DNA of 50,565 bases from Thermodesulfobacteriaceae bacterium. Its GTDB lineage: Bacteria; Desulfobacterota; Thermodesulfobacteria; Thermodesulfobacteriales; Thermodesulfatatoraceae. The position numbers and the translations under genes were made by a program. Positions within the stretch are counted from its first letter, which is position 1, and each line of letters begins with the position of its first letter. The notes beneath the pieces are model-generated. The model was not told where the DNA came from. It saw only the letters and a list, made by a program, of their open reading frames with translations, and made no database searches. The stretch is from NCBI GenBank assembly GCA_015494065.1, contig WGCA01000059.1:1-50565 (forward strand), given 5' to 3'. This document shows positions 1-50,565 of this stretch, piece after piece.

Positions 1-96
1 AATTTCTCCTGGGGCAAGGGAGAAACTTACCTGATCAAGGGCACGCATCCCGCCGAAGGACTTTTCTAGGTCTCTGACTTCTAGGATGGCTTCCAT
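1..96 (-). CDS. ABC transporter ATP-binding protein, N-terminal fragment
   Basis: The gene starts at an ATG (complement of 94-96) and runs off the left edge, leaving 32 codons. The visible peptide contains VRDLEKSFGGMRALDQVSF followed by a PGE turn. This is the first beta-strand of an ABC nucleotide-binding domain just before the Walker A loop. The FGGMRAL stretch resembles LivG/LptB-type ATPases, but the Walker, signature and H-loop motifs lie outside the window, so substrate and exact family cannot be assigned. No strong Shine-Dalgarno is visible. The neighbouring tRNA-Gln gene on the same strand ends 15 bases upstream. Confidence 0.75.
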   Translation of the reverse strand, partial: MEAILEVRDLEKSFGGMRALDQVSFSLAPGEI

Positions 97-110
97 AAGA
101 GAGGGATAGC

Positions 111-185
111 TGGATCCCGGGGGTGGACTCGAACCACCACCGTGGGGGCCAAAACCCCATGTCCTGCCGATTAGACGACCCGGGA
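111..185 (-). tRNA. tRNA-Gln(TTG)
   Basis: Read on the minus strand, a full cloverleaf can be drawn. The acceptor stem is TCCCGGG/CCCGGGA with discriminator T and an encoded CCA. The anticodon stem TGGGG/CCCCA holds loop TTTTGGC, giving anticodon TTG (reads CAA, Gln). The T arm is GGTGG-TTCGAGT-CCACC. The fold was done by hand. Confidence 0.9.
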
Positions 186-194
186 TCTGTCCTT

Positions 195-222
195 AAGATA
201 ACGGGGTTTGCCAAGCTTGCAA
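195..222 (-). promoter_or_regulatory. Promoter of tRNA-Gln
   Basis: On the minus strand, TTGCAA (217-222) and TATCTT (195-200) are separated by 16 bases and lie about 10 bases upstream of the tRNA 5' end. This fits a sigma-70-type promoter. It starts directly after the stop codon of the upstream HDOD gene. Confidence 0.55.
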
Positions 223-223
223 G

Positions 224-1078
224 CTATAGGAATACCTGGGCCAGTTCTTGGGCTTCTTTTCGGGCCTTTTGCAACATTTTAAGGAGCATGTCTGGCGGAA
301 GCTGGTATTTAACACGGGCCTCTTCGATGATGATCTCAGTCTCCAGGTTTTCTTTTTCTTCCCCCGCAGGGTAGCGCAGGTGCGAGGCCAGATAGACGGC
401 AGGTTCTACGCTTGAGCTGTGATGAGAAGAGATGGCCTGGGTCAAGTATTCCGGAAGTTCCCATTCTTCCGCCATGAGCCCTCCTATTTCCTGGTGGTCA
501 AAGCCGAAATTTTCTTTTTCTAAGGTGACGATATCCACTTCCGGGTCCTGGTTCCAGGTCTCTAGGGTGGGGCAGTACAGGTGCTCTTTGAGGTGCAAAA
601 TTACCGGGATGGCCATATCTTGTAGAAGGCCGGCGCTGAAGGCCTCCACTTTCGAATTGGGATGAAGCACCTGGGCCACCTGACGGGCAAAACTGCCGCG
701 GGTGGCAGCCGTCACCCAAAAATTGGTCAGTTCCAGGCAGGGGGCCTTAAACCGGGGCAGGCTTTGGTTCACCGCTAGAGGCAAAATGAGGGCCTCAAGC
801 CTGGCCCGCCCTAAGAGGGCTACCGCGTGTTCGATGTTTGAGACCTTGCGGGGCAGGCCAAAAGCGGCGGAGTTTACCGTCTTTAAAACCCGGACGTGGA
901 TGCCCGGGTCAAGGGCTAGACGTCTGGCGATTTCGTGGGTGGGGGTGTTGGGGTCACGGATAGCCTCAAGGGCCAGGATAGCTGCCTTGGGGAAATAGGG
1001 AAGTTCGTAACCTTCAAGGATGTTTTTTAGTTGTTGTCGTGGGTCTTTTTTTCTTTTGAGAAAGCTTAAAAGGCCCAT
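224..1078 (-). CDS. HDOD domain protein
   Basis: A 284-residue protein starting at MGLLSFLKRKKD. This ATG overlaps the stop of the upstream channel gene by one base (TGATG), so the longer open frame to 1159 is not needed. Residues about 20-210 form an HDOD domain, a non-catalytic relative of HD phosphohydrolases, recognisable from the early LDPGIHVRVLKTVNSAAFG stretch and the following VSNIEHAVALLG. In this family the domain serves signal-transduction or regulatory roles and the protein is cytoplasmic. It is probably translationally coupled to the potassium-channel gene. The specific partner is unknown. Confidence 0.8.
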   Translation of the reverse strand: MGLLSFLKRKKDPRQQLKNILEGYELPYFPKAAILALEAIRDPNTPTHEIARRLALDPGIHVRVLKTVNSAAFGLPRKVSNIEHAVALLGRARLEALILPLAVNQSLPRFKAPCLELTNFWVTAATRGSFARQVAQVLHPNSKVEAFSAGLLQDMAIPVILHLKEHLYCPTLETWNQDPEVDIVTLEKENFGFDHQEIGGLMAEEWELPEYLTQAISSHHSSSVEPAVYLASHLRYPAGEEKENLETEIIIEEARVKYQLPPDMLLKMLQKARKEAQELAQVFL

Positions 1079-2034
1079 CAGTCTGCCCTCCTGGCTAGGC
1101 GATTGGTAAAGATGGCCAAAAGGCCACCAAGCATTACGTAACCGGTAATCACTTCGCAAATGGCCACTATCTGGCCGGGCATGGAATTAGGGATCACGTC
1201 TCCGTAACCAAGGGTGGTAAGGGTTACCACGCTGTAATAAAGGGGAGAAAGCGGGGTGGGATATTTACCGTAGTCCACTCCGATTAGATGATAAAGGCCA
1301 GCGAAAAACAGGACCTGAAGCAGGATTAAGAAACACCAGCGTTTTAGGCTTCGACCACAGTCTGAGGTGAGCCACCAGAGGTAATAAAGAACCTTGGCCC
1401 ACCTGCCCTGTTGGCGAAACTCTTCGAGATAATTTTCGTCAAGGATATGCCGCCTGACGAGGTAGGCCCCGGCGAAGTTGATGTCGCGGATGTCGGTACC
1501 GATCCAGTTGGCCGTTTGATATCCCCTTAACATGCGCAGATGAGCTCCCCGGAGGTCGGCGTCGCGGAAACTGGCCTGGGAGACGTCAGCCAGGTTGAGG
1601 TGCGCCTCCCGGAGATCAGCGGCGGAAAAGTCGGCCCTTTTAAGGAGGGCCTCCCGGAACCGGGCCTCCCTCAGGTCGGCACACCGCAAGTCAGCCCCTT
1701 CCAAGTTGGCCTTGGTAAAGGTGGCGTAGCGGAGTCTGGCGTTAAAAAGCTTGGCTCCTTTGAGGTTGGCCATGCCAAAGCCAGCGGCTTCGGCCCTTGC
1801 CCCTTCGAGGTTGGCGCCTTCAAGGTCCGCCCCGGTAAAATCTGCTCCGGAAAGATCAGCGCCTACCAGGACGGTGCCCCGGAGCTTGGCCCTGAAAAAT
1901 TTGGCCTTCTTTAAATTGGCCCCACTTAAGTCCTCTCCTGAAAGGTCTTTTCCGGAAAAATCAAGGCCTTCCAGGGAGAAATCCTGGTCTTTCTGGTTTT
2001 CTTTGGGTTCCCAGGCACAATAAAGTTTGCTCAA
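1078..2034 (-). CDS. Pentapeptide-repeat protein fused to a two-helix potassium channel
   Basis: The N-terminal ~170 residues are tandem A(D/N)LxG-type pentapeptide repeats, which form a right-handed beta-helix. The C-terminus has a membrane helix (CFLILLQVLFFAGLYHLIG), a pore loop with the potassium selectivity filter TLTTLGYGDVIP, and a second helix (IVAICEVITGYVMLGGLLA). This is an Ion_trans_2 pore with a cytoplasmic repeat domain in place of the usual RCK sensor. I chose the TTG start at 2034 because GGAGG lies five bases upstream, giving 318 aa. An ATG at 2091 and a TTG at 2151 are in frame but lack such a site. The stop overlaps the HDOD gene start. The repeats give long misleading antisense frames. 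Confidence 0.8.
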   Translation of the reverse strand: MSKLYCAWEPKENQKDQDFSLEGLDFSGKDLSGEDLSGANLKKAKFFRAKLRGTVLVGADLSGADFTGADLEGANLEGARAEAAGFGMANLKGAKLFNARLRYATFTKANLEGADLRCADLREARFREALLKRADFSAADLREAHLNLADVSQASFRDADLRGAHLRMLRGYQTANWIGTDIRDINFAGAYLVRRHILDENYLEEFRQQGRWAKVLYYLWWLTSDCGRSLKRWCFLILLQVLFFAGLYHLIGVDYGKYPTPLSPLYYSVVTLTTLGYGDVIPNSMPGQIVAICEVITGYVMLGGLLAIFTNRLARRAD

Positions 2035-2111
2035 AGGGGCCTCCTTCCGGGTTTTACCCCTTTTTAGATCGGTATTCTGGTTAAAAACCATAATTTTTGC
2101 GGAAGGTGCGA

Positions 2112-2140
2112 GTTGACACCTACTAAATAGGTATGTTAAC
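2112..2140. promoter_or_regulatory. Operator-like palindrome upstream of porGDAB
   Basis: Core inverted repeat ACCTA-CTAAA-TAGGT (2118-2132), flanked by GTTGAC and GTTAAC, which also nearly mirror each other. It sits in the 142-bp divergent gap between the channel gene and the por operon. A TTGACA is embedded in it (2113-2118), but no -10 box at normal spacing is convincing, so binding-site function is inference. Confidence 0.3.
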
Positions 2141-2176
2141 GGAAAGACCAACTAGAAATTTTCAAGGAGAGGTCAG

Positions 2177-2728
2177 ATGATCGAGATCAGACTCCATGGC
2201 CGGGGTGGTCAGGGTGCCGTTACTTCTGCGGAATTGATTGCTATTTCGGCTATCAATCAGGATAAATACGCGCAGGCCTTTCCTAGCTTCGGGCCGGAAC
2301 GGCGGGGCGCACCGGTAATGGCTTTCGTGCGGTTGAGTGATGAAAGGATCCGGTTGCGGGAAAAGGTTTATCACCCTGACATCGTGGTGGTGCTTGATCC
2401 CTCTCTGCCCACCATCGTAAAGGTAACCGACGGATTGAAAGAAGACGGTTGGGTAATCCTCAACTCTCACAAAGACGAAAAGACCCTCCGGGAAATGCTC
2501 GGGGGGTATCAGGGTAAGATGGCGGTGGTGGACGCGACCAAAATTGCGCTTGAGGTCTTGGGGCTGCCCATCACCAACACCACCATGCTGGGGGCCTTTC
2601 TCAAGGCTACCGGTCTGGTAGACCGCAAATATCTCGAAGAGGCCCTGGAGCACCGTTTTGGCCGTCTGGCCGAGAAGAACAAGGCCGCCATGGCTCGGGC
2701 CCTTGAAGAGACCAAACTTTATACCTAA
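2177..2728 (+). CDS. porG: Pyruvate:ferredoxin oxidoreductase, gamma subunit
   Basis: This 183-residue protein has the 2-oxoacid:acceptor oxidoreductase gamma fold. It opens with IEIRLHGRGGQGAVTSAEL, the conserved glycine-rich CoA-binding entry of the family, followed by FPSFGPERRGAPV. The ATG follows AAGGAGAGG at a good distance. It is the first gene of a four-gene operon (gamma, delta, alpha, beta), the arrangement of archaeal-type PorGDAB. The complex interconverts pyruvate and CoA with acetyl-CoA and CO2 using ferredoxin. In an anaerobe it may work in either direction. The next gene starts 10 bases downstream. Confidence 0.92.
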   Translation: MIEIRLHGRGGQGAVTSAELIAISAINQDKYAQAFPSFGPERRGAPVMAFVRLSDERIRLREKVYHPDIVVVLDPSLPTIVKVTDGLKEDGWVILNSHKDEKTLREMLGGYQGKMAVVDATKIALEVLGLPITNTTMLGAFLKATGLVDRKYLEEALEHRFGRLAEKNKAAMARALEETKLYT

Positions 2729-2738
2729 GGAGTAAGCG

Positions 2739-3035
2739 ATGGGTAAAGACCAAGGGATGATGCCCTGGAAGGAAGTACCTTTTGGGCTTTATATTTTGGA
2801 ACCTGGCAATAGTGCTGAGTTTAAGACGGGTAATTGGCGCTCCCTTCGTCCGGTCCTAGACCGGGAAAAGTGCGTGAAGTGCGGGACGTGTTATATCATG
2901 TGCCCGGATATGTGTTACGATCAGCAGGACGAAGAGGGCTATTACCTGGTTAACCTCTTTTATTGTAAGGGTTGCGGGATTTGCGCCGCGGTCTGCCCGA
3001 AAAACGCTATCGAAATGGTCATAGAGGAGGTTTAA
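2739..3035 (+). CDS. porD: Pyruvate:ferredoxin oxidoreductase, delta subunit (2x4Fe-4S)
   Basis: A small 98-residue ferredoxin-like subunit. Two [4Fe-4S] motifs are visible: CVKCGTCYIMCP and CKGCGICAAVCP. They carry electrons from the TPP site of the beta subunit to external ferredoxin. An AAGGAG site precedes the chosen ATG. Internal methionines at residues 7 and 8 are possible alternatives. It lies between the gamma and alpha genes and is separated from the alpha start by only two bases. Confidence 0.92.
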   Translation: MGKDQGMMPWKEVPFGLYILEPGNSAEFKTGNWRSLRPVLDREKCVKCGTCYIMCPDMCYDQQDEEGYYLVNLFYCKGCGICAAVCPKNAIEMVIEEV

Positions 3036-3037
3036 AC

Positions 3038-4216
3038 ATGGGTAAGAAAGTGGCCAAAGAAGTATCCATAGCCATTGCAGACGCAGTCAAACTGGCCCGG
3101 GCAGAGGTCATCGCGGCCTATCCCATCACCCCGCAAACCCACATCGTCGAACATTTGAGCGAATTGGTCGCCAACGGGGAACTGGACGCCGAGTACATTA
3201 CCGTGGAATCAGAGCATTCGGCCATCAGTGCCTCGCTGGGGGCAGTGGCCACCGGGGCCCGCACCTTTACCTCCACCTCTTCCCAGGGGTTGGCCCTGAT
3301 GCACGAGATCCTCTTTATCGCCCCGGCCTTGAGGCTTCCGGTGGTAATGGTGGTGGCCAACCGGGCCCTTTCGGCCCCCATCAGTATCTGGAACGACCAT
3401 AGCGACATCATGGCCCAGCGGGATATCGGCTGGATCCAGCTTTGGGCGGAAAATGGCCAAGAGGCGGTGGATCTGGTGATCCAGGCCTTTCGGATTGCCG
3501 AAGACCGCAACGTGATGTTCCCCACCATCGTAAATATCGACGGTTTTACCCTCTCCCACGTGATTGAACCCGTAATTCTCCCGGAGCAGGAAGAGGTAGA
3601 CGCCTTCTTGCCGCCTTTTAGGCCCAAATATAAGCTTGACCCGCGCAAGCCTTTGACCATGGGCCCGGTAGGGGTGCCTGAGATCTATTTTGAGGCCAAG
3701 AAGGCCCAGGACGAAGCCTTTAAAAATAGCCGTAAGGTCATTTTGCGGGTATGGAAAGACTGGGCCAACCGGTTTGGCCGGGAGTATCATCCGGTTGAGA
3801 CTTACCGCCTGGAAGACGCCGAGATCGCCCTCTTGATTAACGGGAGTCTGGCGGAGACGGCGATGACGGCGGTGGACAAGATGCGGGAGCAAGGCAAGAA
3901 GGTGGGGCTGATCCGCTTTCGCCTCTGGCGGCCTTTCCCTATCCAGGAATTTCGCAAAGCAGTGGCTGGGCTTAAGGTCCTTGGGGTGATAGACCGGGCG
4001 CTAACTCCTGGCGGCGTGGGTGGTCCGCTGGGTACGGAAGTGCGGGCGGCCCTTTATAACGCAGCGCGGCGTCCGCGGGTAGTGAATTTTATCGCCGGTC
4101 TGGGTGGTAGAGACATCACGGTAGAAGATTTTGAAGAAATGGCTGACCGGGCTGCTTTCTATATGAAGAAGCGGCCTAAAGAAGCTTACGAAACGATAGG
4201 GGTGCGGGAGTCATGA
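3038..4216 (+). CDS. porA: Pyruvate:ferredoxin oxidoreductase, alpha subunit
   Basis: A 392-residue alpha subunit starting at MGKKVAKEV, directly after a GAGGAGG site. The frame extends further upstream, but that would overlap porD. Family motifs visible are AAYPITPQTHIVEHLSE near the N-terminus, the VESEHSAISASLGA stretch and SSQGLALMHEIL. These are closer to pyruvate synthase alpha subunits than to the 2-oxoglutarate type; a 2-ketoisovalerate enzyme (Vor) cannot be excluded by eye. The stop overlaps the porB start (ATGA), suggesting coupled translation of the two catalytic subunits. Confidence 0.92.
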   Translation: MGKKVAKEVSIAIADAVKLARAEVIAAYPITPQTHIVEHLSELVANGELDAEYITVESEHSAISASLGAVATGARTFTSTSSQGLALMHEILFIAPALRLPVVMVVANRALSAPISIWNDHSDIMAQRDIGWIQLWAENGQEAVDLVIQAFRIAEDRNVMFPTIVNIDGFTLSHVIEPVILPEQEEVDAFLPPFRPKYKLDPRKPLTMGPVGVPEIYFEAKKAQDEAFKNSRKVILRVWKDWANRFGREYHPVETYRLEDAEIALLINGSLAETAMTAVDKMREQGKKVGLIRFRLWRPFPIQEFRKAVAGLKVLGVIDRALTPGGVGGPLGTEVRAALYNAARRPRVVNFIAGLGGRDITVEDFEEMADRAAFYMKKRPKEAYETIGVRES

Positions 4217-5151
4217 TACCAGAACTTACAAAATTCAAGGGTTTTTCCGTCAAAAATTTACCAAAAGAAGAGCCGTTAGCCCCGGGACACCGGGCGTGTC
4301 AGGGCTGCGGGGAGGTTTTGGCCCTCCGGATGGCCATGAAGGCTTTGGGCACCGACGTGATCGTCTGTAACGCCACGGGTTGTATGGAGATCGTCACCTC
4401 ACCCTTTCCGCATACTTCCTGGCGGGTGCCCTGGATCCACATCGCCTTTGAAAATGCGGCGGCGGTGGCTTCAGGGGTGGAAGCGGCCCTTAAAGTGCTT
4501 AAGCGCCACGGCCGTTTCCCCAAAAACAGACACGTGGACGTGGTGGCGGTGGCAGGAGACGGTGGTACTGCCGATATCGGTCTCCAGGCCCTTTCCGGGG
4601 CCTTAGAGCGTGGGCACGATTTTGTCTATATCTGTCTGGATAACGAGGCTTACATGAATACCGGGGTGCAACGTTCAAGCTGTACCCCCTTTGGCGCCAT
4701 GACCACTACGAGCCCCCCGGGGTCGCGGTCCATCGGCCAGATGACCTGGAAGAAAAACGTGCCCCAGATCGCGGTGGCCCACGGTATTCCCTACGTGGCC
4801 ACGGCGAGCCCGGCCTTTTTCCTTGACTTGATGAATAAGGTCAAAAAGGCGGCCTTGGTGAAAGGGCCGGCTTACGTACATATTTATGCGCCGTGTCCTA
4901 CCGGCTGGGGGACCAAAGGGGAAGATTCGATCAAACTGGCCCGCCTGGCGGTGGATACTAAGATCTTCCCCCTTTACGAAGTGATCGAGGGCAAATATTA
5001 CATCACGCGCAAGATCACCAAGCCCAAGCCGGTGGAGGAATATCTTAAGGCGCAGCGGCGTTTTCGTCATTTGACCCCGGAGATCATCGAGGAGATCCAA
5101 CGGCGAGTCGACGCAGAGTACGAGCGCTTGCTGAAGCTGGCCGAGCTCTAA
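4213..5151 (+). CDS. porB: Pyruvate:ferredoxin oxidoreductase, beta subunit (TPP-binding)
   Basis: This 312-residue subunit binds thiamine diphosphate and an iron-sulfur cluster. Visible motifs are GHRACQGCGEVLALR (first cluster cysteines), CNATGCMEIV, and the TPP/Mg motif AVAGDGGTADIG followed by CLDNEAYMNTG. PHTSWRVPWIH is typical of PorB. It is the last gene of porGDAB and overlaps porA by four bases. The transcript probably ends before the tRNA-Gly gene, which has its own promoter starting four bases downstream. Confidence 0.92.
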   Translation: MIPELTKFKGFSVKNLPKEEPLAPGHRACQGCGEVLALRMAMKALGTDVIVCNATGCMEIVTSPFPHTSWRVPWIHIAFENAAAVASGVEAALKVLKRHGRFPKNRHVDVVAVAGDGGTADIGLQALSGALERGHDFVYICLDNEAYMNTGVQRSSCTPFGAMTTTSPPGSRSIGQMTWKKNVPQIAVAHGIPYVATASPAFFLDLMNKVKKAALVKGPAYVHIYAPCPTGWGTKGEDSIKLARLAVDTKIFPLYEVIEGKYYITRKITKPKPVEEYLKAQRRFRHLTPEIIEEIQRRVDAEYERLLKLAEL

Positions 5152-5154
5152 TCC

Positions 5155-5183
5155 TTGACAGACCAAAACGAGCTCGTTATTTA
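5155..5183 (+). promoter_or_regulatory. Promoter of tRNA-Gly
   Basis: A perfect TTGACA (5155-5160), a 17-base spacer and TATTTA (5178-5183) end 11 bases before the tRNA-Gly 5' end. This is a strong sigma-70-type promoter placed just after the porB stop codon. Confidence 0.7.
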
Positions 5184-5194
5184 ATTATCTGCGA

Positions 5195-5270
5195 GCGGGA
5201 GTAGCTCAGTTGGTAGAGCGCCACCTTGCCAAGGTGGATGTCGCGGGTTCAAGTCCCGTCTCCCGCTCCA
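5195..5270 (+). tRNA. tRNA-Gly(GCC)
   Basis: The acceptor stem GCGGGAG/CTCCCGC has discriminator T and encoded CCA. The anticodon stem CCACC/GGTGG holds loop TTGCCAA, giving anticodon GCC (Gly). The T arm is GCGGG-TTCAAGT-CCCGT. A run of seven T follows at once and may end transcription. Confidence 0.95.
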
Positions 5271-5275
5271 TTTTT

Positions 5276-6040
5276 TTATTTGGAAATCAGCTCTTTAAAC
5301 CTTAAGGCGTCTTCCTTCATGTAGACGTTGTTGAAGAGGACGACGATTTCTCCGGCCCGGGCTTCAAAAAGCATTTCCTTAAGTTTAAGTAGGTCTTCAT
5401 CCGTGTACCGGTATCTGTAATTTAGCTTCCCCCGTGCGTCTTTTTGGCCGTGCAGTCTCAGGTAGAGAAAAGGAAGGCCCGGAAAGAAGGTCTCCCTTAA
5501 ATTTTCTTCAAGCAAGGGGTCGAAGACCGGGATCACCCCTTGGCGAGAGGCCTCCTTAAGGAGGGACAAATCTTCCCACCTAATCTCTAACCCGAGCCTG
5601 GTCGGAACTCTTTTAAAGGCCTCCTTGAAGAAGGGGAGGACCTGTTCTCTCTCCTCCCGGCAGGCGGTAGGGAGCTGGAAGAGGATTAAATCAGCGCCTA
5701 GGCTCTTGGCCAATTCCGCCGTGGTCTTTAACTGTTTTTCGGTAAAAGAGTTCCATTTCAGGCACCCTACTAGCCCCTTTAACTGGGCTCGCTCCTCAGG
5801 GCCAAATTCTGAACGCTTCCAGGTAGGGGAGCGCAGGGGGTGGGTGAAGAGCTGGTGGGCCTTTAAAGAGATAAAGGCCCCCTTTTCCTTGGCGGATAAG
5901 AGGTGTTTTTGCCAATTTTTGACCTGCCGGTCCGTGGGGAACCGGTAAAAAGTGCTGTTTATTTCAAGGGCATCAAAGAGCAGGAAGAACTTGGCCCAGG
6001 AGACCACCTGGCCGCAGGTTCCCACCCGGATTTTTTTCAT
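5276..6040 (-). CDS. DUF72 (YecE-like) family protein
   Basis: A 254-residue DUF72 protein, a TIM-barrel-like family of unknown biochemical activity. Family hallmarks are the N-terminal IRVGTCG, the LEINSTFYRFPT block, FISLKAHQLFTHP, and the late YLRLHGQKDARGKLNYRY and VVLFNNVYMKEDA segments, which correspond to the family's LHG and F-NN-A elements. The length is typical. The gene is divergent from dtd with 47 bases between starts. Function is not known. Confidence 0.85.
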   Translation of the reverse strand: MKKIRVGTCGQVVSWAKFFLLFDALEINSTFYRFPTDRQVKNWQKHLLSAKEKGAFISLKAHQLFTHPLRSPTWKRSEFGPEERAQLKGLVGCLKWNSFTEKQLKTTAELAKSLGADLILFQLPTACREEREQVLPFFKEAFKRVPTRLGLEIRWEDLSLLKEASRQGVIPVFDPLLEENLRETFFPGLPFLYLRLHGQKDARGKLNYRYRYTDEDLLKLKEMLFEARAGEIVVLFNNVYMKEDALRFKELISK

Positions 6041-6087
6041 CTTTACCCCCTGACAAAGGCCTTTTTTAAAGTAAGATAAGGGCCGCG

Positions 6088-6537
6088 ATGAGGGCTGTCA
6101 TTCAGCGGGTCAAAGAGGCCAAAGTGGTGGTAGCAGGGGAGGAAGTGGCCCGGATAGGGAAGGGGTTATTGGTGCTTTTGGGTATAAGCAGGGAAGACGG
6201 CCAGGAAGACGTGGCCTATATGGCCCGCAAGATTACTCATTTGCGCGTTTTTGAAGATGAGCAGGGGAAGATGAACCTCTCTCTTAAGGATACCGGCGGG
6301 GCCGTCCTCCTGGTCTCCAATTTCACCCTTTACGGGGATTGCCGGAAAGGGCATCGTCCTTCTTTTGACAAGGCTGCTCCGCCTGAGATGGCGGAGCAGC
6401 TCTATCTGGCCCTGGCAGAAGAGCTGCGCCAAAACGGTCTTTCGGTGGCTTTGGGTAAATTCCGCGCCAGGATGGAGGTCTTCTTGGTAAACGACGGCCC
6501 GGTGACCTTGTTGCTCGACAGTAAAAAGTGCTTTTAA
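6088..6537 (+). CDS. dtd: D-aminoacyl-tRNA deacylase
   Basis: A 149-residue Dtd, which hydrolyses D-aminoacyl-tRNAs (and glycyl-tRNA-Ala) to keep D-residues out of translation. The start is [13 protein letters not shown]. The catalytic-pocket motif is VSNFTLYGD (canonical form SQFTLYAD) and the second signature is VNDGPVT near the C-terminus. Length is normal. The next gene begins two bases after its stop, so they are probably co-transcribed. No strong Shine-Dalgarno is visible. A second likely tRNA-proofreading factor is encoded at 18.3-18.7 kb. Confidence 0.93.
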
Positions 6538-6539
6538 CG

Positions 6540-7346
6540 ATGGAGTTTAGAAACGGTCCGGTTCAGTATCTTCATGTCAAGTTAGCGGCCTCTGGCTTTG
6601 ACGAAAAAAATTTTGCGCACCCGGCCCTGGTCTCGGTACGGCGGGAAGATGATAAGGTGCTGCTCATCTTCTCGCCGGAGAATATAAACGAGATCCTGCG
6701 GGCTATACTAGACTATGCGCCAACCGTAGACGTTTTGGAAACCGGGCTTTACCCCACTCCAGGTCCTACTTCTGGTTATCGTTTGAAGTACGGTCGCCTA
6801 AGTATCGTCTGTCCCGGGGGAGGAATAAAGCCCCTTGCCGATGACATCGTCCTGGAAACCGATTTTTCCTTTGGCAGCGGTTTTCACCCCACCACCAAGT
6901 TGTCAGTCCTCCTTCTTGAGGAGCTTTACGCCCAGCAGCCCGCAAGCGTCGTCTTTGATTTGGGGACGGGAAGCGGCGTGCTGGCCCTTTGTGCGGCCAA
7001 ACTGGGGGCAAGGCAGATCCTGGCGGCGGATATTGACGAGAGGGCCGTTTGGGAGGCCCGGAAAAACGTGCTCCGTAACGCCTATCAGGACCGCATTTTA
7101 GTGGTCAAAGGGACCCTTTCCTGCGCCAGGCCGAATTTCTTTGACCTCCTTTTGGCCAACCTCACCATCGGTACCATTCTGACGCTGGGGCCTTCTTTGG
7201 CCGGGGTGCTCAAACCAAAGGGAGCAATGATCCTTTCTGGTTTTACTAAAGGGCAGGTAAACGAGGTGGCAGCCCTCTTTCCCGGGGTCCAGCTGCGCAA
7301 AACCCTGGTGGAAGAAGGTTGGGCCGCCGTCTGGTTGGCCTTTTAG
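6540..7346 (+). CDS. prmA: PrmA-like methyltransferase (ribosomal protein L11 methyltransferase family)
   Basis: A 268-residue class I SAM-dependent methyltransferase. The sequence FGSGFHPTT followed by VFDLGTGSGVLALCAAKLGA (SAM motif I, about residues 139-155) and ADIDERAVWEARKN (motif II) is the PrmA pattern, and motif IV reads LLANLT. PrmA methylates L11 on several residues. The N-terminal domain is divergent and shorter than in E. coli, so the substrate is inferred. I chose the ATG at 6540; a GTG at 6528 is also in frame. Its stop overlaps the convergent osmolyte-synthase gene by three bases. Confidence 0.8.
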   Translation: MEFRNGPVQYLHVKLAASGFDEKNFAHPALVSVRREDDKVLLIFSPENINEILRAILDYAPTVDVLETGLYPTPGPTSGYRLKYGRLSIVCPGGGIKPLADDIVLETDFSFGSGFHPTTKLSVLLLEELYAQQPASVVFDLGTGSGVLALCAAKLGARQILAADIDERAVWEARKNVLRNAYQDRILVVKGTLSCARPNFFDLLLANLTIGTILTLGPSLAGVLKPKGAMILSGFTKGQVNEVAALFPGVQLRKTLVEEGWAAVWLAF

Positions 7347-8644
7347 GCCGGATGCTGCCCCAGGTTTTTGGCACTTACTAGAGTCAAGGTCAAAAACACC
7401 CTTAAGTTGGTTATAAGGGCCAGGACCAGAAAGGTTTCCCAGATTTTACCAACCAACACCCCGAGCATGATAAGAAAGACCCGTTCGTCCCTCTTGCCGG
7501 GGATATAGCGTAACAGGGGAAAGTCTTGGTGGAGGGGATGCTGAAAGGCCCCGTAGTATCTTTCGGCGGTATAGCTTACCATGATGGCGCCGAAGAAGGC
7601 ACATAAGGCCACGAGTTGCTGCCAGGGAAAGGCCGGGTGCCAGAGCAGGTAAAGCCCTGCCAGAAAAACAAAATCCACCAGGCGGTCCAGGACGGAATCA
7701 AGCCAGCCGCCGAAGCTGGTGGTGCGCAGACTGGCCCGGGCGATTTCTCCGTCCATACCATCCAGCATGGAGCTGAGCTGGTAGAGGAGGGCCGCCCCTT
7801 TTGGGGAAAAGGCCAAGGTAGCTGCTGCTAAAAGGCCCAAAAGGGTGGTAAGGAAGGTGGCCTGGTTAGGGCTCAGGTAGTTTACGGCCCGGGCGGAAAC
7901 CCAGGTGGAGACCTTACGGTTCAGGTACCTTGAGATCAGGCCGTCTCCGCCCCCTTTGACTCCGTGCTTTACCAGGAGCCTGGTGGCCCTTTTGAGGTCA
8001 GCCGGGGTATCTACGTCCATCCACAGGTAACCGGAAAGTTCCGTACAGGGGACGTGGGCCTCGGACATGACTTCTGAAAGGCTGATTTCTTTTTTCTTTT
8101 GGAGCAACCTTTCGGCCGCACAGAAGGCCTCCTCCGGCTCATGGAGGACGAAAAAACCGGTATCAAAGCCGGTAAACCGCTTTAAATCTTTACCCAGGGC
8201 CTTGATTTGGCCATCGACGCACAGGGCCTTGGTGGCCTCTTCCGGGCTGATGAAACGACCCTCACGGTCAATGATCAAGCCCCTTAAAGAAACCGCCCGG
8301 GTGACGAAGTCTTTCTCGTAGACGTGGTCCCCCATGGTGAGAATAATGGGGCCCTTGACGTGGTCTTTCGCCAGATAAAAGGAATAACCGTTTCCCCTTT
8401 CTGGGAAGGGATTTTCGATGAATTCCAGGTCAAATTCTGGGTGTCTGGCGCAAAATTCTTGGTAATATTGACGGTGCTTTGGGTTTATAATAATCCAGAA
8501 TTTGCTGACGCCTCTTTCGGCAAGAAGGCGGAGGTGGCGGTAGAGGAGTTCGCGCCCAGCCACCTTAAGCAGAGGTTTGGGGAAGTTTTCGGTAAGGGGT
8601 TTTAAGCGCGTGCCCCAACCTGCGGCGAGAATTACCGCTTCCAT
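7343..8644 (-). CDS. Bifunctional inositol-1-phosphate cytidylyltransferase / di-myo-inositol-phosphate-phosphate synthase
   Basis: Two fused enzymes in 433 residues. Residues 1 to about 235 are a nucleotidyltransferase (AVILAAGWGTRLKPLTENFPKP, split here as AVILAAGWGTRLKP plus NFPKPLL; MGDHVYE; WMDVDTP). The rest is a membrane CDP-alcohol phosphatidyltransferase with the full DGxxAR-x8-G-x3-D-x3-D motif (DGEIAR...GWLDSVLD, about residue 295) and several hydrophobic helices. The linker GDGLISRYLNRKVS is typical of IPCT-DIPPS. The enzyme activates inositol-1-phosphate with CTP and couples it to make phosphorylated di-myo-inositol phosphate, a thermophile compatible solute. No phosphatase or inositol-phosphate synthase is adjacent. 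Confidence 0.85.
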   Translation of the reverse strand: MEAVILAAGWGTRLKPLTENFPKPLLKVAGRELLYRHLRLLAERGVSKFWIIINPKHRQYYQEFCARHPEFDLEFIENPFPERGNGYSFYLAKDHVKGPIILTMGDHVYEKDFVTRAVSLRGLIIDREGRFISPEEATKALCVDGQIKALGKDLKRFTGFDTGFFVLHEPEEAFCAAERLLQKKKEISLSEVMSEAHVPCTELSGYLWMDVDTPADLKRATRLLVKHGVKGGGDGLISRYLNRKVSTWVSARAVNYLSPNQATFLTTLLGLLAAATLAFSPKGAALLYQLSSMLDGMDGEIARASLRTTSFGGWLDSVLDRLVDFVFLAGLYLLWHPAFPWQQLVALCAFFGAIMVSYTAERYYGAFQHPLHQDFPLLRYIPGKRDERVFLIMLGVLVGKIWETFLVLALITNLRVFLTLTLVSAKNLGQHPA

Positions 8645-8667
8645 AGGTTTAACCCCCGGAGAAAATT

Positions 8668-9507
8668 TTGGTTGCCGAACTAAATATAAGCACTGAGACG
8701 CGGGAAAAAGTCCTTTCCTTTCATCCCTTAGTGAGGGGACATTTTAATATCTGGGCCTTTTCCGCGGTGGATGAAAGGCTCTTTACCTGTTTGACCCAGG
8801 TAAAAGGGGTGATCTTTCCCCAGGTGTTCCCCGAGGTCCTTTACCGTCTGGCCCTGGCTAGAGGGCTTAAGACTTTTCCGGAATACCGGGTCCGTTTTGA
8901 TTTTCCCGGAAAACATGGCCAGGTGTTATTGTTTAGACTCCTTGACCTGCCCCATCCGAAAACGCTTTTCGTCCCCAAACTGGCAGCTTTTGGCGCGCAT
9001 CCTGGAGCCTTACCTTTGACCTTACCCAAGTTTCCCTTCGTGGTAAAAACTTTAGACGAGCACGAAGGCTACGGCGTCTTTTTGGTAACAGGGAAGGAGA
9101 CATGGGAGACGGTGTCTACCTACCTCAAGGAGCGGGAGAGGGAAGGGCGCTTTGGTTTTTTGATGCAGGAATATCTACCAGGGCACTACGACGCCCGGGT
9201 GGTGCTCATCGGACGGGAAAGGCTGGTTTTTTGGCGGGAGAAAAAGGGATTTAAAGGGAACCTGGCCCAGGAAGGGTGTCTGGTCCCCTGCCCGGATAAG
9301 GGTTTGGAGGAAAAGGCCCTTGCTCTGGCAGAGACGCTGGCGCAAAAGACCGGGATAAATCTAGCGGCGGTGGATTTCCTGGTTTCCGATAAGGGGCTTT
9401 TTTTAAACGAAATCAACTACGTTTTTGGCCGCCGGGCCCTTAAAGGAAAGTTTGAAGCGCTCTTTTTCAAAGCGGTAAAAGAATTTTTGCGGGTTATTTC
9501 ACCGTAG
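8668..9507 (+). CDS. ATP-grasp protein of unknown substrate (RimK-like)
   Basis: A 279-residue protein starting at a TTG preceded by GGAG six bases upstream. ATP-grasp features are FPFVVKTLDEHEGYGVFLV (ATP-binding strand and glycine loop), LMQEYLPGHYDARVVLIG, and the metal-binding ending FLVSDKGLFLNEINYVFG. This layout fits RimK/glutathione-synthase-like carboxylate-amine ligases, but the N-terminal pre-ATP-grasp domain is not recognisable, so the substrate is unknown. It is divergent from the osmolyte synthase with only 23 bases between them, and its 3' end overlaps the convergent histidine-kinase gene by 14 bases. Confidence 0.7.
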   Translation: MVAELNISTETREKVLSFHPLVRGHFNIWAFSAVDERLFTCLTQVKGVIFPQVFPEVLYRLALARGLKTFPEYRVRFDFPGKHGQVLLFRLLDLPHPKTLFVPKLAAFGAHPGALPLTLPKFPFVVKTLDEHEGYGVFLVTGKETWETVSTYLKEREREGRFGFLMQEYLPGHYDARVVLIGRERLVFWREKKGFKGNLAQEGCLVPCPDKGLEEKALALAETLAQKTGINLAAVDFLVSDKGLFLNEINYVFGRRALKGKFEALFFKAVKEFLRVISP

Positions 9508-10501
9508 GGAACCATACTTCAAAGCGGCTGCCCACCCCTTCTTGAGAGGAGACCTTTATTTTGCCCCCGGCTTCTTCTACAAAGCGCTTGACCATGCTTA
9601 AGCCCAAACCGGAGCCATCTTCTTTAGTGGTAAAATAAGGATCAAAAATTTTCTTTATCATTTCGTTTTGAATTCCTACCCCGTCGTCTTCAATGGTTAA
9701 GACTACAAAACCTTCTTCTTGACGGGTCTTTATGGAAATTTGTCCCTTTTCTTGAACTGCCTGTAAGGCGTTTAAAAAGATGTTCAGGACGATTTGTTCG
9801 ACCATGGCCCGGTTAAATTGGATCATGCCGATTTTGGGCTCGATCTCAAGTTTTAATTTTACGTGGGCAGGGCACAGGGCCTTTATGATGGGCAAAAGGT
9901 CTTTGAGGAGCTGGCTGAAGTTCAGGAGCTCTTTTTCTTTCCTAGTGTTTCCCAGGGCGCAGAGTTTCTGGGCGAAGAAGGAGATCTTATTGAGGATTTC
10001 TGTAAGTTTCTGGTAGCGTCTCTGGAGCTGCGGTTTATCCTTGGCCAGGAGAGAAAGAATTTGGAGCTCTCCCAGGGCCGCGGTGAGCATATTTTTGATG
10101 TCGTGACTCAGCCCGGCGGCCAACTGGCCTATGATCTCGTAGGTGTGGTAAAGGAGCTCTTTTTCTAGGGAAGAATTCCGGGGTATTTCCACTGCGAGAT
10201 GCCAAAGGGCTACCACTTTATCTTCTTTTTTTACGGGAACCACGCTTACATAAAAGTCTTTATCAAGACCTTCGGCCTTCATGAAGCCTTTGACCGGGCG
10301 TTCTTCTTCAAGGGCCCTTACCGCAGGGCAGCCGGCAGGGGGGTCCTGGCGCCCGTGGATTATCTCGTAACAATAGGCGGTCTCCTCAGGCAGAGTCAGG
10401 GTATGGTTGTGCCAAAGAATACGGAGGTCTGGAGCCAGTAAGAAAATGTACTCCGGCAGATAGGACCACATTTCTTTAGAGGGCCAGCTTATGTCTTTCA
10501 T
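9494..10501 (-). CDS. Cytoplasmic sensor histidine kinase with N-terminal PAS-like domain
   Basis: A 335-residue kinase without transmembrane helices. The first ~110 residues look like a PAS domain with the cysteine pair CYEIIHGRQDPPAGCP, common in sensors of sulfate-reducing relatives. The H-box is LAAGLSHDIKNML, followed by N-box IVLNIFLNALQAV, G1 EDDGVGI, F-box FDPYFTTK and G2 GSGLGLSMV. All catalytic motifs look intact. No response regulator lies next to it, so it is an orphan here. It is last in a minus-strand group after the GcvH-like gene and fabD, 24 bases downstream of fabD. Confidence 0.85.
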   Translation of the reverse strand: MKDISWPSKEMWSYLPEYIFLLAPDLRILWHNHTLTLPEETAYCYEIIHGRQDPPAGCPAVRALEEERPVKGFMKAEGLDKDFYVSVVPVKKEDKVVALWHLAVEIPRNSSLEKELLYHTYEIIGQLAAGLSHDIKNMLTAALGELQILSLLAKDKPQLQRRYQKLTEILNKISFFAQKLCALGNTRKEKELLNFSQLLKDLLPIIKALCPAHVKLKLEIEPKIGMIQFNRAMVEQIVLNIFLNALQAVQEKGQISIKTRQEEGFVVLTIEDDGVGIQNEMIKKIFDPYFTTKEDGSGLGLSMVKRFVEEAGGKIKVSSQEGVGSRFEVWFPTVK

Positions 10502-10525
10502 ACTTGTAATTTTTCGGAAGAGGAC

Positions 10526-11446
10526 CTAAAAAACTTGACTTTCTAGCGTTTTAGGGTCCTCAATAGTGATGAGGCGGATCTTTCCCGGAAGGATCTTTTT
10601 GACCAGCCCGGTCAGAACGTTTCTCGGGCCTACTTCCACGAATTCCCGCCCGCCAAAGGCGTAAATATTTTGGATTTCTTCCACCCAGCGCACCGGGCTT
10701 TCTATTTGCTGGCCCATCAATTCTTTGATGTGCTCTGGTTCTTCTTCTTTTTCCGCAGAGACGTTGGAGAAGAAATGCTTTTTGGGGGCTGAAAAGGAAA
10801 TGTCTTTTAAGAAGGTTTTAAATTTTTGGGCAGCCTCTCTCATTAAGGGGCTATGGTAGCCTCCACTAACTTTCAATTTGACCACCCTTTTGGCCCCGGC
10901 TTTTTTGGCCAGTTCCGCGGCATGGGCCGTGGCCTCTGTTTCCCCGGTAATCACAAGCTGTTCCGGGGTGTTGTGGTTGGCCAGGGCTACCAGGCCTTTT
11001 ACCTGCGCCTGGGCTACGATTTTTTCTAGCTTGGCCCGGTCAAGCCCGATGACGGCGTACATGGCCCCGGGATATTTTTGGGCCGCCTCTTCCATAAGTT
11101 CTCCGCGTTTAAGCACCAGGCGGAAGGTGTCTTCCAGGCTGATAATCCCGGCGGCAAAAAGGGCACTGTATTCTCCCAGGCTGTGGCCGCAGACGATCTC
11201 TGGCTCAAAAGCCCTTTCTTGTAAGGCTGAAAAGACAGCCAAGTTGACGGCGGTGAGCGCAGGCTGGAGATAGAGGGTGCGGGTTAATTCTTCAAGGGGT
11301 CCTTCAAAACACAATTTCCTGATGGGAAGACCCGTGATTTCTTCGGCAACCTCAAATACCCTGCGGGCCGCTTCAGAGGTGGCGTAAACGCTTTGGCCCA
11401 TCCCTACATATTGTGACCCCTGCCCGGGAAACATGAAGACCCGCAT
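10526..11446 (-). CDS. fabD: Malonyl-CoA:ACP transacylase
   Basis: A 306-residue FabD, which loads malonyl groups onto acyl carrier protein for fatty-acid synthesis. The N-terminus is VFMFPGQGSQYVGMG. The nucleophile elbow is CGHSLGEYSALFAAG (Ser near residue 90) and the catalytic His lies in VSGGYHSPLM (near residue 199). Length is typical. It follows the GcvH-like gene by two bases, so the two are almost certainly co-translated. No other fab gene is in the window. Confidence 0.95.
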   Translation of the reverse strand: MRVFMFPGQGSQYVGMGQSVYATSEAARRVFEVAEEITGLPIRKLCFEGPLEELTRTLYLQPALTAVNLAVFSALQERAFEPEIVCGHSLGEYSALFAAGIISLEDTFRLVLKRGELMEEAAQKYPGAMYAVIGLDRAKLEKIVAQAQVKGLVALANHNTPEQLVITGETEATAHAAELAKKAGAKRVVKLKVSGGYHSPLMREAAQKFKTFLKDISFSAPKKHFFSNVSAEKEEEPEHIKELMGQQIESPVRWVEEIQNIYAFGGREFVEVGPRNVLTGLVKKILPGKIRLITIEDPKTLESQVF

Positions 11447-11448
11447 TT

Positions 11449-11880
11449 CTATTCCTCTTCTTCGAATTCGAATTCTTCTTCCTCAAGGGGTATTTCTTCG
11501 CTTGAGGCCACTTCTTCGTATTCGTCCGCGGTCAGGAGTTCTTCTAGCTCCTCCGGGTCAGAGAGTCTTACCTTGACAATCCAGCCTTCGTCATACGGGT
11601 CGTCATTGATAATATCCGGGGCGTCAAGCAGGTCTTCGTTGATTTCTATCACCTCGCCTGAGACCGGCGCCACCAGGTCAAAGACCCCCTGCGCAGACTC
11701 CACGCTGCCGAATACTTCGTCTTTGATCAGTTCGTCGCCTTCGTCCGGGAGCTCGATATCAATAATTTCTCCCAATTTCAATTGGCCTAAGTCCGTAAGG
11801 CCGATGAGGACGGAATTTCCCCGTTTTTTCTTTACCCAAAGGTGATTTTCAGAATAAAGCCGGTCCTCTGGTATGCGCAT
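11449..11880 (-). CDS. GcvH-like protein lacking the lipoylation lysine
   Basis: A 143-residue H-protein homologue, colinear with GcvH from its IPEDRLYSENHLWV start to NDDPYDEGWIVKVRL. In GcvH the lipoyl lysine sits in an ESVKxxSD(I/L)YAPVSGE context. Here the aligned stretch is ESAQGVFDLVAPVSGE, with Gln (codon CAG) at position 64 and no other lysine in that hairpin. It cannot carry lipoate at the usual place. The C-terminus is an unusual acidic tail of mostly glutamate. GGGAGGTGA precedes the ATG. No gcvT or gcvP is nearby; it is paired with fabD. A scaffold, regulator or acyl-group partner role is possible but unproven. Confidence 0.85.
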   Translation of the reverse strand: MRIPEDRLYSENHLWVKKKRGNSVLIGLTDLGQLKLGEIIDIELPDEGDELIKDEVFGSVESAQGVFDLVAPVSGEVIEINEDLLDAPDIINDDPYDEGWIVKVRLSDPEELEELLTADEYEEVASSEEIPLEEEEFEFEEEE

Positions 11881-11906
11881 ACACTCACCTCCCTAGATAG
11901 CTACCA

Positions 11907-11917
11907 CCGATTATCGG
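11907..11917. promoter_or_regulatory. Short palindrome upstream of the GcvH-like/fabD operon
   Basis: CCGAT-T-ATCGG lies 27-37 bases upstream of the GcvH-like start. A TTGTCA sits further upstream on the minus strand, but no convincing -10 box matches it. It is either an operator or chance. Confidence 0.2.
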
Positions 11918-11982
11918 AATAATCTCTTTTTGACAAGAGAGAAATTGGTTTTTGTTCCAAATTAAGCTCTTTGTTTTGTGGT

Positions 11983-12948
11983 TCAACCGCCGATGCGGCG
12001 CATCAAGCGCTTGGGCTGGTGGTTGACTAGGCGGGAGGAGGGTTTAATAGCCAAGGCCTGGGAAAAGGCCTTTTTGAGCTCTTCTTCTCCAGCCTGGCGG
12101 ACGATGGGTTTGAGGTCGATTTCCTGGTCGGAAAAGAGACAAGGCCTCAACTTGCCTTCCGGGGTTATCCTTAAGCGGTTACACCGGTGACAGAAATGTT
12201 CGCTCATGGCAGTAATAAGCCCTATTTTTCCCCTGGCCTTGGGCAGGACGTAGGTTTTGGCTGGCCCGCCACCGTATGAAGTAACGGGTTTAAGTTCTCC
12301 TAAAGTCTCCAAACGCCTTTTGATCTCGGCCGCCGGCAAAAACGCCTTATCTTCCCAGGGAGCCCCCTCTCCCACGGGCATAAATTCGATAAAGCGGACC
12401 TCTACCGGCATTTCCAGGCTCAGGAGGGCCAGGGCCTCTATCTCGTCGTCGTTGTATCCTTTTAAGACCACCGTGTTGATCTTGACCGGGGAAAGCCCTG
12501 CTTTTAACGCCGCTTCGATACCTTGAAGGACACGATAAAGATAGGGTTTGCCGCACAGGGTGGCGTATCTTTCAGGCCTTAAGGTGTCAAGACTTATGTT
12601 GACCCGTTTGAGCCCGGCCTTTTTGAGTTCGGCGGCGGTCTCAGCCAAAAGGACCCCGTTGGTGGTAAGGGAAAGGTCCCGCAGCCCTGGCAGCCGCGCT
12701 ACCTCACGCACAAAAGCCACCAGACCTTTGCGGACCAGGGGTTCTCCACCGGTTAAACGGATCTTTTCTACGCCCAGGTCAAGGGCCACCCGGATAATCT
12801 TTAAAAATTCTTCGTAGGAAAGAATTTCTTCCGGGGGCAGCCAGGAAAAGGTATCTTTGGCACTGCAGTAAAAACAGCGCAGGTTGCAGCGGTCTGTGAC
12901 CGAAACCCGAAGATAGTTTATTTGGCGTCCGAAAGAATCACGTAACAT
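11983..12948 (-). CDS. moaA: GTP 3',8-cyclase (molybdenum cofactor synthesis)
   Basis: A 321-residue radical-SAM enzyme converting GTP to the cyclic precursor of molybdopterin. The N-terminal cluster is CNLRCFYC (Cys 21, 25, 28), then IRLTGGEPLVRKG. The second, GTP-binding cluster is visible as HFCHRCNRLRITPEGKLRPC. The chain ends in RRIGG, keeping the conserved C-terminal GG. It overlaps the upstream DUF4416 gene by 11 bases. Its presence implies molybdo- or tungstoenzymes elsewhere in the genome. Confidence 0.95.
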   Translation of the reverse strand: MLRDSFGRQINYLRVSVTDRCNLRCFYCSAKDTFSWLPPEEILSYEEFLKIIRVALDLGVEKIRLTGGEPLVRKGLVAFVREVARLPGLRDLSLTTNGVLLAETAAELKKAGLKRVNISLDTLRPERYATLCGKPYLYRVLQGIEAALKAGLSPVKINTVVLKGYNDDEIEALALLSLEMPVEVRFIEFMPVGEGAPWEDKAFLPAAEIKRRLETLGELKPVTSYGGGPAKTYVLPKARGKIGLITAMSEHFCHRCNRLRITPEGKLRPCLFSDQEIDLKPIVRQAGEEELKKAFSQALAIKPSSRLVNHQPKRLMRRIGG

Positions 12949-13468
12949 TTTTTAGTTTTTCCCGGTAGCGTTCTCTGGCTTTAAGAAAGATAGCTAAGGC
13001 CTCCGGGCTGGCGTAGTCGGGATATGTCCAGGGAAGGGGCCTGAACGCCCCTTTTTGGTAAAGGAGGGTGACTTCGGCGTAAACCCCGTCGCTTAGATAA
13101 ATCCGATGGGAAAAATTCTTGAAAGTTACCAGTACGAGCCGTTCCAAAAGGAGATACCCCGGGTCGATGTTTACCAGCCTTTTGCCGCCGTGGCTTAAGC
13201 GTCTTTCAATCTTATAGGCCAGGTGTTTGACAGGGACAATTTTTGCCTGAGGGATGAGGTCTTTGAAAAAGACGAATTTCCGTTTAAGGTCCGGGCCAAA
13301 TTCAGGTTCGTAATAATTGGTCTGGTCAAAGGGAAGAAGAGGACTTTGAAAATCGCGGGGCCCAAGGCAGGTTTCCAGGGCCTTAATTGCCTCTTCGATG
13401 AAGTCTTCGCGCCCCGCAAAAACGCTAAAAAAGAGCTGGGCCGGTTTAGGCCTTTGAGGATGACTCAT
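12938..13468 (-). CDS. DUF4416 family protein
   Basis: A 176-residue protein with the DUF4416 pattern: PAQLFFSVFAGRED at the start, FDQTNYYEPEFG, KRLVNIDPGYL, FSHRIYLSDGVYAEVTL and the ending PLPWTYPDYASPEA. The family is common in Desulfobacterota-like and other anaerobes and has no known activity. It overlaps a Trm112-like gene upstream (23 bases) and moaA downstream (11 bases), so the three form one operon. A link to molybdopterin or tRNA biology is only a guess. Confidence 0.85.
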   Translation of the reverse strand: MSHPQRPKPAQLFFSVFAGREDFIEEAIKALETCLGPRDFQSPLLPFDQTNYYEPEFGPDLKRKFVFFKDLIPQAKIVPVKHLAYKIERRLSHGGKRLVNIDPGYLLLERLVLVTFKNFSHRIYLSDGVYAEVTLLYQKGAFRPLPWTYPDYASPEALAIFLKARERYREKLKNVT

Positions 13469-13673
13469 CTTTTTGACAAACCTCAGCTAAGGGTTTGGCC
13501 TCTTCAGGCAGCATAATAGGAATGCCGTCCCTTATTTCGTAAAGGAGGGCGCATTTCTGACATACCAGCCCGGAGAACTTTTCCTCCAATACCAGATCGC
13601 CCTTACACTTGGGGCAGGCCAACACCGCCAGGAGCTCTTGGGGAATCAGGTTAACCATAAGGCCGTCAATCAT
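13446..13673 (-). CDS. Trm112-like zinc-ribbon protein
   Basis: A 75-residue Trm112-family protein. Four cysteines in two pairs (CPKC at 20-23 and CQKC at 38-41) can bind one zinc, followed by the family's YEIRDGIPIMLPEEA. In eukaryotes Trm112 activates methyltransferases; the bacterial short forms are poorly characterised. The start at 13673 has GAGGAGGT seven bases upstream, better than the in-frame ATG five codons later. First gene of the Trm112/DUF4416/moaA operon, divergent from thrC. Confidence 0.88.
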   Translation of the reverse strand: MIDGLMVNLIPQELLAVLACPKCKGDLVLEEKFSGLVCQKCALLYEIRDGIPIMLPEEAKPLAEVCQKDESSSKA

Positions 13674-13753
13674 TTCCGTGACCTCCTCAAAGATTTATAC
13701 ATGCAGGATCGGCTACACTTGTTAAGATAAAAGCAATTCTTAAAGGAGGCAAA

Positions 13754-15145
13754 ATGAAATATATAAGCACCAGGGGAAAAATAGCGCCTATCCCTTTCAA
13801 AGAGACCGTCCTCATGGGGCTAGCCGAAGACGGGGGGCTTATTTTGCCGGAAAGGATTCCGGTTATCCCCCGGGAGACCTTAAAGACCTGGGCGATCCTC
13901 TCCTATCCGGAACTGGCCGTTGAAGTCTTCAAGCTCTTTGCCGATGATATCCCGGCAAGTGATTGGCGCCGTTTGGTGGCCCGGGCCTACGCCACCTTCA
14001 GGCACCCTGAGGTTTGCCCGGTGGTCAAGAAGGGTCCGGTCTATATCTTGGAACTCTTTCACGGCCCCACCTTGGCCTTTAAGGACGTTGCCCTCCAGCT
14101 TTTGGGGCACCTTTTTGAATATTTGCTCCTTGAGCGAAAGACCAAGTTGAATATCCTGGGGGCCACTTCTGGTGATACCGGCTCAGCGGCCATTTACGGG
14201 GTTAGGGGACGGCAAAATATAAAGATTTTCATTTTGTTTCCTCACGGCCGGGTCTCTCCGGTGCAGGCCTTGCAGATGACCACGGTGCCCGATGAAAACG
14301 TCTTTTGCCTGGCTATTGAAGGCACCTTTGACGATTGTCAGGCCATCGTCAAGGCCATCTTCGGGGACCTGGAATTCAAAAGGCACTACCACCTGGGGGC
14401 GGTAAATTCTATCAATTGGGCCCGGGTCCTGGCCCAGGTGGTGTATTATCTCTGGGCCTACTTCCGGGTAAGGGCGGAGACCGGGGCGGAAGAAGTGCGC
14501 TTTGCGGTGCCCACCGGGAATTTTGGCGATATTTTTGCAGGCTATCTCGCCAAAAGGATGTTGGGGAAGGGTATCGAACGCCTGGTGTTGGCTACTAACG
14601 AAAACGATATCCTGACCCGTTTCGTAAACAGGGGAGATTACTCCGTCGGGAAAGTGACGCCAACCATCAGCCCTTCCATGGATATCCAGATTGCCAGCAA
14701 TTTTGAGCGTTATCTTTATTACCTTTTTCACGAAGACCCGGTGCGGGTCCGCGAGGCCATGGAAAGGTTTGCTCACACGGGCCGATTGATTTTTGCGCCA
14801 GAAGAAATCCGCCGGGTACAAGAAGATTTCCTTTCTCTTTCGGTAAACCAGGAGGAAACCCTGGCCACCATAGCCGAATTTTACCAAAAGACCGGCTATA
14901 TCCTTGACCCACATACGGCGGTAGGGGTAAGGGCCGGGCTTAACTTTTTAGACGAAAGGCCGATGATCTGTCTGGCCACCGCTCATCCGGCCAAATTCCC
15001 GGAGGCGGTGAAGAAGGCCCTGGGCAAGGAGCCTGAGCGTCCCAAGCCCTTACAGGGGCTTGAGAACCTTCCGCGGCGCGAGGTGATCCTTCTTCCAGAG
15101 GTAGAAAAAGTCAAGGCCTTTTTGGCCGAACACGCCTTAATTTAA
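13754..15145 (+). CDS. thrC: Threonine synthase
   Basis: A 463-residue PLP enzyme converting O-phosphohomoserine to threonine. It opens with KYISTRGKIAPIPFKETVL, and the PLP lysine lies in LFHGPTLAFKDVALQ (Lys110). The phosphate-binding GATSGDTGSAAI follows. The length and N-terminus match the long (E. coli/yeast-like) ThrC class. AAGGAGG precedes the ATG by a few bases. The small interrupted gene starting 11 bases downstream has its own AAAAGGAGG site and may share the transcript. Confidence 0.95.
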   Translation: MKYISTRGKIAPIPFKETVLMGLAEDGGLILPERIPVIPRETLKTWAILSYPELAVEVFKLFADDIPASDWRRLVARAYATFRHPEVCPVVKKGPVYILELFHGPTLAFKDVALQLLGHLFEYLLLERKTKLNILGATSGDTGSAAIYGVRGRQNIKIFILFPHGRVSPVQALQMTTVPDENVFCLAIEGTFDDCQAIVKAIFGDLEFKRHYHLGAVNSINWARVLAQVVYYLWAYFRVRAETGAEEVRFAVPTGNFGDIFAGYLAKRMLGKGIERLVLATNENDILTRFVNRGDYSVGKVTPTISPSMDIQIASNFERYLYYLFHEDPVRVREAMERFAHTGRLIFAPEEIRRVQEDFLSLSVNQEETLATIAEFYQKTGYILDPHTAVGVRAGLNFLDERPMICLATAHPAKFPEAVKKALGKEPERPKPLQGLENLPRREVILLPEVEKVKAFLAEHALI

Positions 15146-15156
15146 AAGGAGGTTTT

Positions 15157-15486
15157 ATGAAAAAAAGGATTCTTTTCTTAGTGCTCTGGTTTGCCCTTCT
15201 GGGGATAGGTTCCGTTTGGGCCGAAGTTATCGAAGTACAAATCCAAAACCCCACTTCTTATCCTTTACGCCTAGCTAATCTGTATAAGCCCTGAAGGGTC
15301 CGCGTGGATTTCCCGGAGGGAAAAACAATCAGACCCAGGGGCCATATCCCCGTTAGAATCGATATTGACGGGAAGAGGGCGGCCATCGTGGAGGTTTGTT
15401 TTCAAGACCCCAAGGGCAAAAGATGGTGTACCAATTTATGGGTCAAGAGGGGCCAGAAGGGAGAAAAATTCGTCTTGGGCCAGTAA
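15157..15486 (+). pseudogene. Small exported protein interrupted by an in-frame TGA (nonsense mutant or Sec/readthrough candidate)
   Basis: AAAAGGAGG precedes an ATG that opens a signal peptide (MKKRILFLVLWFALLG...VWA). The frame reads on to residue 45, meets TGA (15292-15294), and then stays open in the same frame for 63 more codons to a TAA. The downstream half has clear coding character (VDFPEGKTIRPRGHIPV, IVEVCFQDPKGKRWCTNLW), giving a ~109-residue periplasmic protein. After the TGA lies a hairpin: GGGTC (15296-15300) with GACCC (15332-15336), enclosing TTTCCC-GGA-GGGAAA (15309-15323). A CGA-to-TGA mutation or sequencing error is the simplest reading. Selenocysteine is possible because selA is present. 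A GTG at 15304 could also start a short separate product. Family unknown. Confidence 0.55.
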
Positions 15487-15490
15487 TGAA

Positions 15491-15519
15491 AAAGAGGGGA
15501 GTTTAAAACTCCCCTCTTT
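15491..15519. terminator. Bidirectional rho-independent terminator
   Basis: A perfect 14-bp inverted repeat, AAAGAGGGGAGTTT-A-AAACTCCCCTCTTT, lies between the interrupted small gene (plus) and the porin gene (minus). A-runs and T-runs on the two sides allow it to serve both converging transcripts. Confidence 0.85.
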
Positions 15520-15524
15520 AATGT

Positions 15525-16940
15525 TTAGAAGAAATAGTACAGGCTTCCGGCGATGCGGTTGAGTTCGCCGTCGCCAAGATTGGAGTGGTAATCGGTCTCG
15601 ATATACATGTATTCCAACCCGAAACCGAATTCTTTGGTCAGCCGGTAGAGAAAGTTGGCGTAATACATCTGCTGCTGGAGCCGAGCCCCTCCGATCCCTT
15701 CAAGATCGTCGTTATCCGGATTGTCGATCCCCCAGCCAAAGTGGGTGACCAGTTTGGGGTTCCAGAATACCTCAAGCTCTACGTAACCGCCCCAGGCGTC
15801 GATTTCATCAACGGAAACTACGTCGGAGTTTTTAATTCCTTTAAGAGTCGTCGTATAGGTGCCGTCTTTAAGGAGGAAGCGTGTCCCCTGGTTTACCCCA
15901 CAAGAGTAATAGCCGTCGAAGTTCCGCCCGTACCAGACTTCACCCAAAAGAAAGGCTTTCATGGCGATGGGGAGCGGGATCTTGGCCTCAAGCCCGATAG
16001 AGTAGCTTTCGGCGTCTTCTTCACCGTTAGCAATGTCATATTCTTCTTTGGAGTAATGGCCCCAGAGGGCAAGCATTAAAGGCTTGCCGAGCAATTTTTG
16101 GTTTTCCCAGGCCAGACGCCATTCAATACCAGGAAAGCCTGCGTCGTTGGCCGGATCTTCGTCAAAGATAATTTCGTCGTCTTTAGGGAAGGCGTAGCCC
16201 TTTTCTGCAGCCACTTGGATTTTGAAACGACCAAGGTCCGTATCAAACCATTTGGTAAGTCTTACCTGGGGCATCCGGTAGCCGGGGTTTCCCATGAAGG
16301 TCCCGGAGGGGAAGTTTGAGAGATGGGGGTAGAGCTGGGAGATGGTGAGCCAGTCAAGCCCGGCCAGGAGCTGCCAGGTGCCATATTCGATCCCGGCAAA
16401 GACCCGGCGCGCCCTCACCGGAGAGTGGTTAGGGTTCCAAGGAAGAACATCTTCTCCGTGGCTTTCGGTATAGAAATCCATTTCCATTTTGCCGAAGACC
16501 CGGAATTTGTCGTACGGCTTTGAGAAGTCGAAGCCAAAGCGGCTGTGCCGGAAGTTGATGGTGAACTTGTTGTCCCCGTCCCCTACCTTTTCCGGTAGGA
16601 CCCAAAGGACATATATGTCCCCCACGGCGGAGGAGTCCTGCCAGACGGCGTCAATTTTGAAAAACCCGTAAAAATCGATCCCGCTTGGGCTGGATCCGTA
16701 GGCCCCTTTGCTGATGAAGGAGTGTTGGGGGGCCTTTGCGGGGAGCGCGGCTTGCGCTGGGGTCTTCTTTAGTTGTTCTACCTGGGAACGTAACTCAGCG
16801 TTTTCCCGTTTGAGTTCCTGGACTTCTCGGCGCAATTCTTCCAGCATTTTTCTGAGTTCTTCTGTGTCTGAGGCAGCCCAGCTAAGACCGGAAAAGACCA
16901 GAGCCGAAATAAGGACCATAAGACCCAAAAGTCGCTTCAT
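15525..16940 (-). CDS. Outer-membrane porin-like beta-barrel protein with N-terminal coiled coil
   Basis: About 471 residues from ATG 16940 (AGGAGG five bases upstream; a GTG two codons earlier is too close to it). A signal peptide (MKRLLGLMVLISALVFSG...WA) is followed by a heptad-rich coiled coil, about residues 25-60 (LRKMLEELRREVQELKREN), which could trimerise or contact peptidoglycan. The rest has alternating aromatic/polar strands such as GFFKIDAVW, FRHSRFGFDF and MYYANFLYRLTKEFGFG, and ends with SLYYFF, the terminal Phe expected of an outer-membrane barrel. The domain order resembles DcaP-like porins. The substrate is unknown. The gene is monocistronic, with its own terminator. Confidence 0.8.
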   Translation of the reverse strand: MKRLLGLMVLISALVFSGLSWAASDTEELRKMLEELRREVQELKRENAELRSQVEQLKKTPAQAALPAKAPQHSFISKGAYGSSPSGIDFYGFFKIDAVWQDSSAVGDIYVLWVLPEKVGDGDNKFTINFRHSRFGFDFSKPYDKFRVFGKMEMDFYTESHGEDVLPWNPNHSPVRARRVFAGIEYGTWQLLAGLDWLTISQLYPHLSNFPSGTFMGNPGYRMPQVRLTKWFDTDLGRFKIQVAAEKGYAFPKDDEIIFDEDPANDAGFPGIEWRLAWENQKLLGKPLMLALWGHYSKEEYDIANGEEDAESYSIGLEAKIPLPIAMKAFLLGEVWYGRNFDGYYSCGVNQGTRFLLKDGTYTTTLKGIKNSDVVSVDEIDAWGGYVELEVFWNPKLVTHFGWGIDNPDNDDLEGIGGARLQQQMYYANFLYRLTKEFGFGLEYMYIETDYHSNLGDGELNRIAGSLYYFF

Positions 16941-16973
16941 ACACACCTCCTACCATCGAAACTGATAGAGGGC

Positions 16974-17003
16974 TTCATAGCAAAACCCGCCTTAAAATGG
17001 CAA
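16974..17003 (-). promoter_or_regulatory. Candidate promoter of the porin gene
   Basis: On the minus strand TTGCCA (16998-17003) and TATGAA (16974-16979) are 18 bases apart, about 35 bases upstream of the ATG. Matches are fair. The 138-base gap to mdh otherwise shows only a weak AGGC/GCCT stem after mdh. Confidence 0.4.
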
Positions 17004-17078
17004 GGGCCATCCTGTAACAAAAATCTATAAAAATTTAATCGATTAGGCGTTTTATGGGTTTATTCAGGCCTTAAAAGC

Positions 17079-18008
17079 CTATAATCCCGTTTTTTCTATC
17101 TGGCTACGGACGGCCTCTACCGAAAGGGAAAGGGCCTTCTTTTCTTCTTCGGTAAGAGGAAACTCAAGTATCCTTTCAACCCCTCCGGCTCCCAGGACTA
17201 CTGGGACTCCGATAAAGACGTCTTTAAAACCGAATTCCCCGGTAAGCCAGACAGAACAGGTAAGGACCCGTTTCTGGTCACGCATGATACTTTCTGCCAT
17301 TTCTACCGCGGCCAGCCCCGGGGTGGTGAAGGCGCTGCCGGTTTTCAGGTAAGAGACGATTTCGGCCCCCCCTTTGCGGGTACGATCCACGATTTCAGCC
17401 AGTTTTTCTGCAGGCAAAAGGTCTTTTACGGGCACGCCGGCCACGTTGGCCAGGCGGACCAAGGGGAGCATGTGGTCCCCGTGGATACCCATCACCAGGG
17501 CCTGAACGTCTTTAGGAGAAACGCCCAGGGCTTCGGCCAAAAAATAGCGGTAACGGGCCGAGTCCAGCACGCCGGCCATCCCGATTACCCTCTCCCGCGG
17601 GAACCCTGAGACCCGAAAAGCCGTGTATACCATGGCGTCAATGGGGTTAGTGACTACGATCAAGCAGGCTTCGGGGGCGTATTTGACGATCTTTTCCACG
17701 CAGGATTTGACGATTTCTAGATTTACCTGGAGGAGGTCGTCTCTGCTCATGCCGGGTTTGCGGGGGCGGCCGGCGGTAATAATGACCACTCCGGCCCCTT
17801 CCAAGGCGGCCCAGTCTTCCGTCCCGGCCAGGCGGGTGGAAAAACCGTACACCGGGGCGCTTTGGGCGATATCGAGGGCCTTTCCTTTGGCCAGGCCTGG
17901 GACGATATCCACCAAGACGATTTCCTGAGCTATTCCTTTAGCCGCTGCCCAGTGCGCCGCTGCGGTACCTACCGCCCCGGCGCCTACGATACCTAATTTC
18001 TGCGTCAT
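17079..18008 (-). CDS. mdh: Malate dehydrogenase
   Basis: A 309-residue lactate/malate dehydrogenase family enzyme. NAD binding is shown by KLGIVGAGAVGTAAA. The substrate loop reads AGRPRKPGMSRDDLL; the Arg in place of the Gln of lactate dehydrogenases marks malate specificity. VTNPIDAMVYTAF and the catalytic His in GIHGDHMLPL are present. I chose the second ATG of a tandem pair (18008) because GGAGG is five bases upstream; 18011 is the alternative. The first ATG overlaps the stop of the upstream small frame as ATGA. It probably serves central carbon metabolism between malate and oxaloacetate. Confidence 0.92.
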   Translation of the reverse strand: MTQKLGIVGAGAVGTAAAHWAAAKGIAQEIVLVDIVPGLAKGKALDIAQSAPVYGFSTRLAGTEDWAALEGAGVVIITAGRPRKPGMSRDDLLQVNLEIVKSCVEKIVKYAPEACLIVVTNPIDAMVYTAFRVSGFPRERVIGMAGVLDSARYRYFLAEALGVSPKDVQALVMGIHGDHMLPLVRLANVAGVPVKDLLPAEKLAEIVDRTRKGGAEIVSYLKTGSAFTTPGLAAVEMAESIMRDQKRVLTCSVWLTGEFGFKDVFIGVPVVLGAGGVERILEFPLTEEEKKALSLSVEAVRSQIEKTGL

Positions 18009-18325
18009 CATGGCCTCCGGTCGATGATGATTTTTTCTGGGATCTCCCAAGATTTTTGGTATTCATATTGCCGCTTTTGTATATTGGCTTCTCTTTCAGC
18101 AGGGGTGGAAACGGAATAATAGATAATTTCTCTTTGGCCGTCTTCCTTTACGATCTCCTTGACACCCACGGCGTCAAGCGGGTGCTCTCATTTAAATTTT
18201 ACGATCTCCACGATGGCCTGGTCACTTAGCCCGATCTTTTTTAGTCTTTCGATAAGACGAACCATGTTTTCGTCCAAGGCCAAAGTGAGCTGGGCTCCAA
18301 GAAAAAGGCTAAAGACGGCGAAACT
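18008..18325 (-). pseudogene. Small frame between the ThrRS-editing gene and mdh, interrupted by an in-frame TGA
   Basis: One reading frame joins two peptide halves. The upstream half contains a hydrophobic signal-like stretch (FSFAVFSLFLGAQLTLA) and LDENMVRLIERLKKIGLSD up to TGA at 18190-18188. The downstream half (GVKEIVKEDGQREIIYYSV ... IPEKIIIDRRP) ends in a TGA that overlaps the first mdh ATG, as an operon gene would. Starts are unclear: there is no ATG before the hydrophobic part that does not lie inside the upstream gene. ATG 18265 or TTG 18277/18283 would drop the signal, and GTG 18154 would give only the second half. Possibly two small genes, a nonsense mutant, or readthrough. A CTTGAC-N9-GTCAAG hairpin follows the inner TGA. 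Confidence 0.4.
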
Positions 18326-18734
18326 AAAGGTCTTTAAAGACTTTGGCCAGAGATTCTCCCGCCACGTGCATTTTCCATTCGTTAAGCCACCCGTACGGGG
18401 TTTCATAGACTTCAAAGCCCCCTTTTACCAGTTTTTCTTTAACCCGTTCTATCAGGGCCCGGGCTTCTTCAGGGCTGGCCTTGCTGGTGGAAAGGTGGTT
18501 AAAGGAATGAAGTACTATCTTTTGCGTACCAAATTTGCGGGCCAGCCATTTGATATTTTTGACCAATTTTTCCACCACTTTTTTGAACCGTTCAGGATCT
18601 TCGGCTTCTACCTGGTAAAAGACCACTACGGTCTCTTTTACCAGGGTTTCCGGGCCAGCAGCCGGAGCCTCCTTAAGAACCTGTTGGTAAGGTTTCCACC
18701 AGAATTCTGGGGCGTAAAACATGATGATTTTCAT
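18324..18734 (-). CDS. Free-standing archaeal-type threonyl-tRNA synthetase editing domain
   Basis: A 136-residue protein matching the N-terminal editing domain of archaeal ThrRS (tRNA_Thr_ED family, D-aminoacyl-tRNA-deacylase-like fold). Colinear blocks are MKIIMFYAPEFWWKP, VVVFYQVEAEDPERFKKV, KIVLHSFNHLSTSKASPEEA and FEVYETPYGWLNEWKMHVAG, ending LAKVFKDL. In archaea this domain removes serine from Ser-tRNA-Thr. Here no synthetase is attached, so a trans-editing role is inferred. A tRNA-Thr gene lies 170 bases away on the other strand and thrC is 3 kb off. Its end overlaps the small frame that precedes mdh. Confidence 0.75.
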   Translation of the reverse strand: MKIIMFYAPEFWWKPYQQVLKEAPAAGPETLVKETVVVFYQVEAEDPERFKKVVEKLVKNIKWLARKFGTQKIVLHSFNHLSTSKASPEEARALIERVKEKLVKGGFEVYETPYGWLNEWKMHVAGESLAKVFKDL

Positions 18735-18762
18735 AGGCCTTACCTTACCTGGCTTTCTTTTA

Positions 18763-18790
18763 TTGACAACGAAAAAAGATGGGATAGACT
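18763..18790 (+). promoter_or_regulatory. Promoter of the tRNA-Phe/tRNA-Thr pair
   Basis: TTGACA (18763-18768) and TAGACT (18785-18790), 16 bases apart, sit 11 bases before the tRNA-Phe 5' end. Confidence 0.65.
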
Positions 18791-18801
18791 AATGAGCGCA
18801 G

Positions 18802-18874
<73 letters not shown>

Positions 18875-18905
18875 CCTTTTTCTTTCCTGGCGGAGGCCTC
18901 AACTT

Positions 18906-18981
18906 GCCGGCGTAGCTCAATTGGCAGAGCATGGGATTTGTAATCCCAGGGTTGAGGGTTCAAGTCCCTCCGCCGGCTCCA
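18906..18981 (+). tRNA. tRNA-Thr(TGT)
   Basis: Acceptor stem GCCGGCG/CGCCGGC, discriminator T, encoded CCA. Anticodon stem TGGGA/TCCCA with loop TTTGTAA gives TGT (reads ACA, Thr). It lies 31 bases after tRNA-Phe and is probably co-transcribed with it. Confidence 0.95.
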
Positions 18982-19102
18982 GGGGGGTTTGGATTTTTTG
19001 GAAATCCAGATAACCCTTATAAGGCGACCGTTCTCACCCTTGAGCCACGGCCCCTCTAAAAAGACAAAAACGCTGGTTTTTTCGGTAAAAGCTAGACAAG
19101 GC

Positions 19103-19483
19103 CTAGGTCCCCATGGAGGAGAGGATGGCCTTGAGAAACTGGTGAAACCCAGGGTTGAAGAGGGTGAAGCCGGCGATCATGACGCCTACCATCACCTTAA
19201 GCCAGATCTCCAGGCGGACAAAACGGGCCTCAAACTTGGCCTCCAAACGGGCCATCTCCTCCCGCATTTCCCTCCGTAAAATTTCCAAATCCGCCTTAGT
19301 CACCAGCTCCTTGGTGAGCTCATCTTTAAGCTCGGCTTTGACGACTTCTTTTTGGGCCTTGGCTTCCTCACGGACGACCCCTAAGCCCTCCTCAATGGCC
19401 CGGATGACCTTGGCGGCCTTCTCCGGGTCCTGGACGGCTTCTTCGATTACTTTGACCACTTCATAAGGAAGCGCCGTGCCCAT
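19103..19483 (-). CDS. Coiled-coil protein with C-terminal membrane anchor
   Basis: A 126-residue protein. The middle is highly charged and helical with coiled-coil character (LEILRREMREEMARLEAKF). A single hydrophobic helix near the C-terminus (IWLKVMVGVMIAGFTLF) would anchor it in the membrane with the coil in the cytoplasm. The shape resembles DUF1640/CCDC90-like proteins, which often have a tail anchor, but homology is not certain. It stands alone between tRNA-Thr and the long gap before ribBA. Confidence 0.6.
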   Translation of the reverse strand: MGTALPYEVVKVIEEAVQDPEKAAKVIRAIEEGLGVVREEAKAQKEVVKAELKDELTKELVTKADLEILRREMREEMARLEAKFEARFVRLEIWLKVMVGVMIAGFTLFNPGFHQFLKAILSSMGT

Positions 19484-19905
19484 GCCTTTAAGATAGCTTT
19501 CGCCCAGGGTTAAGACAAGCTAAAATCCCAAACTATGCTCTCCTTTCCCCTTCACTTTCCCAAGAAATCTCTGGATCTTTAAGTTCTTTGTTCTTTCCGG
19601 GAGGCCTAGTATTAATGGGGTCATCAAATAGTCGACATCCGTTTTGGAATGCGTGGAGGGGCCTGGCGGCGACTAACGGGAGTTTGTGATAACAACAAGT
19701 ACGATCAAGCATGTCGGCTAAAAAATGCTCCCCTTAATTTCTGAAGAGATCCCGCCACTAGCTGATATTTGGCAAAGTGTCGGAGGCCAAAAATGCCTCA
19801 TTTAAAGAGCAATAAGACCTCTGGGGTAAAAGATCCGTCCCCATTTTGGCTGCTTTTTGCTGGTCGCTGTGACCCCGTCGTGATTTGACCGGGAGAAAAT
19901 TCTTT
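19484..19905. other. Non-coding gap upstream of ribBA
   Basis: About 420 bases with no convincing gene, tRNA or repeat. The only long frame is a minus-strand antisense extension of ribBA (19758-20231) that lacks a ribosome-binding site and family features. It could be decayed coding sequence. I see no FMN riboswitch. Confidence 0.5.
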
Positions 19906-19934
19906 TTGAGAAAAGCCCCAAACCCCATTATAAT
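19906..19934 (+). promoter_or_regulatory. Promoter of ribBA-ribH-nusB
   Basis: TTGAGA (19906-19911), a 17-base spacer and a perfect TATAAT (19929-19934). The ATG is at 19966 with AGGAGG just before it, so the leader is only about 25 bases, too short for an FMN riboswitch. Confidence 0.8.
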
Positions 19935-19965
19935 CTCTTTCGATTGGTATTTAGGAGGAGCCAGC

Positions 19966-21192
19966 ATGCCGGTGGCAAGCATTGAGGAAGCCCTAGAAGA
20001 TATCCGGGCGGGCAAGATGGTCATCGTAACCGATGACGAGGACCGCGAAAACGAAGGGGACCTGGTGATGGCAGCGGAAAAGGTCACCCCGGAGGCCATA
20101 AATTTTATGGCCAAATACGGACGGGGGTTGATCTGTTTGGCCTTGCCTCCGGAAGACGTTGAGCGGCTCCAGCTGCCTTTGCAACCACGGCGCCACGGTA
20201 CCCGCTTTGACACGGCTTTTACTGTTTCCATAGAGGCCCGTTACGGGGTGACCACCGGTATTTCCGCCTACGACCGGGCCCACACCATCAAAGTAGCCAT
20301 TGACCCTAAAAGTGGTCCGGAAGATATCGTGACCCCGGGTCACGTGTTTCCCATCCGGGCAAGGGAAGGGGGCGTGCTGGTACGCGCTGGCCATACGGAG
20401 GCCTCGGTAGATTTGGCCCGTCTGGCTGGACTTAAGCCGGCCGGGGTGATTTGTGAGATCATGAATGATGACGGCAGCATGGCCCGCATGCCAGATCTAG
20501 AAAAATTTGCCGCTAAACATGGCCTAAAGATCATAACTATCCGCGACCTGATCGCTTACCGCTTAAGAAACGAGTCGCTGGTTAAAAGAGAAGTAGAAAC
20601 CCGCCTCCCTACTCCCTGGGGGGAATTCAGGCTCTACGCCTATACCAATATTATTGACCCGTTCACCCACGTGGCCTTGGTTATGGGAGAAATAAGTGAG
20701 GAGCCGGTCTTGGTGAGGGTCCATTCGGAGTGTCTTACAGGAGACGTTTTTGGTTCGCTGCGGTGCGATTGTGGGCCTCAGCTGGTCCGGGCCCTTGAGA
20801 TGATCAGCGAGGAGGGCCGGGGAGTCCTCCTTTATTTAAGGCAGGAAGGGCGCGGGATAGGGCTCCTTAACAAGCTTAAGGCCTATGTTTTACAAGATCA
20901 GGGCAAAGATACGGTGGAGGCTAACGAAGCCCTTGGGTTCAAGCCGGATCTCAGGGATTACGGGATAGGGGCCCAGATACTTAGGGATTTAGGGGTTCGC
21001 AAGATGCGCCTCATGACCAATAACCCCAAAAAGATCATAGGGCTGGCCGGTTACGGCTTAGAGGTGGTGGAAAGGGTCCCCATTGAGATCAAACCCCACG
21101 AAGAGAATTACCGTTATCTCAAATGTAAACACGATAAGATGGGGCACCTACTTTCTCTTTTCGAGACCCCTAAAACTAAACAGGCGAGGTAA
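19966..21192 (+). CDS. ribBA: Bifunctional 3,4-dihydroxy-2-butanone-4-phosphate synthase / GTP cyclohydrolase II
   Basis: A 408-residue fusion supplying both precursors of riboflavin. The first ~205 residues are RibB ([38 protein letters not shown]). The rest is RibA with the zinc site [18 protein letters not shown], the catalytic RQEGRGIGL and the TNNPKK motif. The start [10 protein letters not shown] is fixed by TTAGGAGGAG; the frame extends upstream but across the promoter. Its stop overlaps the ribH start by one base. Confidence 0.97.
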
Positions 21193-21662
21193 TGATGGCT
21201 TATCAGGTCTTAGAAGGCGAATTCAGGGGAGAAGGGCTTAGGTTCGGCATCGTGGTAGGCAGGTTCAACAGTCTAATCTCCAAAAAACTCCTTGAAGGGG
21301 CCCTGGATGCCCTTTCAAGACACGGAGTGGCCCTTGACCAGGTGGCGGTGGCCTGGGTGCCGGGCTCCTTTGAGATCCCTTTAGTGGCCAAGAAGATGGC
21401 CGCTTCCCAAAAATACGACGCCGTTATTTGTCTGGGAGCCATTATCAGGGGAGCCACCCCCCATTTTGATTACGTGGCCGCAGAGGCCAGCAAAGGTATT
21501 GCACAGGTAATGCTGGAGACGGGAGTGCCTATTTCCTTCGGGGTCTTGACTTGCGATACTATCGAGCAGGCTATCGAAAGGGCGGGTACCAAGGCTGGAA
21601 ACAAGGGATTTGAGGCCGCTATGGCCGCTTTGGAGATGGCCAATCTTTTGCGCAAACTCTGA
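21192..21662 (+). CDS. ribH: 6,7-dimethyl-8-ribityllumazine synthase
   Basis: A 156-residue RibH that condenses the two RibBA-derived products. Motifs: [49 protein letters not shown] (with the catalytic His) and [12 protein letters not shown]. Tandem ATGs occur at 21192 and 21195; the second has better spacing from GAGG. The stop overlaps nusB (TGATG). RibH usually assembles into an icosahedral or pentameric particle. ribE and ribD are not in the window. Confidence 0.96.
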
Positions 21663-22099
21663 TGAGTCTCAGGAGAAGGGCCCGCGAAATAGCCGTCCAG
21701 ATCTTGTATCAGGCCGAAGTGGCAGGGGTGCCTTTTTCAGAGGCCTTTGCCACTTATGAAGGTTATTTTAAGCCGTCCCCCAAGGTCCTTTCCTTTGCCC
21801 GGGAATTGGTTAACGGGGTAGCGGAGAAACAAAAAGAAATAGACGAAATTATCGAACGTTTCTCCAAGCACTGGAAACTTTCCCGTATGTCCGCCATTGA
21901 CCGTAATATTTTGCGTTTGGCCACCTATGAATTGCTTTTCCGGCCTGATATCCCTCCCAAAGTTTCCATTAACGAGGCGGTAGAATTGGCCAAAGCCTTT
22001 GGGACCGACGAATCGGCTTCTTTTGTGAACGGCGTCCTGGACGCCATTTACAAAAAGCTGGTCAAAGAACAGGAAAAGAAGCTGCTGTCTGCCGTCTAA
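21662..22099 (+). CDS. nusB: Transcription antitermination factor NusB
   Basis: A 145-residue all-helical NusB starting [19 protein letters not shown], with the conserved SRMSAIDRNILRLATYELL and the C-terminal SVNEA-type motif SINEAVELAKAFG. It works with NusE (ribosomal protein S10) at boxA in rRNA antitermination. The ribH-nusB order is common in bacteria. It overlaps ribH by one base and is the last gene of the operon. Confidence 0.96.
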   Translation: MSLRRRAREIAVQILYQAEVAGVPFSEAFATYEGYFKPSPKVLSFARELVNGVAEKQKEIDEIIERFSKHWKLSRMSAIDRNILRLATYELLFRPDIPPKVSINEAVELAKAFGTDESASFVNGVLDAIYKKLVKEQEKKLLSAV

Positions 22100-22145
22100 T
22101 TTAAGCCTCTTTTTTCGAGATTAAAGTTTTTAAGCCCCTTTTCGA
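22100..22145 (+). repeat. Imperfect direct repeat between nusB and the NtrC-type regulator
   Basis: TTTAAGCCTCTTTTTTCGA (22100-22118) and TTTAAGCCCCTTTTCGA (22129-22145) are near copies 29 bases apart. The outer parts also form an inverted repeat (TTTTTTCGA at 22110-22118 with TCGAAAAAA at 22142-22150). It could be a regulator-binding region or a weak terminator. Confidence 0.35.
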
Positions 22146-22193
22146 AAAAATAGATAGACTGCGCGGCATAAAAGACAGTCAGGATCTCTGGTG

Positions 22194-23540
22194 ATGTCCT
22201 CTCCTACTATCCTAATTGTGGATGACGACAAGAGTTTACAGGAATTTTTAGAGATTTTTCTGAGTAAGGAGGGTTTTAAAGTCAAGGTGGCCGGAGATGG
22301 CGAAGAGGCTCTGGCTTTTCTTGCCGAAAATCCGGCTGATCTTATTTTGGCAGATATCCGGATGCCCCGCCTGGATGGCATTTCTTTTTTGAAGGCCTTG
22401 CGGGAGCGCGGCCTCAATCTCCCGGTAATTATGATCACCGCATACGCTTCCCTTGACACTGCGGTGGCCGCTAAACAGGAAGGGGCTTTTGATTACGTAG
22501 CTAAACCCTTCAAGCTGGATGAATTGAGAAAGCTTATCGCCCGGGCCCTTTCTCAGGCGAGGGGCTCTAGCGGAGCCCAGGGGCACGAATTCATGGGGCT
22601 GATCGGCAGGAGCCCTGCCATCCGGCGGGTCTTTGAGATGATCCCCCGGATCGCCAACGCCCCTTCAAACGTGCTCATCACCGGGGAGTCAGGGACCGGA
22701 AAAGAGCTGGTGGCTCGGGCTATTCATCAACTTTCGCCCCGCCGGGACAAGCCCTTTGTGGTGGTAAATTGTGGGGGGATCCCTCCGAATCTTTTGGAAA
22801 GCGAACTTTTTGGTTATAAGGCCGGGGCCTTTACCGGGGCCACCCGGGACAAGGAAGGTCTCTTTTTAAAGGCCCATCAGGGGACCATTTTTCTGGATGA
22901 GATTGGGGAACTGCCCCTTGAAATGCAGGTAAAACTCCTGCGGGTGGTACAGGAAAAGGTAGTATTGCCCCTGGGTGCTACCAAGGAAATAAAAATCGAT
23001 GTGCGCATTATTTCAGCCACCAACCGGGATCTGGCCAAAGAGGTCCTTGAAGGCAATTTTCGGGAAGACCTTTATTACCGCCTGAACGTGATCACCCTTG
23101 AGCTACCTCCCCTGCGGGAGCGTCGGGAAGACATTCCCCTGCTGGTGGACCACTTCCTCAAAAAATACGCCCGCAAAATGGGAAAAGAGATCCAGGGAAT
23201 CTCCGACTTTGCCTTGAAAGCCCTTATGGAATATGACTTTCCGGGAAACGTCCGAGAGCTGGAAAATATCATCGAACGCTCGGTGGCCCTGGAAACCGGG
23301 CCCCTGATTCTGCCTGAAAACCTGGTCCTTTCCCGCCGCCAAAAACCGGATTCCAAGACCTTCTCCGTCACCCTTCCCGAAAACGGCTTAGATCTTGAGT
23401 CTTTTTTGGCAGAGATAGAGATTTCTCTCCTGAAACAGGCCCTGGCCCGTACCGGTGGTAACAAGACCGAGGCGGCCAAACTCCTTGGCCTCAATTTTCG
23501 TTCCTTTCGTTACCGTCTGGCCAAATATGGTCTTTCATGA
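22194..23540 (+). CDS. Sigma-54-dependent response regulator (NtrC/PilR-like)
   Basis: A 448-residue activator with three domains. The receiver (residues 1-120) has VDDDKS and phospho-acceptor Asp54 in LILADIRMPRLDG. The AAA+ domain has Walker A GESGTGKE and the sigma-54-contacting GAFTGA loop (YKAGAFTGATRDKEG). The Fis-type helix-turn-helix at the C-terminus contains GGNKTEAAKLLGLNFRSFRYRL. An in-frame GTG one codon upstream is an equally possible start. The stop overlaps the sensor kinase gene (ATGA). Given the partner's six-helix sensor, a PilR-type role is likely, but no pilus genes are in the window. Confidence 0.92.
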   Translation: MSSPTILIVDDDKSLQEFLEIFLSKEGFKVKVAGDGEEALAFLAENPADLILADIRMPRLDGISFLKALRERGLNLPVIMITAYASLDTAVAAKQEGAFDYVAKPFKLDELRKLIARALSQARGSSGAQGHEFMGLIGRSPAIRRVFEMIPRIANAPSNVLITGESGTGKELVARAIHQLSPRRDKPFVVVNCGGIPPNLLESELFGYKAGAFTGATRDKEGLFLKAHQGTIFLDEIGELPLEMQVKLLRVVQEKVVLPLGATKEIKIDVRIISATNRDLAKEVLEGNFREDLYYRLNVITLELPPLRERREDIPLLVDHFLKKYARKMGKEIQGISDFALKALMEYDFPGNVRELENIIERSVALETGPLILPENLVLSRRQKPDSKTFSVTLPENGLDLESFLAEIEISLLKQALARTGGNKTEAAKLLGLNFRSFRYRLAKYGLS

Positions 23541-25075
23541 GAGAAGACAAAAGCATTAAACGCTTTCAGCTTTTGAGGTCCTCCCTAATAATCTTGGGGA
23601 CCTTCTTTTTTGTTTTTGCCTATTTTGAGGATAATATTTTTGATTTCCGTTCTTTTCTGGTACTTTTGGGCTTCTGGCTGGTAAGTGTCTTTTTTTACGT
23701 ATTATTTAAACGAGCGGGTTTTAAGAAAGAATTTGTCCTGCTTGAACTCTTCGCCGACCTGGTCTTGCTAAGCCTTTTGGTTTATTTCACGGGAGGAAGA
23801 GACAGTCCCTTCATCTTTCTTTACCCTTTGCTCATTTTTACGGCGAGCTTCCATTTTGGCCGTCGGGGAGCAGACGTTTTCACCCTGGCTGCCCTCCTGT
23901 TATATAGTTTTATCTTCTGGAAACCGCCGCGGCCCGAGGTCTTCTCTTCGGAGACCATCCTCCAATTTTTTGTCCCTTTGGGGGCGATGGGGTTGCTAGG
24001 CGTCCTGGCCCTTAAATGGGCGGAAGAGGTCCGGCAGACCAGAGAGAAATACCGCCAGGCAAGCGAGGCCCTCTTCCGGGCTGAGGAGCTACACCGCCAC
24101 ATCCTCCATTCCCTGGCTTCCGGGTTGATTATAACGGATCTCAATTACGTCATAGTTTCTGCTAATCAGGCGGCGGAAGAAATCCTGGCCCAAAAAGACC
24201 TCCAAGGCAAGAGACTTGATCAGGTTATTCCTGGTCTAGAGTTGGCCGTCCATTCTCAGAGGGCAGAGCTGGTTATAAAGAAAAGTCCTGCCCGGTATCT
24301 GGGTTACAGTCTCTTCCCCTTGAGGGACGAAAAGGAAACCATTTTCGGTTACGGCTTTATCTTTCAGGATATTACCGAGATAAAGGAACAGGAGAGGCGG
24401 CTCAGACAGGCCGAACACCTGGCTGCCCTGGGGACCATGGCTTCGGGCCTGGTTCACGAGATTAAAAACCCCCTTGCTTCTATTTGCGGGGCGGTGGAGT
24501 TTTTGAAAGAAGGGATCCTTGTCCAACCGGAAGGGCAGCGGCTCCTTGAGATTATCGCCCGCGAGACGGCCCGGCTGGACAAATTGGTCAATGATTTTCT
24601 CCTCTTTGCCCGCCCCGGGGAGGGGACCCCTGGCTGGGTTCCCTTAAAAAAGCTCCTTCGGGAAACCTATGAGGAATTAAAGCTGGTTAGAGCTGACTTT
24701 TTTCTCAAAGAATCCTTGCCGGAGAAACTTCACCTTTTCCTGGAACAAGGGCGTCTAAAACAAGTCCTCTTAAACCTTTTTTTAAATGCCCTCGAAGCCA
24801 CTAAGGAACAGGTAATAATAGAAGTGTGGTTTGAGCCGAACCATGACCAGGGCCGGCTCTTTTTCCGGGACAACGCCGGGGGTATCCCACCCGAAATAGT
24901 TGACCGCATCTTTGAACCATTTTTTACCACCAAGCCCCAGGGGACCGGGCTGGGCCTGGCGGTCGTTTACAGCCTGGTAAAAAACTGGGGTGGAACCATT
25001 ACGGTAGAGCCAGGCCCCCAAGGGACCACCTTTGTCCTCTCCCTGCCTAAAGAGAGATTTTCCCTGAAAGACTAA
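23537..25075 (+). CDS. Membrane sensor histidine kinase (PilS-like)
   Basis: A 512-residue kinase. The first ~165 residues contain about six hydrophobic helices with short loops, including LVLLSLLVYFTGG...FIFLYPLLIF, a layout seen in PilS sensors. A PAS domain follows (LASGLIITDLNYVIVSANQAAEE). The H-box is MASGLVHEIKNPLAS (His near 308), with N-box LLNLFLNALEATKE, G1 FRDNAGGIPPE, F-box FEPFFTTK and G2 GTGLGLAVVYSLV. Overlap with the response-regulator gene makes them a cognate pair. The signal is unknown. Confidence 0.9.
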   Translation: MREDKSIKRFQLLRSSLIILGTFFFVFAYFEDNIFDFRSFLVLLGFWLVSVFFYVLFKRAGFKKEFVLLELFADLVLLSLLVYFTGGRDSPFIFLYPLLIFTASFHFGRRGADVFTLAALLLYSFIFWKPPRPEVFSSETILQFFVPLGAMGLLGVLALKWAEEVRQTREKYRQASEALFRAEELHRHILHSLASGLIITDLNYVIVSANQAAEEILAQKDLQGKRLDQVIPGLELAVHSQRAELVIKKSPARYLGYSLFPLRDEKETIFGYGFIFQDITEIKEQERRLRQAEHLAALGTMASGLVHEIKNPLASICGAVEFLKEGILVQPEGQRLLEIIARETARLDKLVNDFLLFARPGEGTPGWVPLKKLLRETYEELKLVRADFFLKESLPEKLHLFLEQGRLKQVLLNLFLNALEATKEQVIIEVWFEPNHDQGRLFFRDNAGGIPPEIVDRIFEPFFTTKPQGTGLGLAVVYSLVKNWGGTITVEPGPQGTTFVLSLPKERFSLKD

Positions 25076-25168
25076 ATTTTTTCTCCTTCACTCCAACCGG
25101 TCTTTTTATCGCTAACCATCCCCACTTTACCCCACCCATCTTCTTAAGAGTGGACCCAATATTTTGTG

Positions 25169-25183
25169 GTTAATCGGATTAAC
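25169..25183. promoter_or_regulatory. Operator-like palindrome upstream of mraZ
   Basis: GTTAAT-CGG-ATTAAC lies about 100 bases before mraZ, just upstream of a TATATT (25190-25195) that could be a -10 box. TGTGGTTAA overlapping its left arm is one base off a DnaA box. Function is inferred only from symmetry and position. Confidence 0.3.
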
Positions 25184-25213
25184 TTTTCCTATATTTAGCG
25201 TTTAAAGTTTTAC

Positions 25214-25243
25214 TTGACACGGACGATAAGGTCTTACTAGCTT
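25214..25243 (+). promoter_or_regulatory. Candidate dcw operon promoter
   Basis: A perfect -35 TTGACA (25214-25219) is followed by weak -10 candidates: TAGCTT (25238-25243, 18-base spacer) or TACTAG (15-base spacer). It lies immediately upstream of the MraZ boxes, which fits repression by MraZ. Confidence 0.45.
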
Positions 25244-25280
25244 GAGGTGGTATAAAGTGGTAGAAAGTGGCCGGAGGTGG
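25244..25280 (+). promoter_or_regulatory. MraZ operator: four 10-bp-phased boxes
   Basis: GAGGTGG (25244), AAAGTGG (25254), AAAGTGG (25264) and GAGGTGG (25274) repeat at exact 10-base intervals with three-base spacers. This matches the known AAAGTG(G/T)-N3 direct-repeat site bound by MraZ octamers in other bacteria. The last box overlaps the GGAGG ribosome-binding site (25273-25277) of mraZ, so bound protein could block both transcription and initiation. Confidence 0.8.
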
Positions 25281-25283
25281 TGA

Positions 25284-25748
25284 TTGAGATTTCGGGGGCG
25301 CTCAACCCATACCCTGGACAGCAAGGGGCGTCTTAGTATTCCGGCCCGGTTTAAGGAGGTTTTGAAGCAGCGCTACGGTAACGCCACCCTTATTATGACC
25401 AACACCCCGGAGTGTTTGCAGGTGTATCCGTGGCCGGAATGGCAGGCCCTGGAAGAACAGCTTTTGGGTTCCCCCGTAGCCCCTCCGGAACTGACCCTTT
25501 ATAAGCGTTATTTTTTGGGTTCCGCTGAAGAGTGTCAGCCTGACCGACAGGGGCGGATCCTGATCCCGGCCCACCTCAGGCAGGAAGCAGGCATTGATAG
25601 AGAGGTGGTCTTGCTTGGCATGCTTAACCATTTCGAAATTTGGAGCCCCAAACGGTTGGAAGATGAGTTTAAACGCGCCCGAGAAAATTTTGAACAACTC
25701 AGCACCACGGTCGCCGGACTACTCTCAAAAGGGCAACCCTTATCATGA
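25284..25748 (+). CDS. mraZ: Transcriptional regulator MraZ
   Basis: A 154-residue MraZ with the two AbrB-like half-domains, each carrying the DxxxR loop: DSKGRLSIPARF and DRQGRILIPAHLR. The start is TTG, six bases after GGAGG. The encoded N-terminus MRFRGRSTHTLDSKGR is normal for the family. MraZ binds the repeats just upstream and represses the dcw operon. Its 3' end overlaps rsmH. First gene of a ~15-kb, 14-gene operon. Confidence 0.95.
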   Translation: MRFRGRSTHTLDSKGRLSIPARFKEVLKQRYGNATLIMTNTPECLQVYPWPEWQALEEQLLGSPVAPPELTLYKRYFLGSAEECQPDRQGRILIPAHLRQEAGIDREVVLLGMLNHFEIWSPKRLEDEFKRARENFEQLSTTVAGLLSKGQPLS

Positions 25749-26625
25749 AAGCGTCCTTTTAGAAGAGGCCCTTAAGTGGCTAGCCGTCCGGCCAGGGGGA
25801 GTTTACGTGGACGGGACGGTAGGGCTGGCCGGGCACGCGCAAGCCATCCTGGAGGCTTCTGCCCCGGATGGTTTTCTGGTGGGTTTTGAGTGGAACGAAT
25901 CCTCCTATGAACTGGCGCTTAAAAGACTGCGTCCTTTTGGGGACCGGTTTGTTTTGGTGCGGGAAAATTTTGCCAAGATAAAAGAAGTCCTTGAAGGACT
26001 GGGCAAGGTCCCGGTGGACGGCATCTTGCTGGACCTTGGTCTTTCTTCTTTTCTCCTGGAAGGCAGCGGCCGGGGTTTTAGCTTCCTGCGGGATGAACCC
26101 CTTGATATGCGCATGGACCAAAGGCTTCCCCGTACCGCCAAAGACCTGGTCAACCAGTTGAGCCGGCTTCAACTGGAAGAGCTCATCCGGGCTTACGGGG
26201 AAGAACGGTTTGCCGGTCGAATCGCCCGGGCCATTTGTGAGGCCCGGCGAAAAGCCCCTATTAAAACCACGAGGGAGCTTGCGGAAATCATTTGGCAGAC
26301 GGTACCAGCCAGCTACAGAAGGGGAAGGTTACATCCGGCCACCAGGACTTTTCAGGCCTTACGGCTGGCGGTTAACCGGGAGCTTGAAAATCTTAAACGG
26401 TTCTTGGAGCAGGCCCCAGAAGTTTTAAAGCCCGGGGGGAGGCTCGTGATTATCTCTTTTCATTCCTTGGAAGACCGGCTAGTCAAACAGGCTTTTCGCG
26501 AGGACCGAAGGCTTGAGCCTCTCACCAAGAAACCAATTTTACCTTCGCCAGAAGAGGTCAGCCGTAACCCCAGGGCGCGGAGTGCCAAACTGAGAGCAGC
26601 CCAAAAAACCGTCGAGGAGGTTTAA
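25690..26625 (+). CDS. rsmH: 16S rRNA (cytosine1402-N4)-methyltransferase
   Basis: RsmH (MraW), 311 residues from the chosen TTG. Motifs: NPYHESVLLEEALKWL, the SAM site YVDGTVGLAGHAQAIL, ILLDLGLSSF, PLDMRMDQ, and RTFQALRLAVNREL with IISFHSLEDRLVK. The start is uncertain. The frame is open far into mraZ and has no ATG near the family's usual N-terminus. TTG 25690 gives a normal length and a 59-base overlap; ATG 25663 would overlap mraZ by 86 bases. Confidence 0.9.
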   Translation: MNNSAPRSPDYSQKGNPYHESVLLEEALKWLAVRPGGVYVDGTVGLAGHAQAILEASAPDGFLVGFEWNESSYELALKRLRPFGDRFVLVRENFAKIKEVLEGLGKVPVDGILLDLGLSSFLLEGSGRGFSFLRDEPLDMRMDQRLPRTAKDLVNQLSRLQLEELIRAYGEERFAGRIARAICEARRKAPIKTTRELAEIIWQTVPASYRRGRLHPATRTFQALRLAVNRELENLKRFLEQAPEVLKPGGRLVIISFHSLEDRLVKQAFREDRRLEPLTKKPILPSPEEVSRNPRARSAKLRAAQKTVEEV

Positions 26626-26627
26626 CC

Positions 26628-26957
26628 ATGGGGGCGCCACAGGCAGCCTATACCTTTACCCCCCAGGAAAGGATAAAGCGCACCAGAGCGCGCAGTTTTT
26701 CCCTTTTCCAGTATCTTTCTCTGATTCTTTTCGGGGTGTTATTGCTGTTGGTAGCGGTGGGAGGGATCATCATTTACCAGCAATACCGTTTTTACCTGAA
26801 ATTAGAGCATGAGATCGCCACCTTGAGCCAACAAAAGGCCCTATTGGACCAGCGTTACCAAAAATTGACCACCCGGGAGGTGGTTATCAAAAAGGCCAAA
26901 CTTCTGGGGCTCCATCCGCCCCGTAAGGATCAAATCGTGGAGCTGGAGCTTAAGTAA
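26628..26957 (+). CDS. ftsL: FtsL-like cell division protein
   Basis: A 109-residue bitopic protein: a short basic cytoplasmic part, one membrane helix (LILFGVLLLLVAVGGIII, about residues 32-50) and a periplasmic coiled coil (LEHEIATLSQQKALLDQRY). It ends with VIKKAKLLGLHPPRKDQIVEL, the usual FtsL/FtsB-type ending. The position between rsmH and the ftsI-like gene supports FtsL. GGAGG precedes the ATG. FtsL normally binds FtsB/FtsQ and activates the FtsW-FtsI pair, which is of interest here because that pair seems missing. Confidence 0.85.
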   Translation: MGAPQAAYTFTPQERIKRTRARSFSLFQYLSLILFGVLLLLVAVGGIIIYQQYRFYLKLEHEIATLSQQKALLDQRYQKLTTREVVIKKAKLLGLHPPRKDQIVELELK

Positions 26958-26959
26958 AG

Positions 26960-28327
26960 ATGAAGCGGGCCCTTTTTTTCATCTTGGTCTTTTTCTGCGG
27001 AGCCGCCTTTTTAGGGGTGGGTTCAGGTGGCTCCCGTCCCTTATCCCAAAGACAGGAGCTTGGGGCCTCTACCCTTAAAGGGCGGGTGTACGACGCCGAA
27101 AGACGACTTTTGGCCTATTCTGAGGAGAAGAGGGGTTTTATCCTGCTTCCCCAGGTCTTCAACCCTTCTCAGGAAAACCTTTCCCGGCTGGCCGCATTTA
27201 CCGGGAAGAGCAGAGAAGAGCTGACCTTACTCCTTGCCACCGCAGAGGCCCCTATCTTTTTAGGGGCGCCAGCCAAAGAGCCACCTCAGCTTAAGGGCCT
27301 GTTTTGGCAGTCCTATACCGAGAGGCAATACCCTTATGGGCCGCTTTTTGCCGCCTTTTTGGGTACTACGGAAAAGGAAGGGCCCCTTGAGGCCTATTAC
27401 CAAAAGATATTGGCCCGGGATGGCAGTTTTCTGCGCACCGCGGTGAAGGTAGAGTTTCAAAAAGCGTTATCCAGGGACCTCCTGCGGGCCCTCAAGCGGT
27501 TGCACGCCCGGGCAGGGTGCGCGGTGGTCTTGGATTTATCATCGGGCCGGATTAAGGCCTTGGTTAGCACGGGGGTCGAAGACCTGCTGCTGGCCCCTGA
27601 GCTCAGGCTTTCCTGGGTGGGATCTCCCTTCGAAGAGGCCTATTACGACAGCATGTATGAGGGGTTGACCTCCTTTTTGAGGGCCCTAGGGTTTGGGGAA
27701 CCCACCGGTATTGATCTGCCCGGGGAAAGTCCCGGGATCATGCCCCCTGAGGTTTCCTCCCTGGACGAGGTACGCCCCTCTCTCCTGCAAACGGTAAGGG
27801 CCTTAGCAGCCCTGCGTACGGGAAAAATTGTTTCCCCCAAACTTGGGGTGGAAGCGGGCCTTTCCCGGAAGGAAAAATATTTGATTAACGTGGAGACGGA
27901 AGAACTCGAAGACCTGGTTCCGCGGGAAAAAGGTGGGGTTTGGTGGTACGGGGGCAGCAGAAAGGCCGGGGTTTTCCTGATGATCGGGCTTTGGCCGCGG
28001 AAAGACCCCACCTTGGCCTTCGGGCTCTACGCCAAAGGGGTGAGGGCCTGGGGCCTTCCCTGTTATTACACCCGCTTCATCCCCCAGGCGGTGAAAGTGA
28101 TGGCGGCGGATTTAAAATCGCCCTCAGGGCGACCAAAAAGGGCAGCCCGCTCTCACAGGGCCCGGATGCCGAACCTACACGGTCTAACCCTTAAAGCGGC
28201 CCTGGAAAAGTTGGTCCCCCTAGGGCTTGAGGTCCATTTTTCCGGCTTTGGGGTTACGGTAAAACAGTGGCCCGCGCCCGGGACCCCGCTTAAAGGGATA
28301 AAAGATTGCCGTTTGGTTCTCAGGTGA
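26960..28327 (+). CDS. FtsI-position penicillin-binding protein homologue lacking all catalytic motifs (PASTA tail)
   Basis: 455 residues, over 100 shorter than a usual FtsI. It has a membrane/signal helix (ALFFILVFFCGAAFLGV), a PBP dimerisation-type N-terminal region (TLKGRVYDAERRLLAYS), a start of the transpeptidase fold (AVVLDLSSGRIKALVS), then jumps within ~50 residues to GFGEPTGIDLPGESPG. In FtsI the SxxK and SxN motifs lie in the missing stretch. The KTG(T/S) site is replaced by REKGGVWWYGGSRKAG. A C-terminal PASTA domain follows (MPNLHGLTLKAALEKL...). Reading frame and operon overlaps are intact, so it looks like a maintained pseudoenzyme with a structural role in division, not a decaying gene. 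Confidence 0.85.
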   Translation: MKRALFFILVFFCGAAFLGVGSGGSRPLSQRQELGASTLKGRVYDAERRLLAYSEEKRGFILLPQVFNPSQENLSRLAAFTGKSREELTLLLATAEAPIFLGAPAKEPPQLKGLFWQSYTERQYPYGPLFAAFLGTTEKEGPLEAYYQKILARDGSFLRTAVKVEFQKALSRDLLRALKRLHARAGCAVVLDLSSGRIKALVSTGVEDLLLAPELRLSWVGSPFEEAYYDSMYEGLTSFLRALGFGEPTGIDLPGESPGIMPPEVSSLDEVRPSLLQTVRALAALRTGKIVSPKLGVEAGLSRKEKYLINVETEELEDLVPREKGGVWWYGGSRKAGVFLMIGLWPRKDPTLAFGLYAKGVRAWGLPCYYTRFIPQAVKVMAADLKSPSGRPKRAARSHRARMPNLHGLTLKAALEKLVPLGLEVHFSGFGVTVKQWPAPGTPLKGIKDCRLVLR

Positions 28328-29763
28328 TGAAACTAAAAGACCTAGTTTTTGACTTAAAGCCCAAAAAGATCTGGGGGGGTGAGACGGAAATCACCTACCT
28401 CACCGAAGATTCCCGGGAGGTAAAACCGGGGGCGGCTTTTGTGGCGGTAAAGGGGGCGCGGTTTGACGGGCACCAGTTTATCCCCGAAGCCGTAAGAAGG
28501 GGTGCCAGCGCCGTGATCATGGAGGAAGAAGTGCCGCTGCCCGAAGGGGTGGCCGGGGCCCTCTTGGAGGACACTAAGCAAACACTTCCCTTGCTGGCGG
28601 GTCGCTTTTTCGGCTGGCCGGAAAAAGGACTTTCTTTAATCGGGATCACCGGCACTAACGGAAAGACTTCCGTGGCCTTCTTTACCAGACATCTCCTTAA
28701 CAGGCTCGCCGGTGCAACCGGGCTTATCGGCACCATCCATTACGACCTCATAGGTGAGCGCCTTTCCGCCTCTCACACCACCCCAGGGCCGGTCAAGTTG
28801 CGTGCCCTTTTGGCGGAAATGAAGGCCCAAGGGGCGGAATACGCGGTCATGGAAGTCTCTTCCCATTCCCTGGACCAGGGGCGGGTAGCTGGCCTTTCCT
28901 TTAAAGTGGCGGTGTTTACCAATCTTTCCCGGGATCACCTGGATTACCACGGCGATATGGAGCGTTATTTCGCCGCCAAAAAGAGACTTTTTACCGAACA
29001 CCTTTCCGCCCAGGGCAAGGCGGTAATCAACGTTGCCGATCCGTGGGGAGAAAAACTGGCCGCTTCACTCACTAAGCCCGTGATTAAGGTAGGGGAGGAA
29101 ATAAGGGGGATGGTCCTTAAGAGGGCTTGGGACGGCTACGTTTTTCTCCTCCGGGCCGGAACCCAGGAGTATCCCTTGGCGACGACCCTTTACGGAGATT
29201 TTCAGCTGGAAAATCTCCTCCTTGCTTGCTCGGTTGGCCTTGCCCTGGGTTTCCCTTTTTCGGAGGTGGTACGAGCGCTTGAAGGGGTGCAGGCCCCTCC
29301 GGGGCGGCTTGAACTGGTGGCGGAAAAGGAAGGGGCCCTGGTCTTTGTGGATTACGCTCACACCCCTTCGGCCTTGGAGACCGCCCTTAAAAGTTTAAGG
29401 CCTCTGGCCCGCAGGCTGCTAGTGGTCTTTGGCTGCGGAGGGGAAAGGGACCAGGGTAAACGTCCGCTTATGGGGCAGGTGGCCGAAAAGTTGGCCGATC
29501 AAGTAATTTTGACCAACGACAACCCCCGCCGGGAGGACCCCCAGAAGATCATTCGGGATATCCGGGCTGGTATGCACCAAACTCCCCTCGTAATTGAGGA
29601 CCGCAAGGAGGCCATCGGCCGGGCCCTTTCTCTTCTTAAGGAGGGTGATATACTCCTAGTCGCCGGCAAGGGCCACGAAACTTATCAGGAGATAGCGGGC
29701 CGACGTTATCCTTTTTCGGACCAGCAGGTGATCAGGAGTTTTATGGCCAGGGAGGCGGCATGA
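28327..29763 (+). CDS. murE: UDP-MurNAc-tripeptide synthetase (meso-DAP type)
   Basis: A 478-residue Mur ligase adding the third residue of the stem peptide. The ATP loop is GITGTNGKTSVAFFTR, SSHSLDQGRV follows, and the amino-acid-binding signature LTNDNPRREDP contains DNPR, which marks meso-diaminopimelate addition. The start overlaps the upstream stop (TGATG). The longer frame from 28306 has no support. It overlaps murF by four bases. It acts in the cytoplasm. Confidence 0.95.
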   Translation: MKLKDLVFDLKPKKIWGGETEITYLTEDSREVKPGAAFVAVKGARFDGHQFIPEAVRRGASAVIMEEEVPLPEGVAGALLEDTKQTLPLLAGRFFGWPEKGLSLIGITGTNGKTSVAFFTRHLLNRLAGATGLIGTIHYDLIGERLSASHTTPGPVKLRALLAEMKAQGAEYAVMEVSSHSLDQGRVAGLSFKVAVFTNLSRDHLDYHGDMERYFAAKKRLFTEHLSAQGKAVINVADPWGEKLAASLTKPVIKVGEEIRGMVLKRAWDGYVFLLRAGTQEYPLATTLYGDFQLENLLLACSVGLALGFPFSEVVRALEGVQAPPGRLELVAEKEGALVFVDYAHTPSALETALKSLRPLARRLLVVFGCGGERDQGKRPLMGQVAEKLADQVILTNDNPRREDPQKIIRDIRAGMHQTPLVIEDRKEAIGRALSLLKEGDILLVAGKGHETYQEIAGRRYPFSDQQVIRSFMAREAA

Positions 29764-31124
29764 TTACTACCGAGGACGTAGTACGGGCTACCGGCGGGGT
29801 GCTCTTAAACGGTGATATGCGCATTGCTTTCCGCCGGGTAAGCCAGGATTCCCGGCAAATAAGGCCGGGGGACCTCTTTGTGGCCTTAAAAGGACCCCGG
29901 TTTGACGGGCACGATTTCGTGCTGGCGGCCATCGAGGCCGGGGCCAAAGGGGCCCTGGTGGAATATTGGCCGGAGAATATAAATATTTTTGAATTGCACC
30001 GGGCCATCTCCATCGTGCGGGTGCCGGATACCCTAAAGGCCCTGGGGGATCTTGCGGCTTACCACCGTCGGCGCCTCAAAGGCCGGGTGGTGGGGATTAC
30101 GGGCTCCTGTGGCAAGAGTACCACTAAAGAATTTTTGACCACTTTACTCGGAGAGCATAAGGCCTACGGTAACCCGGGTAACTGGAATAACCTGATCGGG
30201 GCTCCGCTAAGCCTCCTGAACGCCCCGGATGACGCCTCCATCCTGGTCCTGGAGCTTGCGACCAACCGTCCGGGAGAGATTCCCCGTCTGGCCGAGATAG
30301 TCAGACCGGAAATAGCGATTTTGTTAGGGGTAAGGCCGGCGCATCTGGCGGGGTTTTCCTCTTTTGAGGCCCTTTTGGGGGAAAAGCTAAGCCTCCTTGC
30401 CAAGACGCCAGGACCCTGGGTTTATCCCTTTGGTCAGGAAGAAATTCGGGCCTGGGTGGAGCAGGAGGCTGGCGGCCGGCCCACCTGCTCTTTCGGGCTG
30501 GAAGAAGGGGCTGACTTTGCCGCCCGCAAGATAGGAATAACTCTGGAGGGGACCCGGTTTGAACTGGTAGCCGGAAAAGAGGTCTTTTCCCTTAGGTTGC
30601 CGCTACTTGGTAAGCATTTTGTGCTGGATTTCCTGGCGGCGCTGGCCGCGGCGTCTTTTCTGGTAGAAGATTGGCGTACCCTCCTGGCCAACGTGGACCA
30701 GCTTAAGACCCTGCCGCGCCGGCTGGAGCTCAAAAAAGGCCCGGGTTTTGTCATCCTTGATGACACTTACAACGCCAACCCCGCCTCCCTTACGGCGGGA
30801 AAAGAGGTGGTGGAAGCCTTAAGGCCTAGTTTCCAGCGGGCGCTGGCGGTCTTGGGTGATATGAAAGAATTGGGGCCGGAGAGCAGGCGTCTGCACCAGC
30901 TGGCCGGGGCGGAGGCCGCCGAAGTGTTTGACGAGATCTGGGCAGTGGGGGAGGAAGCCCAGGTGTTGGCCGAGGCCGCCGGAAGTAAGGGTCGTTTTTT
31001 TATCTCCAAAGAGGCCCTGCTTGAACAGCTAAGGCAGGAATTGAGACTGGGTGATCTCCTCTACGTCAAAGGTTCAAGGGCGATGGCCCTTGAGGAGCTG
31101 GTAGACGCGCTTCTGGGGGGCTGA
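29760..31124 (+). CDS. murF: UDP-MurNAc-tripeptide:D-Ala-D-Ala ligase
   Basis: A 454-residue Mur ligase that adds D-Ala-D-Ala to the UDP-MurNAc-tripeptide. Motifs: [24 protein letters not shown] loop [25 protein letters not shown] and [12 protein letters not shown]. It overlaps murE (ATGA) and mraY (one base). Its substrate dipeptide would come from Ddl; a likely ddl start is seen at the right end of the window instead of in this cluster. Confidence 0.95.
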
Positions 31125-32200
31125 TGCTTTACCATTTGCTCTATCCCCTGCACGAATGGCACGTATTTTTTAACGTATTTCGTTATATTACCTTCCGTAC
31201 TATCTACGCTGTGATCACCGCCGGGCTCTTGGTCTATTTCTTGATGCCCCCCTTTATCAACTACATGAAAAAGCGCCAGTTCGGGCAGGTCATTCGGGAG
31301 ATAGGTCCGGACCACCAGCACAAGGCTGGGACCCCTACCATGGGGGGGCTGGTGATCATCGGGGCGGTGGTGGTCACGGTGCTCCTTTGGGGAAACCTCA
31401 AAAATCTTTACCTGTGGTTGTGTCTGGGCGTCTTGGTGGTCTTTGGTTTCATCGGATTCCTCGATGACTGGCGCAAGGTAACCAGGAAAAAGAACCTCGG
31501 CCTTACGGGCAAACAAAAGCTTCTCCTTCAGGGACTTGTCGCTGCTTTGTTTCTGTATCTGGCCCTCAAGTACGGCACCTTTGACACCCGTTTGGCGGTC
31601 CCCTTTTTCAAGAATTTTCGCCCTGATTTGGGCCTCCTTTATTTCCCCTTTACGGTTCTTGTAATCGTAGGCTCCTCAAACGCTGTTAACCTGACCGATG
31701 GCCTGGACGGACTCGCTATCGGTCCCTTCGTGGTGGTGGCTTTGGTTTACATGCTCTTTGTTTATCTGGCCGGGCACGCCAAACTGGCGGCCTACCTGCA
31801 TCTGCCCTACGTGCCGGGGGCCGGGGAGCTCAGTGTCTTTTGCGGCGCTTTGGTGGGAGCAGGCCTAGGTTTCCTCTGGTATAATGCTTATCCGGCGGAG
31901 ATTTTTATGGGAGACGTGGGTTCCCTCTCTTTGGGGGCCTCCCTGGGGGCGCTGGCGGTTATTTCAAAACAAGAACTTCTTCTGGTCCTGGCGGGAGGTG
32001 TGTTTGTAGCCGAGGCCGTCTCGGTAATGCTTCAGGTGGCCTTCTTTAAACTTACCGGAGGGCGGAGGATCTTTCTCATGGCCCCCCTTCACCATCATTT
32101 TGAAAAGAAGGGCTGGCCGGAGCCCAAAATAATCGTACGTTTTTGGATTATTGCCTCTTTTTTGGGTTTGATAGCCGTTAGCACATTAAAACTCAGGTAG
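31124..32200 (+). CDS. mraY: Phospho-N-acetylmuramoyl-pentapeptide transferase
   Basis: A 358-residue integral membrane enzyme making lipid I from UDP-MurNAc-pentapeptide and undecaprenyl phosphate. About ten hydrophobic helices are visible. Signature stretches are [40 protein letters not shown] with the catalytic aspartates, and [14 protein letters not shown]. It sits in the usual murF-mraY-murD order. Confidence 0.96.
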
Positions 32201-32206
32201 GGTGCC

Positions 32207-33598
32207 ATGTTAGAGGGCAAACTTAGAGGCCGCAAAGTGGTAGTCATGGGGTTTGGCCGTTCCGGGCAGGCCGCCTTGAGGCTCCTTTTGGTGTTGGGGG
32301 CCCGGGTGGTGGTCTCGGAGGCCAGGCCGCGGGAAAAGTTATCCGCCTCCCTTGTTAGGAATTTTGAGGAACAGGGAGTGGTTTTCGAAACCGGTGGGCA
32401 CCGTCCAGAGACCTTGACCCAGGCAGACCTGGTGGTGGTGAGCCCCGGGGTGCCCCGCCAGCAGTACGCCCCGGCGCTTGCCAAGGGGATCCCGGTTTGG
32501 GGTGAGTTGGAGCTGGCCTTTCGCTTTCTAACCCCCACCAAAAAGGTGATCGCCATCACCGGCACCAACGGCAAGACCACTACCACCGCTATGGTTACGG
32601 ATATTTTGCGCCTTTCGGGGCAACGGGTCTTTGTGGGCGGCAATTACGGGACCCCTCTTTCTGAATTTTTGCTGACCGGGGAGAAGGCGGAGGTGGTGGT
32701 CCTTGAGGTCTCCAGTTTTCAGCTTGAGACCATTGAGACCTTCCGCCCCAAAGTGGCGGTCATCTTAAACATCACTCCGGATCACCTGGAGCGTTACCGG
32801 GATTTTGAGGAATACGCGCTGGCCAAGGCCCGGATTTACGAAAATCAAAAGGCCGATGATTTCGTCATCCTGCCTGAAAAACTGCCCACCCCCCTTCCAT
32901 TCCCCCACGGGAAGGTCTTTTTCTTCGGCCACGAGACCAAGATTGGGGCCCGGCTGACCCCGGGCGGCTTTTTCCTCCAGTGGGAAGAGGAGAGGGAATT
33001 TTATTCTTTTGTAGGGTTCAAACCCCTTGGGGAACATAACCGCTTAAACTTTGCGGTGGCAGCCCTTGCGGCCCGTCTGGCCGGAGCCACCAAGGATGGG
33101 GTGCAGGAGGCAGTACGGGCCTTTGTGGGTTTTCCTCACCGGCTGGAATTTATAGGGAGTTTCGGAGGGGTGTATTTCGTTAACGATTCCAAGGCCACCA
33201 ACGTGGACGCCACGGTAAAGGCGCTTGAAGGCCTCTCAGCCCCCATCGTGCTTATCATGGGAGGGCAGCACAAGGGAGGTTCTTACCGCCCCCTGCTCTC
33301 CCTGGTCAAGGAAAAGGTGCGGTTACTCATTCTGATGGGGGAGTCCCGCTACCTGATGGCGGAAGATTTAGGAGGGGTAGTGGAGACCAAAATAGTGGAA
33401 AACCTCGAAGAGGCGGTGGCGGTGGCCATTTCAGAGGCCAGGGTAGGGGATACCGTGCTCCTTTCCCCTGCGGCGGCTAGTTTTGATCAGTTTGAAAATT
33501 ACCAAGAGCGGGGGGACGTTTTCCGCGAGCTGGTCCTGGGTTACGCCCCGCAATTTTTGGGGGAAGATAACCGGACCCAGCTCATAACTTACCACTGA
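32207..33598 (+). CDS. murD: UDP-MurNAc-L-alanine:D-glutamate ligase
   Basis: A 463-residue MurD. Motifs: VVVMGFGRSGQAALR, SPGVP, ATP loop AITGTNGKTTTTAM, VLEVSSFQLETI, HRLEFIGSFGGVYFVNDSKATN and the ending LLSPAAASFDQFENYQERG. It ends in TGA sharing one base with the murG ATG. In most dcw clusters ftsW stands between murD and murG; here there is no room for it. Confidence 0.96.
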   Translation: MLEGKLRGRKVVVMGFGRSGQAALRLLLVLGARVVVSEARPREKLSASLVRNFEEQGVVFETGGHRPETLTQADLVVVSPGVPRQQYAPALAKGIPVWGELELAFRFLTPTKKVIAITGTNGKTTTTAMVTDILRLSGQRVFVGGNYGTPLSEFLLTGEKAEVVVLEVSSFQLETIETFRPKVAVILNITPDHLERYRDFEEYALAKARIYENQKADDFVILPEKLPTPLPFPHGKVFFFGHETKIGARLTPGGFFLQWEEEREFYSFVGFKPLGEHNRLNFAVAALAARLAGATKDGVQEAVRAFVGFPHRLEFIGSFGGVYFVNDSKATNVDATVKALEGLSAPIVLIMGGQHKGGSYRPLLSLVKEKVRLLILMGESRYLMAEDLGGVVETKIVENLEEAVAVAISEARVGDTVLLSPAAASFDQFENYQERGDVFRELVLGYAPQFLGEDNRTQLITYH

Positions 33599-34662
33599 TG
33601 AGGATGATTATCGCCGGCGGAGGTACCGGAGGACATCTTTTTCCCGCCCTGGCCCTGGCGGAGGCCGTACGGGCCAGGGGAGGGGAAGTGCTTCTTCTGG
33701 GCAGTGGTCGTCAGATAGAAAGGATGGCCCTGGCCAAGGGGCCTTACCCCGTTAAGTTTTTGCCGACCGAAGGGGTGGCGGGGCGCAATTTCTTGGGAAA
33801 GGCTAGGGCCCTGGCAAAGCTCTTGTGGGCCACGTGGAAGGCCTTCGTGATCTTGCGCACCTTTGAGCCTCAGCTGGTCTTCGGGGTAGGGGGCTACGCC
33901 TCTTTGCCTTCCCTCCTGGCCGCCAGGTTAAGGGGGGTGAAGGCTGCCATTCACGAACAGAACGCTTTGCCCGGCCGGGCCAATCTGTTTTTGGCCAGGC
34001 TAGTCCACCGTATCTTTGTTACCTTCCCTTCCTCGGCGTCGTATTTTCCCCGGCAAAAGGTGGTGGTTTCGGGGATGCCCATAAGGGGGGAGGTGCGCAA
34101 GGAATATCCCCGGGAGCATGAGGGTCTTGGCCTGCTGGTCACCGGGGGCAGCCAGGGGGCCCGTTTTTTAAATAAACTCTTCGTTTCCCTGGCCCCGGAG
34201 CTAGCCAGAGTCCCCGGACTTTACCTAATCCACCAGACTGGGCCCCGGGATTACGAGTGGGTGCAGGCGGCCTACCGCAGGGCAGGCCTTGAGGCCGAGG
34301 TCAGACCTTTTATCACGGAGATGGGATGGGCCTACGCCCAGGCGGATCTCGTGGTCTGTCGGGCCGGGGCAGCCACCGTGGCCGAACTCTGCCTTTTGAA
34401 AAAACCGGCCATCCTGGTCCCTTATCCCTTCGCCATAAACGACCACCAGACGGCCAACGCTCAGTTTCTGGTAAGGGCCGGGGGAGCGGTTATGTGGCGT
34501 GAGGAAGAGATAGAACCGGCCCCGTTTAAGGAGACCCTGCTCAATCTCCTCCAGGACCACCGGCGCCTGAGGGTGATGGCACGAAATTTGGAAAATCTCC
34601 TTCCAGAAGACGCGCTAGCTATTATTCTCAGAGAGACGGAGGCTTTGGTGGCCCATGTTTAA
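33598..34662 (+). CDS. murG: Lipid II synthase (MurG GlcNAc transferase)
   Basis: A 354-residue GT28 transferase that adds GlcNAc to lipid I at the inner membrane face. Motifs: IIAGGGTGGHLFPALALAE, GVGGYASLPSLLAA, HEQNALPGRAN, LLVTGGSQGARFLN and CRAGAATVAELCLLKKPAILVPYP (broken here into CRAGAATVAEL and PAILVPYPFA). It overlaps murD by one base and murC by eight. Length is normal. Confidence 0.96.
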   Translation: MRMIIAGGGTGGHLFPALALAEAVRARGGEVLLLGSGRQIERMALAKGPYPVKFLPTEGVAGRNFLGKARALAKLLWATWKAFVILRTFEPQLVFGVGGYASLPSLLAARLRGVKAAIHEQNALPGRANLFLARLVHRIFVTFPSSASYFPRQKVVVSGMPIRGEVRKEYPREHEGLGLLVTGGSQGARFLNKLFVSLAPELARVPGLYLIHQTGPRDYEWVQAAYRRAGLEAEVRPFITEMGWAYAQADLVVCRAGAATVAELCLLKKPAILVPYPFAINDHQTANAQFLVRAGGAVMWREEEIEPAPFKETLLNLLQDHRRLRVMARNLENLLPEDALAIILRETEALVAHV

Positions 34663-36052
34663 CTGGAAAAGGTTTCACTTTATCGGGATCGGTGGCATCG
34701 GGATGAGTGGTCTGGCCCGGCTCCTTTTGAAAATGGGCTATGAGGTTTCTGGTTCGGACCTTAAGGCCTCAGAGATTACCCGTGCTCTGGCTCGGGAGGG
34801 GGCCCGGATTTTTTACGGTCATCATCCCCGCCAGGTACACGGGGCTGAAGTGGTGGTCTATTCCTCCGCTATCAAACCCGAGAACCCGGAACTGGTTGAG
34901 GCCCGCAGGCTCGGTCTTAAGGTGATGCCCCGGGCCGAAATGCTGGTGGAAATCATGAAACTGCACCGCCAAAACATCGTGGTGGCCGGGGCCCACGGCA
35001 AAACCACCACGTCTTCCATGCTGGGGGCCGTCCTTTCCACCGCTGGGCTGAGCCCTACCGTGGCGGTGGGGGGGAAGGTCAACGGGTTTGAGGGAAACGC
35101 CTGGCTCGGGTGCAGGGACTATTTGGTCGCTGAGGCCGACGAAAGTGACGGCTCCTTTCTCAGGATGGCCCCGGATCTGGCGGTTATCACCAATATCGAC
35201 GCCGAACACCTGGATTATTACGCCTCTTATGAAGAAATAGAAGAGGCCTTTTGGGCTTTTGCCAACCGGGTAAGACCAGGAGGGGCCCTGGTCGTCTGTG
35301 CGGACGACCAGGGGGTGCAAAGGTTGCTCCGAAGGCTTGATGGGGGGCCGGCGGTCATAACTTACGGGGTGGAGGCGAGGGCCGATTTTACCGCCAAGGT
35401 GCAGGAGACCAGCCGCTTCAGCCTCTTTACCGTTTACGAAAAGGGGTGCCCTTTAGGCGAGGTCTTCTTGCGGCTGCCCGGCTTACATAACGTGCAAAAC
35501 GCCCTGGCCACTATCGCCGTGGCCCGGCGTCTTCGGCTTCCTTTTGAAAAGATACGGCAGGGGCTTTCCTCTTTTAAAGGGGTGCGGCGGCGCTTTGAAC
35601 TGAAAGGCGAAGTAGGGGGGGTCGCCGTTTTTGACGATTACGCCCATCATCCTACCGAGATCAGGGTGACGGTCTCTGCCTTCAAGAAGGCTTATCCTAA
35701 AAGGCGTCTGGTGGTGGTGTTTCAGCCCCACCGCTATACCAGGACCAAGGCCCTTTTCGAAGATTTCTTAAAGGTCTTTGACCAGGTGGACGTTCTTCTG
35801 GTCACCGAGATTTATCCAGCGGCTGAGACCCCTCTGCCCGGGGTCTCGGGCGAGGCCCTCTACCAGGCCTTAAAGACTAGGCGTAAAAGACTCCCCACTT
35901 ATTACGCCCCGGACCGGGCCCTGGTGCTGGCAAGGCTTCTGGAGATCACCAGGCCTGGGGACCTGGTAGTCACCATGGGAGCGGGAGACATCTATCGTTT
36001 GGGGGAGGAGTTTCTCAAGGAATTAGGGCTGGTCAGGGAAGAGGTAGCGTGA
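34655..36052 (+). CDS. murC: UDP-MurNAc:L-alanine ligase
   Basis: A 465-residue MurC, first of the stem-peptide ligases. It begins FHFIGIGGIGMSGLARLL, with ATP loop VAGAHGKTTTSSML, EADESDGSFL, ITNIDAEHLDYY, FDDYAHHPTEI and VFQPHRYTRT. All key motifs are present. It overlaps murG (eight bases) and murB (ATGA). Confidence 0.96.
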   Translation: MFNWKRFHFIGIGGIGMSGLARLLLKMGYEVSGSDLKASEITRALAREGARIFYGHHPRQVHGAEVVVYSSAIKPENPELVEARRLGLKVMPRAEMLVEIMKLHRQNIVVAGAHGKTTTSSMLGAVLSTAGLSPTVAVGGKVNGFEGNAWLGCRDYLVAEADESDGSFLRMAPDLAVITNIDAEHLDYYASYEEIEEAFWAFANRVRPGGALVVCADDQGVQRLLRRLDGGPAVITYGVEARADFTAKVQETSRFSLFTVYEKGCPLGEVFLRLPGLHNVQNALATIAVARRLRLPFEKIRQGLSSFKGVRRRFELKGEVGGVAVFDDYAHHPTEIRVTVSAFKKAYPKRRLVVVFQPHRYTRTKALFEDFLKVFDQVDVLLVTEIYPAAETPLPGVSGEALYQALKTRRKRLPTYYAPDRALVLARLLEITRPGDLVVTMGAGDIYRLGEEFLKELGLVREEVA

Positions 36053-36942
36053 AGAAAAGATTTGTCAAACCCAAAAATTTGGGCCTTTCCGTTAAAGAGA
36101 TGGTCTCTTTGAGCCATTACACCACCTTTAAGGTGGGAGGGCCCGTTGACCTCTTCTTTGAACCCGAGAACATCTGGGAACTGGCCAGGGTTTGTACCTT
36201 TTTAGAGGAAGAGGGTATCCCCAAATTTTTGCTTGGGGGAGGAAGTAACCTCTTAGTCCGCGACGGTGGGGTGCGGGGAGCCTGCCTTTCGCTGAGAAAG
36301 TTGCGCGGCTTTGAGGTACAGGGTGAGGAACTCTGGGTGGAAGCAGGTCTTTCCCTCAAATCCCTCCTGGATCTATGTGTGCAACATGGTCTTTCAGGGC
36401 TTGAATTTTTAAGCGGGGTGCCGGCCACGGTGGGTGGGGCGGTGGCCATGAACGCCGGGGCTTTTGGCTTTGAGATAAAAGATTTTTTGACCCAGGTGAC
36501 CCTCCTTATGCAGGGGCGCTTCGTCACCCGGCCCCGGGATAGTCTGGCCTTTTCTTACCGGGGCCTTGGCCTGCCTAAAGGGGCGGTGGTGGTGGCGGCG
36601 AGATTCAGACTTAGCCGCCGCACCCCACAGGAAGTGCGGGAGAAGCTCTCTTTTTACCTTAAAGAGCGTCGCCGGCGCCAGCCCCTTTCTTTCCCCTCAG
36701 CCGGATGTGTGTTTAAGAATCCCGGCCAAGTGGCCGCGGGCTACCTTATTGAAGCCGCGGGTCTTAAAGGTTTTAGCCGGGGTGGGGCGCAAATTTCGCG
36801 CAAACACGCCAATTTTATCATTAACCGGGGCAGGGCCCGGGCAGATGATATCTTGTTTCTGGTAGACTTGGTTAAAGAAGAGGTCTTTCGTCAATTCGGC
36901 CTGGAACTTGAAGAGGAGATCAAAATTGTGGGCGAGGCTTAG
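36049..36942 (+). CDS. murB: UDP-N-acetylenolpyruvoylglucosamine reductase
   Basis: A 297-residue FAD enzyme that reduces enolpyruvyl-UDP-GlcNAc to UDP-MurNAc. Motifs: TTFKVGGPVDLFFEP, LLGGGSNLLVRDGG, FLSGVPATVGGAVAMNAGAFG, FSYRGLGLPKG and the catalytic SAGCVFKNPG, then HANFIINRG. It overlaps murC by four bases. MurA is not in the window. Confidence 0.95.
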   Translation: MKKRFVKPKNLGLSVKEMVSLSHYTTFKVGGPVDLFFEPENIWELARVCTFLEEEGIPKFLLGGGSNLLVRDGGVRGACLSLRKLRGFEVQGEELWVEAGLSLKSLLDLCVQHGLSGLEFLSGVPATVGGAVAMNAGAFGFEIKDFLTQVTLLMQGRFVTRPRDSLAFSYRGLGLPKGAVVVAARFRLSRRTPQEVREKLSFYLKERRRRQPLSFPSAGCVFKNPGQVAAGYLIEAAGLKGFSRGGAQISRKHANFIINRGRARADDILFLVDLVKEEVFRQFGLELEEEIKIVGEA

Positions 36943-37696
36943 GTCAGGCTTAACAATGGTGGCCATTTTGGCGGTTTTGGCCGGGGGGATCGCCGCCTCC
37001 CGGCTTATCAAGACCAGCCCCTATTTTCGGCTCCAAAAGATCCAGGTCGAATTAAAGGGAGCCCGGTTTTTGGATAAGGCTAAGATTATCAAGCTTTCCG
37101 GGCTGGTTCTGGGGCAGAACCTTTTTGAAATTGACCTTGACCAGGTCAAAAACCGGCTGGAGCAAGACCCCTGGGTGGCGGAAGTCTTTGTCGCCCGTAA
37201 ATATCCCGATACCATTTATTTAAAGGCCTGTGAGGAAAACCCCGTGGCCATGGTGGCTACCCCGAAAGGGATCTGGCTGGTGAACCGGAAGGGGGTCCTT
37301 TTTGCGCGGGCCCCACACCAGCTCCTTAAGGAGCTGCCGGCCCTGGTGGGGCTTTCTAAAGAAGAAATCAAAAGGCGCCGCCTTTCAGTCAGCCGGAGTG
37401 CCGCCCTTGACCTGCTTGCCTGGCTTAAAGAAAAAGAGGACGTGGTCCCCCCTTACGCCAATATTTCCCAGCTCAAATTTGAACCGGATGGTTTCTGGCT
37501 GCTTACGCGGGATGCCCTGCGGATCAGATTTAGCGGCAACACAGCACAAGAGCTTAGGCAGGCTTACCGCAAGCTAGATTGTATCTTGGTCTATCTATAT
37601 GAAACAAACCAATACGCGCGGGTTAAGGCGATCCGACTGGATTACCCCGCTGATAAAGCGGCTTTTGCTTTTAAAAAAGCCAGGAGAAAGAGCTAG
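36926..37696 (+). CDS. ftsQ: Cell division protein FtsQ
   Basis: A bitopic division protein of about 256 residues. A membrane helix (MVAILAVLAGGIAASRLI) is followed by a POTRA domain (FRLQKIQVELKGARFL; LSGLVLGQNLFEID; LEQDPWVAEVFVARKYPDT) and an FtsQ beta domain. The start is uncertain: TTG 36926 has GAGGAG seven bases upstream and overlaps murB by 17 bases; TTG 36908 and ATG 36956 are alternatives. FtsQ links the FtsL/FtsB complex to the septum. ftsA begins on the next base after its stop. Confidence 0.9.
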   Translation: MWARLRSGLTMVAILAVLAGGIAASRLIKTSPYFRLQKIQVELKGARFLDKAKIIKLSGLVLGQNLFEIDLDQVKNRLEQDPWVAEVFVARKYPDTIYLKACEENPVAMVATPKGIWLVNRKGVLFARAPHQLLKELPALVGLSKEEIKRRRLSVSRSAALDLLAWLKEKEDVVPPYANISQLKFEPDGFWLLTRDALRIRFSGNTAQELRQAYRKLDCILVYLYETNQYARVKAIRLDYPADKAAFAFKKARRKS

Positions 37697-38890
37697 ATGA
37701 TCGTAGGGCTTGACGTGGGCACCACCAAGGTCTGTTGCCTGGTGGCGGAAGAGATAGAAGACGAGCTCCGGGTCTTGGGCCTGGGGCTGGCCCACGCCAC
37801 GGGGCTTAGGCGTGGGGTGGTGGTCAACATTGAAAGCACGGTAAGTGCCATCGTGGAGGCCGTGCGCCAGGCCGAAGAGGCCTGCGGCGAAGAAATAAGG
37901 GAGGTTATCGTTGGTATCGCTGGCACCCATATCCGCAGCCAGCAGAGCCACGGCGTCATCGCCCTAAGAAACGGGGAAGTGACCCCGGAAGACGTAGACA
38001 AAGTAATAGAAGCGGCCCGGGCCATTAATCTCCCTAACGACCGCCTTATTCTGCACGCCATCCCCCAGGAATATATCGTGGATGAGCAGGGTGGTATCGA
38101 ACAGCCGGTGGGGATGAGTGGGGTGCGGCTTGAGGTAAAGGTCCACCTGATCACGGCGGCGGCCTCGGCGGTGCACAATCTAGTCAAGTGTGTGGAGAAG
38201 GCGGGGCTTGCCGTAGAGGCAGTGGTGCTTCAGCCCTTAGCCTCAGCGGAGGCGGTACTCACCGAGGAGGAAAAACAACTGGGAGTGGCCCTCATAGACT
38301 TCGGCGGTGGCACCACGGACGTGGCGGTTTTCCTAGAAGGGACCCTGCGTCATACCGGGGCCGTTGGGGTAGGGGGGCAGATCCTTACCAGTGATCTCAC
38401 CGTCGGGCTCAGGACCACCATGTCCGCGGCCGAAAGGCTGAAAGTGCACTACGGCTGCTGTCTGGCCCCGATGGTGCCGCGGGAAGAATATATCGAGGTA
38501 CCGGGGCTGGGAAACCGTCCGGCCCGGAAGTTGTCCCGCCAGGTCCTGGCTGAAATCCTTGAGCCGCGGGTGGAAGAGCTTTTGGAGATCATCAACACGG
38601 AACTTGAGCGGTCGGGGCTTAAGCCCCGTTTGGGCTCAGGGGCGGTGATTACCGGAGGTTCAGCCCTGCTTCCGGGCTTGATCGAAATGGCGGATCAGAT
38701 CTTTGAATTACCTACTCGCATAGGTTATCCGCGTAAGCTCTCGGGGCTTTCTGAAGAGGTCTATCATCCGCGCCTGGCCACCGCGGTAGGGCTGGTGCTT
38801 TTTGGGCGCAACCTGGGGGCGGAGCGCCCGCGTAGTTCCCCTAAAAATCCCTTTAAAAAAATTCTGGAATTTTTCGGGAGGGGATTATGA
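37697..38890 (+). CDS. ftsA: Cell division protein FtsA
   Basis: A 397-residue actin-like ATPase that tethers FtsZ to the membrane. Motifs: [18 protein letters not shown] (phosphate 1), the SHMA/1C-domain region ([19 protein letters not shown]), [15 protein letters not shown] (phosphate 2) and [13 protein letters not shown]. The C-terminus [14 protein letters not shown] is the amphipathic membrane-binding helix. It overlaps ftsZ by four bases, so membrane attachment of the ring appears intact in this organism. Confidence 0.97.
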
Positions 38891-40047
38891 GCTTTGAATT
38901 CGTAGAAACCGACCACCAGGCCAAGATCAAAGTCATCGGCGTGGGCGGAGCTGGTGGTAACGCCGTCAAAAACATGATCAGCAAGGGCCTTAAAGGGGTA
39001 GAGTTTATCGTGGCCAATACGGACTACCGGGTGCTCGACCTTTCCCCCGCCCCGCTAAAGATTCAGCTCGGCAAGGAGTTGACCAAGGGGCTGGGGGCCG
39101 GGGGCAACCCGGAAGTGGGTAAAGAGGCGGCCCTTGAGGCGGAAGAGGAAATAAGACAGGCCCTGGCCGGGGCGGACATGGTTTTTATCACCGCCGGTCT
39201 CGGTGGGGGTACGGGGACCGGAGCGGCCCCGATTATCGCCCGCATCAGTAAGGAACTCGGGGCCTTGACCGTAGCGGTGGTGACCAAACCCTTCAGCTTT
39301 GAAGGGCGCCCCAGGGCCAAAGTAGCGGAAAAGGGCCTTCAGGAACTACGTCGGGAAGTGGACACCATTATTACGATTCCTAACGATCGCTTGAGGGCCT
39401 TGGCCTCGCCCAAGGCCAAACTCCTTGACATGTTTAAACAGGCCGACGACGTACTCTATTATGCGGTGCGGGGTATTTCAGACCTCATCCTCTTTCCCGG
39501 TTACGTCAACCTTGACTTTGCTGACGTCCGGGCGGTGATGAGTGAGATGGGGATGGCGCTGATGGGGACCGGGGTCGCTAGTGGAGAAAACCGTGCCGAA
39601 GAAGCGGCGCAGATGGCTATTTCAAGCCCGCTCCTGGATGACGTTTCCATCGCCGGGGCCCGAGGGGTACTCTTAAATATTACGGCTTCCGCCGAGACCC
39701 TTACCATGGAAGAGACGGAATACATTTCCGAGCTGGTTTCCAAAGAGGCCCACGAAGAGGCCAAAATCTTCTGGGGCGTGGTTTTTGACGAAGAGGCCGG
39801 GGAAGAGCTGCGGGTCACCGTGGTGGCTACGGGGATCGGGGCCAAAGAAGAGACGGCTCCGGCTGAGCTGGCGGAGCCAGTCCTTACCGAGGAACTTTCG
39901 CAAAAGGTGGAAAAGATCGCCCCGCATCTTGAGCGGAAGAAGGAGGTCAGGCCTCCGTTACGCAAGAAAGGGCCGCGAATTTTAGACCGGCTTCCTTCCG
40001 AAGAGGAACTGGAGATCCCGGCCTTCTTAAGACGTAAGGCCGATTAA
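38887..40047 (+). CDS. ftsZ: Cell division protein FtsZ
   Basis: A 386-residue tubulin-like GTPase. Motifs: [26 protein letters not shown], the tubulin signature [12 protein letters not shown] (about residues 105-115) and the T7 loop region [12 protein letters not shown] linker of ~50 residues ends in [12 protein letters not shown], the conserved peptide that binds FtsA. It is the last gene of the operon, and its stop overlaps the convergent DUF3135 gene. Confidence 0.98.
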
Positions 40048-40427
40048 ACGCGCCGCGGAAAGGGTATCACCTTGGCCTCGGGCCCTCCCTTTTTTAAAGA
40101 CTGAGGGCGCGGGGCTTTCCCCTGCTGGATATCCTTTAAGAGGTCGCGCAGGGTCTCCACGGCTTCTAAAAAACCTCCTTCACCGTAAACCATCTCCATC
40201 AGCATATCGTGGAGTCTGATGGCCGCCGCCAGAGGGGTCTTGGTCCTTTCCCGCTCCCGGTCAATACGCCACTGGAGCTGCTTGAGCCGTAAACGGTTTT
40301 CCGGAGCAGCCGCCTCTATGGTCTGTTCAATTAACTCCCGTCGCCTTTTCTCAAAAAGGTCCGGGTCTTTCCGGGCCAATGCGGCCATTTCTTCAAACCA
40401 TTCTTCAAAAGAGCCCGTCTGAGACAT
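40044..40427 (-). CDS. DUF3135 family protein
   Basis: A 127-residue soluble protein, mostly helical and highly charged, fitting DUF3135: [20 protein letters not shown], then [20 protein letters not shown] and HDMLMEMV. The family is known from gamma- and deltaproteobacteria-like genomes with no assigned function. It is 11 bases downstream of the YkgJ-type gene on the same strand, so the two likely form an operon. Confidence 0.75.
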
Positions 40428-40438
40428 CCTGGCCCCCG

Positions 40439-41254
40439 TTAAATAGGCTTGACTTTCTTCTCTTTGGGCAAGTCTTTCTTAATGGGGACGTGTTTTTCCC
40501 CGTAAAGGACGGTCTTTAGCCACTTAAAACCGAATTGTAATAGGGCAAGGTCGTCTTCCTTTATCTTTTCAAGGGTTTCTTTATCCACTTCGTAGATGTC
40601 AAGGAAGCGACTTTCGAAGACAAAACTCCTGAACCGTTCCGGGTTGGTGCTTACCATGAAAAAGAGTTCAAGGCTCTTGCGAGGCACTTCTATCGGGCCA
40701 AGGGATTCCTTTTTCATGACGATCTCGGCCCACTCCAGCACCGGCTCTTCGAACTCGGGGATCCCTTGGGAGCGGCGGTATTCTTCCACCGTGATCTCAG
40801 GGCCGGTATCAAGCCCTTGGCAGAAACCCTCTTTGACCAGATAATAGAAATCTTCGTTGCGCCCTTCGTCACGGTTACGGAAGATTCCTAGACCTAAAGG
40901 GTAATAGCGGCAGGCCAAGGGGCGGTCCTCATAGACCTGGCAGCCCTTTTCCGAAACGAAAGGGCAGGTCTTATGTTCGTCGTCCCGCATCTTAAGGCGC
41001 GCTACCGGCAGCTTGGACTTGGGCAGAATAAAAGGTTCGGTGTAAAGGACCAGGAACTGGTCGGTGCTTAACTTCAAACGGTTGCGCAGGCGCAAGATGT
41101 CATAAGGGGTCAAAGGGAGATAAAGGTCCGAACAGCAGAGCTTGAAACACGGGACCCCCGGACCACATTGAAACTTGATCTTGGTGTGGGGTTCCAGCTT
41201 GATAGGGACTATGATCCGGTCTGTTCCTCGCAACTCGGTGATGGCTTGGCCCAT
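40439..41254 (-). CDS. YkgJ-type cysteine-cluster (CxxCxxxCC) protein
   Basis: 271 residues from ATG 41254, which has GAGGAGG six bases upstream; the frame extends further but without support. It holds a CxCx-cluster domain of the YkgJ family: FQCGPGVPCFKLCCSDLYL, then TCPFVSEKGCQVYEDRPLACRYYP (cut here: CPFVSEKGCQVYEDRPLAC). Eight or so cysteines suggest zinc or iron-sulfur binding; the family is annotated as metal-chelating with unknown role. The ~100 C-terminal residues are not recognised. It has its own promoter, divergent from the cytochrome gene. Confidence 0.8.
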   Translation of the reverse strand: MGQAITELRGTDRIIVPIKLEPHTKIKFQCGPGVPCFKLCCSDLYLPLTPYDILRLRNRLKLSTDQFLVLYTEPFILPKSKLPVARLKMRDDEHKTCPFVSEKGCQVYEDRPLACRYYPLGLGIFRNRDEGRNEDFYYLVKEGFCQGLDTGPEITVEEYRRSQGIPEFEEPVLEWAEIVMKKESLGPIEVPRKSLELFFMVSTNPERFRSFVFESRFLDIYEVDKETLEKIKEDDLALLQFGFKWLKTVLYGEKHVPIKKDLPKEKKVKPI

Positions 41255-41289
41255 AATGCCTCCTCTGGCGCTTACGGTATCTTCACTAA

Positions 41290-41318
41290 ATACTAGTCCA
41301 GGCCGTAAAAAAGGGCAA
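41290..41318 (-). promoter_or_regulatory. Promoter of the YkgJ-type gene
   Basis: On the minus strand TTGCCC (41313-41318) and TAGTAT (41290-41295) are 17 bases apart, about 36 bases upstream of the chosen ATG. Confidence 0.5.
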
Positions 41319-41497
41319 ATTTTATTTGCGTCCAATGGCTGGAAGAAAGCCAAAATGCCCTTTTTTAAAGGGGCAACAGCTTCGGCGCTTTATAATGCGG
41401 AGTTCTTATGACCGATATTGTTTAAATTGAGAAAGTCCAAGCGAAACTTTCGCGCATTTAGACCACCTAAATTCTTAAAAAACTAGCAAACCTAAAG

Positions 41498-41537
41498 AAA
41501 ATTCTTGCCAAAGGATGAATTTGGCTCTAAGAATTTT
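41498..41537 (+). promoter_or_regulatory. Cytochrome promoter bracketed by a 9-bp inverted repeat
   Basis: TTGCCA (41505-41510) and TAAGAA (41528-41533) are 17 bases apart. AAAATTCTT (41498-41506) and AAGAATTTT (41529-41537) form a perfect inverted repeat whose arms cover the two promoter elements. This suggests regulated expression of the octaheme cytochrome; the regulator is unknown. The rest of the 326-base gap (41255-41580) holds no gene; a TATAAT near 41391 has no matching -35. Confidence 0.45.
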
Positions 41538-41580
41538 ATTAGATCAAATTTAGTAACTATTAAACAGAAGGGGGGATTTT

Positions 41581-42864
41581 ATGGGCAAGGTAAGATGGCT
41601 GGTTACTTTTTGGGCACTGTTTACGTTTTTATGTTTAGGTAGCGGAGTTTGGGCCGAGGAGGAGGCCTGTATTACCTGCCACAAAAAGGTAAGTCCGGGA
41701 CAGGTAAAAGACTGGAGTGTCAGTAAACACGCCGAAAACGACATCACCTGTTCGGTCTGCCACGGCACCGACCACACCAGCGCCAAAGACGCCGAAAAGG
41801 CCAAACTTCCTGACGAACACGTGTGCGCCCAGTGTCACGAGGAACAGTTCAACCAGTTTGTCCGGGGCAAACACAATTTGGGCTGGACCGCCTTGAATGC
41901 CCTTCCGGTGACTCACCTTGAACCGGATGAACTCATGGAAGGGGGTAAAGGCTGTGGCGGCTGTCATAACATGGGGATCAAGAGCGAGGAGCAGAAAAAG
42001 GAACTACACGCCCGGGGTTATCGTTACCAGAACAATTCCTGTGACGAATGCCATACCAGACACGCCTTCTCTAAGAAGGAGGCCCTTGACCCGCACGCCT
42101 GTCAGCAGTGTCATATGGGTTACGACCACCCTCAGTGGGAGATGTGGTCTAGCTCCAAGCACGGTACCCGCTATTTTGCCAAACTGGCTGGCAACCTCCC
42201 TGAGGGAGCGGCGGCGCCCAAGTGCCAGGACTGCCACATGCCGGACGGGAATCACGAAAACCGTACGGCCTGGGGCTTCTTGGGGGTAAGGCTGCCTCTA
42301 CCTGAGGACAAGGAATGGGCGGCGGCGCAGGTCACGATCCTTAAAGCTTTGGGGGTGTTGGATCCCTTTACCGGTAAACCCACCGCCCGGCTGGAAGTGG
42401 TCAAAAAGGCTGACCTGGCCCGCCTCACCAAGGAAGATTTCGACCGGGAACGCAACCGCATCAAGAAGGTATGTTACCGTTGCCACTCCAAAGATTACGT
42501 AGATTTTCAGTTCAAACAGGCCGACGAATACTACAAAAAGATTGATATGCTGATGGCGGAAGCGATCAATACCGTGGCGGAACTCTATAAAGAAGGGATC
42601 CTCAAGAAGCGGGGCGATCAACCCTATGCTTATCCTGATTTCCTTTATTTCATGCGGACCGATTACGGGGCCGGCTGGGATCAGCTCTCCTATATCGAGC
42701 AGGTCCTCTTCCAGATGTATATGAAACACCGGATGCGGGCTTACCAGTCCTTCTTCCACATCAATCCGGATTACGCTTACTGGTACGGCTGGGCCATGAT
42801 GGTCAAGGATCTGGGTGAAATCAAAGAACTGGCCAAACAGATGAGGGCCACCCACGGCAAATAA
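41581..42864 (+). CDS. Octaheme c-type cytochrome of the hydroxylamine-oxidoreductase family
   Basis: A 427-residue periplasmic protein with a signal peptide (VRWLVTFWALFTFLCLGSG...WA). Eight CxxCH sites are visible: CITCH, CSVCH, CAQCH, CGGCH, CDECH, CQQCH, CQDCH and CYRCH. HAO-family stretches are CHTRHAFSKKEALDPHAC, GYDHPQWEMWSSSKHG and CHMPDGNHENRTAWGF. The family includes hydroxylamine and hydrazine oxidases and nitrite-to-ammonium reductases. In a thermophilic anaerobe a reductive role in nitrate ammonification is plausible. I could not decide from sequence alone whether the heme-crosslinking tyrosine is present. It stands alone with its own promoter and terminator. Confidence 0.88.
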   Translation: MGKVRWLVTFWALFTFLCLGSGVWAEEEACITCHKKVSPGQVKDWSVSKHAENDITCSVCHGTDHTSAKDAEKAKLPDEHVCAQCHEEQFNQFVRGKHNLGWTALNALPVTHLEPDELMEGGKGCGGCHNMGIKSEEQKKELHARGYRYQNNSCDECHTRHAFSKKEALDPHACQQCHMGYDHPQWEMWSSSKHGTRYFAKLAGNLPEGAAAPKCQDCHMPDGNHENRTAWGFLGVRLPLPEDKEWAAAQVTILKALGVLDPFTGKPTARLEVVKKADLARLTKEDFDRERNRIKKVCYRCHSKDYVDFQFKQADEYYKKIDMLMAEAINTVAELYKEGILKKRGDQPYAYPDFLYFMRTDYGAGWDQLSYIEQVLFQMYMKHRMRAYQSFFHINPDYAYWYGWAMMVKDLGEIKELAKQMRATHGK

Positions 42865-42889
42865 GCGCGCGTAAAGATACGTGCTTTTT

Positions 42890-42916
42890 AAAGGGGGAGC
42901 TCAGGCTCCCCCTTTT
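42890..42916 (+). terminator. Rho-independent terminator after the cytochrome gene
   Basis: AAAGGGGGAGC-TCAG-GCTCCCCCTTTT: an 8-bp GC stem with A/T extension and a T-rich tail, 26 bases after the cytochrome stop. Confidence 0.88.
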
Positions 42917-42958
42917 CATTTTGGCAAGAATCATTTATTAAAGCCGTGGAGGGAAAAG

Positions 42959-44383
42959 ATGGGAGAAAGAGCAGACCTGCTTCGTCAAATTCCGGCGGTC
43001 CATGAACTGGCAGAGGCCCTGCGCCAAAAATTTCCCAAAACCCCGGAAAGGCTCATCACCGCCGCGGCCCGCAACGCCACTGATACCCTGCGGCGCGAAA
43101 TCCTGGAGGGAAAGAGAAAAGAGCTTTCCCGGGAAGAGGCCCTCACCCGGGCGGAAAGTTTCCTTGTCCAGAAGCTCCGACCCAACCTCAGGCGGGTCAT
43201 CAACGCCACCGGGGTGGTGGTGCACACCAATCTTGGCCGCTCCCTCCTGCCCCAGGAAGCGGTGGAGGCCGTAAAAGAGATAGCCACCCGCTATTCCAAC
43301 CTGGAATTTGACCTCAAGACCGGCAAGAGGGGGAGCCGTTACGTCCACGTAGAAGAGATCCTCCTTGAGCTCACCGGGGCTGAGGCGGCTTTAGTGGTCA
43401 ACAACAACGCCGCCGCCGTCCTCCTGACCCTCAACACGCTGGCGGCAGGCAAAGAAGTGATTGTTTCCCGGGGCGAACTGGTGGAAATCGGGGGTTCTTT
43501 TCGGATTCCTGACGTGATGGCCCGCTCCGGGGCCATTTTGCGCGAAGTGGGGGCCACTAACCGCACCCACCTGAGAGATTACGAAGCGGCGATTAACGAA
43601 AACACGGCCCTTTTGATGAAAGTCCACAAGAGCAATTACGCCATCGTGGGCTTTACCAAAGAAGTCTCCGGCAAAGAGCTGGTTGAACTGGGCCGCCGCT
43701 ACGGTCTGACCGTGGTAGAAGATTTAGGCAGCGGCTGTTTTGTTGATTTTTCCCGCTACGGGCTGCCGAAAGAACCCACGGTCCAGGAGGTTCTGGCCAC
43801 CGGGGTGGACGTGGTGACTTTCTCCGGTGACAAGCTCCTGGGCGGGCCCCAGGCGGGACTTATCCTGGGTCGTAAGGAACCGGTAGCAGCCATCAGGAAA
43901 AACCCCCTTAACCGGGCGGTGAGGATTGACAAGATGACTTTGGCGGCCCTGGAGGCCGTGCTTGCCCTTTATCGGGACGAGACCGAGGCGATAAGCAAAA
44001 TCCCCACCCTTGCCATGATTACTAAAAGACCGGAGGAGATCAGAAAAGAGGCCCTGCGCCTGAAACGACGTCTCAAAAAGGTGTTGCCTCAGGACGTAAC
44101 CCTTCAGGTGGTGGAGACCATCTCCCGGGTGGGAGGCGGGGCTTTACCTCTGGCCAGCCCTAAGTCTTACGCGGTGGCCCTTAAAAGCCCTCGGATTTCG
44201 GCCGCGGCGCTAGAAGAGGCCTTGAGGCGTGCCTCACCTCCCATAATCGCCCGGATAGAAGAAGATACCCTGCTCCTTGATCTGCGTACCGTCTTACCCG
44301 TGGAACACCCCGAAATCTTGGCGGCGTTGACCAAAATCTTTAACGAGGCCGGTGGTGACAGCTCTTACCCCGTGGACCATTGA
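42959..44383 (+). CDS. selA: L-seryl-tRNA(Sec) selenium transferase
   Basis: A 474-residue PLP enzyme converting Ser-tRNA(Sec) to Sec-tRNA(Sec) with selenophosphate. The start MGERADLLRQIPAVHELAE follows GGAGGG. Family motifs: RVINATGVVVHTNLGRS, LELTGAEAALVVNNNAAAV, GSFRIPDVM, VGATNRTH and the PLP lysine in FSGDKLLGGPQAG (near residue 294). It shows that the organism makes selenoproteins. selB, selC and selD are not in the window. Its end overlaps the TPR gene by 32 bases. Confidence 0.96.
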   Translation: MGERADLLRQIPAVHELAEALRQKFPKTPERLITAAARNATDTLRREILEGKRKELSREEALTRAESFLVQKLRPNLRRVINATGVVVHTNLGRSLLPQEAVEAVKEIATRYSNLEFDLKTGKRGSRYVHVEEILLELTGAEAALVVNNNAAAVLLTLNTLAAGKEVIVSRGELVEIGGSFRIPDVMARSGAILREVGATNRTHLRDYEAAINENTALLMKVHKSNYAIVGFTKEVSGKELVELGRRYGLTVVEDLGSGCFVDFSRYGLPKEPTVQEVLATGVDVVTFSGDKLLGGPQAGLILGRKEPVAAIRKNPLNRAVRIDKMTLAALEAVLALYRDETEAISKIPTLAMITKRPEEIRKEALRLKRRLKKVLPQDVTLQVVETISRVGGGALPLASPKSYAVALKSPRISAAALEEALRRASPPIIARIEEDTLLLDLRTVLPVEHPEILAALTKIFNEAGGDSSYPVDH

Positions 44384-45881
44384 AAAACTTCTTCCCCTGT
44401 TACAGGAAGCAGTAGCACCCCTTCTGCCGGTGGCGCTCAGGTTTGAAAGAAAAGAGGCTGCGGCCGGAAACCTCTGCTTTGATGGGGAAAGGGTGGCTTC
44501 TGTCCTTTTTGAAGGCCTTTTGCCGGAAGAGAAGAAAAGGTGGGGCCCTTGCGCCCTGGCCTTAGTAAACGAAGTTTTCCATCGTCTGGTACGGGAAAAG
44601 ACCGTGGCCGGGCTCCCGGGCCCTGATCTTTTGGGGCGTGAACTAGAAAAGGGCCCCCAAAAGGGGTTGCTTTTAAAGACCAAAGGGCCCCCGGCGGAGA
44701 AGGCCTTTGCCCTGACCCCGGGTCTTTTTTTCCTTCCTGGGGAGGCCCTGAAACCCAAAGAACTCCTCAAGGGGCTTTGGCAGGAAAAAAGGTCCTTTCG
44801 CGCCACGTATTTCGTCTTTGAAGGCAGGGAAGATTTAGCTCTGGCCCCCAAACTGGTCTCTTTTTTTGAGGATTTTGGTTTTTATTGGTTTGGCGGCCGG
44901 GCGGCCCGCTATTTTTCTGCCCTGGGCTTGAAAGAAGAGATATGGAAAGGGCTTAAGAAAATAAAGAGACTGGCCCCTACCCATTACCTCCTTTGGATCA
45001 AAGGCCATCAGGCAGCCCTTTCCTGTCTTAAGGAGCGGGCCCGCGTGGGCCTTCCCTTGACGGAGGAGACCGCCCTCTTGGCCGTTCCCCCGGAAGATGA
45101 CCTCCTTTCCCTCCTGTCTTCCCTTTCTCTTGCCGGAGGCGTACTTCCGCCAGGGCAGGTGAAGGCCCCCCTCAAGGCCCTCTGGGCCGCTTATGAACAC
45201 GCCCGGCGCCTGGGGGAGGAAGCACTCGTGACTTTTGAGCCGTTTAGCTGGCACGTTTTGGGAGACGTCTTTTTGGACCTGGGGGACTGGTGGGCGGCCC
45301 GGGAGACCTTAGAGGAGGCCCGCGGGGGGACCAGACAACCCATCGAGTTGCTCAATAGTCTGGCCCTGGTCTATTCCGAACTCGGTGTTAACGCCAAGGC
45401 TGAAGAATGTTTACGGGAGGCCCTGGCCCTGGCTCCTCAGGACCCCATGCTTTACTACAACCTGGCCGTCTTTCTGGACCGGCAAGGGCAAGAGGAGGCC
45501 ATAAGTTTATTTGCTAAGGCCTACGAGCTGGCGCCTCAAGGACCCTTTGCCGAGGCCCTGGCGGCCAAGTTGGCCCTTTCAGGGAACTGGTCCCGTATCA
45601 AAGAAATATTGTCCCCCTTAGAAAAAGAACTTTCTTTTCAGGGCCTTTTTTTACTGGCCCGGGCCTATTACGAGACCCAGGAGCTGGAAAAGGCCCTGGG
45701 ACTGTTTAAAAGGCTTTCTAAGCGTGCGCCTAAAAACTTGGAAGTTTTGGGCTATTTGGCCCTACTTTACATCCACCTGCGGGGAGAATATTCGGTGGCA
45801 GAGGCGGTTTTGCCGGAACTTGAAAAAGAGGGCTCCCTGCAGGACCTGGCCCAGAATTTACGCGTTTTAATGGAGGGCTGA
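44352..45881 (+). CDS. TPR-repeat protein with a possibly degenerate GGDEF-like N-terminal region
   Basis: 509 residues. From about residue 290 on there are tandem TPR-like helical pairs (WHVLGDVFLDLGDWWAARE; NSLALVYSELGVNAKAEE; MLYYNLAVFLDRQGQEEA; FLLARAYYETQELEKALG). The N-terminal half is not clearly recognised. VAGLPGPDLLGREL and FGFYWFGGRAARYFSALG vaguely echo the TGLPNR and YGGDEF blocks of diguanylate cyclases, with the catalytic residues lost; this is a weak hypothesis. Tandem GTG starts at 44352 and 44355 follow GAGG. It overlaps selA by 32 bases and precedes the MBL gene by one base. Confidence 0.65.
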   Translation: MVTALTPWTIEKLLPLLQEAVAPLLPVALRFERKEAAAGNLCFDGERVASVLFEGLLPEEKKRWGPCALALVNEVFHRLVREKTVAGLPGPDLLGRELEKGPQKGLLLKTKGPPAEKAFALTPGLFFLPGEALKPKELLKGLWQEKRSFRATYFVFEGREDLALAPKLVSFFEDFGFYWFGGRAARYFSALGLKEEIWKGLKKIKRLAPTHYLLWIKGHQAALSCLKERARVGLPLTEETALLAVPPEDDLLSLLSSLSLAGGVLPPGQVKAPLKALWAAYEHARRLGEEALVTFEPFSWHVLGDVFLDLGDWWAARETLEEARGGTRQPIELLNSLALVYSELGVNAKAEECLREALALAPQDPMLYYNLAVFLDRQGQEEAISLFAKAYELAPQGPFAEALAAKLALSGNWSRIKEILSPLEKELSFQGLFLLARAYYETQELEKALGLFKRLSKRAPKNLEVLGYLALLYIHLRGEYSVAEAVLPELEKEGSLQDLAQNLRVLMEG

Positions 45882-45882
45882 T

Positions 45883-46644
45883 ATGAAATTCACCGTCTTG
45901 GGCTCTGGTACGGGCTGGCCTCGTTTGCACCGGGGGGCCCCGGCCTATCTTTTGCAAGTGGGCGGGGAAAATTTCCTCCTAGACTTTGGGCCGGCAACCC
46001 TGCCGCGCCTCTTGAGGCTTGGGCTTTCCCTTGACGATATCGACGCCATTTTCCTCTCACACTTTCACCCAGACCACGTCACCGACCTCATTCCCTTCCT
46101 TTTTGCCACCCGTTACCGGTTCGGTTATCAGCGGACCAGGAAGGTGGAACTTTACGCCGGCGAAGGGTTCAAAGACTTCTACGCGGGTTTGAAAAAGGCC
46201 TTTGGCCATTGGGTGGAGCCCCCGGAAGGACTTTTGGAAATTCAGGAACTCTCAGTCCAGTACGAAAGCGCCTTCCTAAGGCCACCGCTTGAGATCAGGA
46301 CCGCCCCGGTTACACACAATCCCGAAAGTATCGCCTTCCGCTTTGATTTTGAAGGCAAAAGTCTGGTGTATTCTGGGGACACCGATTATAGCCCCCAGCT
46401 TGTTGAACTGGCCCGGGAGGCGGACCTTTTGGTGGTGGAGTGCTCTTTTCCCGAGGGACAGAAGGTCTCCGGCCACCTGGTCCCCTCTTTGATCGGGCAG
46501 ATGGCCGGACAGGCGCGGGTCAAAAAATTACTCCTCACCCACCTCTACCCCCCTTGTGAGGGCAAAGACCTCCTAAGCCCTATCCGGCCCTATTTTTCTG
46601 GCGAAATCATAGTGGCGGAGGATTTTTTGAGCCTCGACCTCTAG
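45883..46644 (+). CDS. Metallo-beta-lactamase-fold hydrolase (RNase Z-like)
   Basis: A 253-residue MBL-fold enzyme starting MKFTVLGSGTGWPRLHRG. The di-metal motif is LSHFHPDHVTDLIP, with further ligands in VTHNPESIAFRF, VYSGDTDY and LLLTHLYPP. The layout matches the RNase Z/ElaC-like branch, but the long exosite arm of true RNase Z is not evident, so tRNA 3' processing cannot be claimed. Its 3' end overlaps the convergent amphi-Trp gene by four bases. Confidence 0.85.
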   Translation: MKFTVLGSGTGWPRLHRGAPAYLLQVGGENFLLDFGPATLPRLLRLGLSLDDIDAIFLSHFHPDHVTDLIPFLFATRYRFGYQRTRKVELYAGEGFKDFYAGLKKAFGHWVEPPEGLLEIQELSVQYESAFLRPPLEIRTAPVTHNPESIAFRFDFEGKSLVYSGDTDYSPQLVELAREADLLVVECSFPEGQKVSGHLVPSLIGQMAGQARVKKLLLTHLYPPCEGKDLLSPIRPYFSGEIIVAEDFLSLDL

Positions 46645-46910
46645 CCCAAGGTAAGGGGGCCGCTTTCTTCTCCCGCACCCCATTCGATTTCGATCTCCAG
46701 GGAATACTTGGTCTTGCTGGGTTTTATCTTTTCTTCTGCCTTGAGCTCCAAGATCACGTTTTGGGGTAGATTGAGGGAGATCTCCTCCGTCCCCCGCCTC
46801 AAGGTTACCTGACCGCTTTCCAGCCGGCTGGCCAGCTCCTTTAAAAAGGTGACCACTTCCTTCAGGCTCTTGGGTTCTTCACTCCTGAATAACACCTTTT
46901 TTTCCGCCAT
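46641..46910 (-). CDS. Amphi-Trp domain protein
   Basis: An 89-residue protein matching the amphi-Trp domain family: EEPKSLKEVVTFLKELASRL, VTLRRGTEEISLNLP and the C-terminal YSLEIEIEWGAGEE...GPLTLG. The family is small, of unknown function, and common in archaea and anaerobic bacteria. GGAGG precedes the start, which lies nine bases downstream of the GlcD-type gene on the same strand. Confidence 0.85.
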   Translation of the reverse strand: MAEKKVLFRSEEPKSLKEVVTFLKELASRLESGQVTLRRGTEEISLNLPQNVILELKAEEKIKPSKTKYSLEIEIEWGAGEESGPLTLG

Positions 46911-46919
46911 AGGGACCTC

Positions 46920-48302
46920 CTAAAAGATTTTTCCCGGGTTCAAGATGTCTTGGGGGTCAAAGACTCTCTTTAAATCTTTCATAAGACTTACCACCCGGGG
47001 AGGCAACTCTTTAGGAAGATAACCTTTTTTGGTAAGGCCGATCCCGTGTTCTCCGGAGACGGTGCCGGTAAGACTCAAAACCAGGGAAAGTATCTCTTCC
47101 CTTAATTTTTTGGCCTTTTCTCGCTGGTCCGGCCCAAAAAGGATATTCACGTGGAGGTTTCCGTCACCCAGGTGCCCGAAACAGGCCACGTAAAGCCCCG
47201 CCGCCTCTCCTAGCCTTTTCACCTCCTCAAGGAAGTAAGGCACCTTACTCCGGGGCAGGACCACGTCGTCTGCGATTTTACCAGGGGCTATTTTTTTAAG
47301 GGCCGGGGAGACGTTTCGCCGGGCCTGCCAGAGTCTTTCTTCATCAGGGGGACTGGTGGCGGATACGAGTTTTAAGGCGTAAGGCTCAAGTATTTCTGAG
47401 GCGCGCCTGAGGTCTTCTTTTACTTGGCTTCTTGCCCCATCAAACTGGAGCAAAAGGAGGGCTTCGGTTTTCTCTGGCCAATCTTTTGGGAAAAAACGGG
47501 CCACCGCCTGTAATGTGACCGTATCCAAAAGTTCAGCAGCCGCCGGCAGCAGGCCCTCCTTGATAAGGGCCAAGAACCCTTCCGCCGCCTGAGTAATACG
47601 CTCAAAGTAGACCGCCAGGCTGGCTGTGGCCGGGGGTTTGGGCAAGAGCTTGAGGACGATTTTAGTAATTACTCCGAGCGTCCCTTCAGAGCCCACGATT
47701 AGAGAGACTAGGTCATAACCCACCACCCCTTTCATGGTGCGTCGGCCACAAAAGACGATTTCCCCGGTGGGGAGGACCACTTCTAATCCCAGCACGTAGT
47801 CTTTGGTGACGCCGTATTTGAGGCCTTTGGGGCCACCCGCGCAGGTGGCTACGTTTCCCCCCAGGGTAGAGAATTCATAGCTGGCCGGGTCCGGAGGATA
47901 GAAAAGCCCCATTTCGGCCAGTTCCTTCTTGAAGACCCCGTTAAAGACCCCGGGCTCCACCACCGCTACCAGGTCATCGGGGTTAATTTCCAGGATGCGG
48001 TTAAGGCCAAGGAGTGATAACACCAGCCCCCCGGCCACTGCCAGAGGGGCGCCGGTGGTAGCGGTCCCCGCGCCCCTAGGGATGACAGGAAAATTTTCTT
48101 CATTGGCCAGTTTTAAGATAGCCGCGACTTCGGCGGCGTTAGCTGGGACCGCCACCGCCTCGGGGAGATAAGTGAGCCCCGAGGCGTCAAAGGCGTAAGC
48201 CAAAAGGTCTTTTCGGGCCTCAAGAAACCTCCCTTTGAGGAGTTTTCTTAGTTTCTGGCGCGCCCTCGCGCTGAGGCTGGTTGAGATAGGTTTCGATTTC
48301 AC
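46920..48302 (-). CDS. FAD-linked oxidase, GlcD/D-lactate dehydrogenase type
   Basis: A 460-residue VAO/PCMH flavoprotein. The FAD-binding part shows VIPRGAGTATTGAPLAVAGG and GGNVATCAGGPKGLKYGVTKD; the C-terminal cap ends with CFGHLGDGNLHVN and SLTGTVSGEHGIGLTKKGY. Such enzymes oxidise D-lactate or glycolate, usually with an iron-sulfur partner, which is not adjacent. The GTG start at 48302 is required to keep the family N-terminus and makes an unusual 83-base overlap with the end of dnaA. No clear Shine-Dalgarno is visible. Confidence 0.85.
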   Translation of the reverse strand: MKSKPISTSLSARARQKLRKLLKGRFLEARKDLLAYAFDASGLTYLPEAVAVPANAAEVAAILKLANEENFPVIPRGAGTATTGAPLAVAGGLVLSLLGLNRILEINPDDLVAVVEPGVFNGVFKKELAEMGLFYPPDPASYEFSTLGGNVATCAGGPKGLKYGVTKDYVLGLEVVLPTGEIVFCGRRTMKGVVGYDLVSLIVGSEGTLGVITKIVLKLLPKPPATASLAVYFERITQAAEGFLALIKEGLLPAAAELLDTVTLQAVARFFPKDWPEKTEALLLLQFDGARSQVKEDLRRASEILEPYALKLVSATSPPDEERLWQARRNVSPALKKIAPGKIADDVVLPRSKVPYFLEEVKRLGEAAGLYVACFGHLGDGNLHVNILFGPDQREKAKKLREEILSLVLSLTGTVSGEHGIGLTKKGYLPKELPPRVVSLMKDLKRVFDPQDILNPGKIF

Positions 48303-49590
48303 GGCAAAGATATTCTACCTGATATTTTACCGGACCGGGACGGTTAATCTTTTGGTGTACCTTATTTAAGGCGTAGACCACGGTGGCGTGGTCCCGGTTA
48401 AAGAGCTTGCCGATGGCCTCCAGGCTGTCGTCGGTAAAACGGCGGCAAAGGTACATGGCCACCTGGCGGGGGAAGGCTATTCTCCTGGTACGGGCCCGGG
48501 AAGAAAGCTCAGCCCGGCTCACCTTAAAATGCTTGCACACCAGATCTATAATGAAATCCCTGGTCACCCGGGGATTCGGGGGCGCGATTTCCTGGACCAA
48601 TTCTTTGGCCAGGGAAAGCGTGATGGGTTCTCTCAGAAGGCTTGAGCGCGCAACCAAGCCGATGACGGCGCTTTCTATCTGGCGGATATCTCCCCTCAGG
48701 TTTTGGGCCAAATATTGGATGACTTCTTCTGGCAAATAGACCCCCTGTTTTTGGGCCTTGCGTTTTAAGATGTTCACCCTGGTTTGAAAATCAGGGGGGT
48801 TTATCCGTACCACCGCCCCGGCCTGAAACCGGCTCTTGAGCCCCTCGTCCATCTTGTTTAATTCCTGAGGGGTTCGGTTGGCGGTGAATACCACGATCTT
48901 TCCGGCATCAAAGAGATAATCCAGCGTCAGGGCCAGTTCCCGCTGGGTAAATTCTTTACCCGCCAAGAAATGGACCTCTTCCAGCATGAGGATCTCACAG
49001 CCACGGCGCAGTTTTTCTTTAAAGTCTTCCAGGCGTTCCTGGCGTAAGGCCTGGACCACGTGGGTGGTGAAATCCTGGGCGGTAAGGTAGCAGATCTTAC
49101 CCCCTTTTGGTTTTTTAAGCAGGTGGTTGCCTACGGCCTGGCTGAGGTGGCTTTTTCCCAGCCCGGTGCCGGCACACAGATAAACTACCCGGTGTTCCGG
49201 GGCCTGGTTGGCCAGGGCCCAACAGGTGGCGTAGGCCAGGCGGTTACAATCCCCCACCACGAATTCTTCAAAGGTGAAACGGTTAGAAAGCCTGCGTCCG
49301 AGCACCCGGGTGGGGTCGTAAGGGAGAGGGGCCTGTTTTATCTGGGGGAGCTCCTCCTCCTGGACCACGAAATCAAGGCCCAAAGAAAGCCTCTGGAAGG
49401 CCAGGGCTTCCTCAAAAAGGGAAAGATAATTGTCCCGGATCCATTCCAGGCTGAATTGGTTTGGGCAGCCGATCAAGAGCTTTTTCTCTTTAACCCCCAG
49501 GAATTTCAACGGTTTAATCCAAACCTTAAAACTTGCTTCTGGCAGTCTGGCGCGCAGGAATTCCAAGATGGTTGGCCAGAATTTTTCCAT
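48220..49590 (-). CDS. dnaA: Chromosomal replication initiator DnaA
   Basis: A 456-residue DnaA with all four domains: an N-terminal DnaB-interacting region (FWPTILEFLRARLPEASF), a short linker, an AAA+ domain and a DNA-binding domain IV (FPRQVAMYLCRRFTDDSLEAIG; FNRDHATVVYALNKV). Walker A is AGTGLGKSHLS (Lys146) and Walker B reads LMLEEVHFLAGKE, with Glu204-Glu205 where most DnaA have Asp-Asp. The family assignment is clear. GGAGG precedes the start. No consensus DnaA boxes are visible upstream. Its 3' end overlaps the GlcD-type gene by 83 bases. Confidence 0.93.
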   Translation of the reverse strand: MEKFWPTILEFLRARLPEASFKVWIKPLKFLGVKEKKLLIGCPNQFSLEWIRDNYLSLFEEALAFQRLSLGLDFVVQEEELPQIKQAPLPYDPTRVLGRRLSNRFTFEEFVVGDCNRLAYATCWALANQAPEHRVVYLCAGTGLGKSHLSQAVGNHLLKKPKGGKICYLTAQDFTTHVVQALRQERLEDFKEKLRRGCEILMLEEVHFLAGKEFTQRELALTLDYLFDAGKIVVFTANRTPQELNKMDEGLKSRFQAGAVVRINPPDFQTRVNILKRKAQKQGVYLPEEVIQYLAQNLRGDIRQIESAVIGLVARSSLLREPITLSLAKELVQEIAPPNPRVTRDFIIDLVCKHFKVSRAELSSRARTRRIAFPRQVAMYLCRRFTDDSLEAIGKLFNRDHATVVYALNKVHQKINRPGPVKYQVEYLCREIETYLNQPQREGAPETKKTPQREVS

Positions 49591-49692
49591 ATTCCACCCT
49601 CCTTAAGGACGAGCCAAGGGTAAACAAGAGTTCGGCCTTGGTCAAAACTGGTTTCCCAAAATTAACGCCGATTAGCCCGCCGAGCAGAAAGG

Positions 49693-49720
49693 CCTCCTTT
49701 TTTAACGTCAAAAAAGGAGG
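49693..49720. repeat. Inverted repeat CCTCCTTTTTT/AAAAAAGGAGG
   Basis: An 11-bp perfect inverted repeat with loop AACGTC lies 103 bases upstream of dnaA. It has no T-tail, so it is not a standard terminator. On the plus strand it buries a GGAGG. Possible operator or leader hairpin. Confidence 0.4.
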
Positions 49721-49795
49721 TTAGTAGCCAATTTCTTGGAAACCAAGGCCCTTTCGCTGTTTTAGACCTTCTAAAATAGTATCCGTATAAACGAA

Positions 49796-49812
49796 TTTTG
49801 TGTTTCACAAAA
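49796..49812. promoter_or_regulatory. TTTTGTG-TTT-CACAAAA palindrome
   Basis: A 7-bp inverted repeat with three-base centre between dnaA and the HD gene. It resembles half-sites of Rex or CRP/FNR regulators, but the spacing differs from both. Confidence 0.3.
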
Positions 49813-49956
49813 AGAGATTTCAACAACACCAGAAATTCTTCTTTTTTATTTTTTTCTTTTTAATTTAGGCCCTTTTGCATTTTTTCTGCTTCACGATAGG
49901 ATGGGCGCTTAGGAGATGGGTGCCAGTTTGGGCGCTTTTGGTTAAGATGGAGGTCT

Positions 49957-50553
49957 ATGAGTTGTCCGCGCAAATATCCTCGGGTACCAGACCGGAGCCG
50001 GTGTTATGAAATCCTTCACGAAAACCAGGTTCCTCCCCATATTATCGCCCATTGTGAGCAGGTAGCCCGGGTGGCCGTCTTTCTGGCCGAAAACCTCTGT
50101 GTGGTGGGGGAAGAAATCGACCGGGCCCTGGTAGAAGCCGGAGGACTGCTCCATGACCTGACCAAACATTTGAGTCTCAAGACAGGGGAGAACCACGCCC
50201 TTTCCGCCGCCAGACTGCTAGAAAGGCTCGGTTATCCGGAAGTAGCCCGGGTAGTGGCCCAGCATATCTTCTGTCCCCCGGGCCCCCCGGGAAGCCCTAT
50301 CCGGGAAGAGGAGCTCGTCTACTATGCCGACAAACGGGTTAAGCACATCCAGATAGTGGATTTGAAGGAACGTTTTTGGGACCTTAAGGACCGTTACGGT
50401 CGCAGCGTCTCTTCCCTCATCAGGCTTGACCATTTATACGAACTGACCCGTCTTCTGGAAAGACGCATCTTCAAGAAATTGCCCTTTGGGCCAGAAAAGG
50501 TATTGGAGCTCGGAGATGAAAAAGCCAAAGGTAGCGCTTCTGTGCGGGGGTAA
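49957..50553 (+). CDS. HD-domain hydrolase (YqeK-like)
   Basis: A 198-residue HD-superfamily protein. The metal ligands are visible as IIAHCEQVARVAVF (first His), GGLLHDLTKH (HD pair) and VVAQHIF, with YYADKRVKH (late Asp). The arrangement fits HDIG/YqeK-like phosphohydrolases acting on nucleotides; the substrate is unknown. GGAGG precedes the ATG closely. It overlaps the start of the next gene by 38 bases. Confidence 0.8.
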   Translation: MSCPRKYPRVPDRSRCYEILHENQVPPHIIAHCEQVARVAVFLAENLCVVGEEIDRALVEAGGLLHDLTKHLSLKTGENHALSAARLLERLGYPEVARVVAQHIFCPPGPPGSPIREEELVYYADKRVKHIQIVDLKERFWDLKDRYGRSVSSLIRLDHLYELTRLLERRIFKKLPFGPEKVLELGDEKAKGSASVRG

Positions 50554-50565
50554 CTCACCGGAAAG
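50516..50565 (+). CDS. ddl: D-alanine--D-alanine ligase-like gene, N-terminal fragment
   Basis: An ATG preceded by GGAG opens a frame reading MKKPKVALLCGGNSPE before the window ends. The KVALLCGG-SxE pattern is the N-terminal strand and glycine loop of Ddl ligases. Only 16 complete codons are visible, so the call rests on this motif. It would supply the dipeptide used by MurF, but it lies 10 kb away from the dcw operon. Confidence 0.55.
   Translation, partial: MKKPKVALLCGGNSPE

Follow-up and report, generated by a model that had tools for sequence, protein, structure and literature searches.

A class B penicillin-binding protein relative without a catalytic site is retained at the FtsI locus of Thermodesulfobacteriales, in genomes lacking FtsW

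To our knowledge, FtsW and FtsI are regarded as universally essential synthases of the septal wall, the known exception being represented by clostridia. C. difficile divides without FtsW and FtsI, using the class A penicillin-binding protein (PBP) PBP1 as synthase (PMC10693644); its class B protein PBP3 has a role in the divisome, independent of its own catalysis, and co-precipitates with PBP1 (PMC12154710). Closer to the bacteria considered here, a single clause of PMC8871954 mentions the loss of ftsW from the Thermodesulfobacteria cluster, and a passage of PMC7873302 describes its absence in four Desulfobulbaceae, with septal peptidoglycan ascribed to FtsI activity; a catalytic loss of FtsI is reported in neither passage. 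A search of the freely available literature returned no report of a catalytically dead FtsI in these groups, nor of a coupling between the loss of FtsW and the death of FtsI. These two points appear to be new, ftsW being already known to be missing from the cluster.

The window analyzed here is a stretch of 50,565 nucleotides, corresponding to contig WGCA01000059.1 of a Thermodesulfobacteriaceae bacterium. Within its dcw cluster, the ORF at 26960-28327 starts with ATG, contains no internal stops and lies between ftsL and murE, the position of FtsI, a class B PBP to which the encoded protein belongs by descent. Its start follows the ftsL stop after a gap of 2 nt, and its TGA overlaps the murE ATG (TGATG, 28325-28329). 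An earlier sequence-only reading had described an FtsI-position protein devoid of SxxK, SxN and KTG, encoded by an intact frame coupled to murE: both descriptions were confirmed. The gene, indicated as pseudo-ftsI, its parts and its neighbours are reported below, where "f" followed by a number designates a family.

26960..28327, + strand: pseudo-ftsI gene, encoding a class B PBP relative of 455 aa that lacks SxxK, SxN and KTG
26966..27019, + strand: N-terminal membrane-anchor helix, residues 3-20 (AlphaFold helix 3-20; hydrophobic stretch)
27065..27439, + strand: remnant of the anchor/pedestal domain, residues ~36-160 (PBP_dimer match; SpoVD/FtsI alignment; structural match)
27440..28123, + strand: transpeptidase core, reduced in size, residues ~161-388 (residues 37-388 match SpoVD with Z 29)
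27587..27694, + strand: junction missing the SxxK/SxN active-site segment, residues 210-245 (~36 aa vs 125 in 7rcz)
27689..27727, + strand: GFGEPTGIDLPGE turn, kept, residues 244-256
27926..27946, + strand: EKGGVWW, at the place expected for the KTG strand, residues 323-329 (GGxWW conserved in f1; AlphaFold strand 324-333)
28163..28324, + strand: probable C-terminal PASTA domain, residues ~402-455
26628..26957, + strand: ftsL, FtsL/DivIC-like, 109 aa (weak PF04977/PF19579 matches and position)
28327..29763, + strand: murE, overlapping the pseudo-ftsI stop codon
32207..33598, + strand: murD, with murG directly after and ftsW absent between them
33598..34662, + strand: murG, immediately preceded by a SEDS gene in the control clusters that bear FtsW
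36908..37696, + strand: ftsQ
37697..38890, + strand: ftsA
38887..40047, + strand: ftsZ (orthologues in the compared clusters)

The division genes ftsL, ftsQ, ftsA and ftsZ are all retained in place in the cluster. We take a further ORF of the window, at 42881-44383, to resemble selA (selenocysteine synthase).

When pseudo-FtsI was analyzed by Pfam, the PBP_dimer domain was found (E=1.2e-5), along with a Transpeptidase match (E=8e-6) covering only positions 119-186 of the 299 in the profile; PASTA scored 21.8 bits (cut-off 23.2), with profile matches to the PBP2x C-terminal region. From the end of a strand at residue ~210 to the FGEPTGIDLPGE turn at residue 245 there are about 36 residues, against 125 in SpoVD (7rcz), which bears out the proposed deletion of the stretch carrying SxxK and SxN. 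A HMM was built from the 31 intact FtsI described below: none of its seven catalytic columns receives an aligned residue of pseudo-FtsI. The SxxK columns, occupied by S and K in 31/31 controls, are empty, and SxN and KTG are both missing in the same alignment. Two SxxK strings, at residues 37 and 54, fall in the N-terminal region and were discarded as due to chance. EKGGVWW overlaps the AlphaFold strand 324-333, which, in the model, is likely the KTG strand.

The AlphaFold model of the protein, obtained from 12 sequences (mean pLDDT 83), features Z scores of 26-29 to SpoVD, PBP3 and PBP2x, about 28 for PBP3. SpoVD 7rcz is the best match by both structure (Z 29.0, 350 residues aligned, spanning 37-388) and sequence (E 6.8e-17). 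The membrane anchor and the pedestal are present, as indicated by the PBP_dimer match, the helix at residues 3-20 and the structure match starting at residue 37. As far as the model predicts, the fold of a class B PBP is retained, with the exception of the active-site segment. The ftsL-murE locus, the membrane anchor, the pedestal and the transpeptidase fold are common to pseudo-FtsI and FtsI/PBP3, and the probable PASTA tail resembles that of many FtsI of the phylum; what distinguishes pseudo-FtsI from FtsI/PBP3 is the lack of the three motifs and of the FtsW partner, and the reduction of the active-site segment from 125 to 36 residues. C. difficile SpoVD, in contrast, is catalytic, has SpoVE as partner and plays a role in sporulation.

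Orthologues were found by genome search in nine further genomes of the same family, with 42-96% identity (one of the nine being only a fragment, cut by the end of its contig), and, with weaker matches, in sister families; Thermodesulfatator and Thermosulfurimonas are among the named records, and the closest counterpart, 96% identical, comes from a Thermodesulfatator atlanticus MAG. In 36 out of 36 more genomes of Thermodesulfobacteriales, for which the dcw cluster was fetched, the gene is in frame and immediately upstream of murE; no frameshift was found in the orthologues read across the order. The longest, of 522 aa, is found in f2; the length is ~450-475 aa in f1 and ~380-390 aa in part of f3, and the shortest forms, of ~290-340 aa, occur in Thermodesulfobacterium-type genera, which have lost PASTA and most of the transpeptidase. 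An assembly error or a recent mutation is rejected, because the same motif-less state is shared by the nine family genomes and by sister families, several of them in single-contig assemblies. The dN/dS ratio of pseudo-ftsI is 0.09-0.22 (NG86, seven pairs), resembling that of ftsL and ftsQ and mostly above that of mraY or ftsA. Over 16 orthologues from f1-f3, 28 residues are invariant, many of them within PASTA, which is the best conserved region in f1 and part of f3. Pseudo-ftsI is under purifying selection despite lacking the catalytic site; the description as a selected pseudoenzyme is supported by both the retention throughout the order and the dN/dS values.

The loss of FtsW, missed by the sequence-only reading, is the key to the case. 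ftsW is missing from the dcw cluster of the window and, by SEDS profile search, from the same genome. murD is followed by murG, without an intervening gene, in every dcw cluster of the order showing that junction, as in the window. A single SEDS protein (PF01098) is present in 40 of the 41 genomes of the order; in the remaining one, G035, one SEDS protein is split across two contigs. The lone SEDS gene of these genomes adjoins mrdA (PBP2), and in the window's own genome it lies within mreB-mreC-mreD-mrdA-rodA. MreB is present in 39 of the 41 genomes; an f2 genome also encodes a second, diverged MreB-family protein (G010:C1:871923-872882). When SEDS proteins were placed in a tree, those found singly in 35 FtsW-less genomes clustered with the RodA proteins that adjoin PBP2 in two-SEDS genomes, and were separated from 28 FtsW encoded in dcw clusters (SH-aLRT 100). 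This placement excludes that the lone SEDS is a relocated FtsW: the cognate SEDS partner of pseudo-FtsI is absent, the only SEDS of the genome belonging to the RodA clade.

Transpeptidase matches (PF00905) occur at three places only in the own genome, so that a second FtsI elsewhere is excluded. Besides pseudo-FtsI they correspond to PBP2, adjoining RodA (motifs STFK, SCD, KTG), and to one class A PBP, PBP1A (SALK, SRN, KTGT). That no other PF00905 transpeptidases are present supports the view of the sequence-only reading, in which septal cross-linking is done by another enzyme. Nearly every genome of the order has one class A PBP. In G030 (f3; dcw locus L127), a 99% complete draft, no match to PF00912 (GT51) and none to a class A PBP was found, the PF00905 set consisting of PBP2 and a DacA-type enzyme only. 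If the absence of GT51 is real, RodA-PBP2 may be the only peptidoglycan polymerase of G030, and the class A PBP is therefore possibly dispensable within the order.

Other proteins of this kind were noted in the order. Weak PF00905 matches in Thermodesulfobacterium-type genomes, considered as possible SxxK-bearing remnants of FtsI, turned out to be DacA-type carboxypeptidases encoded outside dcw. For three f3 genera (g5, g6, g9), the C-terminal tails of DacA-type carboxypeptidases are long and rich in Lys, and a monofunctional GT51 glycosyltransferase (~275-330 aa) is found beside the class A PBP in many genomes.

The relation between the two losses was evaluated over the phylum. Of 247 genomes with completeness of at least 90%, most contain two SEDS proteins, and several families are consistently single-SEDS. 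Among 28 single-SEDS genomes from outside the order, for 25 the SEDS domain lies at most about 300 bp from the PBP2 domain, and for the remaining three, from f18 and f83, inside the dcw cluster. The dcw clusters were read for 27 of the 28, and those of 28 two-SEDS genomes were fetched as controls. f18 and f83 served as controls too, because they retain FtsW in dcw and an intact FtsI; G043 and G073, having two SEDS and intact motifs, are also counted among the controls. All dcw FtsI from FtsW-bearing genomes (31/31) show S, K, S, N, K, T and G at the seven catalytic columns, while the complete set is found in none of the 48 from FtsW-less genomes, 24 of which lie outside the order and come from 12 families. 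The nearest to intact among the latter, those of f17, have E and G in the two SxxK columns, with KTG replaced by P-A-G. FtsW loss and FtsI death are therefore coupled, within one phylum represented in part by draft genomes. One of the FtsW-less genomes, from f73, was assembled as one contig of 3,097,763 bp; it agrees with the absence of ftsW described for Desulfobulbaceae in the passage of PMC7873302.

A concatenated tree (mraY, murD, murG, murC, murE; 77 genomes) requires, in its best form, three changes in FtsW state; grouping all FtsW-less genomes as one clade is not rejected (AU p=0.243). The losses of FtsW are one to three, and their independence is not claimed, because the AU test permits a single clade. 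The pieces of FtsI kept vary among lineages. In f17 and f73 the protein is nearly full length; most of the large group keeps the pedestal, the first transpeptidase strand, the GFG-TGIDLPGE region and PASTA; Thermodesulfobacterium-type genera keep the anchor and the pedestal, PASTA being missing, as it is in f28. The FtsI of f24 and f53, of 248-318 aa, consists of a membrane anchor, an unassigned middle part and PASTA, with an unrecognisable pedestal. Since different pieces are retained, no single interaction surface is common to all lineages.

Two features of the compared loci may be added. In f53 and f24 (L220, L232, L234, L235, L240), the middle part of the short FtsI is possibly what is left of the transpeptidase, in helical form, and the parts kept are nearly the opposite of those kept in Thermodesulfobacterium-type genera. 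In f14, f54, f64, f75 and f80 (L224, L226, L228, L236, L237, L238, L239, L241), murE and murF apparently form one fused frame of ~980-1050 aa.

With FtsW gone and the catalytic centre of FtsI lost, division in these cells must depend on another builder of the wall. The simplest reading of a protein that is anchored, encoded in the ftsL operon, selected and inactive is that of a non-catalytic subunit of the divisome, the septum being built by RodA-PBP2, by the single class A PBP or by both; we consider this function, deduced from the genomes, probable, although the lack of an interaction surface common to all lineages weighs against it. Without FtsW, septal peptidoglycan would no longer be cross-linked by FtsI; pseudo-FtsI would stay, anchored in the membrane, to connect FtsL/FtsQ with the synthases that remain, and would aid the recruitment or activation of RodA-PBP2 and/or the class A PBP at mid-cell. 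A putative scaffold role for FtsL/FtsQ is plausible. That pseudo-FtsI retains transpeptidase activity, through a nucleophile at a new position, is extremely improbable: the model does keep the transpeptidase fold, but the entire active-site segment is missing, the catalytic columns are empty and no serine is invariant in the alignment of 16 orthologues. The frame might also be kept only for the translational coupling of ftsL to murE, the protein itself being functionless, as the stop-start overlap with murE and the stepwise shortening across the order, from 522 to ~290 aa, could indicate; dN/dS values like those of ftsL and ftsQ, the 28 invariant residues, many of them in PASTA, and the lack of frameshifts in all orthologues read make this quite unlikely. 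Binding of lipid II or nascent peptidoglycan through PASTA, as the main role, would fit the conservation of this domain in f1 and part of f3, and the fact that it is nearly all that is recognisable in f24/f53. Such sensing, suggested by the sequence-only reading, loses weight as a general role, since PASTA is lacking from the orthologues retained in Thermodesulfobacterium-type genera and f28, and we judge it improbable.

For the non-catalytic subunit, the identity of the septal synthase is left between two routes, which are rated equal. PBP1A may make the septum, with pseudo-FtsI as a divisome-bound regulator and RodA-PBP2 confined to elongation: this C. difficile-type arrangement, which we hold tentatively, at somewhat below even chances, is favoured by the single class A PBP of nearly all genomes of the order, carrying all its motifs in the own copy, and by the same division of labour in C. 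difficile, where a class B PBP works non-catalytically in a class A complex (PMC10693644, PMC12154710), while G030, devoid of GT51 and class A matches, speaks against it. Alternatively, one RodA-PBP2 pair may serve both elongation and septation, steered by FtsZ/FtsA/FtsL/FtsQ and pseudo-FtsI, a route to which we give the same tentative credit: genomes of the order contain no other SEDS-transpeptidase pair, and in G030 RodA-PBP2 is apparently the only peptidoglycan polymerase, but RodA-PBP2 of C. difficile elongates and does not divide (PMC10693644), and the pedestal, the expected contact with SEDS, is unrecognisable in f24/f53. The widest form of this route, in which septation free of FtsWI arose repeatedly in the phylum, each time with a dead FtsI kept structurally and RodA-PBP2 performing elongation and division, as sole polymerase in at least one lineage (G030), appears doubtful, and we rate it as rather unlikely.

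The likeness to the C. difficile divisome is in the absence of canonical FtsW/FtsI and the presence of RodA-PBP2 with one class A PBP, and in a class B PBP acting without catalysis (PMC10693644, PMC12154710), as pseudo-FtsI probably would. C. difficile, however, has dcw-encoded SpoVE/SpoVD active in sporulation and misses FtsA, whereas Thermodesulfobacteriales keep FtsA, and it is their dcw class B PBP itself that has no active site. Gene lists calling this locus FtsI (peptidoglycan D,D-transpeptidase) assign a wrong activity to whole families. A large, mostly heat-loving clade of sulfur bacteria features FtsZ and FtsA, with FtsW absent and FtsI present only as a pseudoenzyme: a natural experiment, in which the structural role of FtsI is split from its chemistry, and which makes a testable question of who builds the septum without FtsWI.
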